In this document: in pieces, positions 1-64,000 of the stretch
Layout: every line of letters begins with the position of its first letter
Position numbering within the stretch: the stretch's first letter is position 1
From: Candidatus Goldiibacteriota bacterium HGW-Goldbacteria-1
GTDB lineage: Bacteria; Oederibacteriota; PGYV01
Length of the DNA: 64,000 nucleotides
NCBI GenBank assembly: GCA_002839855.1
Contig: PGYV01000001.1
Location: 62,001 to 126,000, forward strand
Direction of reading: 5' to 3'
Program-made: the position numbers and the translations under genes
Notes under the pieces: model-generated
What the model was told of the DNA's origin: nothing
The model's database searches: none
Seen by the model: the letters and a program-made list of their open reading frames with translations, nothing else

Positions 1-464
1 TTTTTAGCGCGCCTTATACCCCTAAGCATAGCGGCAAAAGCAGCTTCGTTTTCAAGGACAGTCACGCAGTTGCCCGGCACCAGCGGCGTCGCCAGCACGG
101 CATCCCCGCTTCTTATCAAATCAAGGATATTATGCGGCATCTTTCTGGGAAGCGCGTATGAGATTCTTTTGCGGATATATTCCGTATCGCCAAGTTCCGG
201 TTTAAGCCAGCTTAAAAAGAAACGGTCTCTTTTTAACTGGCTGGCCTTTCTTTGAATTCTATTGACCCCAAAAAGATAATACAATATCGCGCCAAAAAGC
301 GGCGAAAGGATGATAACGGCAAGCCAGGACGCGGCTGACCGCGAATCACGTTTATACATTATAACGTGTATAATCGCCCAGGCGGAAATAATGACAAGGA
401 AAATCAGCCCAAGTTCCGCTAACAGCAATACAGAAATATGAAGTTTATCCAGCAGTTCCGCCAT
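1..464 (-). CDS. cls: Cardiolipin synthase, N-terminal part (cut by window edge)
   Basis: The reading frame opens at the ATG at 464 and runs off the left edge of the window, so only about 154 residues are visible. Two hydrophobic segments come first; the second follows the stretch YKRDSRSAASWLAV and ends LFGAILYYLFGVNRIQRKA. This is the classic PLDc_N membrane anchor of cardiolipin synthases, which condense two phosphatidylglycerols to cardiolipin and glycerol at the inner membrane. The HKD catalytic motifs would lie beyond the window, so they cannot be checked. A different anchored phospholipase-D-family protein remains possible. The gene points away from the tRNA cluster to its right. Confidence 0.8.
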   Translation of the reverse strand, partial: MAELLDKLHISVLLLAELGLIFLVIISAWAIIHVIMYKRDSRSAASWLAVIILSPLFGAILYYLFGVNRIQRKASQLKRDRFFLSWLKPELGDTEYIRKRISYALPRKMPHNILDLIRSGDAVLATPLVPGNCVTVLENEAAFAAMLRGIRRAK

Positions 465-605
465 AACTCCCCGCCTTTTTATTTATACGTATATAATAAC
501 AGAAAAAACGAATATCATAAAGACATGTTCTTAAATTTTTCTTGCTTTAATCATACCCATCTTGTAAAATTATCTCTGCTTTATGTTTCATTCAGTTCCG
601 GCAAT

Positions 606-681
606 GGGGCAGTAGCTCAGCTGGGAGAGCGCGGCGTTCGCAACGCCGAGGCCGGCGGTTCGATCCCGCTCTGCTCCACCA
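606..681 (+). tRNA. tRNA-Ala (anticodon CGC)
   Basis: A complete 76-nt cloverleaf with encoded CCA. The acceptor GGGGCAG pairs with CTGCTCC with one G-T wobble. The D-arm is AGCTCAGCTGGGAGAGC, the anticodon stem CGGCG/CGCCG encloses loop TTCGCAA, and the T-arm contains GGTTCGATCC. Anticodon CGC reads GCG alanine codons. Confidence 0.95.
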
Positions 682-692
682 ATAGAAACAAC

Positions 693-712
693 AGCCCAAA
701 AGGGCTTTTTTT
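693..712 (+). terminator. Rho-independent terminator after tRNA-Ala
   Basis: The hairpin AGCCC-AAAA-GGGCT is followed directly by seven T residues, 11 nt past the CCA end of tRNA-Ala. Confidence 0.85.
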
Positions 713-750
713 ATTAAATACCGGTTATAGGTTTTGATAGTCCATTGTAC

Positions 751-838
751 GGAGAGATGTCCGAGCGGTTGAAGGAGCACGCCTGGAAAGCGTGTAGGCT
801 GAAAGGTCTCGTGGGTTCGAACCCCACTCTCTCCGCCA
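751..838 (+). tRNA. tRNA-Ser (anticodon GGA)
   Basis: An 88-nt class II tRNA with a long variable arm and encoded CCA. The acceptor is GGAGAGA/TCTCTCC, the anticodon stem CACGC/GCGTG encloses loop CTGGAAA, and the T-arm is GTGGGTTCGAACCCCAC. It reads TCC/TCT serine codons. Confidence 0.95.
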
Positions 839-876
839 TTTAATTTAAACAAAAGCGAAAATCGGAAAGCCAGTAC

Positions 877-966
877 GGAGAGGTGGCAGAGCGGTTGAAC
901 GCGCCTGATTCGAAATCAGGTGTCCTCGCAAGGGGATCGGGGGTTCAAATCCCTCCCTCTCCGCCA
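877..966 (+). tRNA. tRNA-Ser (anticodon CGA)
   Basis: A 90-nt class II tRNA with encoded CCA. The anticodon stem CCTGA/TCAGG encloses loop TTCGAAA, the variable arm is TGTCCTCGCAAGGGGA-like, and the T-arm contains GGTTCAAATCC. It reads TCG codons. It lies 38 nt after the other tRNA-Ser, so the two are probably co-transcribed. Confidence 0.95.
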
Positions 967-997
967 TTTAATTAGCGCCTTCAGATATAACTAAAAT

Positions 998-1462
998 TTA
1001 TTTATTCTTACTTAATCTTTTCCCTTTAAAAAAACTCTTTAAAATATCACCACACGCTTCTTCAAGCACTCCGCATTCCACGTTTACTTTATGATTATGC
1101 TTTTCATGCTGCAGCAGGCTTGTCATGCTTCCACAAGCGCCTGTCTTGGGGTCTTTTGTTCCATAAATAACAAGATTTATCCTTGAAAGGACAATAGCCC
1201 CGGCACACATGCTGCATGGTTCTAAAGTGACATACAAGGTACACCCGTTCAACCTTTCGTTGTCCATTTTTTTTGCGGCTTTTTTTATCGCAATCATTTC
1301 AGCGTGAGCGGACGGATCCTTTTTTGAACGGATAAGGTTATGTCCGCGGGCGATTATTTTACCGCTGGATACTATGACGGCTCCCACCGGGACTTCATCT
1401 TTTTTTGCGGCTTTTGCCGCTTCTTTCAGCGCCTCTTTCATATAATACTCATGCTGTTTCAT
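998..1462 (-). CDS. tadA: tRNA-specific adenosine deaminase
   Basis: A 154-aa protein of the CDA fold. TadA converts adenosine-34 of tRNA-Arg(ACG) to inosine so one tRNA can read CGU, CGC and CGA; a tRNA-Arg with an ACG anticodon is encoded nearby at 2869-2946. The zinc and catalytic motifs are intact: HAE at residues 53-55 and PCSMC at 82-86. The length is normal for the family. The start overlaps the stop of the upstream MFS gene by 4 nt (ATGA), so the two are translationally coupled although functionally unrelated. A more general cytidine/guanine deaminase is the alternative, but the HAE plus PCSMC pattern and size favour TadA. Confidence 0.93.
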   Translation of the reverse strand: MKQHEYYMKEALKEAAKAAKKDEVPVGAVIVSSGKIIARGHNLIRSKKDPSAHAEMIAIKKAAKKMDNERLNGCTLYVTLEPCSMCAGAIVLSRINLVIYGTKDPKTGACGSMTSLLQHEKHNHKVNVECGVLEEACGDILKSFFKGKRLSKNK

Positions 1463-2625
1463 ATAACCTTCCTTTTGTGAAGTTCAAGTATGACAAATAT
1501 AAATATTATTATATACGAAATTCCAAGAAAAAGGTGGGCACATCCAAGTGTATATAAATCCATAATGTACCCTGTTAAGACAGCTGCCAGCGAGAATAGC
1601 AGCCCTTTTGCCATACCCGCAACCGATAATACAGTGGCGCGGATTGAACTTTCTGTCAGGTCATTGATATACGTAATAATTATTGTGATTCCATATCCCA
1701 AAAAGAATCCATTTGCCATTATAAAGGGTAATGATACTACTAAGTCTGCGTAAGCCATAACAAGAAACGATATACCCGGAAATATCAGGAAATATAAGGA
1801 CACTTTTTTACCGGCGCTTTTTTCAAGTTTGTGCGCCACAAAAGAACCAAGCCCGCTTGCCAGACCAAAAACAGCATGCAGTATGCCAAACCAGACTGTT
1901 GTTATCCCATGCTGTTTATAAAAGAAAAAATATGTCCATATGCCCACAACACCAAGCCCTAATACAACCGCGAACAAAACCGACAGTGCCCGTATTTCGG
2001 GATGTGTAATGCTGTATAAAACCGCCTTTTTAACCTCTTTTGCATGGTCTGTCTTTCCTGATGTGATATCATTTGGCTCCTTTATTGAAAATGCCACCGG
2101 TATCATAGCTGCTGAAGTAAATATGTTTACGATAAAAGGGAAACGCAGCGACACAGCAGATAACAAACCGCCAAGTACGGATGCAAGGGCATCCCCCACC
2201 CTTTCTGATAATCCCGCCCTGCCGTCTATCTTCATATATTCTTTTTCCCTGCCAAGGTTTAAAAGCGTATCATATACAACAGCAGAATCCGTTCCGGAGC
2301 GCAGGGCAAAAGCCGCGGCTATTAAAATTTCCGCAAGGCAGAACATAAGAAAACTTGAAGTAAGCGAATAAACCAAAAGCCCCGCCGGTAATAAAAAAGA
2401 CGCTGTGATAATGGCTTTTCTTCTGCCGAAGGCATCCGCAAAATAACCGGTTGGAATTTCAAATAAAAGCATTGCTATGCTGAATATCGCCTGCACTATA
2501 AGCACCTGCGCCGCAGACAGGCCGCACTCTTTATAAAACGGCACCATGACCGGCACTATAAGCCAGAAGCTTAAGAAAAATCTTAGGACATACATTTTCG
2601 GGATATTGGATTCAAGTTTTTTCAT
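1459..2625 (-). CDS. Major facilitator superfamily transporter
   Basis: A 388-aa polytopic protein with about 12 hydrophobic segments. An MFS loop 2-3 motif, GYFADAFGRRKAI, lies at about residues 61-73, and a charged central loop containing KEPNDITSGKTDHAKEVKK separates the two halves. The layout is typical of proton-driven drug or small-molecule exporters of the DHA1 kind. The substrate cannot be read from sequence. It is followed by tadA with a 4-nt overlap. The upstream spacer holds three GGACAG-type palindromic repeats and no obvious promoter. Confidence 0.8.
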   Translation of the reverse strand: MKKLESNIPKMYVLRFFLSFWLIVPVMVPFYKECGLSAAQVLIVQAIFSIAMLLFEIPTGYFADAFGRRKAIITASFLLPAGLLVYSLTSSFLMFCLAEILIAAAFALRSGTDSAVVYDTLLNLGREKEYMKIDGRAGLSERVGDALASVLGGLLSAVSLRFPFIVNIFTSAAMIPVAFSIKEPNDITSGKTDHAKEVKKAVLYSITHPEIRALSVLFAVVLGLGVVGIWTYFFFYKQHGITTVWFGILHAVFGLASGLGSFVAHKLEKSAGKKVSLYFLIFPGISFLVMAYADLVVSLPFIMANGFFLGYGITIIITYINDLTESSIRATVLSVAGMAKGLLFSLAAVLTGYIMDLYTLGCAHLFLGISYIIIFIFVILELHKRKVI

Positions 2626-2665
2626 AAATTTCCTTTGTGCGCATACATTTCATTTTTTCAAGATC

Positions 2666-2820
2666 GGACAGCGCGGGAGCGTTGCCCCTACAAAATCTTA
2701 CAACACTTCTAAAACACATTCTTGTTTTTGCACTTTCTCTCGTATGGACAGTGCTCCTGCGCTGTCCGGTTCTTATTCTTCAATTCAACTACGCGGACAG
2801 CGCAGGAGCGCTGTCCATAC
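2666..2820. repeat. Three copies of a GGACAGCGC palindromic repeat
   Basis: Copies lie at 2666-2693 (degenerate, GGACAGCGCGGGAGCG then CCCCTACAAA), 2746-2767 and 2795-2816. The last two are near-perfect palindromes of about 22 bp built on GGACAGCGC and GCGCTGTCC, in opposite orientation, with matching flanks ATAC. They fill the spacer upstream of the MFS gene and look like REP-type elements. Confidence 0.7.
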
Positions 2821-2834
2821 AAAGGCTTAAATAT

Positions 2835-2862
2835 AAAAGCCCCCTATAATAAGGGGGCTTTT
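2835..2862 (-). terminator. Terminator after tRNA-Arg
   Basis: A ten-base-pair stem AAAAGCCCCC/GGGGGCTTTT with an 8-nt loop lies just past the CCA end of the minus-strand tRNA-Arg. It is symmetric enough to work in both directions. Confidence 0.8.
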
Positions 2863-2868
2863 ATATTT

Positions 2869-2946
2869 TGGTGCGCCTGGAGGGAGTCGAACCCCCGACC
2901 AACTGGTTCGTAGCCAGGCACTCTAATCCACTGAGCTACAGGCGCA
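2869..2946 (-). tRNA. tRNA-Arg (anticodon ACG)
   Basis: Read on the minus strand this is TGCGCCT at the 5' end, D-arm AGCTCAGTGGATTAGAG, anticodon loop CTACGAA inside stem CTGG/CCAG, T-arm GGGTTCGACTCC, and acceptor AGGCGCA followed by an encoded CCA. Anticodon ACG is the substrate of TadA, encoded 1.4 kb away. Confidence 0.95.
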
Positions 2947-3104
2947 CTAACTATATATCGCTGGAAGTAAACTGACTATATTATACTATACACTGAGCTG
3001 AAACATTATGCGAGCTTTCAGCGAGCATACGAAAATCAGGGCCTTACCTTCCTTACGTTTCTTCGTGCGCTGCACGAAACAGGCGCACTAACTACGTATC
3101 GCCG
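2938..3104. repeat. Direct repeat of the tRNA-Arg 5' end and its flank
   Basis: ACAGGCGCACTAACTATATA with TCGCTGGA at 2938-2964 recurs as ACAGGCGCACTAACTACGTA with TCGCCGGA at about 3078-3105. The first nine bases are the 5' end of the tRNA-Arg gene and the rest its upstream flank. The spacer between copies holds a hairpin GTTTCTTCGTGCGCTGCACGAAAC. No integrase is present; a relic of tRNA duplication or integration is possible. The rest of the 245-nt gap shows nothing else I recognise. Confidence 0.55.
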
Positions 3105-3191
3105 GATGCAAGTCTAAATCACAGATACAATATTACATTTTAATTGCTTATTTTTCAATTGTTTTTTACAGAAAACAGAATAACCTAAACA

Positions 3192-4739
3192 TCAGGCTTT
3201 TTTTAATTTAAACACTCCCTTTATCAGTTCCATATCATTATCATCAAATACCTTAAACAGTTTTATACATACGGCAGAATAAATAACACTAAACAATCCC
3301 GCCTTCGCAAAAAACAGCAGCCAACCGGTCCTGTTGCCCATTAAGTATTCCATGATTGATATTACGCCCAAAGATATAACGGCAGCCGCGCCGGGTTTTA
3401 AAATAGACAGCACTATGCCGCCCGCTTTTCCGGATATTACCCTGTAAAGGATATACAACGCCAGCCCCCCTATTGAAAGCGATATAGCCGCAGAAATAAG
3501 AGTCCCCTTTAAACCAAAATATTTTGTTAAAACTATACTTAACACTATGTTTAATAAAGCCGATAATCCGGAAACCCACATTACTTCTTTTACCCGTTCC
3601 ATCCCGTTTAAAATATTCATTGCAGGGTAGCCTATCAGGCTTGCGGTATACGCAAACGCAAGCACAGCCATCACTAAAAACGCTTCTTCATACCCGGTGC
3701 CAATCCAAAGGACTATAAATTCATTCCCAAAAGCAATTATGCCGGCGCATAAAAGTATACCGGCAAAAAATAAATACCGCGTTACGCGGATAAACATCAT
3801 ATGTATCTTATCGCTCATGTCTTTTGTTTTCAGTTCCGCTGACGCAGGCAAAATGGAATACAGCCCCATAATTTCAGGCAGCTGCCAGATAAATTTAGAA
3901 ACAGATGCCCCTACCTGATAATATGCCGCGTAAATAGGATTTAAAAAATAGCCCAAAATAAGTTTATCAGCATTCTGTCCGGTTAATACCGAAACCTTAG
4001 ATATTACAAGTTTTAAGCTTATGGACATCAACTCCCTGAACTTTTTTATACTTATGTAATCTACTCCGAATGCAAGCGGCGGATATATTTTTTTAACATA
4101 AAAAAGCAGTACTATAGTTTCTAAGAGCAGCGAAGACATCTGCGCCACCGCCACGCCCTTAATACCATAACCCATAATAAGCGCCGCCGCCATAGCCGCT
4201 GTCCTTATGTAAGCGATTATAATATGCACTATATTGGTAATATAAACCACGTTAAAAGCGTTAATCAGGTAAACAAAGGCAAGCAGGACAAAATTCAGCA
4301 TGAACGCGTAAACGGTAAACGCCACAACAAAAGAAGCATCCCCGGAATTTTCAGACGCCACTTTAAAGAAACTGTTCATAATGGGATTTTTAAGAAGAAA
4401 AAATGCCGCCGACATTAAAATAGCGCTAAACATATAAAAAAAGAACATTGTATTTGCTGTTTCGTTTATATCCTTTTGTCCTGTTTTCGGGTCATATTTT
4501 GGAACCATTATTGACATTCCCGAAGGCGTCTGCAGCCCGCCCGCAAGCTCCATAAATACCACCATTGCGGTAACAAGAGCCCAAACCCCGTACATTTCCT
4601 TGCCCGCATATTTTAAAATCATAGGCGTTATTATAAACATTAAAGGGAACGTTAAGATAAAAAATACAATACTTGTGACTGTATTTTTTTTCATTCTTTC
4701 TTTTAAAGGTTCTTCTGTGTACCGCCATTCATTTTTCAA
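3192..4739 (-). CDS. Polysaccharide/lipid-linked oligosaccharide flippase (Wzx/MATE-like)
   Basis: A 515-aa integral membrane protein with about 12-14 hydrophobic helices in the MOP-exporter arrangement. Family hallmarks include a basic N-terminus before the first helix, a conserved region around AYYQVGASVSKFIWQLPEIMG (residues ~275-295), and NILNGMERVKEV in the second half. Relatives move undecaprenyl-linked oligosaccharides or other polyprenyl-linked precursors across the inner membrane. It is last in an operon behind cinA, with a 4-nt overlap. The glycan-related operon immediately upstream fits an envelope polysaccharide role, but the substrate is unknown. Confidence 0.75.
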   Translation of the reverse strand: MKNEWRYTEEPLKERMKKNTVTSIVFFILTFPLMFIITPMILKYAGKEMYGVWALVTAMVVFMELAGGLQTPSGMSIMVPKYDPKTGQKDINETANTMFFFYMFSAILMSAAFFLLKNPIMNSFFKVASENSGDASFVVAFTVYAFMLNFVLLAFVYLINAFNVVYITNIVHIIIAYIRTAAMAAALIMGYGIKGVAVAQMSSLLLETIVLLFYVKKIYPPLAFGVDYISIKKFRELMSISLKLVISKVSVLTGQNADKLILGYFLNPIYAAYYQVGASVSKFIWQLPEIMGLYSILPASAELKTKDMSDKIHMMFIRVTRYLFFAGILLCAGIIAFGNEFIVLWIGTGYEEAFLVMAVLAFAYTASLIGYPAMNILNGMERVKEVMWVSGLSALLNIVLSIVLTKYFGLKGTLISAAISLSIGGLALYILYRVISGKAGGIVLSILKPGAAAVISLGVISIMEYLMGNRTGWLLFFAKAGLFSVIYSAVCIKLFKVFDDNDMELIKGVFKLKKA

Positions 4740-5992
4740 ATTGGTGCCCCGCCCCGGTTTATTGTTTTTAACATTTCAAACAATGCCATTACAGCAGCCC
4801 TTTGCCTTACGATTTCACGGCTTCCTGAAAAAACAAACCTGTTTACAATAATCGCGCCCTTATAATTAATCCCGATATACACAAGCCCCACAGGTTTTTC
4901 CGGCGTGCCGCCGCCCGGTCCTGCTATCCCTGTAACCGATATGGCGCAGTCTGTTTTGAAAAGCTCCGCGCACTTTAAAGCCATTTCGCACGCGCATTCC
5001 TGCGACACAGCGCCATAATCCTGTATTATATAAGGGTCTACTCCAAGTATATCTGTTTTAACTTCATTTGAATAAGAATTTATCCCGCCTATATAATATG
5101 AAGAAGCCCCTGCTGTTTGGGTAAGTTTTGACGCTATAATTCCCGAAGTGCAGGATTCCGCGGTTGATATGGTAATTTTTTTATTTTTAAGCGCATTTAC
5201 CAGCACGCCACAAAGTGTTTCTTCATTTTCACCGTACAGATTTTCGCCCAGCCTTTTTTTAATTTCCAGTTTTACCTTATCCAGCATTTTATCAGCTTCG
5301 GATATATTTGCCGCTTTAGCGGTTATCCTTAATTCTATTTCTGTATGGTGAGCAAGTATTCCTATGGAAGGATTTACATACGACTCAAACATATCTTTTA
5401 TAAGGTCATTTACGGCGGATTCCGCCATTCCTGCTATTTTAAGCGAAACATATTTTATAACAGACGCCTGTTCCCCGCTTTTTTTTATCAGATAAGGTAT
5501 TATTGCATCTGTCACCATCGGTTTCATTTCATACGGCACGCCGGGCATGCAGGCAATTGTTTTACCTTCATGTTCCAGTATGAAGCCCGGTGCGGTGCCC
5601 CTGTCATTTTTAATAATTTCCGAGTTTTCAGGAATGCCCGCCTGTAACTTGTTGGAATCTGCCATCTTGATACCGCGTTTTTTAAAGAATTCATTCAGGT
5701 TTAAAAGTATGTCTTCATGAATAACTATTTTTCTTCCCGTGCACTGCGACACAGCGTCACGGGTAATGTCGTCCACAGTGGGGCCAAGCCCGCCGGTTAT
5801 AATGACTGCATCGGCGCGCTGCAAAGCGGCTTTAATGGCCAAAACAAGACGGCCGGCGTTGTCGCCGGCCGTTGTCCTGAAGTATACGTTTATCCCCGCT
5901 TCGGCAAATTTTCTGCTGATGTAAGAGGAATTTGTGTCCTCTATCTGCCCCAGCAGAAGTTCTGTTCCGCAGGTGATTATTTCCGCGTTCAC
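4736..5992 (-). CDS. cinA: CinA family protein (MoCF domain plus nicotinamide-nucleotide amidase)
   Basis: A full-length 418-aa CinA. The N-terminal molybdopterin-binding-like domain carries TGGLGPTVDDITRD at residues 67-80. The C-terminal PncC-type amidase domain (about 258-410) carries the nucleophile region STAESCTSG and the loop TGIAGPGGGTPEKPVG. Two-domain CinA proteins are associated with NAD recycling: hydrolysis of ADP-ribose and deamidation of nicotinamide mononucleotide. The start overlaps the stop of the stomatin-like gene by 4 nt and its stop overlaps the flippase start by 4 nt, so all three are coupled. Confidence 0.9.
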   Translation of the reverse strand: MNAEIITCGTELLLGQIEDTNSSYISRKFAEAGINVYFRTTAGDNAGRLVLAIKAALQRADAVIITGGLGPTVDDITRDAVSQCTGRKIVIHEDILLNLNEFFKKRGIKMADSNKLQAGIPENSEIIKNDRGTAPGFILEHEGKTIACMPGVPYEMKPMVTDAIIPYLIKKSGEQASVIKYVSLKIAGMAESAVNDLIKDMFESYVNPSIGILAHHTEIELRITAKAANISEADKMLDKVKLEIKKRLGENLYGENEETLCGVLVNALKNKKITISTAESCTSGIIASKLTQTAGASSYYIGGINSYSNEVKTDILGVDPYIIQDYGAVSQECACEMALKCAELFKTDCAISVTGIAGPGGGTPEKPVGLVYIGINYKGAIIVNRFVFSGSREIVRQRAAVMALFEMLKTINRGGAPI

Positions 5993-6846
5993 TTTATCGT
6001 TTCCTTCGCCTTTCCCGCAAGCGAGGATACAAGTGATGTAAGTTCCATTGGAATAACAAACTTTGTGGCATTTGTCGCGCCAAGTTCTTTTAACGCTTCA
6101 AAATACTGTAAAAGCATGGTATTAGAGTCCACGCCTTTTGCCGCGCTGAAAATTTCGCTAAGCGCTTTTGCGTATCCGTCAGCACGCAGTATCTGCGACT
6201 GCTGTTCGCCTTCCGCCTTTAAAATTGCCGACTGTTTCTGCCCTTCTGCCACTGTAATAGACGCTGTTTTCTGTCCTTCCGCTTCCGTTACAAGGGCGCG
6301 GCGCGTACGTTCCGCCGACATCTGCTTGGTCATGGAATCCTGTATTTCTTTGGGAGGGGTAAGCTCGCGGATTTCAACAGAGGTGATTTTTACACCCCAC
6401 CTTTCTGTTACTTCGTCAAGCTTTGTCCTTAACCTCATATTAATATCTTCCCTTTTGGCAAGCACATCATCAAGGCTTATATCGCCCACTATTGCCCTTA
6501 AAGTTGTAGTCGCGATTCCCTGTGACGCACCGGCAAAGTTTCCAACCTGAACCACTGTCTTTACCGCGTCAATTACCTTCCAGTAAATAAGAAAATCTAT
6601 TGATATGCCGGCGTTGTCTTTTGTAATACAGGTCTGGGACGGAATTTCAAGATACAGTTCCCTTAAGTCCACCCTTACAGGACGGTCTATAAAAGGTATA
6701 AGAATAACCAGCCCGGGGCCTTTTTCTCCGATACATTTTCCAAGCCTGAAAATTACAAGCCTTTCGTATTCCTGCGCAATCTTAATGAACGACGGCAAAA
6801 GCACAACAAGTACAACAATAACTGTTACAATAATCGAAATTGTCAT
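5989..6846 (-). CDS. SPFH/Band 7 stomatin-like membrane scaffold protein
   Basis: A 285-aa protein with one N-terminal membrane helix (residues ~4-22) and a Band 7 domain starting at EYERLVIFRLGKC. A long charged coiled-coil segment rich in EAEGQK/KAEGEQQ repeats (about 185-225) precedes a hydrophobic tail. This is the slipin/stomatin layout. In bacteria such proteins form oligomeric scaffolds and are paired with NfeD proteases. The nfeD gene is immediately upstream with a 4-nt overlap, the diagnostic stomatin-NfeD operon. QmcA-type naming is possible but not needed. Confidence 0.88.
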   Translation of the reverse strand: MTISIIVTVIVVLVVLLPSFIKIAQEYERLVIFRLGKCIGEKGPGLVILIPFIDRPVRVDLRELYLEIPSQTCITKDNAGISIDFLIYWKVIDAVKTVVQVGNFAGASQGIATTTLRAIVGDISLDDVLAKREDINMRLRTKLDEVTERWGVKITSVEIRELTPPKEIQDSMTKQMSAERTRRALVTEAEGQKTASITVAEGQKQSAILKAEGEQQSQILRADGYAKALSEIFSAAKGVDSNTMLLQYFEALKELGATNATKFVIPMELTSLVSSLAGKAKETIK

Positions 6847-8135
6847 TTTAAATCCTCCTTCTTCCTTTGTATTTTTTTCACCTTCAGTTTAAGCCCCTCT
6901 TCTTCAATTACCTCAATAACTTCACGCGCGGCAACCGGCTCGTCGGAATACGCCTGCCAGTCCTCGCCGCCCACATTAACTATACCGCCCGCCTGTGTTA
7001 TTTCTGTCTGAGCCACGCCATTATGCCCTATTGTGCTTTTATTTCCGATAATTGATTTTCTCTTCTGTGCTTTTACCACAAGATAGACAATTAAAGCAAA
7101 AAAAGCAGCGGTTAAAACCACCATTGTCCCGATTACAAAATACGACGGCGCCCAGAAATCACCCGCTTCCCTTCCGGGAAAAAGAATTAAAGACCCTATT
7201 ATCATTGACACCACTCCACCTCCGAATAACGCGCCAAAAGCCGGCGTCATTGCTTCCGCGATAAACAATACCACGGCAAGTACTATTAATATTATACCCG
7301 CTGTATTTATAGGGACACTTTCAAAACCTATAAAACCCAGCACTATAGCGATAGCCCCCATTATTCCCGGAATAAGCGCGCCAAAATGCGCAAGTTCGTA
7401 AATTATGCCGTAAATACCGACAAGAAAAAGAATGTAAGCAATATTGGGATCAGCCAGGCGGTGCAAAAACCTGTTTCTAAAAGGCATTTTTACCTCTTTT
7501 AAGACATAATCCTTTGTGTTAAGTGTAATTTCTTTCGCGCCTGCTTTTATTTTTTTGCCGTCAATCTGCTTTAAAAGCGACTTTAAATCAGATGCAGTAT
7601 ATTCAATAACTTTAAGCGCAAGCGCTTCTTTTTCTGAAATGGATGAATTTTTTGTTATGGCTTCTTCCGCCCATTTTTCATTGCGCCCGTTTATGCGGGC
7701 GAGATTCTTAATATATGTAATTGAATCATTTGTTATTTTTTCCGCGGCTTTGTTGCCCTGCAGATCAATAGGGCTGGCCGTGCCTATATTAGTGCCGTCC
7801 GCCATTGCCGCCACGTGCGATGCCAGAAGTATAAAAGTACCCGCGGAAGCGGAGTGCGCGCCTTTGGGCGTAACGTATGAAATAACCGGCACTTCGCTTG
7901 AAAGTATGGCGTCAATAATAGTTCTCATGGATTTCATCATGCCGCCCGGAGTGTCCATTTCCAGTATAACCGCGGACGCGTTATTTTCTTTTGCCTGTTT
8001 AATTGCATTAATAACATAATCCGCGTTCGCGGCATCTATTATCCCGTTAACTTTTACGGTGTAATATTCACCTGCGGCAAAAAGAGAAAAAGAAAAAATT
8101 AAAACAAACAAAACAGCACAAGAGACCCTGCGCAT
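6843..8135 (-). CDS. nfeD: NfeD-type membrane-bound ClpP-class serine protease
   Basis: A long-form NfeD of about 430 aa. It has a signal peptide (MRRVSCAVLFVLIFSFSLFA), then a ClpP/SppA-like serine protease domain with SASAGTFI around the nucleophile and a downstream lysine in the TNDSITYIKN region. About four or five membrane helices follow, and a C-terminal OB-fold NfeD domain (from about residue 370). I place the start at the ATG at 8135: GGGAGG at 8143-8148 sits 7 nt upstream, whereas the upstream in-frame TTG at 8153 has no ribosome-binding site. Long-form NfeD cleaves stomatin C-termini, matching the coupled stomatin gene. Confidence 0.88.
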   Translation of the reverse strand: MRRVSCAVLFVLIFSFSLFAAGEYYTVKVNGIIDAANADYVINAIKQAKENNASAVILEMDTPGGMMKSMRTIIDAILSSEVPVISYVTPKGAHSASAGTFILLASHVAAMADGTNIGTASPIDLQGNKAAEKITNDSITYIKNLARINGRNEKWAEEAITKNSSISEKEALALKVIEYTASDLKSLLKQIDGKKIKAGAKEITLNTKDYVLKEVKMPFRNRFLHRLADPNIAYILFLVGIYGIIYELAHFGALIPGIMGAIAIVLGFIGFESVPINTAGIILIVLAVVLFIAEAMTPAFGALFGGGVVSMIIGSLILFPGREAGDFWAPSYFVIGTMVVLTAAFFALIVYLVVKAQKRKSIIGNKSTIGHNGVAQTEITQAGGIVNVGGEDWQAYSDEPVAAREVIEVIEEEGLKLKVKKIQRKKEDLK

Positions 8136-8214
8136 ATGAATACCTCCCGCCAACGATTTAACTTACAGGTTAAATGATATAACAAATAACGGCAAAACAC
8201 AACTGCCTGAAAAA

Positions 8215-10764
8215 TTATTTAAGCGGTTTTAAAAACATAGGGTCAATAATTTCAAATGATGATGCTCCCGGTCTTTTCCATCTTAAATGTATCCGCGAAT
8301 AACCAATATTATCCATATACCTTACCTTTATTTTATGCGTGCCTGCAGAAAGGTTTATCCTGGGATTTCCGCCTGATATTGAATTCTTCATATCAACAGT
8401 CAATACGGTTTTCCCGTCAATTTTAAGGTCAGCATAATTATTTGTATCAATGGCAAACTCATAAACGCCGCCGGCAGTCTGAAGATAAGCCGTCCATTCC
8501 GCCGAGAAAGGCCCGTCAACCGGGGATACATTCCAGTCAAAGGAAAGCACTGAATCCACCCTGTGAAGGGAGGGATATCCTTCCCAGCGTTCATTCCGGA
8601 AATATCTGGCATAAAATCCTTCGGAAAGTTCCTTGTCCCTGTTTGCCATAGCTTCCTGTGCATCCACTTCAAAAGCATACATATGGACATACGCGCTGTT
8701 ATACTTTTCATATACTGTTATCAGCCTGCCTTTAGGATAAATCCTTGGCAGATCATATACAGCCGTATTTTTATGCGCTGAACCAAGCAGATAATATATA
8801 TTTTTTCCTTCCGGATTTGCAAAAGGAACTAACGAAGGCGAATAATAGCCATAACTTTTTCTTGATTTTTCGCGCGCGAGAAAATAAAAGGGTTTATTTG
8901 CAAACGTAGAATCCACAATCCCGTACCAGTCATCCCCTTTTGACATTACAAATTCAGCAGCCGTCCTGCCAATCGTGTCAAAATTTGACCAGCAGACATT
9001 ATCTTTGGCCTGAACTTCAAAATAATCTTTATAGTTTATACCGGCAATTATACCGCACCCAATAAGCGCGATTAAAACAGCCGCTTTTCTTCCCATCCCG
9101 GCAAACTGTTCCGCCGCATAAACAAAAAACCTGTTTATTACAAGCCCTACAAAAATAATTATGGGTATCATTGAATATATTACCCTTAAAGACTGCGGAG
9201 CTTCTATTGTCAGCAGCCCGGGCACCAGAAAAAAAACAAACAAAGAAATAATAAAAAAATAAAAAACATTAAATGAGTTAAGCAGCATAAATCCCAGGCC
9301 AAGTACGGCAAGCCCGCCTGTGACATAATCAAGCACCGGCCTTCCCATAATATTATGCCTTGGGTTCTGGTCGCCGTATCTTGTAAACATCTGGAACGTC
9401 TTTTTAAATGTGTCTTTTATAGCCTGTTCCCTTGTAAAATGTCCGTGAAACCACTGCTTAACAAGCTGTTCATTAAGCAGGGATGTCTGATTTGTCCTTG
9501 CCATAAACTGCGATGGATTGCCCGCAAAATACAGCCCCAGGGGCGCAAAGACTATAAAAAAAACACCAATTGATATAAATATTTTTTTCAGGTTTTCCCT
9601 GTAAAAAGCAAAATTTTTAACCGCTAAAAATAAAGCTGTTACTATTACCGCCGGATAAAGCATCCTTCCGGGCACATAGCCGTAAGCATTAAGGCCCAGT
9701 AAAGCTCCCATCATCACAAAATCAAATGTCTTTTTACGCGACAGCGCCATATAGATAAAATAAACCGCAAGTATTCCTATTAATACGCCATAAATACAAT
9801 AAAAACTTATCCTGCTGAAATTTACATGCCAGCGCATTACCGCGAAAATAATCCCCACGGCAAAAGCCGTTTTAACACCGAACATTCTCCTGGTTAAAAA
9901 ATATACCGCAACAACGGACACTATCCCGATCACAGCCATCGTGGCCCTGGCCTGTACTATCCCGGCACCGAATATTTTAAAAACAAAAGATACTATATAT
10001 ATAGGAAAAGCCGCGTGCATTATGTCGCCGCCCACATATACCGGATACTTCACCCCATACATTGAACCTTTAGTTATCATTTCCACGGCATTGGAAGATA
10101 TTGTGGCTTCATCATACGCAAAACCGGCCGGCGTTTCATTAATTATATAAAGCCTGAAAAAAGCGGCAACAGCCGCAATTACAGAGACATATATTATTTC
10201 CGCCGTTAACGATGACTTTTCCGGCATTTCAGGCATACCGGACACCACGCGCCTGTACCGGTAGGAAACTTCAGCTGCCAGGAAAATTACAGACGCAGCA
10301 ACATACCACAGATAAACCGGAGGCTTAACAGAATTATGTCCAAAGATCATCGCCTGTCCCGCAAAAACAATAAAAAGCGCCAGCGCCATTATATAAAAAG
10401 GCCCTATTGCCCCAAGCATTTTTTTAAAATCACCGGCCGCCGGCACAAAAGCCGCGCCGATATTGTCGGAAATTATCATAAAAGGATTTACATCCGCCTG
10501 CGTTATTGCCGGCTGTTTTAATTCACGTTGTTTTGTGGCTGCAGAAAACACAGCAGGTAATAAGCGTCTGGCAGGTACTACTTTGACAGCCGGTAATTCA
10601 GTTTTTTCAATTTTAAGTTTTGACTCTTCAGGCTTTTTTTCAGCCTTTTCTTTCACTTTATATACTTCTGTTATAACAATGGGTTCAGATTTTACTTTTA
10701 CTCCGCAATGCGGACAAAATATGTGGTCAGAATTTATCTTCCCGTTGCACTTATAACAGTACAT
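8215..10764 (-). CDS. Zinc-ribbon / GT39-like glycosyltransferase / PA14 fusion protein
   Basis: An 849-aa three-part protein. Residues 1-20 form a zinc ribbon (C3, C6, C17, C20; FCPHCG). A charged cytoplasmic linker leads into a 12- to 13-helix GT-C membrane region (about 120-560). Its first extracytoplasmic loop carries YDEATISSNA near residue 218, matching the catalytic-Asp loop of dolichyl/undecaprenyl-phosphate-sugar transferases (PMT/ArnT-like). The C-terminus (about 700-845) is a PA14 beta-sandwich (FYARYFRNERWEG, IDTNNYADLKIDGK, AGTHKIKVRYMD), a likely glycan-binding module outside the membrane. It is last in the glycan/pyr operon, 11 nt after pyrE. Acceptor and sugar are unknown. Confidence 0.78.
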   Translation of the reverse strand: MYCYKCNGKINSDHIFCPHCGVKVKSEPIVITEVYKVKEKAEKKPEESKLKIEKTELPAVKVVPARRLLPAVFSAATKQRELKQPAITQADVNPFMIISDNIGAAFVPAAGDFKKMLGAIGPFYIMALALFIVFAGQAMIFGHNSVKPPVYLWYVAASVIFLAAEVSYRYRRVVSGMPEMPEKSSLTAEIIYVSVIAAVAAFFRLYIINETPAGFAYDEATISSNAVEMITKGSMYGVKYPVYVGGDIMHAAFPIYIVSFVFKIFGAGIVQARATMAVIGIVSVVAVYFLTRRMFGVKTAFAVGIIFAVMRWHVNFSRISFYCIYGVLIGILAVYFIYMALSRKKTFDFVMMGALLGLNAYGYVPGRMLYPAVIVTALFLAVKNFAFYRENLKKIFISIGVFFIVFAPLGLYFAGNPSQFMARTNQTSLLNEQLVKQWFHGHFTREQAIKDTFKKTFQMFTRYGDQNPRHNIMGRPVLDYVTGGLAVLGLGFMLLNSFNVFYFFIISLFVFFLVPGLLTIEAPQSLRVIYSMIPIIIFVGLVINRFFVYAAEQFAGMGRKAAVLIALIGCGIIAGINYKDYFEVQAKDNVCWSNFDTIGRTAAEFVMSKGDDWYGIVDSTFANKPFYFLAREKSRKSYGYYSPSLVPFANPEGKNIYYLLGSAHKNTAVYDLPRIYPKGRLITVYEKYNSAYVHMYAFEVDAQEAMANRDKELSEGFYARYFRNERWEGYPSLHRVDSVLSFDWNVSPVDGPFSAEWTAYLQTAGGVYEFAIDTNNYADLKIDGKTVLTVDMKNSISGGNPRINLSAGTHKIKVRYMDNIGYSRIHLRWKRPGASSFEIIDPMFLKPLK

Positions 10765-10775
10765 ATAGCCTCCGG

Positions 10776-11363
10776 TTACTTCTTTGTATTTCTGCTTCCG
10801 CGTTTGGTGATAGGCATGCCTTTTTTACACATAGGGCACTCTTTTTCCTCATAAGTGGTTATATCCATGTGCGCAAGGGCAAATGTTTCTCCTTCGCCAA
10901 AGTTTATGTTTTTACCGCTTCTGTCAATTAAAAGCCCTGTGCCTGCTATTTCACACTTATAATTTTCCTTAAGCTCCGCTATTATTTCCTGAACAGAACC
11001 GCCGGTTGTAACAATATCTTCCACAATAAGCACCCTTTCGCCTTCCGCAATATCAAACCCGCGGCGCAGCTTAAGTTTGCCTTCTTCCCTTTCCATAAAA
11101 ATTCCGCGCACGCCAAGCTGCCTTGCTGTTTCATAGGAAAGTATTATCCCCCCTATGGCGGCTCCCACGACAACATCAATTTTATGTTTCTTAAAATGCG
11201 CGGCTATCTGTTTGCACAGATATTCCGTCGGCTTTGGCTGCTGCAGCACCGTAAATTTTTCCAGGTAAATATTGCTGTGTTTTCCTGACGTAAGCATAAA
11301 ATGCCCCACCAAAAGAGCGTTTGCTTTTCTGAAAACCTCAAGAATTTTTTCTTCTTTTTGCAT
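10776..11363 (-). CDS. pyrE: Orotate phosphoribosyltransferase
   Basis: A 195-aa type I phosphoribosyltransferase converting orotate and PRPP to OMP in UMP synthesis. The PRPP-binding motif VLIVEDIVTTGGSV is at residues 111-124, and the N-terminal hood contains LTSGKHSNIYLEKF. The C-terminal tail carries CPMC (C175, C178), a short extension seen in some bacterial and archaeal PyrE proteins; metal binding is only inferred. The ATG at 11363 has AAGGAAGG about 8 nt upstream and lies inside the last 26 nt of pyrF, so the two are tightly coupled. Confidence 0.93.
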   Translation of the reverse strand: MQKEEKILEVFRKANALLVGHFMLTSGKHSNIYLEKFTVLQQPKPTEYLCKQIAAHFKKHKIDVVVGAAIGGIILSYETARQLGVRGIFMEREEGKLKLRRGFDIAEGERVLIVEDIVTTGGSVQEIIAELKENYKCEIAGTGLLIDRSGKNINFGEGETFALAHMDITTYEEKECPMCKKGMPITKRGSRNTKK

Positions 11364-12111
11364 TGTCGCTACCTTCCTTTATCTCTTTTAGGATATTTTC
11401 CACAGCCAGCACCCTGTCATCCGCTTTTAATATAGGCCTTGCAACAACAATATAATCCGAACCCGCGGCAATCGCGTCCTTTGGCGTCATAATCCTTTTC
11501 TGGTCATCCTTGCTTATCTTTCCTGTTCTGATGCCAGGCGTCACTATAACAAAATCCGGCCCAAGTTCTTTTCTTAACATTTTTATCTCATGCGGCGAAC
11601 ACACCACGCCGTCCGCACCCGCTTTTTTGGCGGATTTGGCGAGCGCAAGCACCATCTTTTTTACATCAAGCGCTGTTTTAACGGAAGCTTTAAGGCTTCT
11701 GTTGTCAAAACTGGTAAGCACCGTTACCGCCAGAAGAAGCGGAGGGTCAAGTTTCATTTTATCCGATGATTTCATAATGGCTTCCTTGGCGTAGCTTATC
11801 ATTTTTTCTCCGCCAAGCGCGTGCACATTTACCATATTTACCCCATAACGAGCCGCTTCATAACACGCGTTATATACAGTCTGCGGTATGTCAAAAAACT
11901 TGGCATCATAAAAAACCTTTAACCCTTTGCGTTTTAAAGTGCTTACAAGGCGCGGGCCGTCTTTGGTTATAAGCTGCAGGCCGACTTTATAATATTTGAT
12001 ATATGGCGCCATTTTATCAATAAGATTATACGCTTCTGCCATATCATCAACATCAAGCCCAAATATAAGTTTTTCCCTTAAATCCGCGTCTAAGTGCCTG
12101 TTCTTATCCAT
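11338..12111 (-). CDS. pyrF: Orotidine 5'-phosphate decarboxylase
   Basis: A 257-aa TIM-barrel enzyme that decarboxylates OMP to UMP. The catalytic motif DAKFFDIPQT is at residues 69-78, the substrate-binding FGLDVDD is near the N-terminus, and the phosphate-binding loop TPGIRTG is followed by GSDYIVVARPI. It overlaps the deacetylase stop by 8 nt and pyrE by 26 nt. It lies in an otherwise envelope-glycan operon, perhaps because UMP feeds nucleotide-sugar supply; that link is inference. Confidence 0.94.
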   Translation of the reverse strand: MDKNRHLDADLREKLIFGLDVDDMAEAYNLIDKMAPYIKYYKVGLQLITKDGPRLVSTLKRKGLKVFYDAKFFDIPQTVYNACYEAARYGVNMVNVHALGGEKMISYAKEAIMKSSDKMKLDPPLLLAVTVLTSFDNRSLKASVKTALDVKKMVLALAKSAKKAGADGVVCSPHEIKMLRKELGPDFVIVTPGIRTGKISKDDQKRIMTPKDAIAAGSDYIVVARPILKADDRVLAVENILKEIKEGSDNAKRRKNS

Positions 12112-13291
12112 TGTTTTCCACTTCCTTAACCTGTTTTTTTTCAGTCTTTTTCTTTAAAAGTTCCGGATCAACGTGCTTTCCTATTATAAACATCCAGGCG
12201 TACTCGTAATCCCCGCCCTTATCATCTTTGGCTATAACCCTTACTTCATGCGTGCCGCGCGTCATTTTTGTGGAGTATTCATATGTTAACATTTTGGTAT
12301 CGGGGTTGTAAACCGAATCCTTTAATACAACCCTTCCCATCATAAATTTTATTGTGGCTGTGTTAATGCCCGCGTCCTCCGCCAGTTCCGCTTTTATTAC
12401 AGGTATACGTTCTTCTATAATGGCGGAATCAGGAGGATAAACAGATTTTACCTTTATCTGTTTTTTTTCAAATATCTTTTTAAATTTTTCAATGTCCGAA
12501 TTGTTGTAGAGCATTGTGCGTTTTAAAGCGTATTTATCGGTTTCAGCCGTGTTGTATGAAGGTACAACGGAAAAACCCGCCTTGTAGCCTGCCTTTTTGA
12601 CAAAAGCAATTACCTCTTCCGAGTAGGCGCCGTAAGGGTATGCAATTGTATCCATTACAAGCCCGGTCTTATCTTCAAGGTATTTCTTTGAACCTAAAAT
12701 TTCATTTTCAAGGAATCCAAGGTACTCTTTGTCATCCATTAAATACTTTTTGCCTTTCCTTGTTTTCTGTTTTAAGGAAAGAATCGGATGCGTGGCGCTG
12801 TGGCTGCCGAATTCAAAACCATCCGCGGCCATCTCTTTTATCTGCGCCACATTAAGCGCGTTTTTTCCGCCGGGCAGAAAATGGTTATACAGATACGTGG
12901 TTGCGGTATAACCATATTTTTTTAAAAGCGGGTAAGCTTTTTCATAAATGCTTCTGTATCCGTCATCAATAGTAATTACAACGGTCTTTGCGGGCGGGTT
13001 TTTTCCTTTTTCAACATATTTCACGTATTCAGACATGGAAATCACGTTATATTTATTTTCTTTAAGGTATTTAAGGTGTTCTTCAAACATATCAGGAGAA
13101 ATATAATAAATATCCCCGAATACTTTCTTTTTTGGGTCGGTAATTTTGCGCTCTTCAAACCTGTGATAGCACAGCACATTTACCAGCGCATCTTCAGTTT
13201 TTACACCGGTGTCAATATTACCCGACGCCTGCAGGGATACTGCCGCAGCAAAGAAAAACACGATTACTTTAAGTGTCAGTTTATTCTTCAT
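12104..13291 (-). CDS. Secreted polysaccharide deacetylase (NodB domain)
   Basis: A 395-aa protein with a signal peptide (cleavage near SLQASG, residue ~23). The NodB-homology domain shows VLCYHRFEE, the metal/catalytic pair TIDDGY (D109, D110), HSATH (164-168) and IAYPYGAYSEEV. The enzyme should remove N- or O-acetyl groups from an exported polysaccharide or peptidoglycan in the periplasm. The C-terminal ~110 residues form a beta-rich, Ig-like region (RGTHEVRVIAKDDKGG) and a lysine-rich tail. It overlaps the PAP2 gene by 11 nt and pyrF by 8 nt. Confidence 0.85.
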   Translation of the reverse strand: MKNKLTLKVIVFFFAAAVSLQASGNIDTGVKTEDALVNVLCYHRFEERKITDPKKKVFGDIYYISPDMFEEHLKYLKENKYNVISMSEYVKYVEKGKNPPAKTVVITIDDGYRSIYEKAYPLLKKYGYTATTYLYNHFLPGGKNALNVAQIKEMAADGFEFGSHSATHPILSLKQKTRKGKKYLMDDKEYLGFLENEILGSKKYLEDKTGLVMDTIAYPYGAYSEEVIAFVKKAGYKAGFSVVPSYNTAETDKYALKRTMLYNNSDIEKFKKIFEKKQIKVKSVYPPDSAIIEERIPVIKAELAEDAGINTATIKFMMGRVVLKDSVYNPDTKMLTYEYSTKMTRGTHEVRVIAKDDKGGDYEYAWMFIIGKHVDPELLKKKTEKKQVKEVENNG

Positions 13292-13850
13292 CTTGTCTCC
13301 GTTTTAAGTATAGTCTTTTTATATAAACAGCTGCTCTGCCTGTAATGATACCCAGCAAAAACCCGGCAGCTGTATCAAGCGGATAGTGCCCGCCGGTGTA
13401 AACGCAGAAAAAAGCCGTGAAAAACACAAACAGCGCCAGATACGGCCTTGCGGTTTTGTATTCCCACAATGCCGCCGCAAGGGCTGCCGCCATAGCGGTG
13501 TGCGTTGAAGGAAACGCCAGCCCAAGCCGCCTCATTTCCACAAGAAAATTTACATCAGAAAGTTCCGCAACAGGCCTCTTTCTTCCAAACAGCGGCTTTA
13601 ACAGCCTGGAACTTATGACGTTGGTTATAATTAACGCCCACATGGAAAAAGCCGCATTTACTTTTGCGCGCCTGTCCCATTTTTTAAACAGAATAAAAAA
13701 GCCTGCCGCCGCAACAATAACAAGAAATACGTCATTAGCCGCGTATTTCATTGCTTCGGCAAGATATTTATTATACAGCCCTGAATTAATTATTCTGAAA
13801 AGCCATATATCGGCGGAAATTACCGCGCTTTTTATTTCATTGAACATCAT
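13281..13850 (-). CDS. PAP2-family membrane phosphatase
   Basis: A 189-aa protein with about five membrane helices and all three phosphatidic-acid-phosphatase signatures: KPLFGRKRP (85-93), PSTH (114-117) and GGHYPLD (153-159). Such enzymes dephosphorylate undecaprenyl pyrophosphate, phosphatidate or lipid A on the periplasmic face. Its place between a polyprenyl-sugar transferase and a polysaccharide deacetylase favours recycling of the undecaprenyl carrier, but this is inferred from context. The start is 19 nt after the stop of the giant upstream gene. Confidence 0.88.
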   Translation of the reverse strand: MMFNEIKSAVISADIWLFRIINSGLYNKYLAEAMKYAANDVFLVIVAAAGFFILFKKWDRRAKVNAAFSMWALIITNVISSRLLKPLFGRKRPVAELSDVNFLVEMRRLGLAFPSTHTAMAAALAAALWEYKTARPYLALFVFFTAFFCVYTGGHYPLDTAAGFLLGIITGRAAVYIKRLYLKRRQDEE

Positions 13851-13869
13851 TGCCTCTTACGTATTTGTA

Positions 13870-16800
13870 TCAGTAATTTATTTTATACAGCGCGGACATT
13901 TCATTACGGTAAACGGCTTCTCCCATCATATTGAACTTCCCAAGGTAATCAGGGTAAAGGCCGCGTTCTATATTTCCCACATAAACATAGCGTATGCCGT
14001 ATTTTTTAATCTTTTCAAGCGCGGCGTTAATGTCATTTGTCCTGTATATAAATGCCGCGTCATTGTTCCTTTCATTTACCTGGGTTCCCCTTCCGCTCTG
14101 CTGGGATACCTGGTATCCCCAGCCCACAAGCGTGGGTATGCCTGTGTAAATTGACAGCCTGGACGCTCCGCTGTACATACGTTCTCCCGGAGCTTCTAAA
14201 ACGGGCTCTATCTTATTCAGATTTTTATTGATCCAGTCTATGGCTTTATAATCAAATTTATCATAATCCATATCAGCGCCCGGCCTTCTTTCAAGTTTTT
14301 CCATAAAAGCAAGGCCGTCTATACGCGGATGTTTATAAGCTTCTTTCACCTCTATATTGCAAATGCTCATCTTTATCGCGGACCCCATTATCGGGTACAG
14401 GACCGCCGGCAGCATTATAAAAATAAAACCGCCCATAAGGATAAACTTGCCGGCTTTATTCCTTAAAACCGCAAGCGCGGCCCCGGAGAATATTACCGTC
14501 AGGATAAAGAATGTTTCAAAAAGATTTCCGCCGTTTTTAAAGTCAATAAAATAAAGGGCAAATGACACAGCAAGAAAAACGAATGCGGAAGAAGAACTTA
14601 AAAGCACGGATTTTGGGCTGAATTTAAAATGTTTAACGTTCCGGCTGTAAACCACGTTAAACAGCTGAGGCACTGCCACTGCAAGCATTGTCCACGCCAC
14701 CATATAAAATTTGAATACCGTGTTCATTCTGCCGTCTGCCACATAAAGGATTTCCGTACCCAGCACGATTCCAAGGGCCAGGAAAACAGCCATTAAGGAA
14801 AACCGTTCCGCCGTGTCTTTAGTTTCAAATAACCTCCACGCCATTACAGCCATCATTATCAAAAGCGGGCCGAATGTGGGTTGTAAAAAAAACGACAAGG
14901 CCGCGGCAGCAGCCGCTATTACAAGCGCCAGTGTAAAAGGCACTGATACCTCTTCACTGTCAAAGATTTTTTCCAAAATCTTTGACACGTTGCCGCCGGC
15001 TTTTTTAAAACTCCATTTTTTAATCTTTAACGCGCCGGAAATTTCTGCTATTTTAGCCCCGCCGGCGTATATCACGTAAAGCGAATACGCGCATATTACA
15101 ACAAAAAATACGGAGAAGTATTTAAACATCTGGTAAAAAGTGGCACGTTCCGGTTTGCTTATAAACTTAGGCCCGCTGTTATACGGCGACTGAAAAGCCG
15201 AATGGAACGGCAGGTATAACAGATAAGAAAAACCGGCTATAATTATAAGCACAACCGTTACTTTTAACAATTCATAAACAGCCGGTTTAATGCCGGGCCT
15301 GTTTCTTTTTACGTTATAAACACTTATAAGGTAATACACAGAAACCGCCGCGAAAACCAGCCCGTAAAGAAGAAACACAGGCGGAAAATTCCATGTATTA
15401 ATCGTCAGCATTCCGCCAAGGGTCAAAGCCAGCATAAATGCCATAATAACGCGCTGAGGGTAATTATCGCCCAGCGCGGACATTATGCCGCCGCCCTTTT
15501 CCGCGTTTTTAAACAGCGCGAATAAAAGCGCAATTGCAAGGACAGTGACAGGTATTACTATGTTATGAGCGTGCAGGTCGCCGTAAAGGTAGCTGAAAAA
15601 CGGCACTTCTGTTATTGCGGGTGACGGGTAAATTCTTGTGGGGTCCCAGATAAACTGAAACCTTGAAATTAAAGAAGGTATCCTAAGCAAATTTCCCGCG
15701 GAAACCACCGCATTAAAAATGAATTCAAGCGTGTGAAAATTTCCCGCGCAGGCTAAAAGCAGCCCGCCAAAAATCCCAAAACGGCGTTTGCCCGTCATGC
15801 TGTAAGCAAGCGAAAAAGCCGCAATAAAAGAAAGCGCGAACAGTATTGAAAGCGACAGGTTATATGTCACCCTTGGGAAGATACCAAGCAGTTTGGAAGC
15901 GGTGGCCAGCATCAGCTGCCCCCAGTAATAATAATTAAGCGTGTATCCGGAAAGCCACGGGTCCATAGGCGGGAAAGTCACGCCGTTAAAAATGGCGGAC
16001 AGATAAGCCATTCCCATCGGTTCGCCGCCGCCGTTGTAGCCATGCCCCGGTACATTATGAATATCAGGAGTCCATAATTTAACAATCACAAAAAGCATAT
16101 AAGCGGCAAGGAAAAGGGTTTCAGTAAGAATTATATGCTGCCTGTTTGCGGAATAGAATTCAGCCGTTTCTTTTCTGTTTTTTAATGTGTACCATATAGA
16201 AAGCGCCGCTGCCGCAAAAAGCAGAATCCAGAGATTTATCTGGTAAAAATTCCATACCTTTGCAGATACCATAATCCAATTAATCCATGTAAAAACAAAA
16301 AGCCCTGATATTTTAGCAAGCCCATAGCCCTTATCTTTTAAACTGCCAAAAACTTTTGAATGCATAGGCCATATAATCAGCGCAAGCACCTGTATCAGCA
16401 CATACCATAAAAACACCGAAAGATACGGCATTACAGGCGTGATAATATCCCTCACTTTTCCAATATTGGCATTAAACGCTCCTTTTTCTTTTTTAAAACT
16501 CTGCTGCGCCCCAAATTTCGCCTTAACTTCGCTTTCGCCTTTTATTATCAGTTCCCTTAACTGCTCTTTTGAAAGGTACGCTTCATTTTTAAAAACATGA
16601 ACATGCGGATGGTCATAAAGCTGAAAAGATTCGTCCGATTTGTCATCTATTATATCTATTCCAAAAAGCGACGGGTAAACGGCTTTTTCATAAGCAAGTT
16701 TAAACCCAAGTTTTTCAGGATTTGAAAGCATTGTGGTGTAGTAAAAATAGTTAATGGGGTATTTCTGCGGCAGCCTTAAATAAGTGCCTTTTGCCCTTCT

Positions 16801-18321
16801 GTCAGCCATTACAACATAATCTGACTGCGAAAGTTTTGACGACAGTTCTTCATATTTCCATGTAGTGTCAGGTTCCTGAAGCGCCCAGTGCAGCCCGCGG
16901 TACATTCCGGGGTGTCCGTTTGCCGCGTATGTGGGAAGGTCATCGCCCCACATTTCATTTAATACTGTTGTCTGTTTAGGCGGATTTACGGTGTTGTCCA
17001 CAGCGGGTACATCCCGGTAAAACCATTCTGACGCCTGCACCCATGTATGCTTCTGATTGTAAATATTCATAAAAGCAAGGCCGTAAAAAACAGCGCCCGC
17101 GACAACAACATACCTTATAACAAGCGCGGACTTTTTAAATTTTGTTTTCTCATACAGGTCATACAAAAACTTGGCCGTAAGTATGGCAAGAAACGGAGTC
17201 ATTGGTATTAAATACCTGTTAAACTTGGCAAATGACATCCCTATAATAAGGAAGAACGGCACCACCCACGCAAGTATCAGCAGCGTGTCCTTATCTTTTA
17301 TCTGCCCGTGTTTGATCAGGTTCTTAAAGAACATAAAGACATAAAATAATAACGCTATTAAAGCCGCGGTTCCGTATGGTATTCCCATAGTATATTTTAC
17401 AAGGTTATTTATCTGGTAAAGGTACGGGGTGGTGTTTCTGTATTGCCTGTTATACGGGACATCCCCTTCCCCTGTCACAAGAATATTTTTCTGGTAATTC
17501 TGATCGCCGGTAAATTTATTAAAGTCCAGTATCGCGTATGGCATAAAAACAAAGAAAGCAACCGCGGTAATAAGCACCGCCCACGTCATATTTATCCACG
17601 CTTCTTTTTTTCTTTCGGATTCAGCCCTGGTTTTTGCTTTAAGCGAGAAGAAGTACAGCAGATGCGCGGTAAAAATAACCAGGCCTACCGGCATTGCGGC
17701 TGTTTTGGATGCAAGCGCCGCGCCGTAAAACACCGCGGCCAGAATGTAATTTACAAGGGTTCCCTTTTTATAAATACGCGCCGAAAAGTATATTGTACCC
17801 GCCACAAAAAAAGTGACAAAAGTATCAACGGTAAAGAAATGCCCCGCGTGAATATGCAGTACGGTAAACGCCAGCAGCACCGATGACAGCAGCGCTATCT
17901 TTGGGCCAAATAGAATAAGAGCCGTGAAGAAAATGAAAATAAGCGTGCCGGTATCCACAAGGCCGGAAAGTTTTCTTGCACCGCCGATTAAGGCTTTATT
18001 CATGTCTTTTATAAGCCCTTTGCTGTGGAAAAAATTAATCATATCCTTTCTTGCCGCCAGTATATATAAAGGAAGGGAGCCGTACTGCAAGCCGATAGGT
18101 TTGCCCGGGTATGACAAAGAAGGCACCGCATTGGAAACTATCCAGCGCTCGTCAGGGTGAAACTGCCTGTCATTGGTCCAGTCCGCGGACTTTGTCCTAA
18201 GAAACAAAGCAATAAGGACAACAACCGCAAAAAGAATGTACGTTCCTAAATTTGACTTTTTCTTTTCAGGTTTTGCCTTAAAAACTTTTTTGACGGCTTT
18301 CTTTGCTTTTTTCGCAGCCAT
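13870..18321 (-). CDS. Giant GT-C fusion: GT39-like domain plus Chlor_Arch_YYY (DUF2298) domain
   Basis: A 1483-aa integral membrane protein joining two GT-C families. Residues ~20-600 form a PMT/GT39-type unit with the catalytic-loop motif FHPDERW (D57, E58) and about 11 helices, followed by an extracytoplasmic region. Residues ~640-1483 form a second polytopic unit with the family-naming run LNYYYWGQ near residue 795 and a catalytic-like acidic loop (LYGDLHAH). Relatives are linked to export or glycosylation with polyprenyl-phosphate sugars, but their exact reaction is unproven. It heads a six-gene operon; GGGGAG lies 6-11 nt before the ATG at 18321. Confidence 0.78.
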   Translation of the reverse strand: MAAKKAKKAVKKVFKAKPEKKKSNLGTYILFAVVVLIALFLRTKSADWTNDRQFHPDERWIVSNAVPSLSYPGKPIGLQYGSLPLYILAARKDMINFFHSKGLIKDMNKALIGGARKLSGLVDTGTLIFIFFTALILFGPKIALLSSVLLAFTVLHIHAGHFFTVDTFVTFFVAGTIYFSARIYKKGTLVNYILAAVFYGAALASKTAAMPVGLVIFTAHLLYFFSLKAKTRAESERKKEAWINMTWAVLITAVAFFVFMPYAILDFNKFTGDQNYQKNILVTGEGDVPYNRQYRNTTPYLYQINNLVKYTMGIPYGTAALIALLFYVFMFFKNLIKHGQIKDKDTLLILAWVVPFFLIIGMSFAKFNRYLIPMTPFLAILTAKFLYDLYEKTKFKKSALVIRYVVVAGAVFYGLAFMNIYNQKHTWVQASEWFYRDVPAVDNTVNPPKQTTVLNEMWGDDLPTYAANGHPGMYRGLHWALQEPDTTWKYEELSSKLSQSDYVVMADRRAKGTYLRLPQKYPINYFYYTTMLSNPEKLGFKLAYEKAVYPSLFGIDIIDDKSDESFQLYDHPHVHVFKNEAYLSKEQLRELIIKGESEVKAKFGAQQSFKKEKGAFNANIGKVRDIITPVMPYLSVFLWYVLIQVLALIIWPMHSKVFGSLKDKGYGLAKISGLFVFTWINWIMVSAKVWNFYQINLWILLFAAAALSIWYTLKNRKETAEFYSANRQHIILTETLFLAAYMLFVIVKLWTPDIHNVPGHGYNGGGEPMGMAYLSAIFNGVTFPPMDPWLSGYTLNYYYWGQLMLATASKLLGIFPRVTYNLSLSILFALSFIAAFSLAYSMTGKRRFGIFGGLLLACAGNFHTLEFIFNAVVSAGNLLRIPSLISRFQFIWDPTRIYPSPAITEVPFFSYLYGDLHAHNIVIPVTVLAIALLFALFKNAEKGGGIMSALGDNYPQRVIMAFMLALTLGGMLTINTWNFPPVFLLYGLVFAAVSVYYLISVYNVKRNRPGIKPAVYELLKVTVVLIIIAGFSYLLYLPFHSAFQSPYNSGPKFISKPERATFYQMFKYFSVFFVVICAYSLYVIYAGGAKIAEISGALKIKKWSFKKAGGNVSKILEKIFDSEEVSVPFTLALVIAAAAAALSFFLQPTFGPLLIMMAVMAWRLFETKDTAERFSLMAVFLALGIVLGTEILYVADGRMNTVFKFYMVAWTMLAVAVPQLFNVVYSRNVKHFKFSPKSVLLSSSSAFVFLAVSFALYFIDFKNGGNLFETFFILTVIFSGAALAVLRNKAGKFILMGGFIFIMLPAVLYPIMGSAIKMSICNIEVKEAYKHPRIDGLAFMEKLERRPGADMDYDKFDYKAIDWINKNLNKIEPVLEAPGERMYSGASRLSIYTGIPTLVGWGYQVSQQSGRGTQVNERNNDAAFIYRTNDINAALEKIKKYGIRYVYVGNIERGLYPDYLGKFNMMGEAVYRNEMSALYKINY

Positions 18322-18792
18322 TTGTCTCCCCTTTGAAATTCAGTTAAAATATTGCGGGTTAAAGACCCGCGTCTGCCAACATTAAAAACTGGACGCAACA
18401 TGTTGCGTCTCTACTTTAAAAAACAAAATACAAATATTAAACCACTTTTGCGGTTACGCTTCTGCCTAACTGCTTTATGCTTAATTGCTTATTTTAAATC
18501 CAACTGCCGCACCCTAAAGGGCGCGCCTACCAAAGCTTAGATAACTGCCGCGGGTTAAAAATCCGCGTCTTCCAACATTAAATCAAGACGCAATATATTG
18601 CGTCTCTACTTTAAAAAACAAAATACAACTATTAAACCGCTTTTGCGGTTACGCTTCTGCTTAACTGCCTTATGCTTAATTGCTTATTTTAAATCCAACT
18701 GCCGCACCCTAAAGGGTGCGCCTACCAGATCTAAACCAACCATCCAAGCATCTAACCTTCCAAGCATCCAACCATCCAAGCATCTGACTTCC
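18322..18792. repeat. Spacer filled by a ~195-bp tandem duplication of palindromic repeats
   Basis: Copy 1 runs about 18354-18548 and copy 2 about 18550-18731, roughly 90% identical. Each contains three short stem-loops: GCGGGTTAAAGACCCGCG, GACGCAACATGTTGCGTC, and GCACCCTAAAGGGTGCGCC then CTACC. Between them is a GCTTATGCTTAATTGCTTATTT stretch. A run of CCAAGCATC/AACCATC octamer-like words (18735-18786) follows. No coding potential is seen. The spacer separates pfp from the giant glycosyltransferase. Confidence 0.85.
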
Positions 18793-20481
18793 TTACTTCT
18801 TCCCCTGCTCTAAAGCCAGTGTCTTTGTTGTCATATCCATTACAGCTGAAGGGCCAAAATACTGTATGGGGCCGGGGAAAAGATAGCTTTCCGTCATTGC
18901 CCAATTGTCCCTGTTTTTTACAAGGTATTTAAAGGGCGCCGCGTTTAATTCAACCAGCGCTTTCTGAATAACGGGTTTTTCTTTACCTTTTCTTCTTTCT
19001 ATGTTCATCATCATGGTAAGCGGAATACCGCCGCATATCCATTGCGAGGATTTCTTTGTAAGGTTCCTGACGGACGAAAGGTAGCCTGTCATTCCGTTTA
19101 ACGCAAGAAACACGGCGTTGTAACCAAGCGCGTAGCAATAGTTGGTGTCAAAGTTGGAAGGCGCTCCGCAGCGGCCTTCGTATCCAAAAAAGTGCGTTAT
19201 TGCGGAAAACTTGCCTTTATATTCGCCTTTTTCTTTTAATTCTTTTAACTTTCTTGCGACCATATCTATTAAAAGTTTTTCTGTTTCTATCTGGGATACC
19301 GCCACGTTTCCGTGCGGATCGCGGTCAAGCATAAGCTGCGATTCAATACCATCCGGCAGCGACTTCATCAGCGCCGCAAGCTGTTCCGGCAGTTTTGTGT
19401 AAACGAACTGTTTTTTCTCCACAATTGAAGCCATTTTGGAAAGCGCTTCTTCATTGTCGGCAAGTACGTCATTTAACGCGGAAATAAGTTTTTTAACTTC
19501 CGGAATAAATTCTATAAGCCCTTCGGGTACAAGCACAACGCCGAAGCTTTTTCCTTTGGCCGCCCTTGCGGAAACTATTTTTGCTATGTCTTCAACCACT
19601 TTGGCAAGGGTCATATTTTTAGCAAGCACCTCTTCGCCGATAAGGGTTATATTAGGCTGGGTTTTCAACGCGACTTCAAGGGTGATGTGCGATGCGCTTC
19701 TTCCCATAAGGCGTACAAAATGCCAGTACTTTCTTGCGGAATTTACGTCGCGGCAGATATTACCCACAAGTTCCGAGTATATTTTTGTTGCCGTATCAAA
19801 ACCAAATGATGTTTCTATCTGCTTGTTTTTTAAATCCCCGTCAATAGTCTTGGGCACGCCTATAACGTTTATGGGCGCGTTTTCTTTTTTAAAATATTCC
19901 GCAAGCAGCGCCGCGTTTGTATTGCTGTCATCGCCGCCCACTACAACAAGCGCGTCAATTTTATTCTTTAAAAGGCCGTTCTTTGTGGCTTCAAACTGTT
20001 CCGGTGTTTCTATTTTTGTCCTGCCCGACTGTATCATGTCAAATCCGCCGGTGTTCCTGTAATTATCCATAAGGGATGACGTGATTTCCATAAACTTATT
20101 TTCAATTAATCCTGAAGGCCCGCCAAGAAAACCGATAAGCCGGTTGCTTTTATTTGCTTTTTTAAGCCCGTCAAACAGCCCCGCGATAACGTTATGGCCG
20201 CCGGGCGCCTGCCCGCCGGATAACACAACGCCGATTTTAACAGCACTTTTGCGGACAGTTTTATTTGCACCTTTGCCGAATGTCACAATGGGCCCGCCAT
20301 AAACATGGTCAAAAAGATTTTTTACGGTTTCTTTGTCGGAAATTGATTCAGTTGCCTTTCCTAAAACCGCCTTTATCATAGCCGGCTTTCCCTTTAATAT
20401 CGCGGGAAGCTCCGGTTTGTATTTCATCCTTTCAAGCTGAAGTTCCGACCTGTGTACTTTTGATTTCGCGCTTTTTGCCAT
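18793..20481 (-). CDS. pfp: Pyrophosphate-dependent 6-phosphofructokinase (long form)
   Basis: A 562-aa phosphofructokinase of the long (plant beta-subunit-like) PPi-dependent group. GGQAPGGHNVIAG is at residues 89-101, GGDDSNT at 182-188 with the Asp that replaces the ATP-enzyme glycine, and PKTIDGD at 210-216. These are the accepted signatures for PPi rather than ATP as phosphoryl donor. It gives reversible, energy-saving glycolysis, suiting a fermentative or anaerobic lifestyle; an enolase lies 24 kb away. SD CAGGAGG lies upstream, and a clear sigma70 promoter is at 20532-20560. Confidence 0.92.
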   Translation of the reverse strand: MAKSAKSKVHRSELQLERMKYKPELPAILKGKPAMIKAVLGKATESISDKETVKNLFDHVYGGPIVTFGKGANKTVRKSAVKIGVVLSGGQAPGGHNVIAGLFDGLKKANKSNRLIGFLGGPSGLIENKFMEITSSLMDNYRNTGGFDMIQSGRTKIETPEQFEATKNGLLKNKIDALVVVGGDDSNTNAALLAEYFKKENAPINVIGVPKTIDGDLKNKQIETSFGFDTATKIYSELVGNICRDVNSARKYWHFVRLMGRSASHITLEVALKTQPNITLIGEEVLAKNMTLAKVVEDIAKIVSARAAKGKSFGVVLVPEGLIEFIPEVKKLISALNDVLADNEEALSKMASIVEKKQFVYTKLPEQLAALMKSLPDGIESQLMLDRDPHGNVAVSQIETEKLLIDMVARKLKELKEKGEYKGKFSAITHFFGYEGRCGAPSNFDTNYCYALGYNAVFLALNGMTGYLSSVRNLTKKSSQWICGGIPLTMMMNIERRKGKEKPVIQKALVELNAAPFKYLVKNRDNWAMTESYLFPGPIQYFGPSAVMDMTTKTLALEQGKK

Positions 20482-20531
20482 ACCAATAGCCTCCTGAATA
20501 TATAAAATACATGATTTTAAACAATAGGTGT

Positions 20532-20560
20532 ATTATAGAAAAAAAGAGGGTAAAAAACAA
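20532..20560 (-). promoter_or_regulatory. Sigma70 promoter of pfp
   Basis: On the minus strand TTGTTT (20560-20555), a 17-nt spacer and TATAAT (20537-20532) lie about 50 nt upstream of the pfp start. The remaining ~240 nt of this gap hold only a hairpin at 20731-20754 and low-complexity GGAGGGACGGAAGGACGG. Confidence 0.75.
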
Positions 20561-20730
20561 GGTTTTTAAAGGCAGCAAAAAATCCGGAGGGACGGAAGGA
20601 CGGCTTGGATGCTCCGCATTGCTTATAATTAATTTTCTGTCTTCTCTTCACTTATGCTTCGCCGGCCTTTACTAATCTGCGGCAAATTTCCGTTTTTTTT
20701 GTATTTCTTAAACAACAACGCTTTTTTATT

Positions 20731-20757
20731 AAACCCGGCTTCAAAGCAGGGTTTTAA
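20731..20757. terminator. Hairpin in the spacer after the histidine kinase gene
   Basis: AAACCC-GGCTTCAAAGCA-GGGTTT can fold with an inner GCT/AGC extension. The T-run (TTTTAATTT) is on the plus-strand side, so its use as terminator for the minus-strand kinase is doubtful. Confidence 0.35.
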
Positions 20758-20800
20758 TTTACACGGCTTTGCAAAATAGAAATGTCCTGTTTTGGCAGTA

Positions 20801-21799
20801 TTAATCCCCTGCAGGAATTACAAAGCTTATTTTAGCCCCGGTACCGCCGTCGCCGGATTCGGCCCATATTTTTCCGCCGTGAAATTCCATAATCTTTGCC
20901 GCTATAAACAGCCCCACACCCGCCCCCTGATGCTTTCTTGTAAGGTGGCTTTCAGACTGGTAAAATTCCTCAAATACCTTTTTACGCTCTTTTTCAGGTA
21001 TCCCTTCCCCGCGGTCTGTCACAGATACCAGAATATATTCTTTTGCAGCGTCAAGTGAATCTCTTATTTCAGCAGGAATAATGTTATCATTGCCTTTAAA
21101 CTTGGCCACATGCGTCCGCACCACGCTTCCGGGCTCTGAAAATTTAACGGCATTACTCATAATATTCAGCAGCGCCTGGGACAGCCTGTCCGGATCCGCA
21201 TTCGCGGATAAATCTTCACCCTCGGCAGACGGTTCAAAACTTACGCCGTTTTGACCGGCATTATACTTAAACTCTTCAATCCTGCTGTTTATGAAATCCG
21301 CGACATTTAAACGTACTTTATCTATCTGAATTACACCCGCTCTAATTTTTTCCATATCCGACAGGTCATGAACAATAAGCCGAAGCCTTTCCGTATTTTC
21401 ATTTATGGCATCCACAAATTCTTTCTGTTCCTGCGTCAGGTTTTCAGAATTCTTCTTTTTTAAAAACGAGGAATAACCTTTAATAATAGCTATGGGGGTG
21501 CGCATTTCATGAGATATTATAGCGATAAAATTTGTCTTCATTTTGTCATATTCCTGAAGTTTCCTGTAATTTTCCCTTAATTCTTTCTCCGCCTTTTCAA
21601 TCGACCCCAAATGTACGCTTACCATTGAATATACAAGCGCCGCGGTAATAAAGACGTACACCCATCCTTTAACAGTCTGCGCAAACGCGTACGCGTCAGT
21701 TGTATGCATAAACAGCGATAATGTTTTATCAGAAAAAAATATCCACAGAATTCCAAACAGAAAGTAAACAGCCGCGATTTTAAAAGCTGATTTTTTCAT
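20801..21799 (-). CDS. Membrane-bound sensor histidine kinase (orphan)
   Basis: A 332-aa kinase with two membrane helices (about 7-23 and 45-62) and almost no periplasmic sensor loop. It continues with a short coiled linker, HisKA with H97 in ISHEMRTP, and HATPase_c with N-box SNAVKFSEPG, G1 VTDRGEGIPEKE and G2 GAGVGLFIA. All catalytic boxes are intact, so it should autophosphorylate. There is no response regulator on either side within 10 kb, making it an orphan whose partner and signal cannot be inferred. It may sense membrane state, as the helices are nearly all there is to sense with. Confidence 0.88.
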   Translation of the reverse strand: MKKSAFKIAAVYFLFGILWIFFSDKTLSLFMHTTDAYAFAQTVKGWVYVFITAALVYSMVSVHLGSIEKAEKELRENYRKLQEYDKMKTNFIAIISHEMRTPIAIIKGYSSFLKKKNSENLTQEQKEFVDAINENTERLRLIVHDLSDMEKIRAGVIQIDKVRLNVADFINSRIEEFKYNAGQNGVSFEPSAEGEDLSANADPDRLSQALLNIMSNAVKFSEPGSVVRTHVAKFKGNDNIIPAEIRDSLDAAKEYILVSVTDRGEGIPEKERKKVFEEFYQSESHLTRKHQGAGVGLFIAAKIMEFHGGKIWAESGDGGTGAKISFVIPAGD

Positions 21800-21899
21800 A
21801 ATCCAGCGGTTTCCCCTTATATTCGTTTTTATAACGTTCCCTTTTCTGACATATTAAAATTATAACAGACTATTGAAGCCCCAGAATATACTATTTTTA

Positions 21900-22802
21900 T
21901 TATTTCTTTTTATAAATTTCCTTAAGGGCAAATTCAAGGCCGGGGAAACCAAACTTAAAACCTGCTTCAAGCAGCCTTTTTGGATATGCTTTTTGCCCTG
22001 CCAGCAGCACTTCTTTGGCAAGTTCACCTGCAATCATCTTTACCAGAAACTCCGGTTTGCGGAAAAAAGACGGCCTTCCTAAAACCTTGCCCAGTAATTT
22101 TGAAAATTCAAGGTTGGTAACAGGTTCCGGCGCGGTTAGATTATAAATACCGGATGTGTTCTGATTTTCTATTAAATGTATTATGGCGTGTATTTCGTCT
22201 TTTACGTGAATCCATGAATGGTACTGCCTGCCGCTGCCGATTGCGCCCCCGGCAAAAAATTTAAAAGGCAGGGACATGGCATTTAAAAAGCCGCCGTGCC
22301 CAAGCACTATTCCTGTCCTTATTATACAACGCCTTACGCCCATCCTTTCAACCAAAGCTGTTGATTCTTCCCAGCGCCGGCATAAGTCCGACAGAAAACC
22401 TGTGCCTTTTGGTGAGTTTTCATCAAGGGTTTCATTGCCCGCGGAACCATAAAAACCAACTGCAGAAGCCTGTATCACCACTTTTGGTTTTTTTTCCGCT
22501 TTTTTCACGGCAAACGTAACAGCTTCGCCGGCATCCAGCCTGCTTTCAATGATTGATTTTTTATTCGCGCTGTTAAGCGGAAATTTAATTATAGGCGCGC
22601 CTGCCAGATTTATAACGGCTTCAGCTCCCTCTATTTCAAAACGCATCTCTTCCCAGGGCACATAGCGTATATGCCGATCCGCGCTTGTTTTATTAAAGGG
22701 ATCCCTGCTGACACCAATTACTTCATACCCTTTTTTAATAAGGCGGTGGGCTAAACTATTTCCTATAAAACCTGTTCCCCCTGTAATTACTACCTTCTTC
22801 AT
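21900..22802 (-). CDS. TIGR01777-family NAD(P)-dependent epimerase-like protein
   Basis: A 300-aa extended SDR with an N-terminal Rossmann motif GGTGFIG (8-14) and the family-typical runs NLAGAPI, QASAVGFYG and RTGIVLG. It carries a DUF1731-like C-terminal segment (ILGRPSFFRKP..., ending with LLEAGFKF-type text). Bacterial relatives include E. coli YfcH, and no substrate is established. It is a single gene with its own promoter at 22850-22877, and SD AAGGAGAG precedes the ATG. Confidence 0.85.
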   Translation of the reverse strand: MKKVVITGGTGFIGNSLAHRLIKKGYEVIGVSRDPFNKTSADRHIRYVPWEEMRFEIEGAEAVINLAGAPIIKFPLNSANKKSIIESRLDAGEAVTFAVKKAEKKPKVVIQASAVGFYGSAGNETLDENSPKGTGFLSDLCRRWEESTALVERMGVRRCIIRTGIVLGHGGFLNAMSLPFKFFAGGAIGSGRQYHSWIHVKDEIHAIIHLIENQNTSGIYNLTAPEPVTNLEFSKLLGKVLGRPSFFRKPEFLVKMIAGELAKEVLLAGQKAYPKRLLEAGFKFGFPGLEFALKEIYKKK

Positions 22803-22849
22803 TTTGTAACTCTCCTTGTACTAAATGCCCCCATTTGTACAATAAGGTG

Positions 22850-22877
22850 ATTATAACAAAAATAACAAATTAAGCAA
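22850..22877 (-). promoter_or_regulatory. Sigma70-like promoter of the TIGR01777 gene
   Basis: On the minus strand TTGCTT (22877-22872), a 16-nt spacer and TATAAT (22855-22850). The -35 hexamer is contributed by the dispersed TTAAGCAATAAGC repeat. Confidence 0.55.
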
Positions 22878-22988
22878 TAAGCAGATAGGCAGTTAAGCAT
22901 AAGCGAAAGATTTAAACATAGAGGATTAAGCTATAGGAAGCTTATGCTTATTTTTCCGCTATAGCTTAATTGCTTAAAACGCTTATGC
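22866..22988. repeat. TTAAGC-type repeat with ATTAAGCTATAG inverted repeat
   Basis: A perfect 12-bp inverted repeat, ATTAAGCTATAG (22925-22936) and CTATAGCTTAAT (22959-22970), encloses GCTTATGCTTA. It is flanked by more TTAAGCA/TAAGC words. It sits immediately 3' of gltD. A sister element follows rmuC at 60330-60401. Confidence 0.75.
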
Positions 22989-24392
22989 TTATTTTTTCAG
23001 ATACCTGTCCATATCCTCCGCGGTTTTTTTGCCTTCGGCTATCGCCCATACAATAAGCGACGGGCCGCGCGATACGTCGCCCGCGGAAAACACTTTATTA
23101 ACAGATGTCATTGAATTTTCACCCTTTTTCACATTACCCCTGGCGTCAAGTTCCACGCCAAGCCCTTCAAGCAGCCCTTCTTTTACCGGGCCTGTGAAAC
23201 CCATTGCCAGCAGCACCAGGTCCGCCTGTATTTCAAATTCAGAACCCGCGATTTCATTAAACTTTCCATCACTGAATAAAACCTGAACACACTTTATTGA
23301 TTTTACCCTGCCGTTTTCTCCGGTAAAACTTTTTGTCAGCACAGACCACTTTCTATCGGAACCTTCTTCGTGGCTGGTGGAAGTTTTAAATATCATCGGG
23401 TACTTGGGCCATGGCTGATTTTCAGGCCTTGTTTCCGGAGGTTTTGGCATTATCTCTATCTGTATTACGCACGACGCTCCCTGCCTGTTTGCCGTACCCA
23501 CACAGTCTGCGCCCGTGTCCCCGCCGCCTATTACCACCACTTTTTTACCTTCCGCAAAAATTATATCTTCTGTTATGGCATCTTTTGCCACCCTCATATT
23601 GGACTGTTTTAAATACGCAACCGCCTGATGTATGCCGGCAAGTTCCCTTCCGGGAATTGCAAGGTCGCGTTCTTTTCTGCACCCTGTTGACACGCAGATT
23701 GCGTCATAGTTTTTTAAAAGTTCTTCCGCCTTAATATCAACACCCGCGTTAATTCCGTTTTTAAAAACAATCCCTTCTTCCTTAAGAAGGTTAAGCCTGC
23801 GGTCTATTATGGTTTTTTCAAGCTTAAAATCCGGAATGCCGTAGCGCATGAAACCGCCCGGCCTGTCTTCTTTTTCATAAACGGTCACGCTGTGCCCCGC
23901 CCTGTTTAAGTGATAAGCCGCGGATATTCCCGCCGGCCCGGAGCCTATAACCGCCGCTTTTTTTCCGGTGCGTTTTATATTTTTTCTGGCCTTTATGTAA
24001 CCATCCTTAAATGCTTTTTCAATTATTGCAAGTTCGTTGTCCCTTATAGTTACCGCGCTGTCATTTACCCCAAGCACGCAGGCAGCTTCGCATAAAGCCG
24101 GGCATACCCTTCCCGTCACTTCCGGAAGCACGTTTGTTTCATCCAGAAGAATAAACGCGCCTTTCCAACGGTTTCTGTACGCATGGTCATTCCATTCCGG
24201 TACCAGATTGCTAAGCGGGCATGCCCAATGGCAAAACGGCGTGCCGCAATCCATACAGCGGGACGCCTGCTCGCTTACTTGTTCATCCGATTTGGGCACC
24301 GCCACTTCGGCGTAATCTTTTACCCTTTCGCATACCGGCCTGTATTTTAACGCTTCCCTTTTTAACTTAAGAAAACCAGAAGGATTTCCCAT
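22989..24392 (-). CDS. gltD: Glutamate synthase small subunit (NADPH)
   Basis: A 467-aa GltD. The N-terminal 4Fe-4S region contains C46, C49, C54 and C58 (CMDCGTPFCHWAC) and a second cysteine set RVCPALCEAAC. A FAD fold with VIGSGPAGISAAYHLNRAG, a GGFMRYGIPDFKLEK loop and an NADPH fold VVVIGGGDTGADC follow. It passes electrons from NADPH to GltB for reductive transfer of the glutamine amide to 2-oxoglutarate. Its ATG is 2 nt after the gltB stop. Together with glnN and amtB in this window it completes the GS-GOGAT route. Confidence 0.95.
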   Translation of the reverse strand: MGNPSGFLKLKREALKYRPVCERVKDYAEVAVPKSDEQVSEQASRCMDCGTPFCHWACPLSNLVPEWNDHAYRNRWKGAFILLDETNVLPEVTGRVCPALCEAACVLGVNDSAVTIRDNELAIIEKAFKDGYIKARKNIKRTGKKAAVIGSGPAGISAAYHLNRAGHSVTVYEKEDRPGGFMRYGIPDFKLEKTIIDRRLNLLKEEGIVFKNGINAGVDIKAEELLKNYDAICVSTGCRKERDLAIPGRELAGIHQAVAYLKQSNMRVAKDAITEDIIFAEGKKVVVIGGGDTGADCVGTANRQGASCVIQIEIMPKPPETRPENQPWPKYPMIFKTSTSHEEGSDRKWSVLTKSFTGENGRVKSIKCVQVLFSDGKFNEIAGSEFEIQADLVLLAMGFTGPVKEGLLEGLGVELDARGNVKKGENSMTSVNKVFSAGDVSRGPSLIVWAIAEGKKTAEDMDRYLKK

Positions 24393-24394
24393 GG

Positions 24395-27300
24395 TTATAC
24401 CTCCGCTTCTTTAGACGCAAGGCTTTGCGCCCTGACGGCCATGACTTTTTTGTACTCTGACGGTATTACCTTTATAAATCTTTTTATATTCTGCTGAAAA
24501 TCAGAGAGTATTTCTTTTGCCGCTGTACTGCCGGTAAATTTCACATGCGACGACAGCATGTCATAAACCGTATCAATATCCTCTTTATCCATAGCGTCAA
24601 ATTCCACCATGCTCATATTGCATTTTTGTTCAAAATTAACATCATTATTATACACATACGCGATTCCGCCCGACATACCCGCGGCAAAATTCCTGCCGGT
24701 ATTGCCGATAATAACAACCCTGCCGCCTGTCATGTATTCGCAGCCGTGGTCTCCCGTGCCTTCAACAACCGCGTAGATGCCGGAGTTTCTTATGCAGAAC
24801 CGTTCCCCGGCTGTGCCGTTTATATAAGCCTCGCCGGATGTGGCGCCGTAAAATGAAGTGTTTCCCATAATCACGTTTTCTTCGGCGTTAAACAGCGACT
24901 TTTTACCCGGATAAACTATTATTCTTCCGCCGGAAAGCCCTTTACCCGTGTAATCGTTTGCCATACCTTCAAGTTCAAAAGTAATGCCGCCGGCAAGAAA
25001 AGCGCCAAAGCTCTGCCCCGCGGCCCCTTTAAACTTACACCAGATTGTATCTTCCGGCAGGTATTCTTCGCCGAACTTTCTGCACACTTCGCCGGATAGC
25101 ATTGTGCCGGCAGCGCGGTCCTTATTGCTGATTATTTTTTCTATCCTTACGCGTTCCTTTTTTTCAAACGCAGGCGCGGCTTCTTTTATAAGCTGCAGGT
25201 CCAGCACATCTTCAATTTCGTGTTTCTGTGTTTTTGTGCAGTACAGCGGTTCACCTTTGGAATCAGGTTTGTAAAGAATCTTTGAAAAATCAATATTCTT
25301 TGCTTTCCACGGAAGTATGGCCGTGTCAGTTTCTAAAAGGTCAGACCTGCCCACAAGTTCATTTAAATTTTTAACGCCAAGTGATGCCATTATTTCCCTT
25401 AAATCTTTTGCCACAAACCGCATGAAATTTACTATATATTCCGGGCGCCCCGCAAACCTTTTGCTTAGAATATCTTCCTGTGTTGCCACGCCCAGCGCGC
25501 AGTTATTCAGGTGGCAGTGGCGCAGCATTACGCAACCCATTGTTATAAGCGCGGCTGTTCCAAACCCGTACTCTTCCGCGCCAAGGCAAGCAGCTACGGC
25601 TAAGTCTTTGCCTGTCCTCATCTGCCCGTCCGCCTGCAGCCTTACCCTTGTCCTTAAATTATTCAGCACCAGCGTCTGGTGCGTTTCTGACAGCCCAAGT
25701 TCCCACGGCAGCCCGGCATTCATTATGGAAGTCTTCGGGGACGCGCCTGTGCCGCCGTCGCCGCCGGAAATAAGTATCATGTCGGCAAAACCTTTTGCCA
25801 CGCCTGCCGCAACCGTCCCTATTCCTATTTCAGAGACAAGCTTTACGCTTATGCGCGCGCGCGGGTTTGCGTTCTTTAAGTCAAATATCAGCTGCTTTAA
25901 ATCTTCTATTGAATATATATCGTGATGCGGCGGGGGCGAAATTAAAGTGACCCCCGGCGTGGTGTAACGCGTGCGCGCGATAATTTCGCTTACTTTATGG
26001 CCGGGAAGCTGCCCGCCTTCGCCGGGTTTCGCGCCCTGCGCTATTTTTATCTGAATCTCATCGGCGTTTGTAAGGTAATTTATATTTACCCCAAACCTTC
26101 CCGATGCCACCTGTTTTATCGCGCTTCTTGCGGAATCCCCGTTGGGGTAAGGCGTAAACCTTGCGGAATCTTCGCCGCCTTCACCCGTGTTAGATTTCGC
26201 ACCAAGTTTGTTCATGGCAATTGCCATGGTGTGGTGCGCGGGCCCGGAGATGGAACCAAAGCTCATCGCGCCGGTTACAAACCTTTTTATTATTTCGTCT
26301 TCTGTTTCCACCTGCTCAACAGGAATAGCTTCTGTCTTTTTAAATTTTAAAAGCCCCCTAAAAGTGGCGGCATGCCCTGCCTGATTGTTTACAAGCGATG
26401 CAAACGCTTTATACTTTTCATAACTGTTTGTTCTTACAGCATCCTGAAGCGCGGAAATTGTATCCGGGTTCCACATATGATACTCGCCGTCTTTTTTCCA
26501 CTGGTATATTCCGCCGGATTCCAAAAGCACGTCCTTATCCAGAATGTCGGCAAACGCCTCTTTGTGCATCATCTCTCGTTCTTTTGCAATCTCGGCAAAC
26601 CCGACGCCTTCCACCCTTGATGCCGCGCCTTTAAAACACCTGTCCATTACCTCTTTTGCAATTCCAAGCGCTTCAAATATCTGCGCGCCCCTGTAGCTTT
26701 GAATGGTGGAAATTCCCATTTTAGACATTACTTTTAAAATACCTTTATTGCACGCTTTGCGGTAATGGGAAACAGCATCATCATAACCGCAGCTTAATTC
26801 GCCCTTATCATGCATATACTTAATGGCGTCATAAGCCATATAAGGGTTTACAAGCCCCGCGCCAAAACCAAACAGCACACAGAAATGGTGCACTTCCCTT
26901 GGTTCGGCGGTTTCCATAATTATACTTGTATGCGTCCTTAAAGAGCGCTTTACCAGTTCCTGATGCACGGCCCCAAGCGCTAAAAGCGCCGGAATTGCTG
27001 CGTATTCATCAGTCACGCCGCGGTCGCTTAATATCAGTATGGAATAACCGTTCTGCGCCGCTTTTACCGCTTCATTACAAACCCTGTCAAGCGCTTCTAT
27101 AAAACGTTTAGTGTCACCCGGCATGTAAAGCAGCGTTATTGTTTTGGTTTTAAAACCGCTGGCCGTAATGTTTTTTATCGCGGCAAGTTCTTCATTGGTA
27201 AGAATGGGTTCCCTTACCTGAAGTTTATGGGTGTGAAGTTCTGTCTCTTCAAACAGGTTCTGGCGCGGCCCTAAAAAACTGCGCAGGCTCATTACAATAT

Positions 27301-28909
27301 CTTCCCTTTCAGAATCAATGGGCGGATTTGTAACCTGCGCGAAAAGCTGCTTGAAATACGTGTAAAGCATTTTGGGTTTTTCCGACAGCACGGAAGGCGG
27401 CGTGTCATTGCCCATGGAGCCAATGGGTTCTTTGCCGTCATTTGCCATCGGCTTTAATATTTCTTTTACGTCTTCCCTTGTATAGCCGAATGCTTTCAGC
27501 CTGTTTATAAAAAATTCAGGGTCTTCCTGTTTAACATCAGCCTTTGGCAGGTCTTCAAGATATACAAGCTGTTCTTTTCTCCACTGCCTGTAAGGCGCGC
27601 GCATGGCTATTTCTTTTTTTATTTCATAGTCTTCTATAATCCTCTGCCTTTGCGTATCTATAAAAAATATTTTCCCGGGTTCCAGCCTGCCGGAATGTTT
27701 TATCTGCGACGGCGCAACATCTATCACTCCGGTTTCCGAAGACAATATTACCGTGCCGTCATTTGTCTCTATGTAACGCGAAGGGCGCAGGCCGTTTCTG
27801 TCCAATACCGCCCCAATCCTTACGCCGTCGGTAAAGGCAAGCGCTGCGGGGCCGTCCCACGGTTCCATAAAACACGCGTGATATTTGTAAAAACTTCTTA
27901 CGGAATTGGATAAAAGGTTGTTATGCTCCCATGCTTCAGGCACCAGCATCATCATGGAATGCGGCATTACCCTTCCGCCCTGAACAAGCGTTTCAAACGC
28001 GTTGTCTATGGATGCGGAATCGCTCTGCTGTTCGTCGCGGATTACCGGCTTTACGCTTTCAACATCATCGCCGAACACAGAACTTTTAAAAAGACCTTCG
28101 CGCGACTTCATCCAGTTTACGTTGCCGCGGATGGTGTTAATTTCACCGTTATGCGCCAGGTACCTGAAAGGCTGCGCAAGGTCCCACGTTGGGAAAGTAT
28201 TGGTGGAATACCTTGAATGCACAAGGGCTATGGCACTTTTAACAAGCGGGTCGTTTAAATCGGTGAAAAAATCCGCCACATTTTCCGGCAGCATAAGCCC
28301 TTTATATATAAAGACCCTGCAAGATAAATTTGTCACATAAAAAGTTTTCTTGTCCTTTATATCAGAAGCCCTGACGGAATTTTCGGCTTTCTTTCTTATA
28401 AGGAAAAGTTTTCTTTCAAAATCTTCAGAGTTATTTATATCAGCCGACCTTTTTATAAAGACCTGTACAAAATCAGGGCGCGACGCTTTTGCAGTAGGCC
28501 CAAGTATTGCTTCATTGACAGGCACACTGCGCCATCCAAGCACTTCCTGCCCGCATTCCTTTGCCGCTTTTTCCACTTCTTTTTTAACAGCGGCAGCGGA
28601 GTTTTTATCTAACGGCAGAAATATAAGCCCTGTGCCGTATTCGCCCTGCGCGGGTAATTTAATTTTAATGGCAGCCGCCGCTTTTACAAAAAAATCATGC
28701 GGGGTCTGTATAAGAATGCCGGCGCCGTCGCCGGTTTTTGGGTCCGCGCCAACCGCGCCCCTGTGCGTCATGCGCTTTAAAATAAGCAGCCCATTTTCAA
28801 CAATAGAGGCTGTTTTAACTCCGTTCACATTTACTATAAACCCGACTCCGCACGCGTCTTTTTCCTGCGCCGGGTCGTAAAGCCCTTGCTTTTCCGGATA
28901 TCCGCTCAT
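24395..28909 (-). CDS. gltB: Glutamate synthase large subunit
   Basis: A full-length GltB of about 1504 aa. The class II glutamine amidotransferase domain starts at Cys20 (DACGVGF) after a short propeptide. A central domain comes next, then the FMN-binding synthase domain with SGGDGGTGASP, the 3Fe-4S ligands in CVMLRHCHLNNCALGVATQ, and the C-terminal glycine-rich beta-helix (GGRVVIIGNTGRNFAAGMSGG). I prefer the ATG at 28909 because AGAGGAAC lies 5 nt upstream; an in-frame ATG 30 nt earlier is possible. No sigma54 promoter or TGRTTA palindrome was found in front, unlike the other nitrogen genes here. Confidence 0.95.
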   Translation of the reverse strand: MSGYPEKQGLYDPAQEKDACGVGFIVNVNGVKTASIVENGLLILKRMTHRGAVGADPKTGDGAGILIQTPHDFFVKAAAAIKIKLPAQGEYGTGLIFLPLDKNSAAAVKKEVEKAAKECGQEVLGWRSVPVNEAILGPTAKASRPDFVQVFIKRSADINNSEDFERKLFLIRKKAENSVRASDIKDKKTFYVTNLSCRVFIYKGLMLPENVADFFTDLNDPLVKSAIALVHSRYSTNTFPTWDLAQPFRYLAHNGEINTIRGNVNWMKSREGLFKSSVFGDDVESVKPVIRDEQQSDSASIDNAFETLVQGGRVMPHSMMMLVPEAWEHNNLLSNSVRSFYKYHACFMEPWDGPAALAFTDGVRIGAVLDRNGLRPSRYIETNDGTVILSSETGVIDVAPSQIKHSGRLEPGKIFFIDTQRQRIIEDYEIKKEIAMRAPYRQWRKEQLVYLEDLPKADVKQEDPEFFINRLKAFGYTREDVKEILKPMANDGKEPIGSMGNDTPPSVLSEKPKMLYTYFKQLFAQVTNPPIDSEREDIVMSLRSFLGPRQNLFEETELHTHKLQVREPILTNEELAAIKNITASGFKTKTITLLYMPGDTKRFIEALDRVCNEAVKAAQNGYSILILSDRGVTDEYAAIPALLALGAVHQELVKRSLRTHTSIIMETAEPREVHHFCVLFGFGAGLVNPYMAYDAIKYMHDKGELSCGYDDAVSHYRKACNKGILKVMSKMGISTIQSYRGAQIFEALGIAKEVMDRCFKGAASRVEGVGFAEIAKEREMMHKEAFADILDKDVLLESGGIYQWKKDGEYHMWNPDTISALQDAVRTNSYEKYKAFASLVNNQAGHAATFRGLLKFKKTEAIPVEQVETEDEIIKRFVTGAMSFGSISGPAHHTMAIAMNKLGAKSNTGEGGEDSARFTPYPNGDSARSAIKQVASGRFGVNINYLTNADEIQIKIAQGAKPGEGGQLPGHKVSEIIARTRYTTPGVTLISPPPHHDIYSIEDLKQLIFDLKNANPRARISVKLVSEIGIGTVAAGVAKGFADMILISGGDGGTGASPKTSIMNAGLPWELGLSETHQTLVLNNLRTRVRLQADGQMRTGKDLAVAACLGAEEYGFGTAALITMGCVMLRHCHLNNCALGVATQEDILSKRFAGRPEYIVNFMRFVAKDLREIMASLGVKNLNELVGRSDLLETDTAILPWKAKNIDFSKILYKPDSKGEPLYCTKTQKHEIEDVLDLQLIKEAAPAFEKKERVRIEKIISNKDRAAGTMLSGEVCRKFGEEYLPEDTIWCKFKGAAGQSFGAFLAGGITFELEGMANDYTGKGLSGGRIIVYPGKKSLFNAEENVIMGNTSFYGATSGEAYINGTAGERFCIRNSGIYAVVEGTGDHGCEYMTGGRVVIIGNTGRNFAAGMSGGIAYVYNNDVNFEQKCNMSMVEFDAMDKEDIDTVYDMLSSHVKFTGSTAAKEILSDFQQNIKRFIKVIPSEYKKVMAVRAQSLASKEAEV

Positions 28910-29280
28910 ATGTGTTCCTCTTTTCATCTTTTTTGTCATAAAAATCCATAAATTTAGATAGAAAAATAACGCTTAAAAATCATTAAATGTTTTCGGCATT
29001 GAGTTTAAGACACGACTTCCTTGTCGTTTTGATAATCCGATAATCAGTATGCATCCCTGCTTTGCGCTGATTAGTAGAACACTGCTTGTTAAATTTATAC
29101 TCAATTAAGGGATAAATGTCAAGTTATTTTGAGGAATGAAGGTTTTATGATACAGAACACAAAAACTTCATTTTTTGATTTAGGTTAATTAATCAAATCC
29201 GCTGTGTTCAATTATTTATTAAACATAAACAAAAACAGCAGAAAAGAATAAAAAATAGGTTTTCTTATTTAAGCAATTAA
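28910..29280. other. Intergenic region upstream of gltB
   Basis: A 371-nt AT-rich gap between gltB and a glucose/sorbosone-dehydrogenase-like gene. It contains a small hairpin ACGAC-TTCCTT-GTCGT followed by TTTT at about 29012-29030 and a direct repeat GATAATCCGATAATC. I see no convincing sigma70 or sigma54 promoter for gltB and no ORF. Confidence 0.5.
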
Positions 29281-30387
29281 TCAATCGCTGTAGGATATTC
29301 TGTATATTGCGCCGGCTTTATCATCAGAAACAAGCATTGACCCGTCTTTCAGAAACTCTATATCAACAGGGCGGCCATAAACTTTTTCATCCTTCATCCA
29401 TCCATCCGCAAAAACTTCGGGCTTCTGCGTTGTACCGTCTTTGATACCCACAAATACAACCCTGTAACCCGTCTTGCTGCTTCTGTTCCAGGAACCATGC
29501 TGGGCAACAAAAATCCCATCTTTATATTTTTCGGGAAACATTTTGCCTGTATAAAACCGCATTCCCAGAGACGCAGTATGCGCGCCGAATTCAGCCTCCG
29601 GTTCCGTAAGTACTAGATTACCGGAATACTTTTTAGAATATACCGGATCAGGTATGCCCCTGCCGTGATAATAAGGAAACCCAAAATGCATCCCCTTCTT
29701 TGGCGCTTTATTAAGTTCATCCGGCGGTATATCATCACCCATCAAATCCCTGCCGTTTTCAGTAAACCACAGCACGCCGCTTCCCGGCTGCCAGTCAAAC
29801 CCCACGGTATTCCGGATTCCTTCCGCGAATATCTCAAAATTATTCCCGTCAGAATCCATGCGTGTAATAGAGGAATAAACTTTCTCCCCGCGAAGGCACA
29901 CGTTGCACGGCGCGCCAACCGGCACATATAACTTCTTATCCGGCCCAAAACGGATAAACTTCCATCCATGCCAGTGATCATCCGGAAATTTATCATAAAT
30001 AACTTCATACGCCGGCCGGTTCCTAAAAGTATTTTCAATATTTTTAAATCTGATTATTCTGTTTACCGCGGAAACATACAGGTCTCCATTATACAAAGCC
30101 ACCCCGACAGGCATAGTCAGCCCTTCCGCAATTACAACGGTTTCATCCGCTTTTTTATCGCCGTCTTTATCAACCACCGCATACACTTTTCCCGCGCCCA
30201 TTGACCCTGCAAAAATAACCCCGGAATCCCCCGCAGCCATAGCGCGGACATTTTCAACGCCATCGGCATATAGTTCAACTGTAAATCCTTCGGGAACTTT
30301 TATTTTATCGGTTACAACCCTGCCCGCAGCACAGGATGAGAATAATATAAGCAGCGATATAAAAACCGGCAATACTTTAAAATTCAT
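29281..30387 (-). CDS. Lipoprotein of the PQQ glucose/sorbosone dehydrogenase-like beta-propeller family
   Basis: A 368-aa protein with a lipoprotein signal (LLILFSSC, Cys19). It contains a six-bladed propeller of the GSDH/L-sorbosone dehydrogenase type: family-typical stretches PEGFTVELYADGVENVRAMA, GLTMPVGVALYNGDLYVSAVNRI, NTVGFDWQPGSGVLWFTENGRDLMGDD, PPDELN and FVAQHGSWNR. Members oxidise sugars with PQQ or Ca2+, but many have no demonstrated activity. The protein would be anchored in the periplasm or outer membrane. It is monocistronic, with an unusual long hairpin (30493-30553) upstream. Confidence 0.82.
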   Translation of the reverse strand: MNFKVLPVFISLLILFSSCAAGRVVTDKIKVPEGFTVELYADGVENVRAMAAGDSGVIFAGSMGAGKVYAVVDKDGDKKADETVVIAEGLTMPVGVALYNGDLYVSAVNRIIRFKNIENTFRNRPAYEVIYDKFPDDHWHGWKFIRFGPDKKLYVPVGAPCNVCLRGEKVYSSITRMDSDGNNFEIFAEGIRNTVGFDWQPGSGVLWFTENGRDLMGDDIPPDELNKAPKKGMHFGFPYYHGRGIPDPVYSKKYSGNLVLTEPEAEFGAHTASLGMRFYTGKMFPEKYKDGIFVAQHGSWNRSSKTGYRVVFVGIKDGTTQKPEVFADGWMKDEKVYGRPVDIEFLKDGSMLVSDDKAGAIYRISYSD

Positions 30388-30492
30388 ATTTTCCCCCTTT
30401 AAAAACGTAATGATTTCTATGTGTAAGTATAGTTAAATAAACAAAAATAGTCAAATTGAGCACATTTTAAAAAGGCAGTAAAATCATCACAT

Positions 30493-30553
30493 ATCTACTA
30501 TTTGTGTATAGTTAATAATCTATTGGATTATTTTCAATACACAAATAGTAGAT
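30493..30553. repeat. 61-bp near-perfect cruciform/hairpin
   Basis: Outer arms ATCTACTATTTGTGTAT (30493-30509) and ATACACAAATAGTAGAT (30537-30553) match over all 17 bp. After a 4x4 internal loop, inner arms AATAATC/GATTATT (30514-30520, 30526-30532) close on the loop TATTG. It lies between two minus-strand genes; neither side has a T-run, so it is not an ordinary terminator. Confidence 0.85.
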
Positions 30554-30566
30554 TATTTATTGTTTT

Positions 30567-31712
30567 TTATCTCCAGCTTGGGCGGGATCTGCCAAGCACA
30601 TTTTTTGAAATGACTGCCGGCGAATTTCCGGAAACATCCGCCACCCATAACGCGCCTTCGGCAACTTCCGATGTCTCTGTCACAAAGGCAATTTTTTTGC
30701 TGTCCGGAGACCACACAGGGTCTTTCACGCCGTAAGAAGCGTCAAAGGTAATCTGCAACGGCACTGCATCGCCTTCTGCCATCTCATCATCATTCATATT
30801 CTGCTCGGTTTCTGTCATGCCCGGCCCTGTACCGTCAGGATACATTATAAATATTGCGTTTGAATAATTAATGTCCGCCGCGGTATACGCTATATACGCG
30901 CCGTCAGGAGACCATACAGGCCTGTATCCGGGCGCCAGATATGTTTCACCAGTGCCGTCAGAGTTCATCATAAATATTCCGGTATTGTCAAATCGGTTAT
31001 AATCCATTTCCTTTTTTTCCATGTAATAAACCACTTTGGTGCCGTCAGGCGAGAAATTTCCGTCAATGCGGGTCTGCTCGCATCCGCCAAATATCTTTTC
31101 CCCGCTGCCGTCGGTATTAACCAGGTACATACACTCCGGATTATTATCTTTATCATCTGTGTTAATTTTATTATAAAGTATGTATTTCCCGTCGGCGCTC
31201 CATTCAGGAACATATTGATAATCATCGTGATGCGCGCATCCGGAAACTATCTTTTTTAAACCCTTGCCATTTTTGTTAATTACATAAATAGAAGTTACAT
31301 GATCGGAAGACCTGTCCAGAAACGCAATGCGCTGTCCGTCAGGCGACCACGAAGCAAGCTCCGCGTCGTTTTCTGTTGCCGCAATCTGCCGGATTTTACT
31401 TCCGTCGCTGTTCATTATATATAAACGGTTTTTATAATCCTCTCCCGCTGACGAAAACACCACAGTTTTTCCGTCAGGCGACACCGCGGGATAATTGTCG
31501 CTGCGCACGCCTGTTGTAAGGCGTTTTTTAACACTGCCATCCGGCGATACAGCATAAATAAAAGTCCCGTTGCCGTCCCCTTCAACCCCCGCGTACACAA
31601 TAAAACCTTTAAGGTTATTTACATCTCCCTTTAAAACTTCTTTTATCTGCGTACATCCTGTAAAAACCACCGTTATTAAAATAGCTGAAATTAATAACCA
31701 TGTTTTTTTCAT
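30567..31712 (-). CDS. TolB-like beta-propeller lipoprotein
   Basis: A 381-aa protein with a lipoprotein signal (VVFTGC, Cys20) and about six PD40/WD40-like blades. Repeated signatures are AVSPDGKTVVFSS, SWSPDGQRIAFLD, EWSADGKYILYNK, NFSPDGTKVVYYM, VWSPDGAYIAYTA and VWSPDSKKIAFVT. The fold matches the TolB C-terminal propeller, but the TolB N-terminal domain is absent and no tol/pal genes are nearby. The function is therefore unknown: a surface or periplasmic binding protein. A related propeller is embedded in the 1347-aa protein at 47.9 kb. Confidence 0.82.
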   Translation of the reverse strand: MKKTWLLISAILITVVFTGCTQIKEVLKGDVNNLKGFIVYAGVEGDGNGTFIYAVSPDGSVKKRLTTGVRSDNYPAVSPDGKTVVFSSAGEDYKNRLYIMNSDGSKIRQIAATENDAELASWSPDGQRIAFLDRSSDHVTSIYVINKNGKGLKKIVSGCAHHDDYQYVPEWSADGKYILYNKINTDDKDNNPECMYLVNTDGSGEKIFGGCEQTRIDGNFSPDGTKVVYYMEKKEMDYNRFDNTGIFMMNSDGTGETYLAPGYRPVWSPDGAYIAYTAADINYSNAIFIMYPDGTGPGMTETEQNMNDDEMAEGDAVPLQITFDASYGVKDPVWSPDSKKIAFVTETSEVAEGALWVADVSGNSPAVISKNVLGRSRPSWR

Positions 31713-31752
31713 ATTATAACCGCCTTTTTACTTTGTTTGATTTGCAGAAACG

Positions 31753-31758
31753 ATTATA
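31753..31758 (-). promoter_or_regulatory. Extended -10 promoter element upstream of TolB-like gene
   Basis: On the minus strand TGGTATAAT provides an extended -10 about 40 nt before the start codon at 31712. No good -35 box is visible. Confidence 0.45.
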
Positions 31759-31793
31759 CCATTTAACAGAATGACAGGAAAAGTAGAAAAATG

Positions 31794-32337
31794 GCAACTC
31801 GTCAACTCGGAGGGTCGGCAAAACAGATAAAAAAGAACTTACAAACAATGCGGGCTGAAGACCCGCAGCTGCCACGGCGAAATAATAAAAACATTAAATA
31901 CAGTTTATTCTTCCGGATTTTATTAGCCGAGTGCAAATTTAGTTTGCCATCGCAAATTTGCACCAAAGTGCTTTTGACATATTAATTCTCCTGTTATTGT
32001 AACCACCGCGGGATGAAGACCGATGGCTGCCACTACAAAGTAACAATAACATTAAATACGATTTGGTATTGTGCTTCGCCTCACGGCTATAAATAAAAAC
32101 GAGGCGTATCATGATACGCCTCTACATTATAAACACTAAACCCAAACAAACCTTTAAGCTACCCGCCCTAAAGGGCGCGGCTACCAAGACAAACAACACA
32201 ACAACCAATTAAGCAAAAAGCAGTTAAGCAGAAGCGGAGTAATAAGGACATGCACCAATCAGGCATTGAAGATGCGCAATAAAAGATAAACCGAAGACGC
32301 AAAGATATGATATATTATATTTCCCCACAAATAAAAC
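31794..32337. repeat. Repeat-rich spacer between TolB-like gene and glnK
   Basis: The 688-nt gap carries no convincing gene. It holds GCGGGCTGAAGACCCGCAGC (31850-31869), an inverted repeat GTGCAAATTT/AAATTTGCAC (31931-31963), a CCGCGGGATGAAGACC variant near 32006, and a 22-bp perfect palindrome made of GAGGCGTATCA and its complement (32101-32122). CGCCCTAAAGGGCG then GGCTACC follows near 32164, then TTAAGCAAAAAGCAGTTAAGC (about 32209-32229). It is the densest cluster of the dispersed repeat families. Confidence 0.75.
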
Positions 32338-32385
32338 AGCGGCAAAGGGAGGCAGTGAAGCAGGAGAAGCTTTCCCTTTGCCGCT
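32338..32385 (-). terminator. Structured 3' hairpin of glnK copy 1 (22-nt conserved loop)
   Basis: Thirteen-bp stem AGCGGCAAAGGGA/TCCCTTTGCCGCT around a 22-nt loop (32351-32372). On the minus strand it follows the glnK stop by 15 nt and is followed by GTTTTATTT. The loop is identical to that after glnK copy 2, while the stem differs by paired changes. Confidence 0.85.
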
Positions 32386-32400
32386 TAATTTTTCTAATAA

Positions 32401-32742
32401 CTAACCTATTGCCTTACTTCCTCTTTCTTCCGTCCTTATCCTCACGCACTCTTCCAGCGGAAGAATAAATATCTTTCCGTCGCCTGTCTCGCCTGTCTTG
32501 GCGCCCGCAACTATCGCTTCAACAGCCGGTTCCACAAATTTATCATTTACCGCAATTTCCAGGCGCAGCTTGCGCAGAAGGTTTCCTGTTTCCCTTATTC
32601 CGCGGTAAACTTCGTTTACGCCCATCTGCCTGCCGTGCCCAAGCACTTCGCTTACAGTCATAAGATTTATGTCTTTTTTGTAAAGCGCCTGCTTAACTTC
32701 TTCCAGCCTGTACGGCTGAATTATCGCTATTATCAGTTTCAT
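32401..32742 (-). CDS. glnK: PII signal-transduction protein, copy 1
   Basis: A 113-aa PII protein, the trimeric sensor of 2-oxoglutarate and ATP/ADP that plugs the AmtB channel. The T-loop reads GHGRQMGVNEVYRGIRETG (35-53) and the B-loop TGETGDGKIF (83-92). The Tyr normally uridylylated in enterobacterial PII (Tyr51) is Glu here, so GlnD-type uridylylation at that site is impossible; Tyr46 remains. The gene lies 15 nt after amtB in the usual amtB-glnK order. It differs from the copy at 35299-35640 at only one residue (I49 versus V49). Confidence 0.93.
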   Translation of the reverse strand: MKLIIAIIQPYRLEEVKQALYKKDINLMTVSEVLGHGRQMGVNEVYRGIRETGNLLRKLRLEIAVNDKFVEPAVEAIVAGAKTGETGDGKIFILPLEECVRIRTEERGSKAIG

Positions 32743-32757
32743 ATCATCCTCCTTTTA

Positions 32758-34059
32758 TTATTCAATCAGTGTGTATGCCCTTTCATTGTGCTCGGACAGG
32801 TCAACCCCGATATTTTCGTCTTTCTCTTTTATCCTTACACCCATGGTTAAATCTATTAACTTGAAGATTATAAACGTTCCCACAAAACTGTATGCCATTG
32901 TCGCGACAACCGAAATAAGCTGAATCATAAACTGTTTCGGATTGCCGAACATTGTGCCTGTACCAAGCGCGTTAACAGCCGGATTTGCAAGTACACCTGT
33001 TAAAAGCGCGCCTACCATTCCGCCCACGCCGTGAACTCCAAACGCGTCAAGCGAATCGTCATACTTGAATATCCCTTTTACTATGCTGACGGCTACAAAA
33101 CAAACTCCGGCTACTGCAACACCTATAAGAATCGCGCCGGTAACATCCACAAAACCCGAAGCAGGGGTTATTGCCACAAGCCCTGCCACAGCGCCCGATA
33201 CCGTGCCAAGCACTGTCGGTTTGCCGCTGTAGAACCATTCTATTACCGCCCATGTTAAAGCCGCTGCAGCCGCCGCTGTGTTTGTAACCACAAAAGCGTT
33301 TGCCGCAAGGCCGTTAGCACCAAGCGCGGAACCCGCGTTAAATCCGAACCAGCCAAACCATAAAAGCCCCGCGCCAAGCACCGTAAAAGGCATGTTGTGA
33401 GGTATTGGCCCAAGTGTGCCGGTATTTTTTCTTTTTCCTATTACAAGAGCTGTAACCAAAGCCGCGATACCCGCGTTAATGTGAACAACCGTGCCGCCCG
33501 CAAAATCAAGCGCGCCCATCGCGCCTAACCAGCCGCCCTTTCCCCATACCCAGTGGCATACAGGGTCATAGATAAACGTGGACCACAGAACCGTAAATAC
33601 GAGAAAAGAAGAGAATTTTATCCTTTCAACAAAAGCTCCGAAGATCAGAGCCGGAGTAATTATGGCGAACATCGCCTGAAAAATCATAAACGCCAGCCCC
33701 GGAATGTTGGAAGCGTAATTGCTGCCTTCCTGACCAACACCGTTTAACATAAAGTGCTGGAATCCGCCGATAAACTTTCCGCCTTCGCCAAAACTTAAAC
33801 TGTAACCGATTATTACCCACTGAAGGCTTATAACCGCCAGTGTGATAAACGCCTTCATAAGAACACTTAAAACGTTTTTCTTTCTTACCATACCGCCGTA
33901 AAAAAATCCAAGAGCCGGCGTCATAAGCATTACAAGCGCCGCGCTCATAAGCACCCACGCGGTATCGCCCGCGCTTATGGCAGGCACGGCTTCTTCCGCG
34001 AACGCCGGGATGCTGAACAGCCCAAACATCGCGGCAATCAATCCGGTTAACTTTTTCAT
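32758..34059 (-). CDS. amtB: Ammonium transporter, copy 1
   Basis: A 433-aa Amt/Rh channel with an N-terminal signal sequence (ends AFAEE) and 11 core helices. The twin-histidine pore is recognisable as GGTVVHINAG and DAFGVHGVGG. The phenylalanine gate regions GFQHFMLNG and FGWFGFNAGSALGAN and a cytoplasmic tail with VDLSEHNERAYTLIE are present. It conducts ammonium across the inner membrane and is blocked by GlnK. SD AAAGGAG precedes the ATG. It is the middle gene of the operon OM barrel-amtB-glnK, driven by the sigma54 promoter at 34823-34840. Confidence 0.95.
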   Translation of the reverse strand: MKKLTGLIAAMFGLFSIPAFAEEAVPAISAGDTAWVLMSAALVMLMTPALGFFYGGMVRKKNVLSVLMKAFITLAVISLQWVIIGYSLSFGEGGKFIGGFQHFMLNGVGQEGSNYASNIPGLAFMIFQAMFAIITPALIFGAFVERIKFSSFLVFTVLWSTFIYDPVCHWVWGKGGWLGAMGALDFAGGTVVHINAGIAALVTALVIGKRKNTGTLGPIPHNMPFTVLGAGLLWFGWFGFNAGSALGANGLAANAFVVTNTAAAAAALTWAVIEWFYSGKPTVLGTVSGAVAGLVAITPASGFVDVTGAILIGVAVAGVCFVAVSIVKGIFKYDDSLDAFGVHGVGGMVGALLTGVLANPAVNALGTGTMFGNPKQFMIQLISVVATMAYSFVGTFIIFKLIDLTMGVRIKEKDENIGVDLSEHNERAYTLIE

Positions 34060-34080
34060 TTTATTTTCTCCTTTAAATTA

Positions 34081-34761
34081 TTAGAATCCGTAAGAAACTG
34101 CAAGCGAACCAAAACCGTCATTCTCGTACTGGCCGTCAAGCGCAAGCTGATATGAACCTGACAGCGTCGCGCTGAATTTATCAATTGTATAAGTTACTCC
34201 AAGCGTTCCAAGCGCGACCGACAGCGACTTTTCATAACCCCACTGTCCAAAATTATACCCGCCTGTGATTGACGCAAAAGGTTCAAACGCTTCCAGTTCT
34301 ATGCTGTGTGAAATTCCGGCTTCAAGATATCCGCCCGCTCCAAATGTAGGATCATAGAAGAACTTTACATAAGGCGCTGTAACAACATCCGCTGAAATTG
34401 TTCCAAATACTTCAGTATCATTATTTGACGCGGGATCAGCGTATGGAAAAGTGTAAATTGTAAAACCCGCTCCAAGGCTTATGATATCAAGCCCGGGAAG
34501 TGTTTCACTGTAGCTGAAAGTATAGTCGCTTTCAGAGTACTTTGCTGCGTCCACATCATAACTTCCCCAGTAACCGAATGACAGATTGCCAAGGTTAAGG
34601 TTAAATCCCGGCTGAATTGCAAATTCTTCACTTAACTGCTGCCCTCTCCATAAATACTTTGAAACACCTGCCGTGTAAACACTGCCGCTGAAATCCGCTG
34701 CAACCGCGTAAAAAGGTAAAACTGAAGCAATAAGAACCATTACTACCAGAAACTTTTTCAT
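34081..34761 (-). CDS. Outer-membrane barrel protein, TIGR02001-like (ammonium operon)
   Basis: A 226-aa secreted protein: signal peptide to about AVAA (residue 22), then alternating beta strands ending in a terminal aromatic (SYGF), typical of outer-membrane barrels. The mature N-terminus SGSVYTAGVSKYLWRGQQLSEEFAIQPGFNLNLG resembles TIGR02001 (Gcw_chp) proteins, which often sit beside amtB. It is the first gene of the sigma54 operon, 21 nt before amtB, so it is co-induced with ammonium uptake. A porin-like role for nitrogen compounds is inferred only from this context. Confidence 0.75.
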   Translation of the reverse strand: MKKFLVVMVLIASVLPFYAVAADFSGSVYTAGVSKYLWRGQQLSEEFAIQPGFNLNLGNLSFGYWGSYDVDAAKYSESDYTFSYSETLPGLDIISLGAGFTIYTFPYADPASNNDTEVFGTISADVVTAPYVKFFYDPTFGAGGYLEAGISHSIELEAFEPFASITGGYNFGQWGYEKSLSVALGTLGVTYTIDKFSATLSGSYQLALDGQYENDGFGSLAVSYGF

Positions 34762-34822
34762 CTTAGTCCTCCTTGAAGTTTATTTGACCCGGGTTCATGA
34801 CGTCCGTGTCTTGAATGATAAT

Positions 34823-34840
34823 TAGCATAAGTCGTGCCAC
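34823..34840 (-). promoter_or_regulatory. Sigma54 promoter of the OM barrel-amtB-glnK operon
   Basis: The minus strand reads GTGGCACGACTTATGCTA: GG and GC separated by exactly 10 nt, matching the -24/-12 consensus TGGCACG-N4-TTGC. It lies about 62 nt upstream of the ATG at 34761. Confidence 0.92.
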
Positions 34841-34900
34841 AAATTTAACCATAAAAATATGCATATTTAATTGGGTTTTTTAATCATGTAAAAAACCGTA

Positions 34901-34917
34901 TGATTAAAAACTAACCA
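34901..34917. promoter_or_regulatory. 17-bp enhancer palindrome, amtB copy 1, proximal
   Basis: TGATTAAAAACTAACCA (reverse complement TGGTTAGTTTTTAATCA) fits TGRTTA-N5-TAAYCA. Its centre is 83 bp upstream of the -12 GC of the sigma54 promoter. Confidence 0.8.
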
Positions 34918-34930
34918 CGGCTTTATGTTT

Positions 34931-34947
34931 TGATTAATTTTTAATCA
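34931..34947. promoter_or_regulatory. 17-bp enhancer palindrome, amtB copy 1, distal
   Basis: TGATTAATTTTTAATCA is a perfect member of the TGRTTA-N5-TAAYCA set, exactly 30 bp from the proximal site and 113 bp from the -12 element. Paired, phased sites are typical of sigma54 activators. Confidence 0.8.
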
Positions 34948-34996
34948 TTTTTGTGAGTTTCAAAATAATGAAACACATAGAATGGTATTTAATAGT

Positions 34997-35172
34997 AGAG
35001 GCGTAATACATTACACCTGACAGATTTAAAAACAAGAACGAGGCTTATCATGATACGCCTCTACATTACAAAAATAATACATTAAATACGATCTGGGATT
35101 TTAATGTAGAGGCGCAATATATTGCGCCTCATGGATTGTAAGACAAGAACGAGGCGCATCATGATACGCCTC
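34997..35172. repeat. Four 22-bp GAGGCG...CGCCTC palindromes
   Basis: Copies begin at 34997 (degenerate), 35040, 35109 and 35151. The 35109 copy is perfect (GAGGCGCAATA plus its complement). Cores vary (TATCATGATA, CAATATATTG, CATCATGATA) while the outer GAGGCG/CGCCTC and flanking CTACATTACAAAA are kept. They lie downstream of glnK copy 2 and upstream of the sigma54 operon. Confidence 0.85.
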
Positions 35173-35200
35173 TACATTACAAAAACAATAAATAAAATAA

Positions 35201-35232
35201 AAAAGCCGCGGGCATCAGCGCCCGCGGCAAAA
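35201..35232 (-). terminator. Strong terminator of the second amtB-glnK operon
   Basis: Nine-bp GC-rich stem GCCGCGGGC/GCCCGCGGC (35205-35213, 35220-35228) with a 6-nt loop. On the minus strand it is followed by TTTTTTATTTT. Confidence 0.88.
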
Positions 35233-35244
35233 AGAACAAAAACG

Positions 35245-35290
35245 ACAGTAAAGAGAGGCAGTGAAGCAGGAGAAGCTTTCTCTTTACTGT
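35245..35290 (-). ncRNA. Structured 3' UTR hairpin of glnK copy 2 (22-nt conserved loop)
   Basis: Stem ACAGTAAAGAGA/TCTCTTTACTGT around the same 22-nt loop (35257-35278) found after glnK copy 1. Compared with copy 1 the stem has four compensated base-pair changes. A separate strong terminator follows at 35201-35232, so this hairpin is not needed merely to end transcription. On the transcript the loop contains UUCUCCUGC, an anti-Shine-Dalgarno-like run. Confidence 0.7.
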
Positions 35291-35298
35291 GTTTATTT

Positions 35299-35640
35299 TT
35301 AACCTATTGCCTTACTTCCTCTTTCTTCTGTCCTTATCCTTACGCACTCTTCCAGCGGAAGAATAAATATCTTTCCGTCGCCTGTCTCGCCTGTCTTTGC
35401 CCCGGCAACTATCGCCTCAACAGCAGGCTCTACAAATTTGTCATTTACCGCTATTTCCAGGCGCAGTTTGCGCAGAAGGTTTCCGGTTTCCCTGACTCCG
35501 CGGTAGACTTCATTGACGCCCATCTGTCTGCCGTGTCCCAGCACTTCACTGACGGTCATCAGGTTTATATCTTTTTTATAAAGCGCCTGTTTTACCTCTT
35601 CCAGCCTGTACGGTTGTATTATCGCTATTATCAGTTTCAT
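35299..35640 (-). CDS. glnK: PII signal-transduction protein, copy 2
   Basis: 113 aa, identical to copy 1 except V49 for I49, with the same Glu at the usual uridylylation position 51 and the B-loop TGETGDGKIF. The start is the ATG at 35640, preceded by AAGGAAGG; the longer frame (MNKKKEGD...) reads through the ribosome-binding site and overlaps the amtB end. It lies 16 nt after amtB copy 2. The near-identity contrasts with clearly diverged AmtB partners, pointing to recent gene conversion or strong constraint on the T-loop. Confidence 0.93.
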   Translation of the reverse strand: MKLIIAIIQPYRLEEVKQALYKKDINLMTVSEVLGHGRQMGVNEVYRGVRETGNLLRKLRLEIAVNDKFVEPAVEAIVAGAKTGETGDGKIFILPLEECVRIRTEERGSKAIG

Positions 35641-35656
35641 GTCGCCTTCCTTTTTT

Positions 35657-36970
35657 TTATTCAATCAGTGTGTATGCCCTTTCATTATGCTGTGACAAAT
35701 CCACTCCGATATTCTCGTCCCTCTCTTTTAATCTTACGCCCATTAAAAGGTCAATCGCCTTGAAAATTATAAAAGTTCCGATAAAACTATATGCAATGGT
35801 TGCGCCGACTGCAACAGCCTGAATACCCAGCTGTTTAGGGTTGCCAAACAAAAGTCCGGTTCCAAGCGCATTTACCGCGGGGTTCGCAAATACACCGGTT
35901 AATAACGGGCCTATCATTCCGCCCACACCGTGCACGCCAAACGCGTCAAGCGAATCATCATATTTAAATTTCATTTTTATAATACTTACCGCTACAAAAC
36001 AAAACATAGACGCAATAACCCCTATTATCAAAGCCGCGCCTGCGTCCACAAATCCGGCAGACGGGGTTATTGTGGCAAGGCCTGCTATCGCGCCTGACAC
36101 GGTTCCAAGCATCGTCGGTTTCCCGTTGCGTATCCATTCAATAACAGCCCATGTTACCGCCGCTGATGACGCGGCCATATTGGTGGTTACAAAAGCATTG
36201 GCCGCGATTCCGTTTGCGCCAAGCGCCGAACCCGCGTTAAACCCAAACCAGCCAAACCATAAAAGCCCCGCGCCAAGCACCGTAAATGGAAGATTATGCG
36301 GTATGGGGCCAAGCGATTCTGTCCCTTTTCTTTTACCGATAACAAACGCAGTAACCAATGCCGCAATCCCGGCGCTTACATGGACAACTATGCCGCCCGC
36401 AAAATCAAGCGCGCCCATTTCCGCAAGCCAGCCGCCTTTTCCCCACACCCAGTGACAGATAGGGTTATAAATAAAAGTCGCCCATAAAACCGTAAATAAA
36501 AGAAAAGATGAAAATTTAACCCTTTCCACAAAAGCGCCAAAAATTAAAGCGGGAGTAATTACAGCAAACATTGCCTGAAATATCATGAAAGCCAGCCCGG
36601 GAATATTCGGCGCGTAATTACTGCCTTCCTGACCCACCCCGTTTAACATAAAGTGCTGAAAACCGCCAATAAAACCGTTGCCTTCGCCAAAACTTAAACT
36701 GTATCCTATTACCATCCACTGCATACTGATAACAGCAAGCGTTATAAACGCTTTCATAAGAACGCTTAAAACATTTTTCTTTCTTACCATCCCGCCGTAA
36801 AAGAAGCCCAGTGCCGGCGTCATAAGCATTACCAGTGCGGCGCTCATTAATACCCAGGCGGTATCAGCGCCGTTAATTCCGGGTACTGCTGCAGATGAAG
36901 TTTCTTCAGCAAATAAAGAAACACCCGCACCCATAAAAACAGCCATAATAACAAACATAAGCCTTTTCAA
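35657..36970 (-). CDS. amtB: Ammonium transporter, copy 2
   Basis: A 437-aa Amt channel with a signal sequence (MKRLMFVIMAVFMGAGVSLFAEE) and the same pore signatures as copy 1: GGIVVHVSAG, DAFGVHGVGG, FGWFGFNAGSALGAN and tail VDLSQHNERAYTLIE. It starts with TTG at 36970: GGAGG (36984-36980) is correctly spaced for it, while the nearby ATG at 36977 is out of frame. The use of TTG may keep translation low. It is the first gene of a two-gene amtB-glnK operon under its own sigma54 promoter, without an OM barrel gene. Confidence 0.94.
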   Translation of the reverse strand: MKRLMFVIMAVFMGAGVSLFAEETSSAAVPGINGADTAWVLMSAALVMLMTPALGFFYGGMVRKKNVLSVLMKAFITLAVISMQWMVIGYSLSFGEGNGFIGGFQHFMLNGVGQEGSNYAPNIPGLAFMIFQAMFAVITPALIFGAFVERVKFSSFLLFTVLWATFIYNPICHWVWGKGGWLAEMGALDFAGGIVVHVSAGIAALVTAFVIGKRKGTESLGPIPHNLPFTVLGAGLLWFGWFGFNAGSALGANGIAANAFVTTNMAASSAAVTWAVIEWIRNGKPTMLGTVSGAIAGLATITPSAGFVDAGAALIIGVIASMFCFVAVSIIKMKFKYDDSLDAFGVHGVGGMIGPLLTGVFANPAVNALGTGLLFGNPKQLGIQAVAVGATIAYSFIGTFIIFKAIDLLMGVRLKERDENIGVDLSQHNERAYTLIE

Positions 36971-37023
36971 TATACATAACCTCCATAAAAAATACTTTTT
37001 AACATAAAACTATTTAACATGTC

Positions 37024-37040
37024 AGCAAAACCCGTGCCAC
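37024..37040 (-). promoter_or_regulatory. Sigma54 promoter of the second amtB-glnK operon
   Basis: The minus strand reads GTGGCACGGGTTTTGCT, with GG and GC exactly 10 nt apart and a perfect TGGCACG block. It is about 55 nt upstream of the TTG start. Confidence 0.94.
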
Positions 37041-37092
37041 ACGCGTATATATTGGGTTATAAACATTTTTGATATTTTCAGACATGAAAATC

Positions 37093-37109
37093 TGATTAGT
37101 TTTTAATCA
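37093..37109. promoter_or_regulatory. 17-bp enhancer palindrome, amtB copy 2
   Basis: TGATTAGTTTTTAATCA fits TGRTTA-N5-TAAYCA. Its centre is about 75 bp upstream of the -12 GC. Confidence 0.82.
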
Positions 37110-37201
37110 GACATTAAGATAGTTTTGGAAAGTGAGTTATGGATGAATAGATTCCAATTATAAACGCACAGAGCGTGCACGCAGAATTTTTTCAGTTAAT
37201 T

Positions 37202-37325
37202 TATTTATGGCTTATACCCTTTTGCTTATTGTCCTATTTATGGCTTATACCCTTTTGCTTATTGTCCTATTTATGGCTTATACCCTTTTGCTTATTATCC
37301 TATTTATGGCTTATACTCTTTGGGC
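37202..37325. repeat. 33-bp minisatellite, about 3.7 copies
   Basis: Units start at 37202, 37235, 37268 and 37301 (TATTTATGGCTTATACCCTT then TTGCTTATTGTCC). The array ends just beyond the 3' end of the activator gene (stop at 37341). The unit is a multiple of 3, so it keeps an open hydrophobic plus-strand frame, but no ribosome-binding site precedes it. Confidence 0.9.
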
Positions 37326-37340
37326 TAACCTCTTATTTTC

Positions 37341-39425
37341 TTATAGCCCGAACTCTTTCATCTTTGCTTTAAGAGTATTGCGGTTTATTCCAAGCATTTC
37401 AGCCGTTTTAGACTTATTATAATCCGTCTTAATAAGCATTTCTTCCATAAGCCTTTTTTCCATGCCGCCTATGACTTTAGCGTATATTTCGCCTTCACTG
37501 GCTTTGTATATTTCACTGTCTAAGTAACCTTTTATGCCTGAATCTTCTTTATCTGTTTTTTTGCCGGCATTTATGGAATCCGGAACAAGCGATATATCAA
37601 TTAAATTGCCCTTTGACATTATTACCGCGCGTTCCAGCGCGTTTTCAAGTTCCCTGATATTGCCCGGCCATTCATACGCCACAAACATATCTTCAGTCTT
37701 TTTATCAAGACCCATTACGTTTTTACCATACATTTTATTAAACTTTTTTATAAAAAAGTCCGACAGCAGCGGTATGTCATCTTTTCTTTCCTTCAGGGAA
37801 GGTAATTTAACATTTATCACGTTAAGCCTGAAATATAAATCACTTCTGAACTTTCCTTCCGCGGAGAGCTTTTCAAGGTCCCTGTTTGTGGCTGATATTA
37901 TCCTTATATCCACCTTTACCGGTTTTTCGCTTCCCAACGGCTCTATCTCTTTTTCCTGTATCGCGCGCAGCAGCTTGCTCTGCAGGTGAAGCGGAATTTC
38001 GCCCACTTCATCCAGAAAAAGCGTGCCGCCGTCCGCTATTTCAAACCTTCCTTTTTTTCTTGCAGCCGCTCCCGTAAACGCCCCTTTTTCATAGCCAAAA
38101 AGCTCTGATTCCAGCAGATTCTCCGGTATTGCGGCGCAGTTGACGCTTATTATCTTTTTGTCCGACCTATCGCTTAAAAAATGCACCACTTTGGCTATAA
38201 GTTCTTTGCCTGTTCCGGTTTCCCCGGTAATTAAAACAGGCGCCATTGTTCCGGCAACAGTTTTTACCTGTTCCATCACTTTTCTAATTGTTTCATTCTT
38301 GCCGACAATATTTTTAACGCTTGATTCTGTTTTAAGTTCTTTTCTTAATTCAGTGTTTTCATCAATAAGTTTTTTTGTTGCTTCTTCCTGGCGCTGGTGG
38401 CTTCTTACCCTGTATGCCAGAAGGGAAGCCAGAAGGGTAAGCGTGTCCGTAATATCATCAAAATTCTCCGCGTCTGAAAACTTTCTTTCAACTGCGATTA
38501 CCCCAAGTACATTTGCCCCGGCCTTAATAGGCGCGGCAATAAATGATATCTGCCCCATTCCCGCGCGCTGAATCTTAAGCCTGTTTAAAAACATCTCTTC
38601 TTTTTCTATATCCTGAATGCCTATTGTCTGCCCTTTTAAAACAGCATTGCCTATGACGCCTTCGCCTATTTTATAGATGCCTTTTTTCATAGCTTCGCCG
38701 CTTATTTTATAGCCCGCTTCCACTTTAAGTGATAATGGATCGTCCTTATCAAACAGCACAAACATACCCCTTAAGATATCCATTTTTTCCCTTAGCACTT
38801 CCATGATGCTGTCAAAAATAACCTTTATATCATCGCCCTCTTCTATTATGTTAAAAGTTTCTATAAGCGTTTCCTGAAGCATCATTTTTGAATGAAGCCT
38901 GTCCCCCATTTCCTGCCGTATTATTATCTGCGCCGCAAGCTCCGATACCATTGTTATCAGTTCCAGGTCCTCTTCGGAAAAAGCATCTTCTTTATTGCTG
39001 TCAATGCTGATAACGCCTATAATCTCATTTTCCGACCTTATGGGCACTGCAATTTCAGACAAAAGCCCTTCTGTCACAGCCACATATAAAGGGTCCTGCC
39101 TGGTATTATTTACAAGTTTTGGAAGCCCGCTCTGCGCCGCCCACCCTGTAATCCCCTCGCCTATTTTTAACTTTGTGCGCCGCGCCACCTTTTCATCTAT
39201 ACCCTTAAACGCTATTATATCCAGTACGCCTTCATCCCTGTTTGTAAGCATAACGCTTCCGGTTTTCGCGCCTGTTAACACAAGGCAGCGTTCCAGAATA
39301 AATTCAAGCAGTTCATTTGTGGTATGCGCTTTGTTCATTTCAACGGCAATATAGTGAACAAGTTTAAGCTTATTAATCCTTGCTTCCAGCCCTGCCTGCA
39401 GGGATAGGTCTGCCTTTTTTGTCAT
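37341..39425 (-). CDS. Sigma54-dependent activator: GAF-GAF-AAA+-Fis
   Basis: A 694-aa bacterial enhancer-binding protein. It has two GAF domains (about 25-165 and 190-345), a short coiled linker, and an AAA+ domain with Walker A GETGTGK (401-407), the sigma54-contacting GAFTGA (448-453) and Walker B TLFLDEVGE. A Fis-type helix-turn-helix ends the protein (YNKSKTAEMLGINRNTLKAKM). There is no receiver domain, so it is NifA/NorR-like rather than NtrC-like and probably senses a small molecule or PII through GAF. It lies between two sigma54 amt operons and divergent from sigma54-driven glnN, so it is the obvious regulator. A constitutive promoter lies at 39458-39486. Confidence 0.93.
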   Translation of the reverse strand: MTKKADLSLQAGLEARINKLKLVHYIAVEMNKAHTTNELLEFILERCLVLTGAKTGSVMLTNRDEGVLDIIAFKGIDEKVARRTKLKIGEGITGWAAQSGLPKLVNNTRQDPLYVAVTEGLLSEIAVPIRSENEIIGVISIDSNKEDAFSEEDLELITMVSELAAQIIIRQEMGDRLHSKMMLQETLIETFNIIEEGDDIKVIFDSIMEVLREKMDILRGMFVLFDKDDPLSLKVEAGYKISGEAMKKGIYKIGEGVIGNAVLKGQTIGIQDIEKEEMFLNRLKIQRAGMGQISFIAAPIKAGANVLGVIAVERKFSDAENFDDITDTLTLLASLLAYRVRSHQRQEEATKKLIDENTELRKELKTESSVKNIVGKNETIRKVMEQVKTVAGTMAPVLITGETGTGKELIAKVVHFLSDRSDKKIISVNCAAIPENLLESELFGYEKGAFTGAAARKKGRFEIADGGTLFLDEVGEIPLHLQSKLLRAIQEKEIEPLGSEKPVKVDIRIISATNRDLEKLSAEGKFRSDLYFRLNVINVKLPSLKERKDDIPLLSDFFIKKFNKMYGKNVMGLDKKTEDMFVAYEWPGNIRELENALERAVIMSKGNLIDISLVPDSINAGKKTDKEDSGIKGYLDSEIYKASEGEIYAKVIGGMEKRLMEEMLIKTDYNKSKTAEMLGINRNTLKAKMKEFGL

Positions 39426-39457
39426 TTTGCTTCTCCTGTTTATACGATACTCTAAAT

Positions 39458-39486
39458 AATATATAACAATATTTGACCACTTTCAA
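39458..39486 (-). promoter_or_regulatory. Sigma70 promoter of the activator gene
   Basis: TTGAAA (39486-39481), a 17-nt spacer and TATATT (39463-39458) on the minus strand. The glnN enhancer palindrome (39495-39511) begins 8 bp upstream of this -35, so bound activator could also affect its own promoter. Confidence 0.65.
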
Positions 39487-39494
39487 CATATTAA

Positions 39495-39511
39495 TGGTTA
39501 TTTTTTAACCA
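39495..39511. promoter_or_regulatory. 17-bp enhancer palindrome, glnN/activator intergenic
   Basis: TGGTTATTTTTTAACCA is an exact palindromic member of the TGRTTA-N5-TAAYCA set. Its centre is 73 bp upstream of the -12 GC of the glnN promoter. Confidence 0.82.
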
Positions 39512-39562
39512 CCTTAACAAATATATTTCCATCTTTCCCCTTTATCTGCTACAATTACGCTA

Positions 39563-39578
39563 TGGCACATAATTTGCT
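39563..39578 (+). promoter_or_regulatory. Sigma54 promoter of glnN
   Basis: TGGCACATAATTTGCT: GG and GC are separated by exactly 10 nt. Transcription should start near 39589, leaving a leader of about 40 nt with SD AAAGAGGTG. Confidence 0.92.
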
Positions 39579-39630
39579 TATATGATATTGAAGGAATAAA
39601 TTAATTAAACTTAAATAAAGAGGTGTAATT

Positions 39631-41754
39631 ATGGCAAAGAAAAAAGCATTAAAAAGTCCTAACCCGGCTGATTGTTTTGGGGAAAATGTTTTTAACGAAA
39701 AGAAGATGAAAGCCCTTCTATCTCCGGCGGTTTTTAAGGAACTAAAGAAGACCCTGGACTTCGGTTTTCCCATGTCAAAATCAACCGCTGACGCAGTGGC
39801 AACAGCGATGAAAGACTGGGCAATTGGCAGGGGCGCCACGCATTACACCCACTGGTTTCAGCCATTAACCGGAATCACCGCCGAAAAGCATGACAGTTTT
39901 ATCAACCCTGTCGCTGACGGCACCATTAAAATGGAATTTTCCGGCAAACAGTTAATTCAGGGCGAACCTGACGCATCATCATTTCCGTCAGGCGGCTTAA
40001 GGGCCACTTTTGAAGCGCGCGGATATACAGCGTGGGACCCCACTTCACCATGTTTCTTAAAAGAAGACGCGGAAGGCGACCTTACGCTTTACATCCCCAC
40101 AGCTTTTTATTCCTACACAGGCGTCGCGCTTGACAAGAAAATTCCCGTGCTGCGTTCAATGGAAGCGGTTTCCAAGCACGCTTTAAGGCTTTTAAAAGCC
40201 CTTGGCAATACCACAACAAAAAAAGTTACACCCACGCTTGGGCCTGAACAGGAATATTTTCTTATTGAAAAAGAGTACTTTATGTCCAGGATGGACTTAA
40301 TAATGACAGGCCGCACGCTTTTTGGCGCGCCGCCTCCCAAGGGACAGGAACTTGAAGACCAGTACTTTGGTTCCATAAAAGACAGGGTCTCTGCATACAT
40401 GACAGACCTTGATCAGGAACTCTGGAAACTTGGAGTACTTTCAAAAACAAGGCATAACGAAGTGGCGCCCGGTCAGTTTGAAAACGCGCCGGTCTTTAAC
40501 ACACTTAACCTTGCAATTGACCACAACCAGATAGTAATGGACACAATGCAGCGCATAGCATTAAGGCACGGCCTTGTCTGCCTGCTTCACGAAAAACCTT
40601 TTAAGGGCGTAAACGGTTCCGGCAAACACAACAACTGGTCTTTAAGCACAGACGACGGACAGAACCTTTTAGAACCCGGCGCAACACCGCATGACAATAT
40701 GCAGTTTTTAATTTTCCTTGCGGCTTTAATCAAGTCAGTTGACAAACACGCGGATATGCTTCGCGGCACATGCGCGTCTGCCGGCAACGACCACAGGCTT
40801 GGCGCCAACGAAGCTCCTCCCGCCATTATTTCAATATATCTGGGAGAGCTGCTGTCAGCCGTACTTGAAAAGATTGAAAAAGGCGAAAAATTCGTGGCTA
40901 AAGACGCTTCTTTCCTTCACATGGGCGTTGACCTTCTTCCGCGCTTCCCGCTTGATAATTCAGACAGAAACAGGACATCGCCTTTTGCCTTTACCGGCAA
41001 CAAGTTTGAATTCAGAATGGTGGGTTCTGCCATGTCATGCGCAAGCCCGAATATAGTGTTAAACACCATAGCCGCGGAATCGTTTGACGAATTCGCGACC
41101 CGCCTTGAAAAATCAAAGAACGTAAAAAAAGAAGCGGCGGCAATTGTGGCTGAAGTTGTTAAAAACCACAAAAAAGTTATTTTCAACGGCAACGGTTATT
41201 CCGCGGAATGGGAAAAAGAAGCGGAAAAACGCGGACTGCCGAATGTTAAAAACTCCGTTGACGCACACAAGGCTTTTACCACTAAAAAAGCAAAAGATGT
41301 TTTTGCCAAATACGGTGTGCTTTCAAACGAAGAACTTCACAGCAGATATGAAATTTACATTGAACAGTACGCCAAGATAATTAACATAGAAGGCCAGACA
41401 GCTTTAAAAATGTCTAAAACACTTTTTATCCCCGCTGTTATCAGATACGCAGAATCACTGTCTGACGCTGTAATTAAGGCAAAGCAGGCTGGAGTTTCAA
41501 CAAAGACACAGTCCCAGCTTTTAGAAGAGATAACTTTCCTTCTTGAATCCGCTTCAAAAAAGACAGCAGTACTTGAAGCAGAACTGGGAAAAGCCGCCAA
41601 AATACAGGAAACTGTAGCAAAAGCAGAGACTTACAGAGACAAGGTTTTCACGGCGTTTACTTCCTTAAGGGAAGACATAGACGCGCTGGAAACAATAATG
41701 CCGGAAGCCGCATGGCCTGTTCCGGTTTATTCGGAAATGCTGTTTAACCTTTAA
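39631..41754 (+). CDS. glnN: Glutamine synthetase type III
   Basis: A 707-aa GSIII, the long dodecameric form, making glutamine from glutamate, ammonium and ATP. Recognisable blocks are the N-terminal GSIII segment (FGENVFNEKKMK...), ATHYTHWFQPLTGITAEKHD, LGPEQEYFLI with catalytic glutamates, HNEVAPGQFE, the ATP-site GSGKHNNWSLST, and NDHRLGANEAPPAI. GSIII lacks the adenylylation loop of GSI, so control here is expected at transcription, by the sigma54 promoter and palindrome upstream. It is the only plus-strand gene of the nitrogen cluster, divergent from its presumed activator. Confidence 0.96.
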   Translation: MAKKKALKSPNPADCFGENVFNEKKMKALLSPAVFKELKKTLDFGFPMSKSTADAVATAMKDWAIGRGATHYTHWFQPLTGITAEKHDSFINPVADGTIKMEFSGKQLIQGEPDASSFPSGGLRATFEARGYTAWDPTSPCFLKEDAEGDLTLYIPTAFYSYTGVALDKKIPVLRSMEAVSKHALRLLKALGNTTTKKVTPTLGPEQEYFLIEKEYFMSRMDLIMTGRTLFGAPPPKGQELEDQYFGSIKDRVSAYMTDLDQELWKLGVLSKTRHNEVAPGQFENAPVFNTLNLAIDHNQIVMDTMQRIALRHGLVCLLHEKPFKGVNGSGKHNNWSLSTDDGQNLLEPGATPHDNMQFLIFLAALIKSVDKHADMLRGTCASAGNDHRLGANEAPPAIISIYLGELLSAVLEKIEKGEKFVAKDASFLHMGVDLLPRFPLDNSDRNRTSPFAFTGNKFEFRMVGSAMSCASPNIVLNTIAAESFDEFATRLEKSKNVKKEAAAIVAEVVKNHKKVIFNGNGYSAEWEKEAEKRGLPNVKNSVDAHKAFTTKKAKDVFAKYGVLSNEELHSRYEIYIEQYAKIINIEGQTALKMSKTLFIPAVIRYAESLSDAVIKAKQAGVSTKTQSQLLEEITFLLESASKKTAVLEAELGKAAKIQETVAKAETYRDKVFTAFTSLREDIDALETIMPEAAWPVPVYSEMLFNL

Positions 41755-41817
41755 GAACAACGGCCGAGGGACGGATGGTCGGAGGGTCAGAGGTTCGGTA
41801 AAACATAAATACATAAT

Positions 41818-41850
41818 AAAAAAGCCCGGCAGAAAAAGCCGGGCTTTTTT
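41818..41850 (+). terminator. Terminator of glnN
   Basis: AAAAAAGCCCGGC/GCCGGGCTTTTTT stem with a 7-nt loop, 63 nt after the glnN stop. The T-run makes it a strong, probably bidirectional terminator. Confidence 0.9.
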
Positions 41851-42060
41851 ATTTTAAATTATGCAGAATTGAATTATTAAATACGTTCTGGTAGGCGCAC
41901 CCTTCAGGGTGCGGCAGTTGAAATCAGCCTGCAATCGGAAATCTCTGCAACAAAGCAAATTTACGAGCATAAGAAGCAGGAACAGTTAAAATCAAAACAA
42001 CGCGCCCTAAAGGACGCGGCTACCAAAACGAAGTACTGACATTTTAAATAACAAACATAT
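41851..42060. repeat. Dispersed repeat spacer after glnN
   Basis: GTAGGCGCACCCTTCAGGGT then GCGGCAG at 41891-41917. It is followed by a GGAAATCTCTGC ... TTTACGAGCATAAGAAGCAG unit (41938-41980) that recurs at 43225 and 60190, and CGCCCTAAAGGACGCGGCTACC at about 42003. No ORF is credible here. Confidence 0.75.
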
Positions 42061-42088
42061 AGATATCACCGAAAACTCTATATCTTTC

Positions 42089-43102
42089 TTAAAACCTTGG
42101 ATTTGTTGCTTTTTTTGTTTTGAATATCCCGTCTAACATCTTTTTTGATTCCCCGCCTGAAAGCGCTTCTGCGGCTGAATTATTACCGGCTTCCACCATT
42201 TTATCAAGGACTTCACGCGAAGTATTATCCGCCGTGAATATTTTTGCCATTTCTTCGGTTACCACAGGCTCTATTCTTAAATACCCCCGTTTAACGTCTT
42301 TAAGCATATTTTCCATCATATAATCAACAGACGCGGACTGCGCGGTCATAAAAAGCCCCATGAAATCCATTCCAAAACTCCAGTCGCGCACTGACATTAA
42401 CTTTTTCTTTCTTTTTAGTTCTTCGGCAAAACTTGCTATGGATACTATTTTTACGTTTTTAAATTTTTTCTTTTTCCCCACAAAGTATTTATATGCTTCT
42501 GTAAACCCCATCATAGCCGGGTTATTTGCCCAAGTACCGCCGTCCACATAGCCGCAATTTTCTTCCCCTGCAAAATCCGGAAAATATTCCGGCAAAAAAG
42601 TCGGCGCGGCAGAAGAGCACGCTACTGCCTGCCACAGTTTAATTCCGCGGTTTTCCTCAAGATTTCTGTGGTGTGGCGTCTTGAATACCCTTGTCACCCC
42701 TTTTGTAACGTTAAATGCGGAAATACACATGAAATTGCCGGCATCAGCAAGCGTCCTTTCGCCGTATATTTCTTTGTACGCCTCCAGAAGCTCTGCATTG
42801 GAATGCTTGCTTGTAAACAGCACCTGTTTTATTTTTCTAAAAAAATCAAGCGGGGTGCCTTCAACATTATGATGAAAAATCTTCACCCCTTTTTCCCTGA
42901 AAAACTGCACCAGTTCTATCCCGCTTATTCCCGAAGTCAGCGCGGCTCCTGTTATTGCCCCTGCAGAAGTGGATGCAATAAGATCAAAATGGTCCGCGGC
43001 TTTTTTTCCGTAGTGCTGTTCCAGCCTTGCAAGCACGGCAGCAGTATATATTCCAAGCAACCCTCCGCCGTCTAATGCCAGTATCCTGAATTCTTTTCCC
43101 AT
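42089..43102 (-). CDS. Patatin-like phospholipase
   Basis: A 337-aa cytoplasmic patatin. The oxyanion loop LDGGGLLGIY is at residues 10-19, and the nucleophile motif STSAG has Ser46, with the usual first glycine replaced by serine. The partner Asp lies in YVDGGTWANNPA near residue 185, completing the Ser-Asp dyad. It should deacylate phospholipids. The start at 43102 is chosen because AAGGGAGGG lies 7-8 nt upstream; the longer frame MFRLCLTAEL... reads through the ribosome-binding site and repeat DNA. No signal peptide, so it acts inside the cell or is exported by an unknown route. Confidence 0.88.
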   Translation of the reverse strand: MGKEFRILALDGGGLLGIYTAAVLARLEQHYGKKAADHFDLIASTSAGAITGAALTSGISGIELVQFFREKGVKIFHHNVEGTPLDFFRKIKQVLFTSKHSNAELLEAYKEIYGERTLADAGNFMCISAFNVTKGVTRVFKTPHHRNLEENRGIKLWQAVACSSAAPTFLPEYFPDFAGEENCGYVDGGTWANNPAMMGFTEAYKYFVGKKKKFKNVKIVSIASFAEELKRKKKLMSVRDWSFGMDFMGLFMTAQSASVDYMMENMLKDVKRGYLRIEPVVTEEMAKIFTADNTSREVLDKMVEAGNNSAAEALSGGESKKMLDGIFKTKKATNPRF

Positions 43103-43119
43103 GATTAACCCTCCCTTAA

Positions 43120-43285
43120 AAAATAGCGTTTTAAGCAATTCAGCCGTTAAGCATAAGCGAAACATTAAACACGTCTTCGCAGGCGCACCACTGCGCCGGA
43201 AGCGCGAGGATGCGGTTGAAGCTAGTTTACGAGCATAAGAAGCAGGGACAGTTAAAACTCCGCGGGCTAAAGACCCGCGGCTACC
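43120..43285. repeat. Composite repeat between patatin and enolase genes
   Basis: AAGCAATTCAGCCGTTAAGC then ATAAGCG, GCAGGCGCACCACTGCGCC, TTTACGAGCATAAGAAGCAG then GGACAG, and CCGCGGGCTAAAGACCCGCG then GCTACC follow one another. These are the same modules, in the same general order, as in the 41.9 and 60.1 kb spacers. Confidence 0.75.
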
Positions 43286-43343
43286 AGAACAAAAAATACC
43301 AAACAGATAATAAAATCAAAACATAAATACAAAAATTAAAAAA

Positions 43344-43369
43344 AAAGCCCGGCTTTGCAGCCGGGCTTT
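43344..43369 (-). terminator. Terminator of enolase gene
   Basis: AAAGCCCGGC/GCCGGGCTTT stem, loop TTTGCA; on the minus strand it is followed by a run of Ts. It begins about 13 nt after the eno stop. Confidence 0.88.
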
Positions 43370-43382
43370 AATATCACATTAA

Positions 43383-44693
<1,311 letters not shown>

Positions 44694-44783
44694 TTAATAA
44701 AATTGGTTTATTTTACTGCGGTTTTTAACAACGGGAATTATGATACACCAAAAAATAGGACAGGTCAAGCAGTTCGGAAGGAC

Positions 44784-44855
44784 GCAGCTTGGCAGCTTGG
44801 CAGCTTGGCAGCTTGGCAGCTTGGCAGCTTGGCAGCTCGGCAGCTCGGCAGCTCG
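44784..44855. repeat. Octamer tandem repeat GCAGCTTG, 9 copies
   Basis: Six consecutive GCAGCTTG units are followed by three GCAGCTCG units, without interruption. It lies between the LacI-like gene stop and the enolase promoter region. The 8-bp unit cannot keep a reading frame, so it is not coding. Confidence 0.95.
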
Positions 44856-44899
44856 CTTCTACCGAGCCGCTAAACTTCCAAGCCGCTGAGCTGCTGTTC

Positions 44900-45724
44900 T
44901 TATGCCGTTTTCCTTACCACCAGCTCTGTTCTCATAACCTTTTCATACGGCTGGGTCCAGGGTTCGTTGATTCCCCTGACTGCCATTTCAAACGCCTGTT
45001 TTCCCATCTCTTCAATGGGCTGGCGTACAGTGGTCAGTTCCTGTTCTCCCGACGCTTCCACGTCGTCATATCCTATTACCGCTATGCGTTCCGGTACTGT
45101 GATTCCGTTTTTTCTGGCTTCGTTTATAAAACCCTGCGCCACGTAATCGCCGGCAGCCACAAATACCGCGCGTGCTTCATTCATGAACATATACCTGAAT
45201 GCTTCTTTGCCTGATTTATAGTTATATTCTTCCACCTGAAACTGCATGTGGTCCAAAAGTTCAATACCTTTCTCCTTTAAACCCCTTTTAAAACCTTCAA
45301 GCCTTTCCCTCTGTGAATCGGCAGTTTCTTTATTTCCCGAGATAAAACCTATATTGGTATAACCGCACTGTGCCATATATTTCCCTACGTCATAACCGCC
45401 TTTTTCGCTGTCAGATAATACCTTATATGTGTTATTGCTCTTTCCTTCCACCATCACAGGAACAATTCCGGCTTTTTCCATAAGGGCTTTATGTTCATCG
45501 TTAAGGTTAAAGGCCATTATTATCGCTGCAGATACCTTTTTTTCATCTGCTATCTTCTTATAAATATAATCTATTCCGCCTTTTTTGTCCGCCGCCTTCA
45601 CGGTATAAATAAGCAGGTCATAATCGGAATCATAAGCCCTTGCCTGTATTGCCCAAAGCATCTGTACCGTGTACATATTGCGAAGGCTTGGAACCACTAT
45701 CGCTATGTTTTTTGTTGCAGCCAT
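44900..45724 (-). CDS. LacI/periplasmic-binding-like sensor domain without HTH
   Basis: A 274-aa protein matching the effector-binding half of LacI-family repressors (IAIVVPSLRNMYTVQML, AAIIMAFNLND, GYTNIGFISGNKETADSQRERLEGFKRGL, PERIAVIGYDDVEASG, ELTTVRQPIEEMG). The usual ~55-residue N-terminal helix-turn-helix is missing: the protein starts directly with the first beta strand, preceded by SD AGGAGG. There is no signal peptide, so it is not a periplasmic binding protein either. It could be a remnant or a cytoplasmic sugar-binding co-regulator. No sugar operon is adjacent. Confidence 0.8.
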   Translation of the reverse strand: MAATKNIAIVVPSLRNMYTVQMLWAIQARAYDSDYDLLIYTVKAADKKGGIDYIYKKIADEKKVSAAIIMAFNLNDEHKALMEKAGIVPVMVEGKSNNTYKVLSDSEKGGYDVGKYMAQCGYTNIGFISGNKETADSQRERLEGFKRGLKEKGIELLDHMQFQVEEYNYKSGKEAFRYMFMNEARAVFVAAGDYVAQGFINEARKNGITVPERIAVIGYDDVEASGEQELTTVRQPIEEMGKQAFEMAVRGINEPWTQPYEKVMRTELVVRKTA

Positions 45725-45784
45725 ATAACCTCCTGTTAAATACTGCCGGTATTTATTTTCTTACGGCATTAATATATATTTTTT

Positions 45785-46417
45785 TCAGTCTTTAAACTTT
45801 AAGCCCGACTGCATTACCTTATGTTCCGCGGTCTCACCGCCCACGTAACCTTCGCCGTCAATATACCAGTGGTTTTCTTCTTTTGGTTTGCCGTCGCCCT
45901 GATCCATTACAATACGCACATGCCACGCGTCTTTTTCTTCGCTTTTAAACAGGACTTTTTTAACCTCAACCGTTTCAAAATCCATCTTTACTTTTCTGTT
46001 TATCACAATAGGCCACAGCATTGCCGCGGCCTGTGTTTCCTGATGCCATTTTTCACCGGCCACAAACGGATATTTTACAAACAGCACCTCTTTTTTTAAC
46101 ACCACGTCATAGCTTAAAAATTTAAATAGCGGATATGGATACCTTATAAGTTTCATATATCCGCCGTCATCTTCGGTGCGTACAAAAAACCTGACATCAA
46201 AACCCGGTACATTATAAAAAAAATAATTCTTCCCGTCAATTTCGCGTTCTTCCGCTATTACCGCTTTTACTTTAAGCGTCTTTTTTGGATCCGCTTTAAA
46301 ATACCCCTCGTAATCCCAGCTGCTGTTTACGCTTATCGGGTACCAATAGCCGGCTTTTATTACTCCGCCAAATACCAGAACCGCCAGACACACCGCAGGT
46401 ATTATTTTTTTAAGCAT
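45785..46417 (-). CDS. Secreted protein of unknown function
   Basis: A 210-aa protein with a signal peptide (MLKKIIPAVCLAVLVFGGVIKA) and a beta-rich, soluble mature part of about 188 residues with many aromatic and charged residues (SSWDYEGYF, GEKWHQETQAAAM, ENHWYIDGEGYVGG). I do not recognise the family; the pattern resembles small periplasmic or surface beta-sandwich proteins. It is third in an apparent operon after an AlkD-like protein and an outer-membrane barrel, 48 nt downstream of the latter. Confidence 0.7.
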   Translation of the reverse strand: MLKKIIPAVCLAVLVFGGVIKAGYWYPISVNSSWDYEGYFKADPKKTLKVKAVIAEEREIDGKNYFFYNVPGFDVRFFVRTEDDGGYMKLIRYPYPLFKFLSYDVVLKKEVLFVKYPFVAGEKWHQETQAAAMLWPIVINRKVKMDFETVEVKKVLFKSEEKDAWHVRIVMDQGDGKPKEENHWYIDGEGYVGGETAEHKVMQSGLKFKD

Positions 46418-46465
46418 AAATTACCGCCTTTTTTGCTGTCATTCTGACAGCTCCTTTTCCGGCCT

Positions 46466-47023
46466 TCAAAACTCCCAGGCGCCGCGCACTGTTTTTGTCA
46501 TATTCTGCCACCAATCAAAAAGAAAATAAACTTTTATATATGGACCGGAAAGATTTTCATTTTGAATTAAATATTTCAGCGTATAACCCGGTTGAATCCC
46601 AAAACCAAAAAATCTGTTAAACCAAAAATCCGCCTCAACATTTATATCGGAATATACACCAATATACTCCCCTTGTTCACTAATACCGATACCCAGTTTC
46701 ATGCCATAATTCCAAACAAAACTGTACTTTTCACCGGGTGCCCCAAACTGATATTTTAATCCCAAACCTGTAAAATAGTTTGAAGTCGGATTATATATTC
46801 CTATCATTGCCGCCTGCGTACCAAAATGAGTTTCATACCCAATTTCCGCCTGTAAAACAACCTGATTTTCAAACATCCAGTCAGCTTCAATCTGAAATAT
46901 ATTAGTAACGCATTCAGGCAGCATTTTTATGCCTCCGCCGCCCGCAAACCACAGTTTTTCTTCAAGACAAAAAACAGGCAGCGTTAAAATCATAAAGCAT
47001 ATACCAGCAAGTGTTTTTTTCAT
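46466..47023 (-). CDS. Small outer-membrane beta-barrel protein
   Basis: A 185-aa protein with a signal peptide (to about VFCLEE, residue 21) and about eight amphipathic strands with aromatic belts (EADWMFENQVVLQAEIGYETHFG, YFTGLGLKYQFG, YSFVWNYGMKLGIGIS, DINVEADFWFNRFFGFGIQPGYTLKY). It ends in a C-terminal aromatic (WEF), as outer-membrane barrels do. The function is unknown. Its ATG shares an A with the TAA stop of the AlkD-like gene (TAATG), so the two are translationally coupled. Confidence 0.75.
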   Translation of the reverse strand: MKKTLAGICFMILTLPVFCLEEKLWFAGGGGIKMLPECVTNIFQIEADWMFENQVVLQAEIGYETHFGTQAAMIGIYNPTSNYFTGLGLKYQFGAPGEKYSFVWNYGMKLGIGISEQGEYIGVYSDINVEADFWFNRFFGFGIQPGYTLKYLIQNENLSGPYIKVYFLFDWWQNMTKTVRGAWEF

Positions 47024-47739
47024 TACTTTCCCATAGCCATTTTTCTTAATTTTTCCGGCATCTTTTCTATGGCATATCTTAATGCCGTCCTTGGCATTAT
47101 GCGTCGGTTAACAAACACAAAATCAAAAACTTCCTTCTGATGTTTCTTGGATGCTTCCTTTAACGCCCAGCCGTAGCCTTTAAGCACAAGCGGATGCGGG
47201 TCATTCATAAGTTTTTTTGAAAGCCCAAGTATTTCCTTTAAGTACATCCCCTTTTTACCGGGCACTATAAAAGTAACGCACGCGGCGCGCCTTACTATAA
47301 ATTTTTTGCTGTCTGCCCATTTTAAAATTTTTGGCAGAAGTTCCGGAAACCTGAATAAAAATTCCGCTGACAGGTGATTACCAAGGGAATCACAGTCACC
47401 CCAGTCTTCCAGTTCTTCTTTAACCCACCTGTCAACATATACGAAATGCCTTTTTTCGAATCTTTTCTTTGCCTTCAATATCACTTCAATGCCTGTTTTT
47501 CTTACATCGTAAATCCCGGAAGAAATCAAAGCGTCTGACAGTTTAAAAATTTCATCTATTTTAAGATTTTGTATTTCACGGTAAACTTCGGCGGCAAGCG
47601 TGTTTATTACAGGCAGCCTTGCGCCGATGATTTTTTTGGCATTAACCATAATTGATTTTTCGTGAACTTCCCTGTATTTATTATCCGCGCATTTGTTAAG
47701 GCGGCTTTTGACCAATTTTATAAGATTTTCAGCGTTCAT
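47023..47739 (-). CDS. AlkD-like DNA alkylation repair (HEAT-repeat) protein
   Basis: A 238-aa all-helical protein of the DNA_alkylation family. The characteristic stretch is VRRAACVTFIVPG preceded by WVKEELEDWGDCDSLGNH, followed by LKGYGWALKEASKKHQKEVFDFV. AlkD glycosylases remove bulky or positively charged alkylated bases using conserved Trp and Asp residues; the W-x-D-CD segment is compatible. Many family members have no proven activity. It is first in a three-gene operon. A weak TTGAAA-N16-TAATAA promoter lies about 30 nt upstream. Confidence 0.82.
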   Translation of the reverse strand: MNAENLIKLVKSRLNKCADNKYREVHEKSIMVNAKKIIGARLPVINTLAAEVYREIQNLKIDEIFKLSDALISSGIYDVRKTGIEVILKAKKRFEKRHFVYVDRWVKEELEDWGDCDSLGNHLSAEFLFRFPELLPKILKWADSKKFIVRRAACVTFIVPGKKGMYLKEILGLSKKLMNDPHPLVLKGYGWALKEASKKHQKEVFDFVFVNRRIMPRTALRYAIEKMPEKLRKMAMGK

Positions 47740-47920
47740 CAGGTCTCCATGTTTTAATCATATCTTTATTATTATCCAAAACACCCGCCCTTTCAACACC
47801 TATTTTTATCTTTTGTTCCGGGAAATTTTTCCATGATGCGCTTTATTCTAATTTTATAAAATACATATTAAAAAAAATTGCCGGCATTTCACCGCTCCAA
47901 ACAGGCACGGGCATCTTTGC

Positions 47921-50900
47921 TTATTTAAGCAGTATAATTCTGCCCGCCTTAAATCTTTGAATTTCCCCTTCGCTTTCCGCTGTTAATACATAGTAATACG
48001 CCCCGTTGCCAAGCCCGTTAAATTTTTTTGCCGGAACACTTACTGTATTTATCCCCGCCTGCCTGTCCGCGGTGTATTCAAATTCCTTTATAAGCCTGAA
48101 AGAGACCGTATATAAAAGAATACGCGTTTTATTATGGCTGCTGCGGGCGCTGTATACCGCATTTATTTGGGTGTGTTTCCCGGCAATAAAAGGGTTGGGA
48201 TAGATATATACATCATTATCAGGCACAGAGACCGCCGCTATTACAGCGGTAGGCGTTTGGGTAAAAGAAGCGGTGTTTGTATAAGTGGCGGTAAATGTCA
48301 TTGTATAAGTACCTGTCTGCGAATGCGTCGGTGTAAACGTATTCTGAACTGTGTTTGTATTTGTGTGCGTGGATGTGAAAGTATTCTGAACGGTGTTTGT
48401 ATTTGTGTGGGTATAAGTTGACGTGAATGTATTCTGAACTGTGTTTGTATTTGTGTGCGTGTAGGTCGGTGTAAATGTATTCTGGACGGTGTTTGTATTT
48501 GTGTGCGTGTACGTTGACGTGAACGTATTCTGGACGGTGTTTGTATTCGTGTACGTATGCGTGGATGTAAATGTATTCTCAATTGTATTTGTGTGCGTGT
48601 ACGTGGGGGTATCGGTTGATGTGAAGGTCTGTGTATAAGTGTAAGTATGCGTATCAGTTTCAGTTGCAGTCGGGGTGAAAGTTACAACAGCGGTATTAAC
48701 CCACACAGGGCAGAGTTCATTAAAAGAAGATCCGCCCACTAATGCCGCATTTGACCCGTCTGAATCCGCAATAAAAATATCGTAATCACCGCCGGAATTA
48801 TTTATATAAATAATTTTCTGCCCGTTGTCAAAGTATGCAGGGTCATTGTCATCCCCTGCTGACTGCACAAGAGCCAGCCTTGATGCGCCTGAATAATCCA
48901 TGGTGTAAATGCCGTCATCCGTATCAGACGGCTCTTTTGAAATAAAAAGTATTTCATCCGCAAGCGGGCTGCACGAAGGATACCAGTCCGGTACCGTGTT
49001 ATTTGTAAGGCGTGTTATACCCTGCCCGTCCGATGCCATCATGTAGATTTCATCGGTATCAGACGCGGCGCCAAGCCTTGAAACAAATACAATCTTAGTG
49101 CCGTCACGGGTAAAGCAGGGGTCCCATTCTTCGGTTGTGTTCATTAAAGGGGTAAGGTTTAACTGCCCCGTGCCGTCAGATGACATTACAAAAATATCGC
49201 CGTAACCGTCATCCCGGTTTGATTTAAAAACAATTTTAGAGCCGTCCAAAGAATATGAAGGGTCATAATCACTCGCGGTATTATCCGTAAGTTTTATCAC
49301 CTGCAGCGTTGTAAGGTTAATTTCATAAATGTCATTATCGCCGTCAGCGTCGCCGTAAAATACCGCTTTTAAACCGTCCGCGGAAACAGAGGGGTTTAAT
49401 TCATTTGCCGGGCTGTTTGTAAGGTTTGTTTCAATCCCTGTTTCAAGGTCGCGCGAATATATTTCCCAGTTGCCGTCCCTGTCTGTGGAAAATAATATTT
49501 CACCTGTTAATGATATGTTCTGCGTTGAAGTGGGCGTTGCGGTATGTGTGGCCGTATTTGTATAAGTGTACGTGTAGGTTTGCGTATGGGTCGCGGTATT
49601 AGTGGCAGAATCTGTTGAAGTATAAGTTGCTGTTGTTGTTGCCGTTTCTGTTGCTGTCTCTGTGCCTGTCTCCGTATGCGTAAAAGTGGGCGTTGATACC
49701 GTGTTTCCCAGGAAATAAAAATCATCAAACCACGCTGTTTTGCCCGCGGTAAGCGTGCCTGTCCTTATTCCTATACCGTTAAATACCCCCGTATATGAAA
49801 AATCTGCCATCGACACACTGAAATGGTTCCACTGATTTGCCGTCCACGTACCGCCGTCGGCATAAGCGGCTGTTACAACCACCGAACTTCCCGTGTTCAC
49901 AGTATCAATCTGCAGCTGCAGCCGGAAATTATAATTGGTATCTGTAAGATAAACCCAGCCGTCAAAAGTATTTAAATCGGCGGTATTCATATCAGGGCCG
50001 CCAAAATTTGCCACAATTCCCCAGTCGCCTGAAGATGTTGTCAGCCTGAAAGACTCCGCGCCGTTAATTGTCCTGTTCTGCCCGGCGTCATTTGGATTAT
50101 TTCCCGGGGTAAGCGTGCACGCAGGGGTGGAAGCGGCGCTGCCAAGCCCCATTCCAAAAGCCGGTATTTCACTGTCAAAAACAAGTATTCCCGGTGTAAG
50201 TATGGGTGTGTTTGTCGGCACAGGTATTAATAAAGCGGGTTCAGAACACACATTTTCCCAATCAGCAATAATACCCACCCTGTTTTTTAACTGTTCTTCA
50301 AAAAGCGAATCAGGTGTAAGCCCTGCGGCGTATCCCACACCTTCATATAAAACGTTCTGCCTCCATGACGCGGGCCCAACCTGCATCCCCGCGTTATTGT
50401 TAATTACAGTCCCAACAACATATGTACCTGCCGGGTACCCCGCGCCGTCATGCACCAGATAATTCTGTGACACGCCCACCTGTATCGCGTAGCCGCTGTT
50501 TGAAGGGCTTATATTCAATTCGCCGCCGTGCCACTGCCCACCGTAACCGTCTGTTTCAAGATTCCAGTTTGCACCCGTTCCATAAGACTCATAAGCGTTG
50601 CCGCTTGTCGTCCACCTGTTATAACCGTTATACGCGTTGCCGTTGCCCTGATAAAACTTGTCCCTTAACAGCGCATGCGAAAATCCAAAGTGAGTGTCTT
50701 CTGACTGCGCGGCATCAAGCGACACGCACTGTGTCATTACCACGTAATGGGAAAGCGCCCTGCTTAAAATAAAATTATGCCTTGCCTGCTCGCCGTGGCA
50801 CCGTTTGATAAGAATGTTCTGCGAACAGTTTACATAAAAACCATACCCCGCGCCGCCGCCGCCGTAATCCTGAGTTTTTTTAACGTAGCAGTCTTCTATT

Positions 50901-51964
50901 GTGATGCGCGCGGAATATTCCACCAGAATACCGTAGCGCGGAAAATTTATTACAGAAACGTCTTTAACCCATCCGTTCACCACGCCTTCAAAATAAACAG
51001 CACAACCCGAAGGCATGCCTTCCCTTGTGTTATCGGCAGTGCCGTTGTTATTATCTTCAAACTGAATTGTCATTCCGGATATGCCGGCATTTTCAAGCAT
51101 ACCCCTGTCAGTGCCGCTTGTTTTTATGTATATTGTATTGTTTGCGGGGTTAAGCGTGTATGGTATGGGCGCGTCTAAGGTTATCCCTGACGCGTCTTTT
51201 GATAAGACCTTTCTTAGATACGTGAATGAATATTCCCTGTTGCCCGGGTCGCCCGACGGCCACACACCGCCGGAATTTGCAGCGGTAAACGCCGCCCAGA
51301 AATACTGCTGCACCACAATCCACGAACCCGCATTTATAGACGCAAGGTTTGTAAGCCCTGTTATATATGTATCGCCTTCGTTGATTGTATTTGTAACGTT
51401 GGATAAAACCGTGCCTCCTTCCACCCACGCTTTATTCCACGCGAAATTTCCCTTTTCAAAAGTAAAAACGCCTTCAAAAGCATTTGAATCGTCATTATAA
51501 ATATGCGTTGCAGGGACGTTTATAAAAGTATAGCCGCTGCCGGCGCCTTCAATAGATACATTGGGATAATTAATGGCAATCGGTTTTCCCGATGAAGTCT
51601 GCGTTATTGTATAATTGCCCGCCGGTATTTTTACTATTCCGCCGCCTGCTGAACCTGCGGTATTTATCTTGTCCTGAAGTTCCTGGGTAATATCGCCTGT
51701 CCCCGCCACAGTAAGGACATTGCACGGGATATTGTGTTGCAGGGGTGTTTCAGAGAGATTATAGCCGGTGTAGGAATAATCAAGCAGTTTCCAGTCACGG
51801 GAGTTATACGTTGCTGTAACTTCGGTATATTTTCCCAGTGCACCGCTGTACGGGAATAACTGCGATTCCCAGCAGTATGAATTCAAAGGCAATATAATAA
51901 GGAAGATAACCGCGCTAATTACCTCATTAAAACTGAACCTTCCTAATACATTTGGCATCCGCAT
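47921..51964 (-). CDS. Modular secreted protein: beta-helix, carbohydrate-binding-like, propeller, Thr-rich, sorting tail
   Basis: A 1347-aa protein with a signal peptide (to about LNSYC). Residues ~60-570 form a pectate-lyase-like right-handed beta-helix (ITQELQDKINTAGSAGGGIVKIPAGNYTI). Residues ~590-755 resemble a carbohydrate-binding beta-sandwich (AESFRLTTSSGDWGIVANFGG). A Thr-rich linker (~758-815) leads to a TolB-like six-blade propeller (~818-1088). A 16-aa Thr/Asn repeat (~1091-1241) and a C-terminal YPNPF domain (~1245-1347) like T9SS/FlgD-type sorting tails follow. Its promoter at 51971-51999 predicts a leaderless mRNA starting at this ATG. No ribosome-binding site is present. Confidence 0.8.
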   Translation of the reverse strand: MRMPNVLGRFSFNEVISAVIFLIILPLNSYCWESQLFPYSGALGKYTEVTATYNSRDWKLLDYSYTGYNLSETPLQHNIPCNVLTVAGTGDITQELQDKINTAGSAGGGIVKIPAGNYTITQTSSGKPIAINYPNVSIEGAGSGYTFINVPATHIYNDDSNAFEGVFTFEKGNFAWNKAWVEGGTVLSNVTNTINEGDTYITGLTNLASINAGSWIVVQQYFWAAFTAANSGGVWPSGDPGNREYSFTYLRKVLSKDASGITLDAPIPYTLNPANNTIYIKTSGTDRGMLENAGISGMTIQFEDNNNGTADNTREGMPSGCAVYFEGVVNGWVKDVSVINFPRYGILVEYSARITIEDCYVKKTQDYGGGGAGYGFYVNCSQNILIKRCHGEQARHNFILSRALSHYVVMTQCVSLDAAQSEDTHFGFSHALLRDKFYQGNGNAYNGYNRWTTSGNAYESYGTGANWNLETDGYGGQWHGGELNISPSNSGYAIQVGVSQNYLVHDGAGYPAGTYVVGTVINNNAGMQVGPASWRQNVLYEGVGYAAGLTPDSLFEEQLKNRVGIIADWENVCSEPALLIPVPTNTPILTPGILVFDSEIPAFGMGLGSAASTPACTLTPGNNPNDAGQNRTINGAESFRLTTSSGDWGIVANFGGPDMNTADLNTFDGWVYLTDTNYNFRLQLQIDTVNTGSSVVVTAAYADGGTWTANQWNHFSVSMADFSYTGVFNGIGIRTGTLTAGKTAWFDDFYFLGNTVSTPTFTHTETGTETATETATTTATYTSTDSATNTATHTQTYTYTYTNTATHTATPTSTQNISLTGEILFSTDRDGNWEIYSRDLETGIETNLTNSPANELNPSVSADGLKAVFYGDADGDNDIYEINLTTLQVIKLTDNTASDYDPSYSLDGSKIVFKSNRDDGYGDIFVMSSDGTGQLNLTPLMNTTEEWDPCFTRDGTKIVFVSRLGAASDTDEIYMMASDGQGITRLTNNTVPDWYPSCSPLADEILFISKEPSDTDDGIYTMDYSGASRLALVQSAGDDNDPAYFDNGQKIIYINNSGGDYDIFIADSDGSNAALVGGSSFNELCPVWVNTAVVTFTPTATETDTHTYTYTQTFTSTDTPTYTHTNTIENTFTSTHTYTNTNTVQNTFTSTYTHTNTNTVQNTFTPTYTHTNTNTVQNTFTSTYTHTNTNTVQNTFTSTHTNTNTVQNTFTPTHSQTGTYTMTFTATYTNTASFTQTPTAVIAAVSVPDNDVYIYPNPFIAGKHTQINAVYSARSSHNKTRILLYTVSFRLIKEFEYTADRQAGINTVSVPAKKFNGLGNGAYYYVLTAESEGEIQRFKAGRIILLK
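48310..48600. repeat. 48-bp coding minisatellite (Thr/Asn repeat)
   Basis: The word ATTCTG recurs at 48341, 48383, 48431, 48479, 48527 and 48575: intervals 42, 48, 48, 48, 48. Each unit encodes THTNTNTVQNTFTSTY or a close variant in the minus-strand protein; the 42-bp unit has lost two codons in frame. Confidence 0.9.
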
Positions 51965-51970
51965 AAAATT

Positions 51971-51999
51971 ATTATACCGCCGTAAAACATTATTATCAA
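51971..51999 (-). promoter_or_regulatory. Sigma70 promoter giving a leaderless mRNA for the 1347-aa protein
   Basis: TTGATA (51999-51994), a 17-nt spacer and TATAAT (51976-51971). The A of the ATG at 51964 is the seventh base after TATAAT, the usual transcription start point. Confidence 0.8.
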
Positions 52000-52037
52000 C
52001 AGGTATGATTTATATGCCGTCTTTCAATTTGTTTTCA

Positions 52038-52066
52038 TTGATTTTAAATATATTTCTTGTTATATT
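52038..52066 (+). promoter_or_regulatory. Sigma70 promoter of the MopE-like lipoprotein
   Basis: TTGATT (52038-52043), a 17-nt spacer and TATATT (52061-52066), 45 nt before the ATG at 52111. It is divergent from the leaderless promoter at 51971-51999. Confidence 0.7.
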
Positions 52067-52110
52067 TACCTGTTTGCATAAAACATATGTTTAAAAAAAG
52101 GGGAACCAAA

Positions 52111-54363
52111 ATGAAAAAACTTTTATCCACATTTATTATTTTTATTGCCCTGCTGTTTTCGGCTTTTTCCTGTAAAAACGCCATAAATCCCGCGGCGCCA
52201 ATGGCTACAAACACTCCCAACGCGCAAAATACCGCAGAAGCATTTGTTACGCAGATAAACAATATCTACGCGACACAGACAGCCGCGGCAGCCGTAAATA
52301 CCGCCCTTGCTATTGTCACCGCGATAGGAGAAGCGCATGCCACGGAAACCGCGGTTGCGGCAAGGCATACCACAGAAGCTATAATGACGCAGCTGGCGTC
52401 CGGTTCTGCCACGCCAACATCAACACCCACACGCACAGCGACAAACGGCGTTACACCGGATAATACCGTAAACATTAACCTCAGCCAGACTTCCACTCCG
52501 GCTGTGGAGCCTAATTTTACCCTTAATATTCAGCTTCCACAGGCAGCTCCCGGAAAACCGATATATATAACAATGGCACCCGCCGCTCATTTAGCCGATC
52601 CCGATTACGCAATCTTATACAATACAACATGCCCAAACGAATCTGATTTTTCAGTCTCGCTGGAATTGGCTGAAGAAGGCACTTACTACTGTTACGTGCT
52701 TGTGGACAACGACCTGTCAGGCCTGTCCGAAGATATTTTCAGCCAGTCAACTTACGGTGATTACTTTACAACAAGCATGGTATCCTTTTACGCTTTATTT
52801 GGAGGTTCACATTCTATAACCCTTGGCACGAACTTAATAACACCCACACCCACCATAGATATTAACGCGGATAATGACGGCGACGGTGTCCCATACAATC
52901 AGGACTGCAATGATAATAATCCCGATGTTTATCCCGGCGCACAGGAAGTATGCGACGGCGAAGATAATGACTGCGATGATTTAGTTGACGAAGGATGCGA
53001 CCAGGACGGCGACGGTTATAATGCGGATGAAGACTGCAATGATAATGACCAGAATACGAATCCCGGAGTTCAGGAAGTGTGCGACGGCATTGACAACAAC
53101 TGCGACGGAGAAGTTGACGAAGGCTGCCCAACTGATAATGACGGAGACGGAATTCCCGAAGGCGACGACTGTGACGATTATGACCCTTCTGTACGCGCGG
53201 CAATAACCTATTATGCCGACAGCGACGGTGATGGCTATGGAAATTATGATATCTCAACTCAATCGTGTGTCCCGGTTCCAGGATATGTTACAGATTATAA
53301 CGACTGCGACGATACTGATTCCTACCTTAACCCTGATACAGTATGGTACTACGACCAGGACGGCGACGGTTTCGGGAATGATGAAATATCAAGTTATACC
53401 TGTGAACCGTCTTTAGGGTATGTCGCTTCAGGCGGCGACTGCGATGACAATAACCCAGATTTTTACCCCGGGGCAATATGGTACCGCGACCTTGATGCAG
53501 ACGGCTACGGTGATAATGAAACTTCTATAGAAAACTGCATGCCTCCGCCCGGATATATTAAAGACAATACCGACTGCGATGACACTAACCCTTCAATAAA
53601 CCCTAATACCCTGTGGTATCCTGACGCAGACGCTGACGGTTACGGCGACCAATATAACGAATACGCTTCATGCACACAGCCCGGCGGATACGTAAGCGAT
53701 AACACCGACTGCGATGACAATGACCCCGCCTTCCATCCTGATGCCATTTGGTATCAGGATTCTGACAGCGACGGCGCCGGAAATCCTGACATTTCAATTG
53801 TAAGCTGCACTGCTCCCCCCGGTTATGTATCAAATAACAACGACTGTGATGACACAAACGTTGAAATAAGCCCTGATACAATATGGTACAGAGACAATGA
53901 CGGGGACGGCTACGGCACACCGGATTCATACATTACAGCGTGCATTCCACCTTCCGGTTATGTCCGTAACAGCACAGACTGCAATGACAGTGACAGATAT
54001 ATAAACCCTGAAACTTTATGGTGCGCGGATACTGACGGTGACGGCTGGGGCAACCCTTCTGTGTGCGAAAATTACTGTACGCAGCCATTTGAAGGATACG
54101 TAAGAAATAACCTTGACTGCAATGACAACAATCCCGATGTATCCTATCCAAACTGGATCCAGGACTTTGACGGGGATGGATATGGCAACGCAGGCATACG
54201 TTCAACAGCATGCATTCAGCCGGAAGGTTTTATCCCCTTGCCAAGCCCCATGATTTTAGACTGTGATGATGAAAACGAATTCGTATATCCCGGCGCTCCG
54301 GAAATTTGCGGAAATGACATTGACGATAACTGCGATGGAGCATTTGACGAAGGGTGCGAATGA
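52111..54363 (+). CDS. MopE-like lipoprotein with tandem metal-binding motifs
   Basis: A 750-aa protein. The start at 52111 is chosen because AAAGGGGAA lies upstream; the earlier in-frame ATG lacks a site. A lipoprotein signal ends at Cys21 (SAFSC). An Ala/Thr-rich helical stretch (NTAEAFVTQINNIYATQTA) and a Thr linker follow, then a beta domain. From about residue 250 to the end come acidic cysteine repeats of the 'putative metal-binding motif' type (DCNDNNPDVYPGAQEVCDG then EDNDCDDLVDEGC). The first two repeats and the last are that form. About eight in the middle are a variant, WYxDxDGDGYGN...DCDDxxP. It probably binds calcium or other divalent cations outside the cell. Confidence 0.85.
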   Translation: MKKLLSTFIIFIALLFSAFSCKNAINPAAPMATNTPNAQNTAEAFVTQINNIYATQTAAAAVNTALAIVTAIGEAHATETAVAARHTTEAIMTQLASGSATPTSTPTRTATNGVTPDNTVNINLSQTSTPAVEPNFTLNIQLPQAAPGKPIYITMAPAAHLADPDYAILYNTTCPNESDFSVSLELAEEGTYYCYVLVDNDLSGLSEDIFSQSTYGDYFTTSMVSFYALFGGSHSITLGTNLITPTPTIDINADNDGDGVPYNQDCNDNNPDVYPGAQEVCDGEDNDCDDLVDEGCDQDGDGYNADEDCNDNDQNTNPGVQEVCDGIDNNCDGEVDEGCPTDNDGDGIPEGDDCDDYDPSVRAAITYYADSDGDGYGNYDISTQSCVPVPGYVTDYNDCDDTDSYLNPDTVWYYDQDGDGFGNDEISSYTCEPSLGYVASGGDCDDNNPDFYPGAIWYRDLDADGYGDNETSIENCMPPPGYIKDNTDCDDTNPSINPNTLWYPDADADGYGDQYNEYASCTQPGGYVSDNTDCDDNDPAFHPDAIWYQDSDSDGAGNPDISIVSCTAPPGYVSNNNDCDDTNVEISPDTIWYRDNDGDGYGTPDSYITACIPPSGYVRNSTDCNDSDRYINPETLWCADTDGDGWGNPSVCENYCTQPFEGYVRNNLDCNDNNPDVSYPNWIQDFDGDGYGNAGIRSTACIQPEGFIPLPSPMILDCDDENEFVYPGAPEICGNDIDDNCDGAFDEGCE

Positions 54364-54394
54364 ATACGCGACTAATCAGGCAGCCTTTTTATAT

Positions 54395-54423
54395 TTGGTA
54401 TTTTTTTCAAAACCTGTTATAAT
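54395..54423 (+). promoter_or_regulatory. Sigma70 promoter of prfC
   Basis: TTGGTA (54395-54400), a 17-nt spacer and TATAAT (54418-54423), with the ATG 32 nt downstream. Confidence 0.75.
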
Positions 54424-54454
54424 TTCCGCTGTTTAACAAACACACGGAGATAAC

Positions 54455-56035
54455 ATGGACCTGACACAGGAAATACAGAAAAGAAGGACATTTGCCATAA
54501 TAAGCCACCCTGACGCGGGAAAGACCACGCTTACGGAAAAGTTTCTGCTTTTTGCGGGCGCCATTCAGTCTGCAGGCGCGGTAAAATCCAACAAAATAAA
54601 AAAAACAACCGTTTCTGACTTTATGGAAATAGAACGCCAGCGCGGAATTTCCGTTGCTTCCGCGGTCATGAGTTTTGAATATAACAACCTTAAAATAAAC
54701 CTTCTTGACACGCCCGGCCATAAAGACTTTGCCGAAGACACTTACAGGACATTAACCGCGGTTGACAGCGTCATACTTGTGGTGGACGGCGTTAAAGGCG
54801 TTGAAGAACAGACAGAAAAATTAATGAATGTGTGCCGTATGCGCAACACTCCCGTTATTGTCTTTATAAACAAACTTGACCGCGAAGGCGGATACCCCAT
54901 TGACCTTCTGGACGAACTTGAAGATAAGCTGGACATACGTGTCTGTCCGTTAAGCTGGCCTATTTCACGCGGCTCTGATTTCAAGGGAGTTTACAGCCTG
55001 CACAGAAAAAAACTTCTTTTATTTCAGCCTAATAAGGCCGACGAAGACGCGGGCATTGAAATCCCCTCTTTGTCAGACCCGCTTCTGGATACTTACGTGG
55101 GAGAACACAACGCCGCGAAACTGCGCGAAGATGCCCGGCTTATAGAAGGCGTTTACGGCAATTTTAACAAAGAAGAATACCTTGAAGGCATACAGGCTCC
55201 GGTTTTTTTCGGAAGCGCTCTTAATAATTTCGGCGTCCGTGAACTGCTTGACACCTTCACCGAAATAGCGCCGCCGCCAAAATCCAGAACCGCTGATACG
55301 CGCGAAATACTTCCGCAGGAGGAAAAATTTTCCGGTTTTGTCTTTAAGATTCACGCCAACCTTGACCTGCGCCACCGCGACCGTATTGCTTTCTTCAGAG
55401 TATGTTCCGGAAGGTTTGAACGTAATAAATTTTATAAACACGTACGCCTTGACACCGACCTTCGGTTTAACAACCCGGCAAGTTTTATGGGGCAGAAAAA
55501 AGAAGTGATAGACGAAGCCTTTCCCGGAGACGTGATTGGCCTTTACGACAGGGGTAACTTCAAGATAGGCGACACTTTAACTGACGGGGAAAAATTTAAT
55601 TTCCAGGGCATTCCCAGTTTTTCGCCGGAAGTTTTCAGGGAGCTTATCAATACATCTTCCAAAGCCAAACAGCTTGAAAAAGGCATTTCACAGCTTACAG
55701 ACGAAGGCGTCGCACAGCTGTTCTTAATGGATCAGGGCAGGCGCAAAATAGTGGGCACCGTGGGGCTGCTTCAGTTTGACGTAATTTTATACCGCCTTGC
55801 CAACGAATACGGCGCGGACTGCAGGTTTGAACAGTTAAACATACATAAGGCGTGCTGGGTGACATCCGATGACCCTAAAAAATTGGAAGAGTTCTGCAGG
55901 GATATGGCCGACAGGATAGCAGCTGACAAAAACGGCGACCCGGTATTTTTTTCCGAATCAGAATGGATGCTTAATTACCACATTAAAAAATATCCTGATA
56001 TTAACTTCCACTTCACATCTGAATTTAAGAAATAA
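54455..56035 (+). CDS. prfC: Peptide chain release factor 3
   Basis: A 526-aa translational GTPase, the length typical of RF3. G1 is HPDAGKTT (18-25), G2 lies in [15 protein letters not shown]3 is DTPGHKDF, and G4 is NKLDREG. The RF3-specific C-terminal domain contains GVLLQFDV-like [24 protein letters not shown]3 recycles class I release factors from the ribosome after peptide release. SD GGAGAT lies before the ATG. It is monocistronic, with a clear promoter upstream. Confidence 0.96.
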
Positions 56036-56087
56036 TTATCCGGAGATTTGCGCATCATTTTCACATTTTTATCGCATCCAATAAACC

Positions 56088-57281
56088 TTATCTTTTCTGC
56101 CTGTTAAAACTGTGCCCCGGCATATAGTAATAGGCCAGCCTGTAAAGCACCGCTGTTATTGCAATCAGAGCAGCCACAAATGCCGGCAGTATTTCAAGGC
56201 CCTGATACTTGGCAATTATTCCGGCAAGGCCCGGCAGTACCGCGTATCCAAGGCCGGACGCGGCCATCTGCATTCCCACAACATTAAAAGCGTGCTGACC
56301 TCCCACCCTTTTTTCCGTCCCTGACACAAGGGCCGGAAAAACAGGGCCTATGGCAAATCCGTTTAATACTATCCCCGTGTAATCCAGCGCTTCATTAATA
56401 TTAAGCCACACAAGCAGCACGCCAATAAAAGATACCGCAAGATTTAGATATATAAGTTTATACGTCTTCATAAATTTTGAATAGAATCCCGCTGATATCC
56501 TGCCAAGCGTGTATGCCCCCCAGAAAGCGCCTGCTATAAAACCGGATACAGCCTGTTCAAAACCACGCGCCTCTGTCAGAAACGTGTATGCCCAGATACC
56601 AAGCCCGGCTTCCGCCCCCGCGTATACAAAAAACAGCAGCATATTCACCCAGGACGACGGCCTGGTTATGGTGTCCCTGATTTTTTCATTTATAATTTCC
56701 ACATTTTTATTTTTTCTTTTATCCTTCCACAGCGGCATTGTCAAAAGAAACGCGGCGCCTATTACAAGCTGCAGTATGCCTACCGCTGCATAACCGTCTT
56801 TCCACGAATCCCTGTAATTTATAAAATATACCATGATAAGAGGCCCAAGCATCACACCTATTCCGTAGCTTGCGTGAAGCCACTGCATAATCCTTTTGCT
56901 GAAATTACGCGCGGCATAGGCATTTAATCCGGCATCAATCGCGCCTCCGGCAAGCCCCACAGTAAAAGCCAGCACTATAATCATCCACCAGTACGGCGCA
57001 AAAGCATATCCGGCAAGCCCCGCGCCTGTAACCGCGCAGCTAAGCGAAAGCAGGCCGCCTATGCCAAGCCGGGCAATAACAGGCCCGCTGAAAAAACTTG
57101 AAATAAGATAACCCGCGGTGCCCGCAATAAGCAGAAGCCCCAAATAATCCAGAGGCACCATAAAATCCGCCATCATTGAAGGCCACGCCACTCCGTGCAG
57201 GCCGTCCGGCAGCCCCAATGAAATAAAAGAAATATATACAACCGCGATTAAAAACACCCTCCGCAATACGTGGCTTTGCAT
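56088..57281 (-). CDS. MFS transporter, FucP/YbjJ-like
   Basis: A 397-aa polytopic protein with 12 predicted helices. The first half carries LGLPDGLHGVAWPSMMADF, GPVIARLG and GGAIDAGLNAYAARNF, patterns of the fucose-permease-like MFS branch. A short basic central loop (KDKRKNKNVEIINEK) joins the halves. The substrate is unknown; sugars are common in this branch. It is 26 nt downstream of the SDR gene, so the two are probably one transcript. Confidence 0.82.
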   Translation of the reverse strand: MQSHVLRRVFLIAVVYISFISLGLPDGLHGVAWPSMMADFMVPLDYLGLLLIAGTAGYLISSFFSGPVIARLGIGGLLSLSCAVTGAGLAGYAFAPYWWMIIVLAFTVGLAGGAIDAGLNAYAARNFSKRIMQWLHASYGIGVMLGPLIMVYFINYRDSWKDGYAAVGILQLVIGAAFLLTMPLWKDKRKNKNVEIINEKIRDTITRPSSWVNMLLFFVYAGAEAGLGIWAYTFLTEARGFEQAVSGFIAGAFWGAYTLGRISAGFYSKFMKTYKLIYLNLAVSFIGVLLVWLNINEALDYTGIVLNGFAIGPVFPALVSGTEKRVGGQHAFNVVGMQMAASGLGYAVLPGLAGIIAKYQGLEILPAFVAALIAITAVLYRLAYYYMPGHSFNRQKR

Positions 57282-57307
57282 TTTAAACCTTCTCGTAAAT
57301 TTTGCCT

Positions 57308-58126
57308 TTACAGCCCGTTCATCTTACCGATAATAGGCAGCAGTATTGCATCAGGCAATACAGCCCTTAAAGCCGTTACCGCCGCCGCGTCAATACCCGC
57401 AGTATATCTTAACCTGCCGCCTTTAGCCGCCGCTGCTTTATAAATAACCTTTGCGACAGCTTCGGGCTGCATGCCAAGTTTCATATTCAGTCCCATTGCC
57501 TTTTCAATTTTTGCCGTCATTTCGTCATAATCATTTAGGCCCTGCACTGAAGCTTTTATCATGGACCTGCCGTAAAAATCAGTGTGTATTATGCCCGGTT
57601 CAATAAGCCTGACTTTTATTCCAAACCGCTTTAATTCATGGTATAACGCTTCCGTAAAACCTTCCACGGCAAATTTGGTGGCATTATAAAGGGTGTATAA
57701 AGGAAATCCTATTTTTCCCGCCATGGAAGAAACATTAATAATGGCCCCAAAACCCTGCCTTTTAAATACCGGTATTATTTCCCTGCACACATCCATAAGG
57801 CCTGTCACATTTGTATCAAACTGCTTTAGCGCGTCTTCCCTTGATACAGCTTCAAAAGGCCCGTTTACCGCGTAACCGGCATTATTTAACACGGCATCTA
57901 TACTTTCATATTTAGCGGCAGCCGCTGCCACTGATGCCTTTATTGATTCCGGATCATTTACATCCAGATGCGTGATTTCAATCCCTTCAATATTTTCAAG
58001 GCCCGTCTTTCTTTTTTCCGGATTTCTCATTGTGGCGGCAACATCCCAGCCCTTATAGGCAAAATACAAAGCCGCCTCTTTGCCTATTCCGGAAGACGCC
58101 CCTGTAATTAAAATAAATTTTTTCAT
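57308..58126 (-). CDS. Short-chain dehydrogenase/reductase
   Basis: A 272-aa classical SDR. The cofactor motif TGASSGIG is at 8-15, NNAG follows, and the catalytic Ser is in NVSSMAGK with Y-x3-K in YNATKFAVEG (Tyr near 155). The N-terminal ATMRNPEKRK suggests NADPH preference through an Arg after strand 2. The substrate cannot be assigned. SD GGGGGAT precedes the ATG. It is first in an SDR-MFS operon. Confidence 0.88.
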   Translation of the reverse strand: MKKFILITGASSGIGKEAALYFAYKGWDVAATMRNPEKRKTGLENIEGIEITHLDVNDPESIKASVAAAAAKYESIDAVLNNAGYAVNGPFEAVSREDALKQFDTNVTGLMDVCREIIPVFKRQGFGAIINVSSMAGKIGFPLYTLYNATKFAVEGFTEALYHELKRFGIKVRLIEPGIIHTDFYGRSMIKASVQGLNDYDEMTAKIEKAMGLNMKLGMQPEAVAKVIYKAAAAKGGRLRYTAGIDAAAVTALRAVLPDAILLPIIGKMNGL

Positions 58127-58232
58127 AATTATCCCCCTGTTTTATCTGTTTGTGATTTTTTCGGCATAGTACAGCTATATGATAACGTATCCACAAATAC
58201 CGGCTTCCCCATTTTATCCCCCTGGCAATAAA

Positions 58233-59153
58233 TTACTTATTGATGATGCTTATAAATTCATCTTCACTGATAATTTTTATATCCGATATGGTTTCGGCCA
58301 GTTTTTTTGCCTTTCTTACTTTGGCGCCGTCTTCGCCAAGATTACCCTTAACAAGAAAATCCGTCCTTGCCCTTACGTAATTTGAAAGCTGCGCCCCGCA
58401 GTTGACCGCCAGCTGCATTGCCTGCCTTCGGCTTATCCCGCTTTCAAACTGCCCGGTAAAAACAAGTTCTTTATCCAGCAGCGGGTGCCCTTTCTTAAAC
58501 TGATTATTTTCCGGCACCACTTCGCGCACATCAAATTTATCCGCTTTTTTCATCTGTGATTTTATAGAACTTAAAATATATTCTTCACCGGCTTTTACCT
58601 TTCCCATCTTAACTTTAAGCATTTCAGCCAGACCGTATATATCTTTTGCCTTATTTTCCTGCATGGATTTCATTATAATATTTGCGCTTGCCACCGCGTC
58701 TTCACCGGCATCGTGCTGTTTAAATTTATGCCCAAGGTGCGCGTTTACGGTCTTTAACCTGTAATTTATAAGCCCTTCCCAGGAAGCCCTGGATATTTCA
58801 CATGTGCAGATATAATCAAATGACGGAATTGGTATTTTATACAGCGTAAGCACATCACGCAGGCAGTTAACGTCAAAAGTGGTATTATGCGCCGCCACCA
58901 CCCCGCCTTCTATAAAGGGTTTTATCTCTTTATATATTTCATCAAATTCAGGGGCGTCCGCCACCATTTCCGGCTTTATCCCGTGCACCCTTATATTATC
59001 CCTGTTAAATTCACAGTAATCAGGATGCGGTTTTACAAGCCTGCTTATGGTTTTGGTAACTTTATTACCCTCTATCACGGCAACCCCTATAGAGCAGATA
59101 CTGCCCCAGAAAGGGTTGGCGGTCTCAAAATCAATACATGTTATTTTTTTCAT
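58233..59153 (-). CDS. DnaQ-like 3'-5' exonuclease fused to BRCT domain
   Basis: About 306 aa from the ATG at 59153. The N-terminal DEDDh exonuclease domain has DFETANP, HNTTFDVNCL and HDAGEDA, the full DEDD-H set. A linker leads to a C-terminal BRCT domain (about 225-306; ELVFTGQFESGISRRQAMQLAVNCGAQL) of the ligase/RFC1 type that binds DNA ends. It resembles the epsilon/PolC exonuclease-BRCT proteins found in several bacteria. I choose this ATG over an upstream TTG because a perfect promoter (59160-59188) places the transcription start exactly on it; no ribosome-binding site is present. Confidence 0.86.
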   Translation of the reverse strand: MKKITCIDFETANPFWGSICSIGVAVIEGNKVTKTISRLVKPHPDYCEFNRDNIRVHGIKPEMVADAPEFDEIYKEIKPFIEGGVVAAHNTTFDVNCLRDVLTLYKIPIPSFDYICTCEISRASWEGLINYRLKTVNAHLGHKFKQHDAGEDAVASANIIMKSMQENKAKDIYGLAEMLKVKMGKVKAGEEYILSSIKSQMKKADKFDVREVVPENNQFKKGHPLLDKELVFTGQFESGISRRQAMQLAVNCGAQLSNYVRARTDFLVKGNLGEDGAKVRKAKKLAETISDIKIISEDEFISIINK

Positions 59154-59159
59154 GCAAAG

Positions 59160-59188
59160 ATTATACAACCGCGGCAACAAAGCGTCAA
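59160..59188 (-). promoter_or_regulatory. Sigma70 promoter giving a leaderless mRNA for the exonuclease-BRCT gene
   Basis: TTGACG (59188-59183), a 17-nt spacer and TATAAT (59165-59160). The A of the ATG at 59153 is the seventh base after the -10 box, the same geometry as at 51971-51999. Confidence 0.82.
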
Positions 59189-59219
59189 TGAGGGATTATA
59201 GGGTATATTTTACGGCTGC

Positions 59220-60041
59220 TTACTTCATCTTAAACATTACCAGTAAAAAAAATATAAAAAAGAACGCCCATCCTGCCGCTCTATAAGCATCTTCTTCCGT
59301 TTTAAAATATAACGAAGTCATCACAAAACATAAAAACAACAGTATCGTTTCTGCCAATGTGGAAGTAAAGGCCTTATAAAGCGTTAACACTCCCAGCAGT
59401 ATCAAAATAAGAGTTCTAATGGCGTTCTCTATAAGATTAGTTAAAAACACAATATTTCTTTCCAGTTCTTCCTCTTCCGGGGTTTTCTTCTTTTTTTCAA
59501 CTTCCTTGAATTTAAAAGCCGGCTGATAATCCTGATAAACAGGCGGGGGTTTTTTAAGTTCTTCTTCAAGGTTGAAAACGTCCCTTTTGCCTTCAAGCCT
59601 GAACAGAAAGTCTATGATTTCATAAAGAAAATCTCTCACCTTTTCTTTTGTTACGGCATGCCTGTACAGAAAAATAATAAAAGCCGTCAGCCCGCCTGTT
59701 ATAATAACCCCTATCAGTCCAAACGCGTACATAATAACAAGTATATAAGACACAATTGTCACAAAAAGCAGTATATTTATGTTGAACTGCATGGAGATTA
59801 TGGAATAAATTAACGCAAGCCCGGCACCGATAAGAATTACATGAATGTCAGGGTGTTTGATAAAATTAATGAATGTCTTTGATACAGCGTCAAAAAGGCT
59901 TTTATCATAATTGTTCTGAATCCCCCACATAACCACGATTATAGGTGCAAAAAGAAGAAACCCAACCGCGAATTCCGCCAGCCAAAGCATGACAGTGTCT
60001 ATTTTTTTAAACTGCACGGAGCGGAAGTATTTTATCGCCAT
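59220..60041 (-). CDS. Integral membrane protein of unknown function
   Basis: 273 aa with about seven hydrophobic helices: two near the N-terminus, three at residues 70-130, then a charged cytoplasmic stretch (LEEELKKPPPVYQDYQPAFKFKEVEKKKKTPEEEELER, ~155-195) and two at the C-terminus. No known domain is recognised. GGAGG sits before the ATG at 60041. It is probably monocistronic; the stop lies near the exonuclease promoter. Confidence 0.65.
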   Translation of the reverse strand: MAIKYFRSVQFKKIDTVMLWLAEFAVGFLLFAPIIVVMWGIQNNYDKSLFDAVSKTFINFIKHPDIHVILIGAGLALIYSIISMQFNINILLFVTIVSYILVIMYAFGLIGVIITGGLTAFIIFLYRHAVTKEKVRDFLYEIIDFLFRLEGKRDVFNLEEELKKPPPVYQDYQPAFKFKEVEKKKKTPEEEELERNIVFLTNLIENAIRTLILILLGVLTLYKAFTSTLAETILLFLCFVMTSLYFKTEEDAYRAAGWAFFFIFFLLVMFKMK

Positions 60042-60415
60042 AGCGCGCCTCCTGTTATTACTAATTATTACCTACTATTTCATATAAAGCAACTTGGATG
60101 TTTGGAAAGTTAGATGCTTAGATGCTTAGATGCTTGGAGGTTTGGTAGGCGCACCTTTTAAGGTGCGGTTGGAGCGAGCATGCGAGCGGAAATCCCTGCG
60201 ATGAAGCGAATTTATGAGCGTAAGAAGCAGGGACAACCAAGGCAAAAACAAACATAAACTAACTACAACTGCCGCGGGCTAAAGACCCGCGTCTACCATT
60301 ACAAAAAATAGCACTTTAGCGATTTAAGCAATTAAGCTATAGCAAAAACTTAGGTCTTTTCGTTTTGTTACCGCTTATGCTTATCTGCCTATAGCTTAAT
60401 TTGCTATTTTATAAA
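60042..60415. repeat. Repeat-rich spacer upstream of rmuC stop
   Basis: It contains AGATGCTT tandem words (60113-60136), GTAGGCGCACCTTTTAAGGTGC (60145-60166) and a GGAAATCCCTGC ... GAGCGTAAGAAGCAGGGAC unit (60187-60233). CCGCGGGCTAAAGACCCGCG then TCTACC (60272-60297) and a 13-bp inverted repeat AATTAAGCTATAG/CTATAGCTTAATT (60330-60342, 60389-60401) enclosing CGCTTATGCTTA follow. No gene is visible. Confidence 0.8.
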
Positions 60416-61468
60416 CTATTCCAGCCTTTCAAGGTCCCTTAACGGCACATCCAATTTATTAACCCTTGTTGTTTTAAGTTTTTCAAATTCATCCTTCACT
60501 TTATCAATTGACGCGCCCACCGAGTCAAAATGTCCCTTAAACTCTTCCCACTGCGCTTTAAACTTTAATATCTGCACCACCATATCTTTTGCGGCCTTTT
60601 CCATTTTAAAATTTTCCGCCGCCTTGTAAATTATGGAAACCACGGCATACAGCGTGAAAGGCGAACACACCACAACTTTTGCCTTCATAGCATCATCAAT
60701 AAATGTGCCGTCAAATTCATTCACAAAATTAAAGACCTGCTCATTGGCGATAAACATTACGGAGTAATCCACCGTGCCGCCGTTGGGATCAATATAATCC
60801 CTTCCGGAAAGCCCCTTTAAGGCGGTACGGACATCCTTTAGAAATTGTTTCTTCAAACCCTCTTTTTCCGCGCCATTTTCAGATTTAACATAAGCCGCGT
60901 AATTATCAAGCGGGAACTTGCAGTCTAAATTCAGTTTTATGCCGTTGGGTAATAAAAATGTAAAGTCCGGCCTGCCCTCTTTGGTTGATTCCTGCTGGGT
61001 GTAATTAACGCCTTCTTTCATTCCGCATAAATCAAGTATCTGCTTGGCGGAGCGCTGTCCCCATTCGCCCCTTTTTGATGTGCTGCTTAAAGTTTCGTTT
61101 AACTTGCTTGTAATGTCGCGTAACTCTTTAATTACCCTGCCGGCCTCGTTTAACCTTGTATCCACGCCTGTCATCTTGGTTCCGCTTTCAGCGCCAAAAG
61201 TTTTTACCGCCGCTTCCACTTTATCCAGTTCCTGTTTCATCTGGTCAAGGCGCTGGTCTATAAGCTTCTTTTTTTCTTCCAGTTCTTTTCCGCCTAATTC
61301 ATTCTGCCGTGTAAGCGCGTCCATAGATACCATGGAAAGTTCAGACTTAATCCCGTTAATTACCTGTTCCGCGTTTATTTCTTTTTTATTTTTCAGGTTT
61401 AACAGCTGTATAACCAAAACAGCCGCCACAAGCACGCATAATATTATAAGAATTACATTTAAAGCCAT
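60416..61468 (-). CDS. rmuC: DNA recombination protein RmuC homologue
   Basis: 350 aa: an N-terminal membrane helix (VILIILCVLVAAVLVIQLL), a long coiled coil (about 30-125), and the RmuC nuclease-like domain (SSTSKRGEWGQRSAKQILDLCGM, GRPDFTFLLPNGIKLNLDCKFPLDNY, VMFIANEQVFNFV). The domain belongs to the restriction-endonuclease-like fold and limits inversions at inverted repeats in E. coli. That is notable here because this genome's spacers are full of inverted repeats. SD AGGAGG precedes the ATG. Confidence 0.92.
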   Translation of the reverse strand: MALNVILIILCVLVAAVLVIQLLNLKNKKEINAEQVINGIKSELSMVSMDALTRQNELGGKELEEKKKLIDQRLDQMKQELDKVEAAVKTFGAESGTKMTGVDTRLNEAGRVIKELRDITSKLNETLSSTSKRGEWGQRSAKQILDLCGMKEGVNYTQQESTKEGRPDFTFLLPNGIKLNLDCKFPLDNYAAYVKSENGAEKEGLKKQFLKDVRTALKGLSGRDYIDPNGGTVDYSVMFIANEQVFNFVNEFDGTFIDDAMKAKVVVCSPFTLYAVVSIIYKAAENFKMEKAAKDMVVQILKFKAQWEEFKGHFDSVGASIDKVKDEFEKLKTTRVNKLDVPLRDLERLE

Positions 61469-61550
61469 TTCATTACCTCCTGATAATTATTACACTTAAA
61501 ATATCAGCATTTGGCGCCTTTGTCACCAGATTTCTTTGCCTTTTAAATTA

Positions 61551-61580
61551 AAAAGCCCGCGCCAAAAGGCGCGGGCTTTT
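61551..61580 (-). terminator. Terminator of the 470-aa outer-membrane protein gene
   Basis: AAAAGCCCGCGCC/GGCGCGGGCTTTT, 13-bp stem with a 4-nt loop, 15 nt after the stop; T-run TTTTTAATTT on the minus strand. Confidence 0.9.
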
Positions 61581-61595
61581 TAAAAAATCAGTTTT

Positions 61596-63008
61596 TTAAA
61601 ACTTATATTTTGCCGACAGGCTTGTGAAAACTCCGCCCGGCATCCTTAATTCCATGCTGTCAAACGGAAGAGCTGTTGTAATTACGCTTAAACCGCTTGC
61701 AGTTAATCCTCCGGTAATAACGCCGTCTATGGTCAGATCGCCAAGATTAAACGTAATTCCTCCGGAAACAGCAATATCATCAAGCAGGTTTGCGCGTTCA
61801 ATTTCCATCCCGTCGCCTTCATTATCAAATGCAATTTTTTCACTGTCAAAAACAACTTTGCTCATTCCAACCCTTGCGGCAAATGTATCGGTAAGTTTGC
61901 TTTCAGCCGACACAAACACCGGAATACTCATTGAACTCATTAAAGCATTCATTTCGCCTTCAGTGCTTGAAATATTATTAACCCCTTTAAATTCAAAATT
62001 CGTAGTACTCATAACAAAAGCTATTCCCGGTATTATGCACGCTTTTTCATTCGGTTTAATATCAAACGCAATACCGCCTGTTATGTCAGTTAAAGCAACT
62101 GTGCTGGTCATCGTATCATCTTCGTCCCATGTGCCGTCCTGTGTGTAATCTTCTTTTATCCTGAATTCTGTTGTAATACTTTTAGAAGCAAATTTAGCGC
62201 CTACAATTACAGGCCCAACAAGTACACGGCCGGCAGCTTCAAGGCCCAGCCCTGCCGTACTTTTAAAAGTTTCGTCATAACGCACAGCGTCCGTGTCATC
62301 TTCTATTTCTTTTCCTTCATTTGCAATTGAAGGAAGGTTTATTTTTATACCCACATCAAAACCTATTGCATCATCCTTTTTTTCCACACTTGCGCCGGCT
62401 TCAAAACCCAAATCAAGCGAAGACCCCTTAATATCCATCCTGTCGTCAGTAGTACCGGCATCATCGCCTTTTTCCGTGCTTTTTTCATTAGCTGACGCCA
62501 TGGCAAGGTTTATTCCGCCGCCTATTGCAAGCCCGTCAAGATTTACCGAATAGCCGGCTCCAAAATTATACTTTGGAAGGCCTATGTCGCCTGTTGTTAT
62601 TGTATTTCCCGTAAAAGGGCTGCCTGAACCCACGTCTATCTGAGAACCTAATTCAGGGCCTGTAACCGCCATTCCAAGAACACCTTTATAATTATCCGCA
62701 ATAAGGCTTAATGTCCCCGGTCCAAGGTTTACATTTATCTGCGCAGTAGTTGTGTAAGGAAGATTTATACTTTTTCCAAGCATAACATCAAGCATAATGT
62801 CCGTTACATTTAAATCCAGCGCGTTTGAATGAGTGATTAAAAACAGGTTCCCATTAAAAGCTTCCCTGGCAATAAAATCTTTTGAAAGCGAATCGTCAGA
62901 TGTTACAGCCCACGAAGGTATTCCAAGCCCTCCAACCCTTGATTCTGTTGCAAATGCCGTGCCGCAAAAAAGTGCAATAACCATAAACCCCAACAACATT
63001 TTTTTCAT
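61596..63008 (-). CDS. Outer-membrane beta-barrel protein, unknown family
   Basis: 470 aa with a signal peptide (MKKMLLGFMVIALFCGTAFA). The mature region has many alternating beta strands rich in Gly, Thr and Asn and ends in an aromatic (AKYKF), the outer-membrane insertion signature. Acidic loops (EIEDDTDAVRYDE, DGTWDEDDTMTS) probably face outside. Its overall pattern recalls the TraF_2/long barrel type, but I cannot place it with certainty. It is monocistronic, with a promoter at 63111-63138 and a strong terminator. Confidence 0.75.
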   Translation of the reverse strand: MKKMLLGFMVIALFCGTAFATESRVGGLGIPSWAVTSDDSLSKDFIAREAFNGNLFLITHSNALDLNVTDIMLDVMLGKSINLPYTTTAQINVNLGPGTLSLIADNYKGVLGMAVTGPELGSQIDVGSGSPFTGNTITTGDIGLPKYNFGAGYSVNLDGLAIGGGINLAMASANEKSTEKGDDAGTTDDRMDIKGSSLDLGFEAGASVEKKDDAIGFDVGIKINLPSIANEGKEIEDDTDAVRYDETFKSTAGLGLEAAGRVLVGPVIVGAKFASKSITTEFRIKEDYTQDGTWDEDDTMTSTVALTDITGGIAFDIKPNEKACIIPGIAFVMSTTNFEFKGVNNISSTEGEMNALMSSMSIPVFVSAESKLTDTFAARVGMSKVVFDSEKIAFDNEGDGMEIERANLLDDIAVSGGITFNLGDLTIDGVITGGLTASGLSVITTALPFDSMELRMPGGVFTSLSAKYKF

Positions 63009-63110
63009 TTTTTTCTCCCCTGTTTTTTTGTTTTTATTGCCTAAAAAAAGATATACCTCCTTTCATAAAAAATTAAATGATTATACTTTCCCCTTTTCCA
63101 CATTGAAAAA

Positions 63111-63138
63111 ATTATACCATTTTCCTTATAAATTTCAA
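63111..63138 (-). promoter_or_regulatory. Extended -10 sigma70 promoter of the 470-aa OM protein
   Basis: TTGAAA (63138-63133), a 16-nt spacer and TATAAT (63116-63111) preceded by TGG (extended -10). A second TATAAT at 63085-63080 lacks a -35. The leader is about 95 nt and contains AAAGGAGG (63055-63062), far from the start, plus a GGGGAG closer to it. Confidence 0.7.
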
Positions 63139-63257
63139 TATCGACAAAGTTTTTTATTATCAACCGCTTGAAGATTTTATCCTTTATTTTTTTATAGATG
63201 GTGTTTCCCGCGTGCTTGCCGGATTAAGAGCTTTTATTTATCTGCTTACAACACTCT

Positions 63258-64000
63258 TTAAAAATAAAACGAAGCCCTTGCAGTTATTATAAACCCGCCA
63301 AAATTGAAAGGCAGCGGTTTGGTGTCTGTCCACCCGGATACCGGATATTCAACAACATCCCCATTTTCATATGGGCTGCCGTCGGGGACTTTTGTGTACT
63401 TCATTTCTGATACAGTGGCTATCCTGTAGCCTATATTAAGCCCTGCTGAAATCATATCGCTTATCTTATACTCCCCAAACGCGCTTAAATCCGCTGTAAA
63501 ACACCCGCCGGAAAACGCCGCGTCGCTTTTGTAATCTGTTTTTGTGGTAATTCCCATTATAGTTATTGTCTGTTCTGTGTTACTGATAAAAGAACCGGAG
63601 GCAAAACCCCATCCGGCGTAAATGCCCGCGCCGGCAGATACCGGTGTATTTGGTATTTTAAATTCGTATGACCCGCCAAGCATAACGGGTATCATTAGAA
63701 CCGAATACTGATTTTCCATTTTACTTGACATACCCGGTATAGAGTATTCATCCGTAAGTTTCGCATTAGCAGGAAGAATAATACCAAGTTTTACCCCCGT
63801 GTATAGCCCCTGCAAAAAAGAATATCCCGCTTCCACGCCCGCGGTAAAGCCGGCGCCGAATTTTGAGGTTTTAGCCGTATCAGACGCCAGATTTTCAAAA
63901 AGAAAATCATTAACCGTTTCCATCCCCACCGTTGTAAACCCGGCAAAAGGCGACACCCTTATTTTTTTCCACTCCAGGGCGCTGCGGGTTACCGCCAGCT
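63258..64000 (-). CDS. Outer-membrane beta-barrel protein (5' end beyond window)
   Basis: At least 247 residues; the frame stays open to the window edge, and the GTG at 63956 is an internal codon, so the true start is outside. The strands alternate (FGAGFTAGVEAGYSFLQGLYTGVKLGIILPA, IMLGGSYEFKIPNTPVSAGAGIYAGWGF, MISAGLNIGYRIATVSEM) and end with the aromatic tail TARASFYF, typical of OmpA-like 8-12-strand barrels. The family and function are unknown. It is the second OM barrel in a row, but separated from the 470-aa gene by about 250 nt with its own promoter. Confidence 0.72.
   Translation of the reverse strand, partial: LAVTRSALEWKKIRVSPFAGFTTVGMETVNDFLFENLASDTAKTSKFGAGFTAGVEAGYSFLQGLYTGVKLGIILPANAKLTDEYSIPGMSSKMENQYSVLMIPVMLGGSYEFKIPNTPVSAGAGIYAGWGFASGSFISNTEQTITIMGITTKTDYKSDAAFSGGCFTADLSAFGEYKISDMISAGLNIGYRIATVSEMKYTKVPDGSPYENGDVVEYPVSGWTDTKPLPFNFGGFIITARASFYF

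What the first reader, a model, noticed from the sequence alone, without database searches (positions are those of the whole stretch)
47921..51964. Five-module secreted protein with hypervariable Thr/Asn array and YPNPF tail
Beta-helix, carbohydrate-binding-like domain, propeller and a C-terminal YPNPF domain like type IX secretion signals are joined by Thr-rich linkers. One linker is a 48-bp minisatellite with near-identical DNA copies. If the tail is a real T9SS signal, it extends that system or a similar one to this lineage.
Basis: partly seen in the sequence, partly recalled or inferred. Interest (0 to 1): 0.5.

Follow-up and report, generated by a model that had tools for sequence, protein, structure and literature searches.

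The report
Type IX secretion cargo, unnamed phylum
This large bacterial surface protein ends in a tag like those used by the type IX secretion system, and its genome and relatives carry the matching outer-membrane gate and shuttle proteins but no recognisable engine, which points to a variant of a system usually credited to Bacteroidota and its kin.

Summary
The ORF is real but lies on the minus strand (47921-51964, 1347 aa): signal-peptide-like start, weakly supported beta-helix, an unidentified domain, a Thr-rich linker, a TolB-like propeller, a second Thr/Asn linker with the 48-bp array, and a YPNPF tail. The tail is a divergent type A T9SS sorting domain. A profile of 12 such tails finds 69 in this genome, all ending within 17 aa of a stop, and tails in 45 of 45 genomes of the phylum. 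The genome has a SprA/Sov homologue over its curated cut-off (SprA matches in 40 of 45 phylum genomes) and 29 PorV-family genes, 12 of which start within 600 bp downstream of a tail gene (0.2 expected). Profiles of these proteins pick SprA, PorV and PorU among solved structures. GldL, GldM, GldN and PorU were not found, though no positive control was available. So the translocon-shuttle-cargo half of T9SS is present, with fn3 domains on SprA and PorV-family shuttles paired with cargo genes; the motor is unknown. The array units are about 80-85% identical, not near-identical, but the array differs between relatives. New variant of a known kind; lineage unnamed by the tools.

The parts
47921..51964 (-). 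Whole ORF, 1347 aa (P0001)
51872..51964 (-). Signal-peptide-like N-terminus, residues 1-31
   Evidence: read by eye; not tested with a predictor
50726..51088 (-). Beta-helix region, residues 293-413
   Evidence: Pfam PF13229 24.5 bits, gathering score 25.9
49700..50197 (-).
   Evidence: no family hit at E<=1; bounds by eye
49520..49696 (-). Thr-rich linker 1, residues 757-815
   Evidence: composition
48695..49501 (-). TolB-like PD40 propeller, residues about 822-1090
   Evidence: PF07676, 4 stretches, E 4e-23
48248..48688 (-). Thr/Asn linker 2, residues 1093-1239
48314..48579 (-). 48-bp tandem array, 5.7 copies, 80% matches
47924..48223 (-). C-terminal sorting domain (YPNPF tail), ends at the stop codon
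   Evidence: A1 profile 97.1 bits, itself a row of A1; TIGR04183 19.4 bits, cut-off 23; model pLDDT 92.9

Best explanation
The ORF encodes a multi-domain surface or released protein, exported to the periplasm by Sec and across the outer membrane by a T9SS-type translocon. Its last 100 residues fold as an Ig-like sorting domain that loads into a SprA-family channel and is drawn out sideways by a PorV-family shuttle. Thr/Asn linkers act as flexible, repeat-driven spacers outside the cell. SHOWN by sequence: the tail, its relatives in the genome, SprA, PorV-family genes and the tail-PorV tandems. INFERRED: export, the order of steps (taken from Flavobacterium johnsoniae), the role of the linkers, and the dependence of this protein on SprA. 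UNKNOWN: what powers release, since no GldLM-type motor was recognised, and which PorV serves this protein, whose gene has no PorV neighbour.
For: Tail alone: TIGR04183 is its only NCBIfam match at E<=10. 69 tails in the genome, all within 17 aa of a stop. Tail profile finds the PorU C-terminus (8e-8) and the sorting domain in entry 8glj (1e-6) in the PDB; the tail model aligns with PorU at Z 10.0, tied with others. SprA homologue 205.9 bits, cut-off 200; matches in 40 of 45 phylum genomes; family profile finds F. johnsoniae SprA at 8e-55. 29 PorV-family genes, 17 over cut-off; a profile of 10 of them finds PorV at 8e-38 and TodX at 7e-5. 12 of 29 PorV-family genes directly follow a tail, rotation mean 0.2, maximum 3. 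Mechanism of reference: passages of PMC10994853.
Against: This tail is under the TIGR04183 cut-off and gives no Pfam Por_Secre_tail match. Unrelated Ig folds score like PorU. GldM and GldN not found in 45 genomes, GldL only twice below cut-off, PorU not in the own genome. Congener G040, 99% complete, has 32 tails and no SprA match. The gene has no PorV neighbour.
Confidence: 0.78

Rival explanations
1. The tail is a generic FlgD-like Ig domain, a structural end-cap on surface proteins with no sorting role; SprA and PorV-family proteins serve other cargo or none of these.
For: Many of the weaker of the 69 tails read like FlgD Ig domains (WDGKN..G....G.Y, by eye). FlgD appears in the profile search at E 0.06 and in Foldseek. 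FlgD_ig is matched weakly in some tail proteins.
Against: PorU and the 8glj sorting domain score far ahead of FlgD. Every tail is C-terminal. PorV-family genes follow tail genes far beyond chance. This tail alone matches TIGR04183 and not FlgD_ig.
Confidence: 0.12
2. The SprA and PorV homologues do another job, such as lipid or LPS handling, and the tails travel by another route.
For: PorV-family proteins also match FadL-type barrels weakly. LptF/LptG homologues (named by eye) lie in 18 of 35 SprA neighbourhoods. Some genomes with SprA have few tails (7-12).
Against: The PorV-family profile is much closer to PorV than to TodX. Tandems with tail genes. All 45 genomes have tails.
Confidence: 0.08
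3. A complete T9SS is present and the motor, ring and sortase have only diverged beyond the Bacteroidota models (compatible with the best explanation; differs on the motor).
For: SprA itself exceeds its cut-off in only 3 of 45 genomes, so other parts could fall below detection. No positive-control genome rang for GldM, GldN or PorU.
Against: No motor-like gene recurs beside SprA in 35 neighbourhoods. No match in 45 genomes to GldM or GldN.
Confidence: 0.5

Closest known systems
Type IX secretion system of Flavobacterium johnsoniae and Porphyromonas gingivalis (SprA/Sov, PorV, type A CTD cargo, GldLM/PorLM motor)
   Same: SprA homologue, PorV-family shuttles, C-terminal Ig-like sorting domains on many modular exported proteins
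   Different: SprA carries N-terminal fn3 domains; GldL, GldM, GldN and PorU not recognised; 29 PorV-family genes instead of a general PorV; a separate small phylum
Type B cargo and dedicated SprF/PorP-like shuttles of F. johnsoniae (PMC12618676, passages)
   Same: Cargo and shuttle genes side by side, one shuttle per cargo; some shuttles may be tied to peptidoglycan through an OmpA-type partner
   Different: Shuttles here are of the PorV family and tails are type A-like; in two PorV proteins the OmpA domain is fused to the barrel
Reduced T9SS gene sets in Bacteroidetes 'Incertae sedis' (PMC7323717, passages)
   Same: Sov and PorV homologues listed without PorK, L, M, N
   Different: Those keep PorU, PorX, PorY and PorZ homologues and belong to Bacteroidetes
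TolB beta-propeller family (TIGR02800)
   Same: PD40 repeats of residues about 822-1090
   Different: 152.9 bits against a cut-off of 343; one module of a longer protein

Membership tests
Type IX secretion system (genome) | SprA/Sov outer-membrane translocon | tested here: met
   205.9 bits against the curated cut-off of 200; profile finds F. johnsoniae SprA at 8e-55; 40 of 45 phylum genomes match at E<=0.001, 3 of 45 over cut-off in that search
Type IX secretion system (genome) | PorV-type shuttle | tested here: met
   29 PorV-family genes, 17 over the family cut-off; none reaches the stricter PorV equivalog cut-off among the 10 scanned; profile finds PorV at 8e-38
Type IX secretion system (genome) | several exported proteins with a C-terminal sorting domain | tested here: met
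   PF18962: 17 places, 10 over cut-off; A1: 69
Type IX secretion system (genome) | GldL/GldM inner-membrane motor | tested here: inconclusive
   GldM 0 of 45 genomes, GldM_1st 0 in own genome, GldL 2 of 45 below cut-off and 0 in own; no control genome with a known motor could be reached
Type IX secretion system (genome) | GldK/GldN periplasmic ring | tested here: inconclusive
   GldN 0 of 45, nothing rang in controls; GldK not searched
Type IX secretion system (genome) | PorU sortase (C25 peptidase) | tested here: inconclusive
   PF01364 0 in own genome, nothing rang in controls
Type IX secretion system (genome) | SprE/PorW, SkpA, PorX/PorY | not tested
   a 624-aa TPR protein near SprA matches only general TPR models
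Type IX secretion system (genome) | export of tail-bearing proteins depends on SprA | not testable with these tools
   needs an experiment
T9SS type A sorting domain (TIGR04183 / PF18962), this protein | score over the curated cut-off | tested here: not met
   TIGR04183 19.4 of 23 bits; no PF18962 match at E<=10. Filed as a divergent relative, not as a member of the model
T9SS type A sorting domain (TIGR04183 / PF18962), this protein | C-terminal position and Ig-like beta-sandwich | tested here: met
   ends at the stop codon; beta-sandwich model, pLDDT 92.9; PorU Z 10.0, mirolase CTD 9.0, PorZ 8.7, tied with other Ig folds
FlgD Ig-like domain (PF13860), this protein | match to PF13860 | tested here: not met
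   no match for this tail at E<=10
TolB (TIGR02800), this protein | score over the equivalog cut-off | tested here: not met
   152.9 of 343 bits

The most novel reading that the evidence does not exclude
A phylum-wide T9SS-type system that works without the GldLM rotary motor: an fn3-bearing SprA channel and many cargo-dedicated PorV-family shuttles, some fused to OmpA-type peptidoglycan anchors or TPR domains, extract cargo by another energy source or by a folding or anchoring ratchet. It could be an older, motor-less form of T9SS to which the Bacteroidota motor was added.
Probability: 0.25. Interest if true: 0.8.

Novelty: new variant of a known kind. Interest (0 to 1): 0.55.

Why it matters
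Papers read here in passages call T9SS specific to Bacteroidota or to some FCB phyla. A SprA matched in 40 of 45 genomes of another, small phylum, with 7 to 110 sorting tails per genome, widens the range of the system, unless that phylum is itself of the FCB group, which could not be settled. If the motor is truly missing or different, the lineage offers a natural test of which T9SS steps need energy. The tail-PorV gene pairs, with type A-like tails, would help to read the recognition code between sorting tail and shuttle.

Tried and rejected
Rejected: that the tail is a one-off (69 in the genome) and that the lineage lacks T9SS core genes altogether. The structure of residues 28-780 from two sequences failed (pLDDT 28.1), and neither the PDB profile search nor PHROGs gave anything for that part, so the beta-helix and the next domain stay as read from sequence and one sub-threshold Pfam match. 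phmmer with the single SprA protein found only titin-like and other fn3 chains; the family profile was needed. Foldseek on the tail model gave generic folds first, with PorU at rank 30; the second look put PorU at rank 2, tied with others. The idea that PorV-paired and orphan tails form two classes was tested with a loose motif: 1 of 11 paired against 22 of 56 orphan tails, p = 0.08, not significant (two of 69 left out because they end 17 aa before the stop). A very long open frame carrying a tail, which I first noted as a giant gene, was an artefact of masked sequence (corrected). Paper searches on T9SS and its spread; no paper on T9SS in this lineage was recognised, but the lineage is unnamed and most subscription papers are not held. 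All papers were seen as search listings or passages, none whole.
Full report
What is there. The finding's coordinates hold one open frame of 1347 aa on the minus strand. Pfam recognises a PD40 propeller (4 stretches, E 4e-23) and, just under its gathering score, a right-handed beta-helix at residues 293-413; NCBIfam sees a TolB-like propeller well under the TolB cut-off. The domain at about 590-755 has no family hit. Thr makes up 30-50% of two linkers. The second linker holds a 48-bp array of 5.7 copies; four in-register units share 38-41 of 48 bases, less than 'near-identical'. A homologue in a congener (locus L013) is 82% identical over residues 15-1089, but its second linker has other repeats and its tail is only 36% identical; a second congener's fragment (L175) is 89% identical in the propeller and 73% in the tail, again with a changed array. 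So the array does vary between close relatives, and the tail evolves faster than the body.

The tail is a T9SS-type sorting domain. Alone, this protein's tail scores 19.4 bits against TIGR04183 (cut-off 23) with no other NCBIfam family at E<=10, and Pfam gives no Por_Secre_tail. It is therefore a divergent case that family scans miss. Aligned with 10 other tails of the genome and the L013 tail (alignment A1), it makes a profile whose best solved-structure matches are the C-terminus of PorU (8e-8), the sorting domain in entry 8glj, a SprA-PorV structure (1e-6), a GH167 enzyme, a peptidase and PG93 (entry 5m11, titled PorZ); FlgD follows at 0.06. Several rows of A1 pass PF18962 on their own, so this test speaks for the set more than for the single tail. 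The AlphaFold model of this tail, from 22 sequences, is confident (pLDDT 92.9). In the second-look alignment PorU is second with Z 10.0 over 101 residues, mirolase CTD Z 9.0 and PorZ Z 8.7, but unrelated Ig folds lie at the same level, so the fold agrees without deciding.

The tail is shared. PF18962 finds 17 places in the genome, 10 over cut-off, not including this one. A1 finds 69 (E<=0.01; 11 are its own rows), all ending within 17 aa of a stop codon. Of 29 tails read with 70 residues before them, 20 follow a stretch with at least 30% Thr (a 30th, misread there because of a contig end, was read). In the phylum all 45 held genomes have tails, 7 to 110 each, median 37. Many of the weaker ones resemble FlgD Ig domains, so 69 is an upper estimate for true sorting tails; on the other hand a stretch of the own genome is masked, so the count is not complete either.

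The gate and shuttles are there. A 2079-aa protein scores 205.9 bits against the SprA/Sov model (cut-off 200). SprA matches at E<=0.001 occur in 40 of 45 phylum genomes, 24 of 25 of the high-quality ones, although only 3 of 45 exceed the curated cut-off in that search; the 5 genomes without a match compare with 4.35 expected from the completeness values alone. None of 14 control genomes rings. A profile of 22 of the 35 SprA proteins that I extracted finds F. johnsoniae SprA at 8e-55, residues 153-333, 427-1444 and 1474-1578. These SprA proteins carry N-terminal fibronectin type III domains. PorV family: 31 matches in 29 genes, 17 over cut-off; one control genome of 14 rings, below the cut-off. 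A profile of 10 of the 29 finds PorV at 8e-38, TodX only at 7e-5.

Gate, shuttle and cargo are linked. Twelve of 29 PorV-family genes begin within 600 bp downstream of a tail, on the same strand; random rotation of the map gives 0.2 on average and never more than 3 (000 rotations). With only PorV genes over cut-off the count is 7 of 17 against 0.13; with only the 58 tails outside A1, 8 against 0.19. This layout recalls the type B cargo and SprF shuttles of F. johnsoniae (passages of PMC12618676), but with PorV-family shuttles and type A-like tails. Of the 10 PorV-family proteins scanned, two end in an OmpA domain and two in TPR repeats. The gene of the finding itself has no PorV neighbour, like most tails here.

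What is missing. GldM: no match in 45 genomes, nor with the Pfam GldM_1st domain in the own genome. GldL: two matches below cut-off in 45 genomes, none in the own genome. GldN: none of 45. PorU peptidase: none in the own genome. No positive-control genome could be reached, so this is failure to detect, not proof of absence. In 35 SprA neighbourhoods (of 40 genomes with SprA; five not fetched) the recurring neighbours are an fn3-rich protein directly downstream, ending FlgD-like where complete (18 loci), LptF/LptG homologues (18 loci, named by eye) and a protein of about 220 aa with one apparent membrane helix (9 loci, helix read by eye); none looks like a motor. Published precedent: the Bacteroidetes 'Incertae sedis' are listed with Sov and PorV but without PorK, L, M, N (passages of PMC7323717).

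How it most likely works. In F. johnsoniae the sorting domain binds inside SprA to PorV loops and leaves sideways with PorV, and release, not loading, needs the motor (passages of PMC10994853). I infer the same order here: Sec export, loading of the tail into SprA, extraction by a PorV-family shuttle, then display or release of the beta-helix and propeller modules on Thr/Asn spacers. The energy source is open.

Against this reading. This tail is below the curated cut-off; the structural match is not exclusive; congener G040 (99% complete) has 32 tails but no SprA match, which may be an assembly gap or a real loss; and the body of the protein has no assigned activity.

Where it stands in the literature. 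PMC11285876 (passages) says T9SS may be present in several FCB phyla and that its genes are absent from other phyla; PMC4793230 (passages) found it in Bacteroidetes only. The phylum here is small: asked for up to 120 genomes, the tool held 45, so I take it not to be Bacteroidota (inference from size); its name and its relation to FCB remain unknown.

Noticed in passing
own genome C6:12680-61630 (loci L146-L148) and C1:136165-154322 (L149, L150): Clusters of 10 and 5 tail-bearing genes on one strand, most with Thr-rich linkers; they look like surface-protein islands.
   Followed up: no
L015:6123-9293 (+), directly downstream of SprA: A fibronectin-type-III-rich protein ending in a FlgD-like domain lies directly downstream of SprA in 18 of 35 SprA loci; perhaps a partner of the translocon.
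   Followed up: partly
L022:134-793 (+), directly upstream of SprA: A 219-aa protein with one apparent membrane helix and no family match lies upstream of SprA in 9 of 35 loci.
   Followed up: partly
L014:3343-5382 (+) and L027:4679-6622 (+): PorV-family barrels fused to a C-terminal OmpA peptidoglycan-binding domain, as if shuttle and anchor were one protein.
   Followed up: partly
L013:9769-10065 compared with window 47924-48223: The congener's homologue is 82% identical in the body but only 36% in the tail; its genome, as far as handle G040 is the same, is the one without a SprA match.
   Followed up: partly
window 52057-54363 (+): Neighbouring ORF of up to 768 aa with a lipoprotein-like start, a Thr linker and many repeats of the kind CDGxDNDCDGxVDEGC (read).
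   Followed up: no
window 18354-18727, 34988-35199, 37201-37338, 44784-44853: Tandem repeats with units of 195, 111, 33 and 8 bp, apparently mostly between genes.
   Followed up: no
L028 about 42-575 and 4585-5391 (-): Runs of a short DNA repeat read as LQLTGYNLQLTSYN or QVTSYKLQ in open frames; probably a repeat and not a gene.
   Followed up: no
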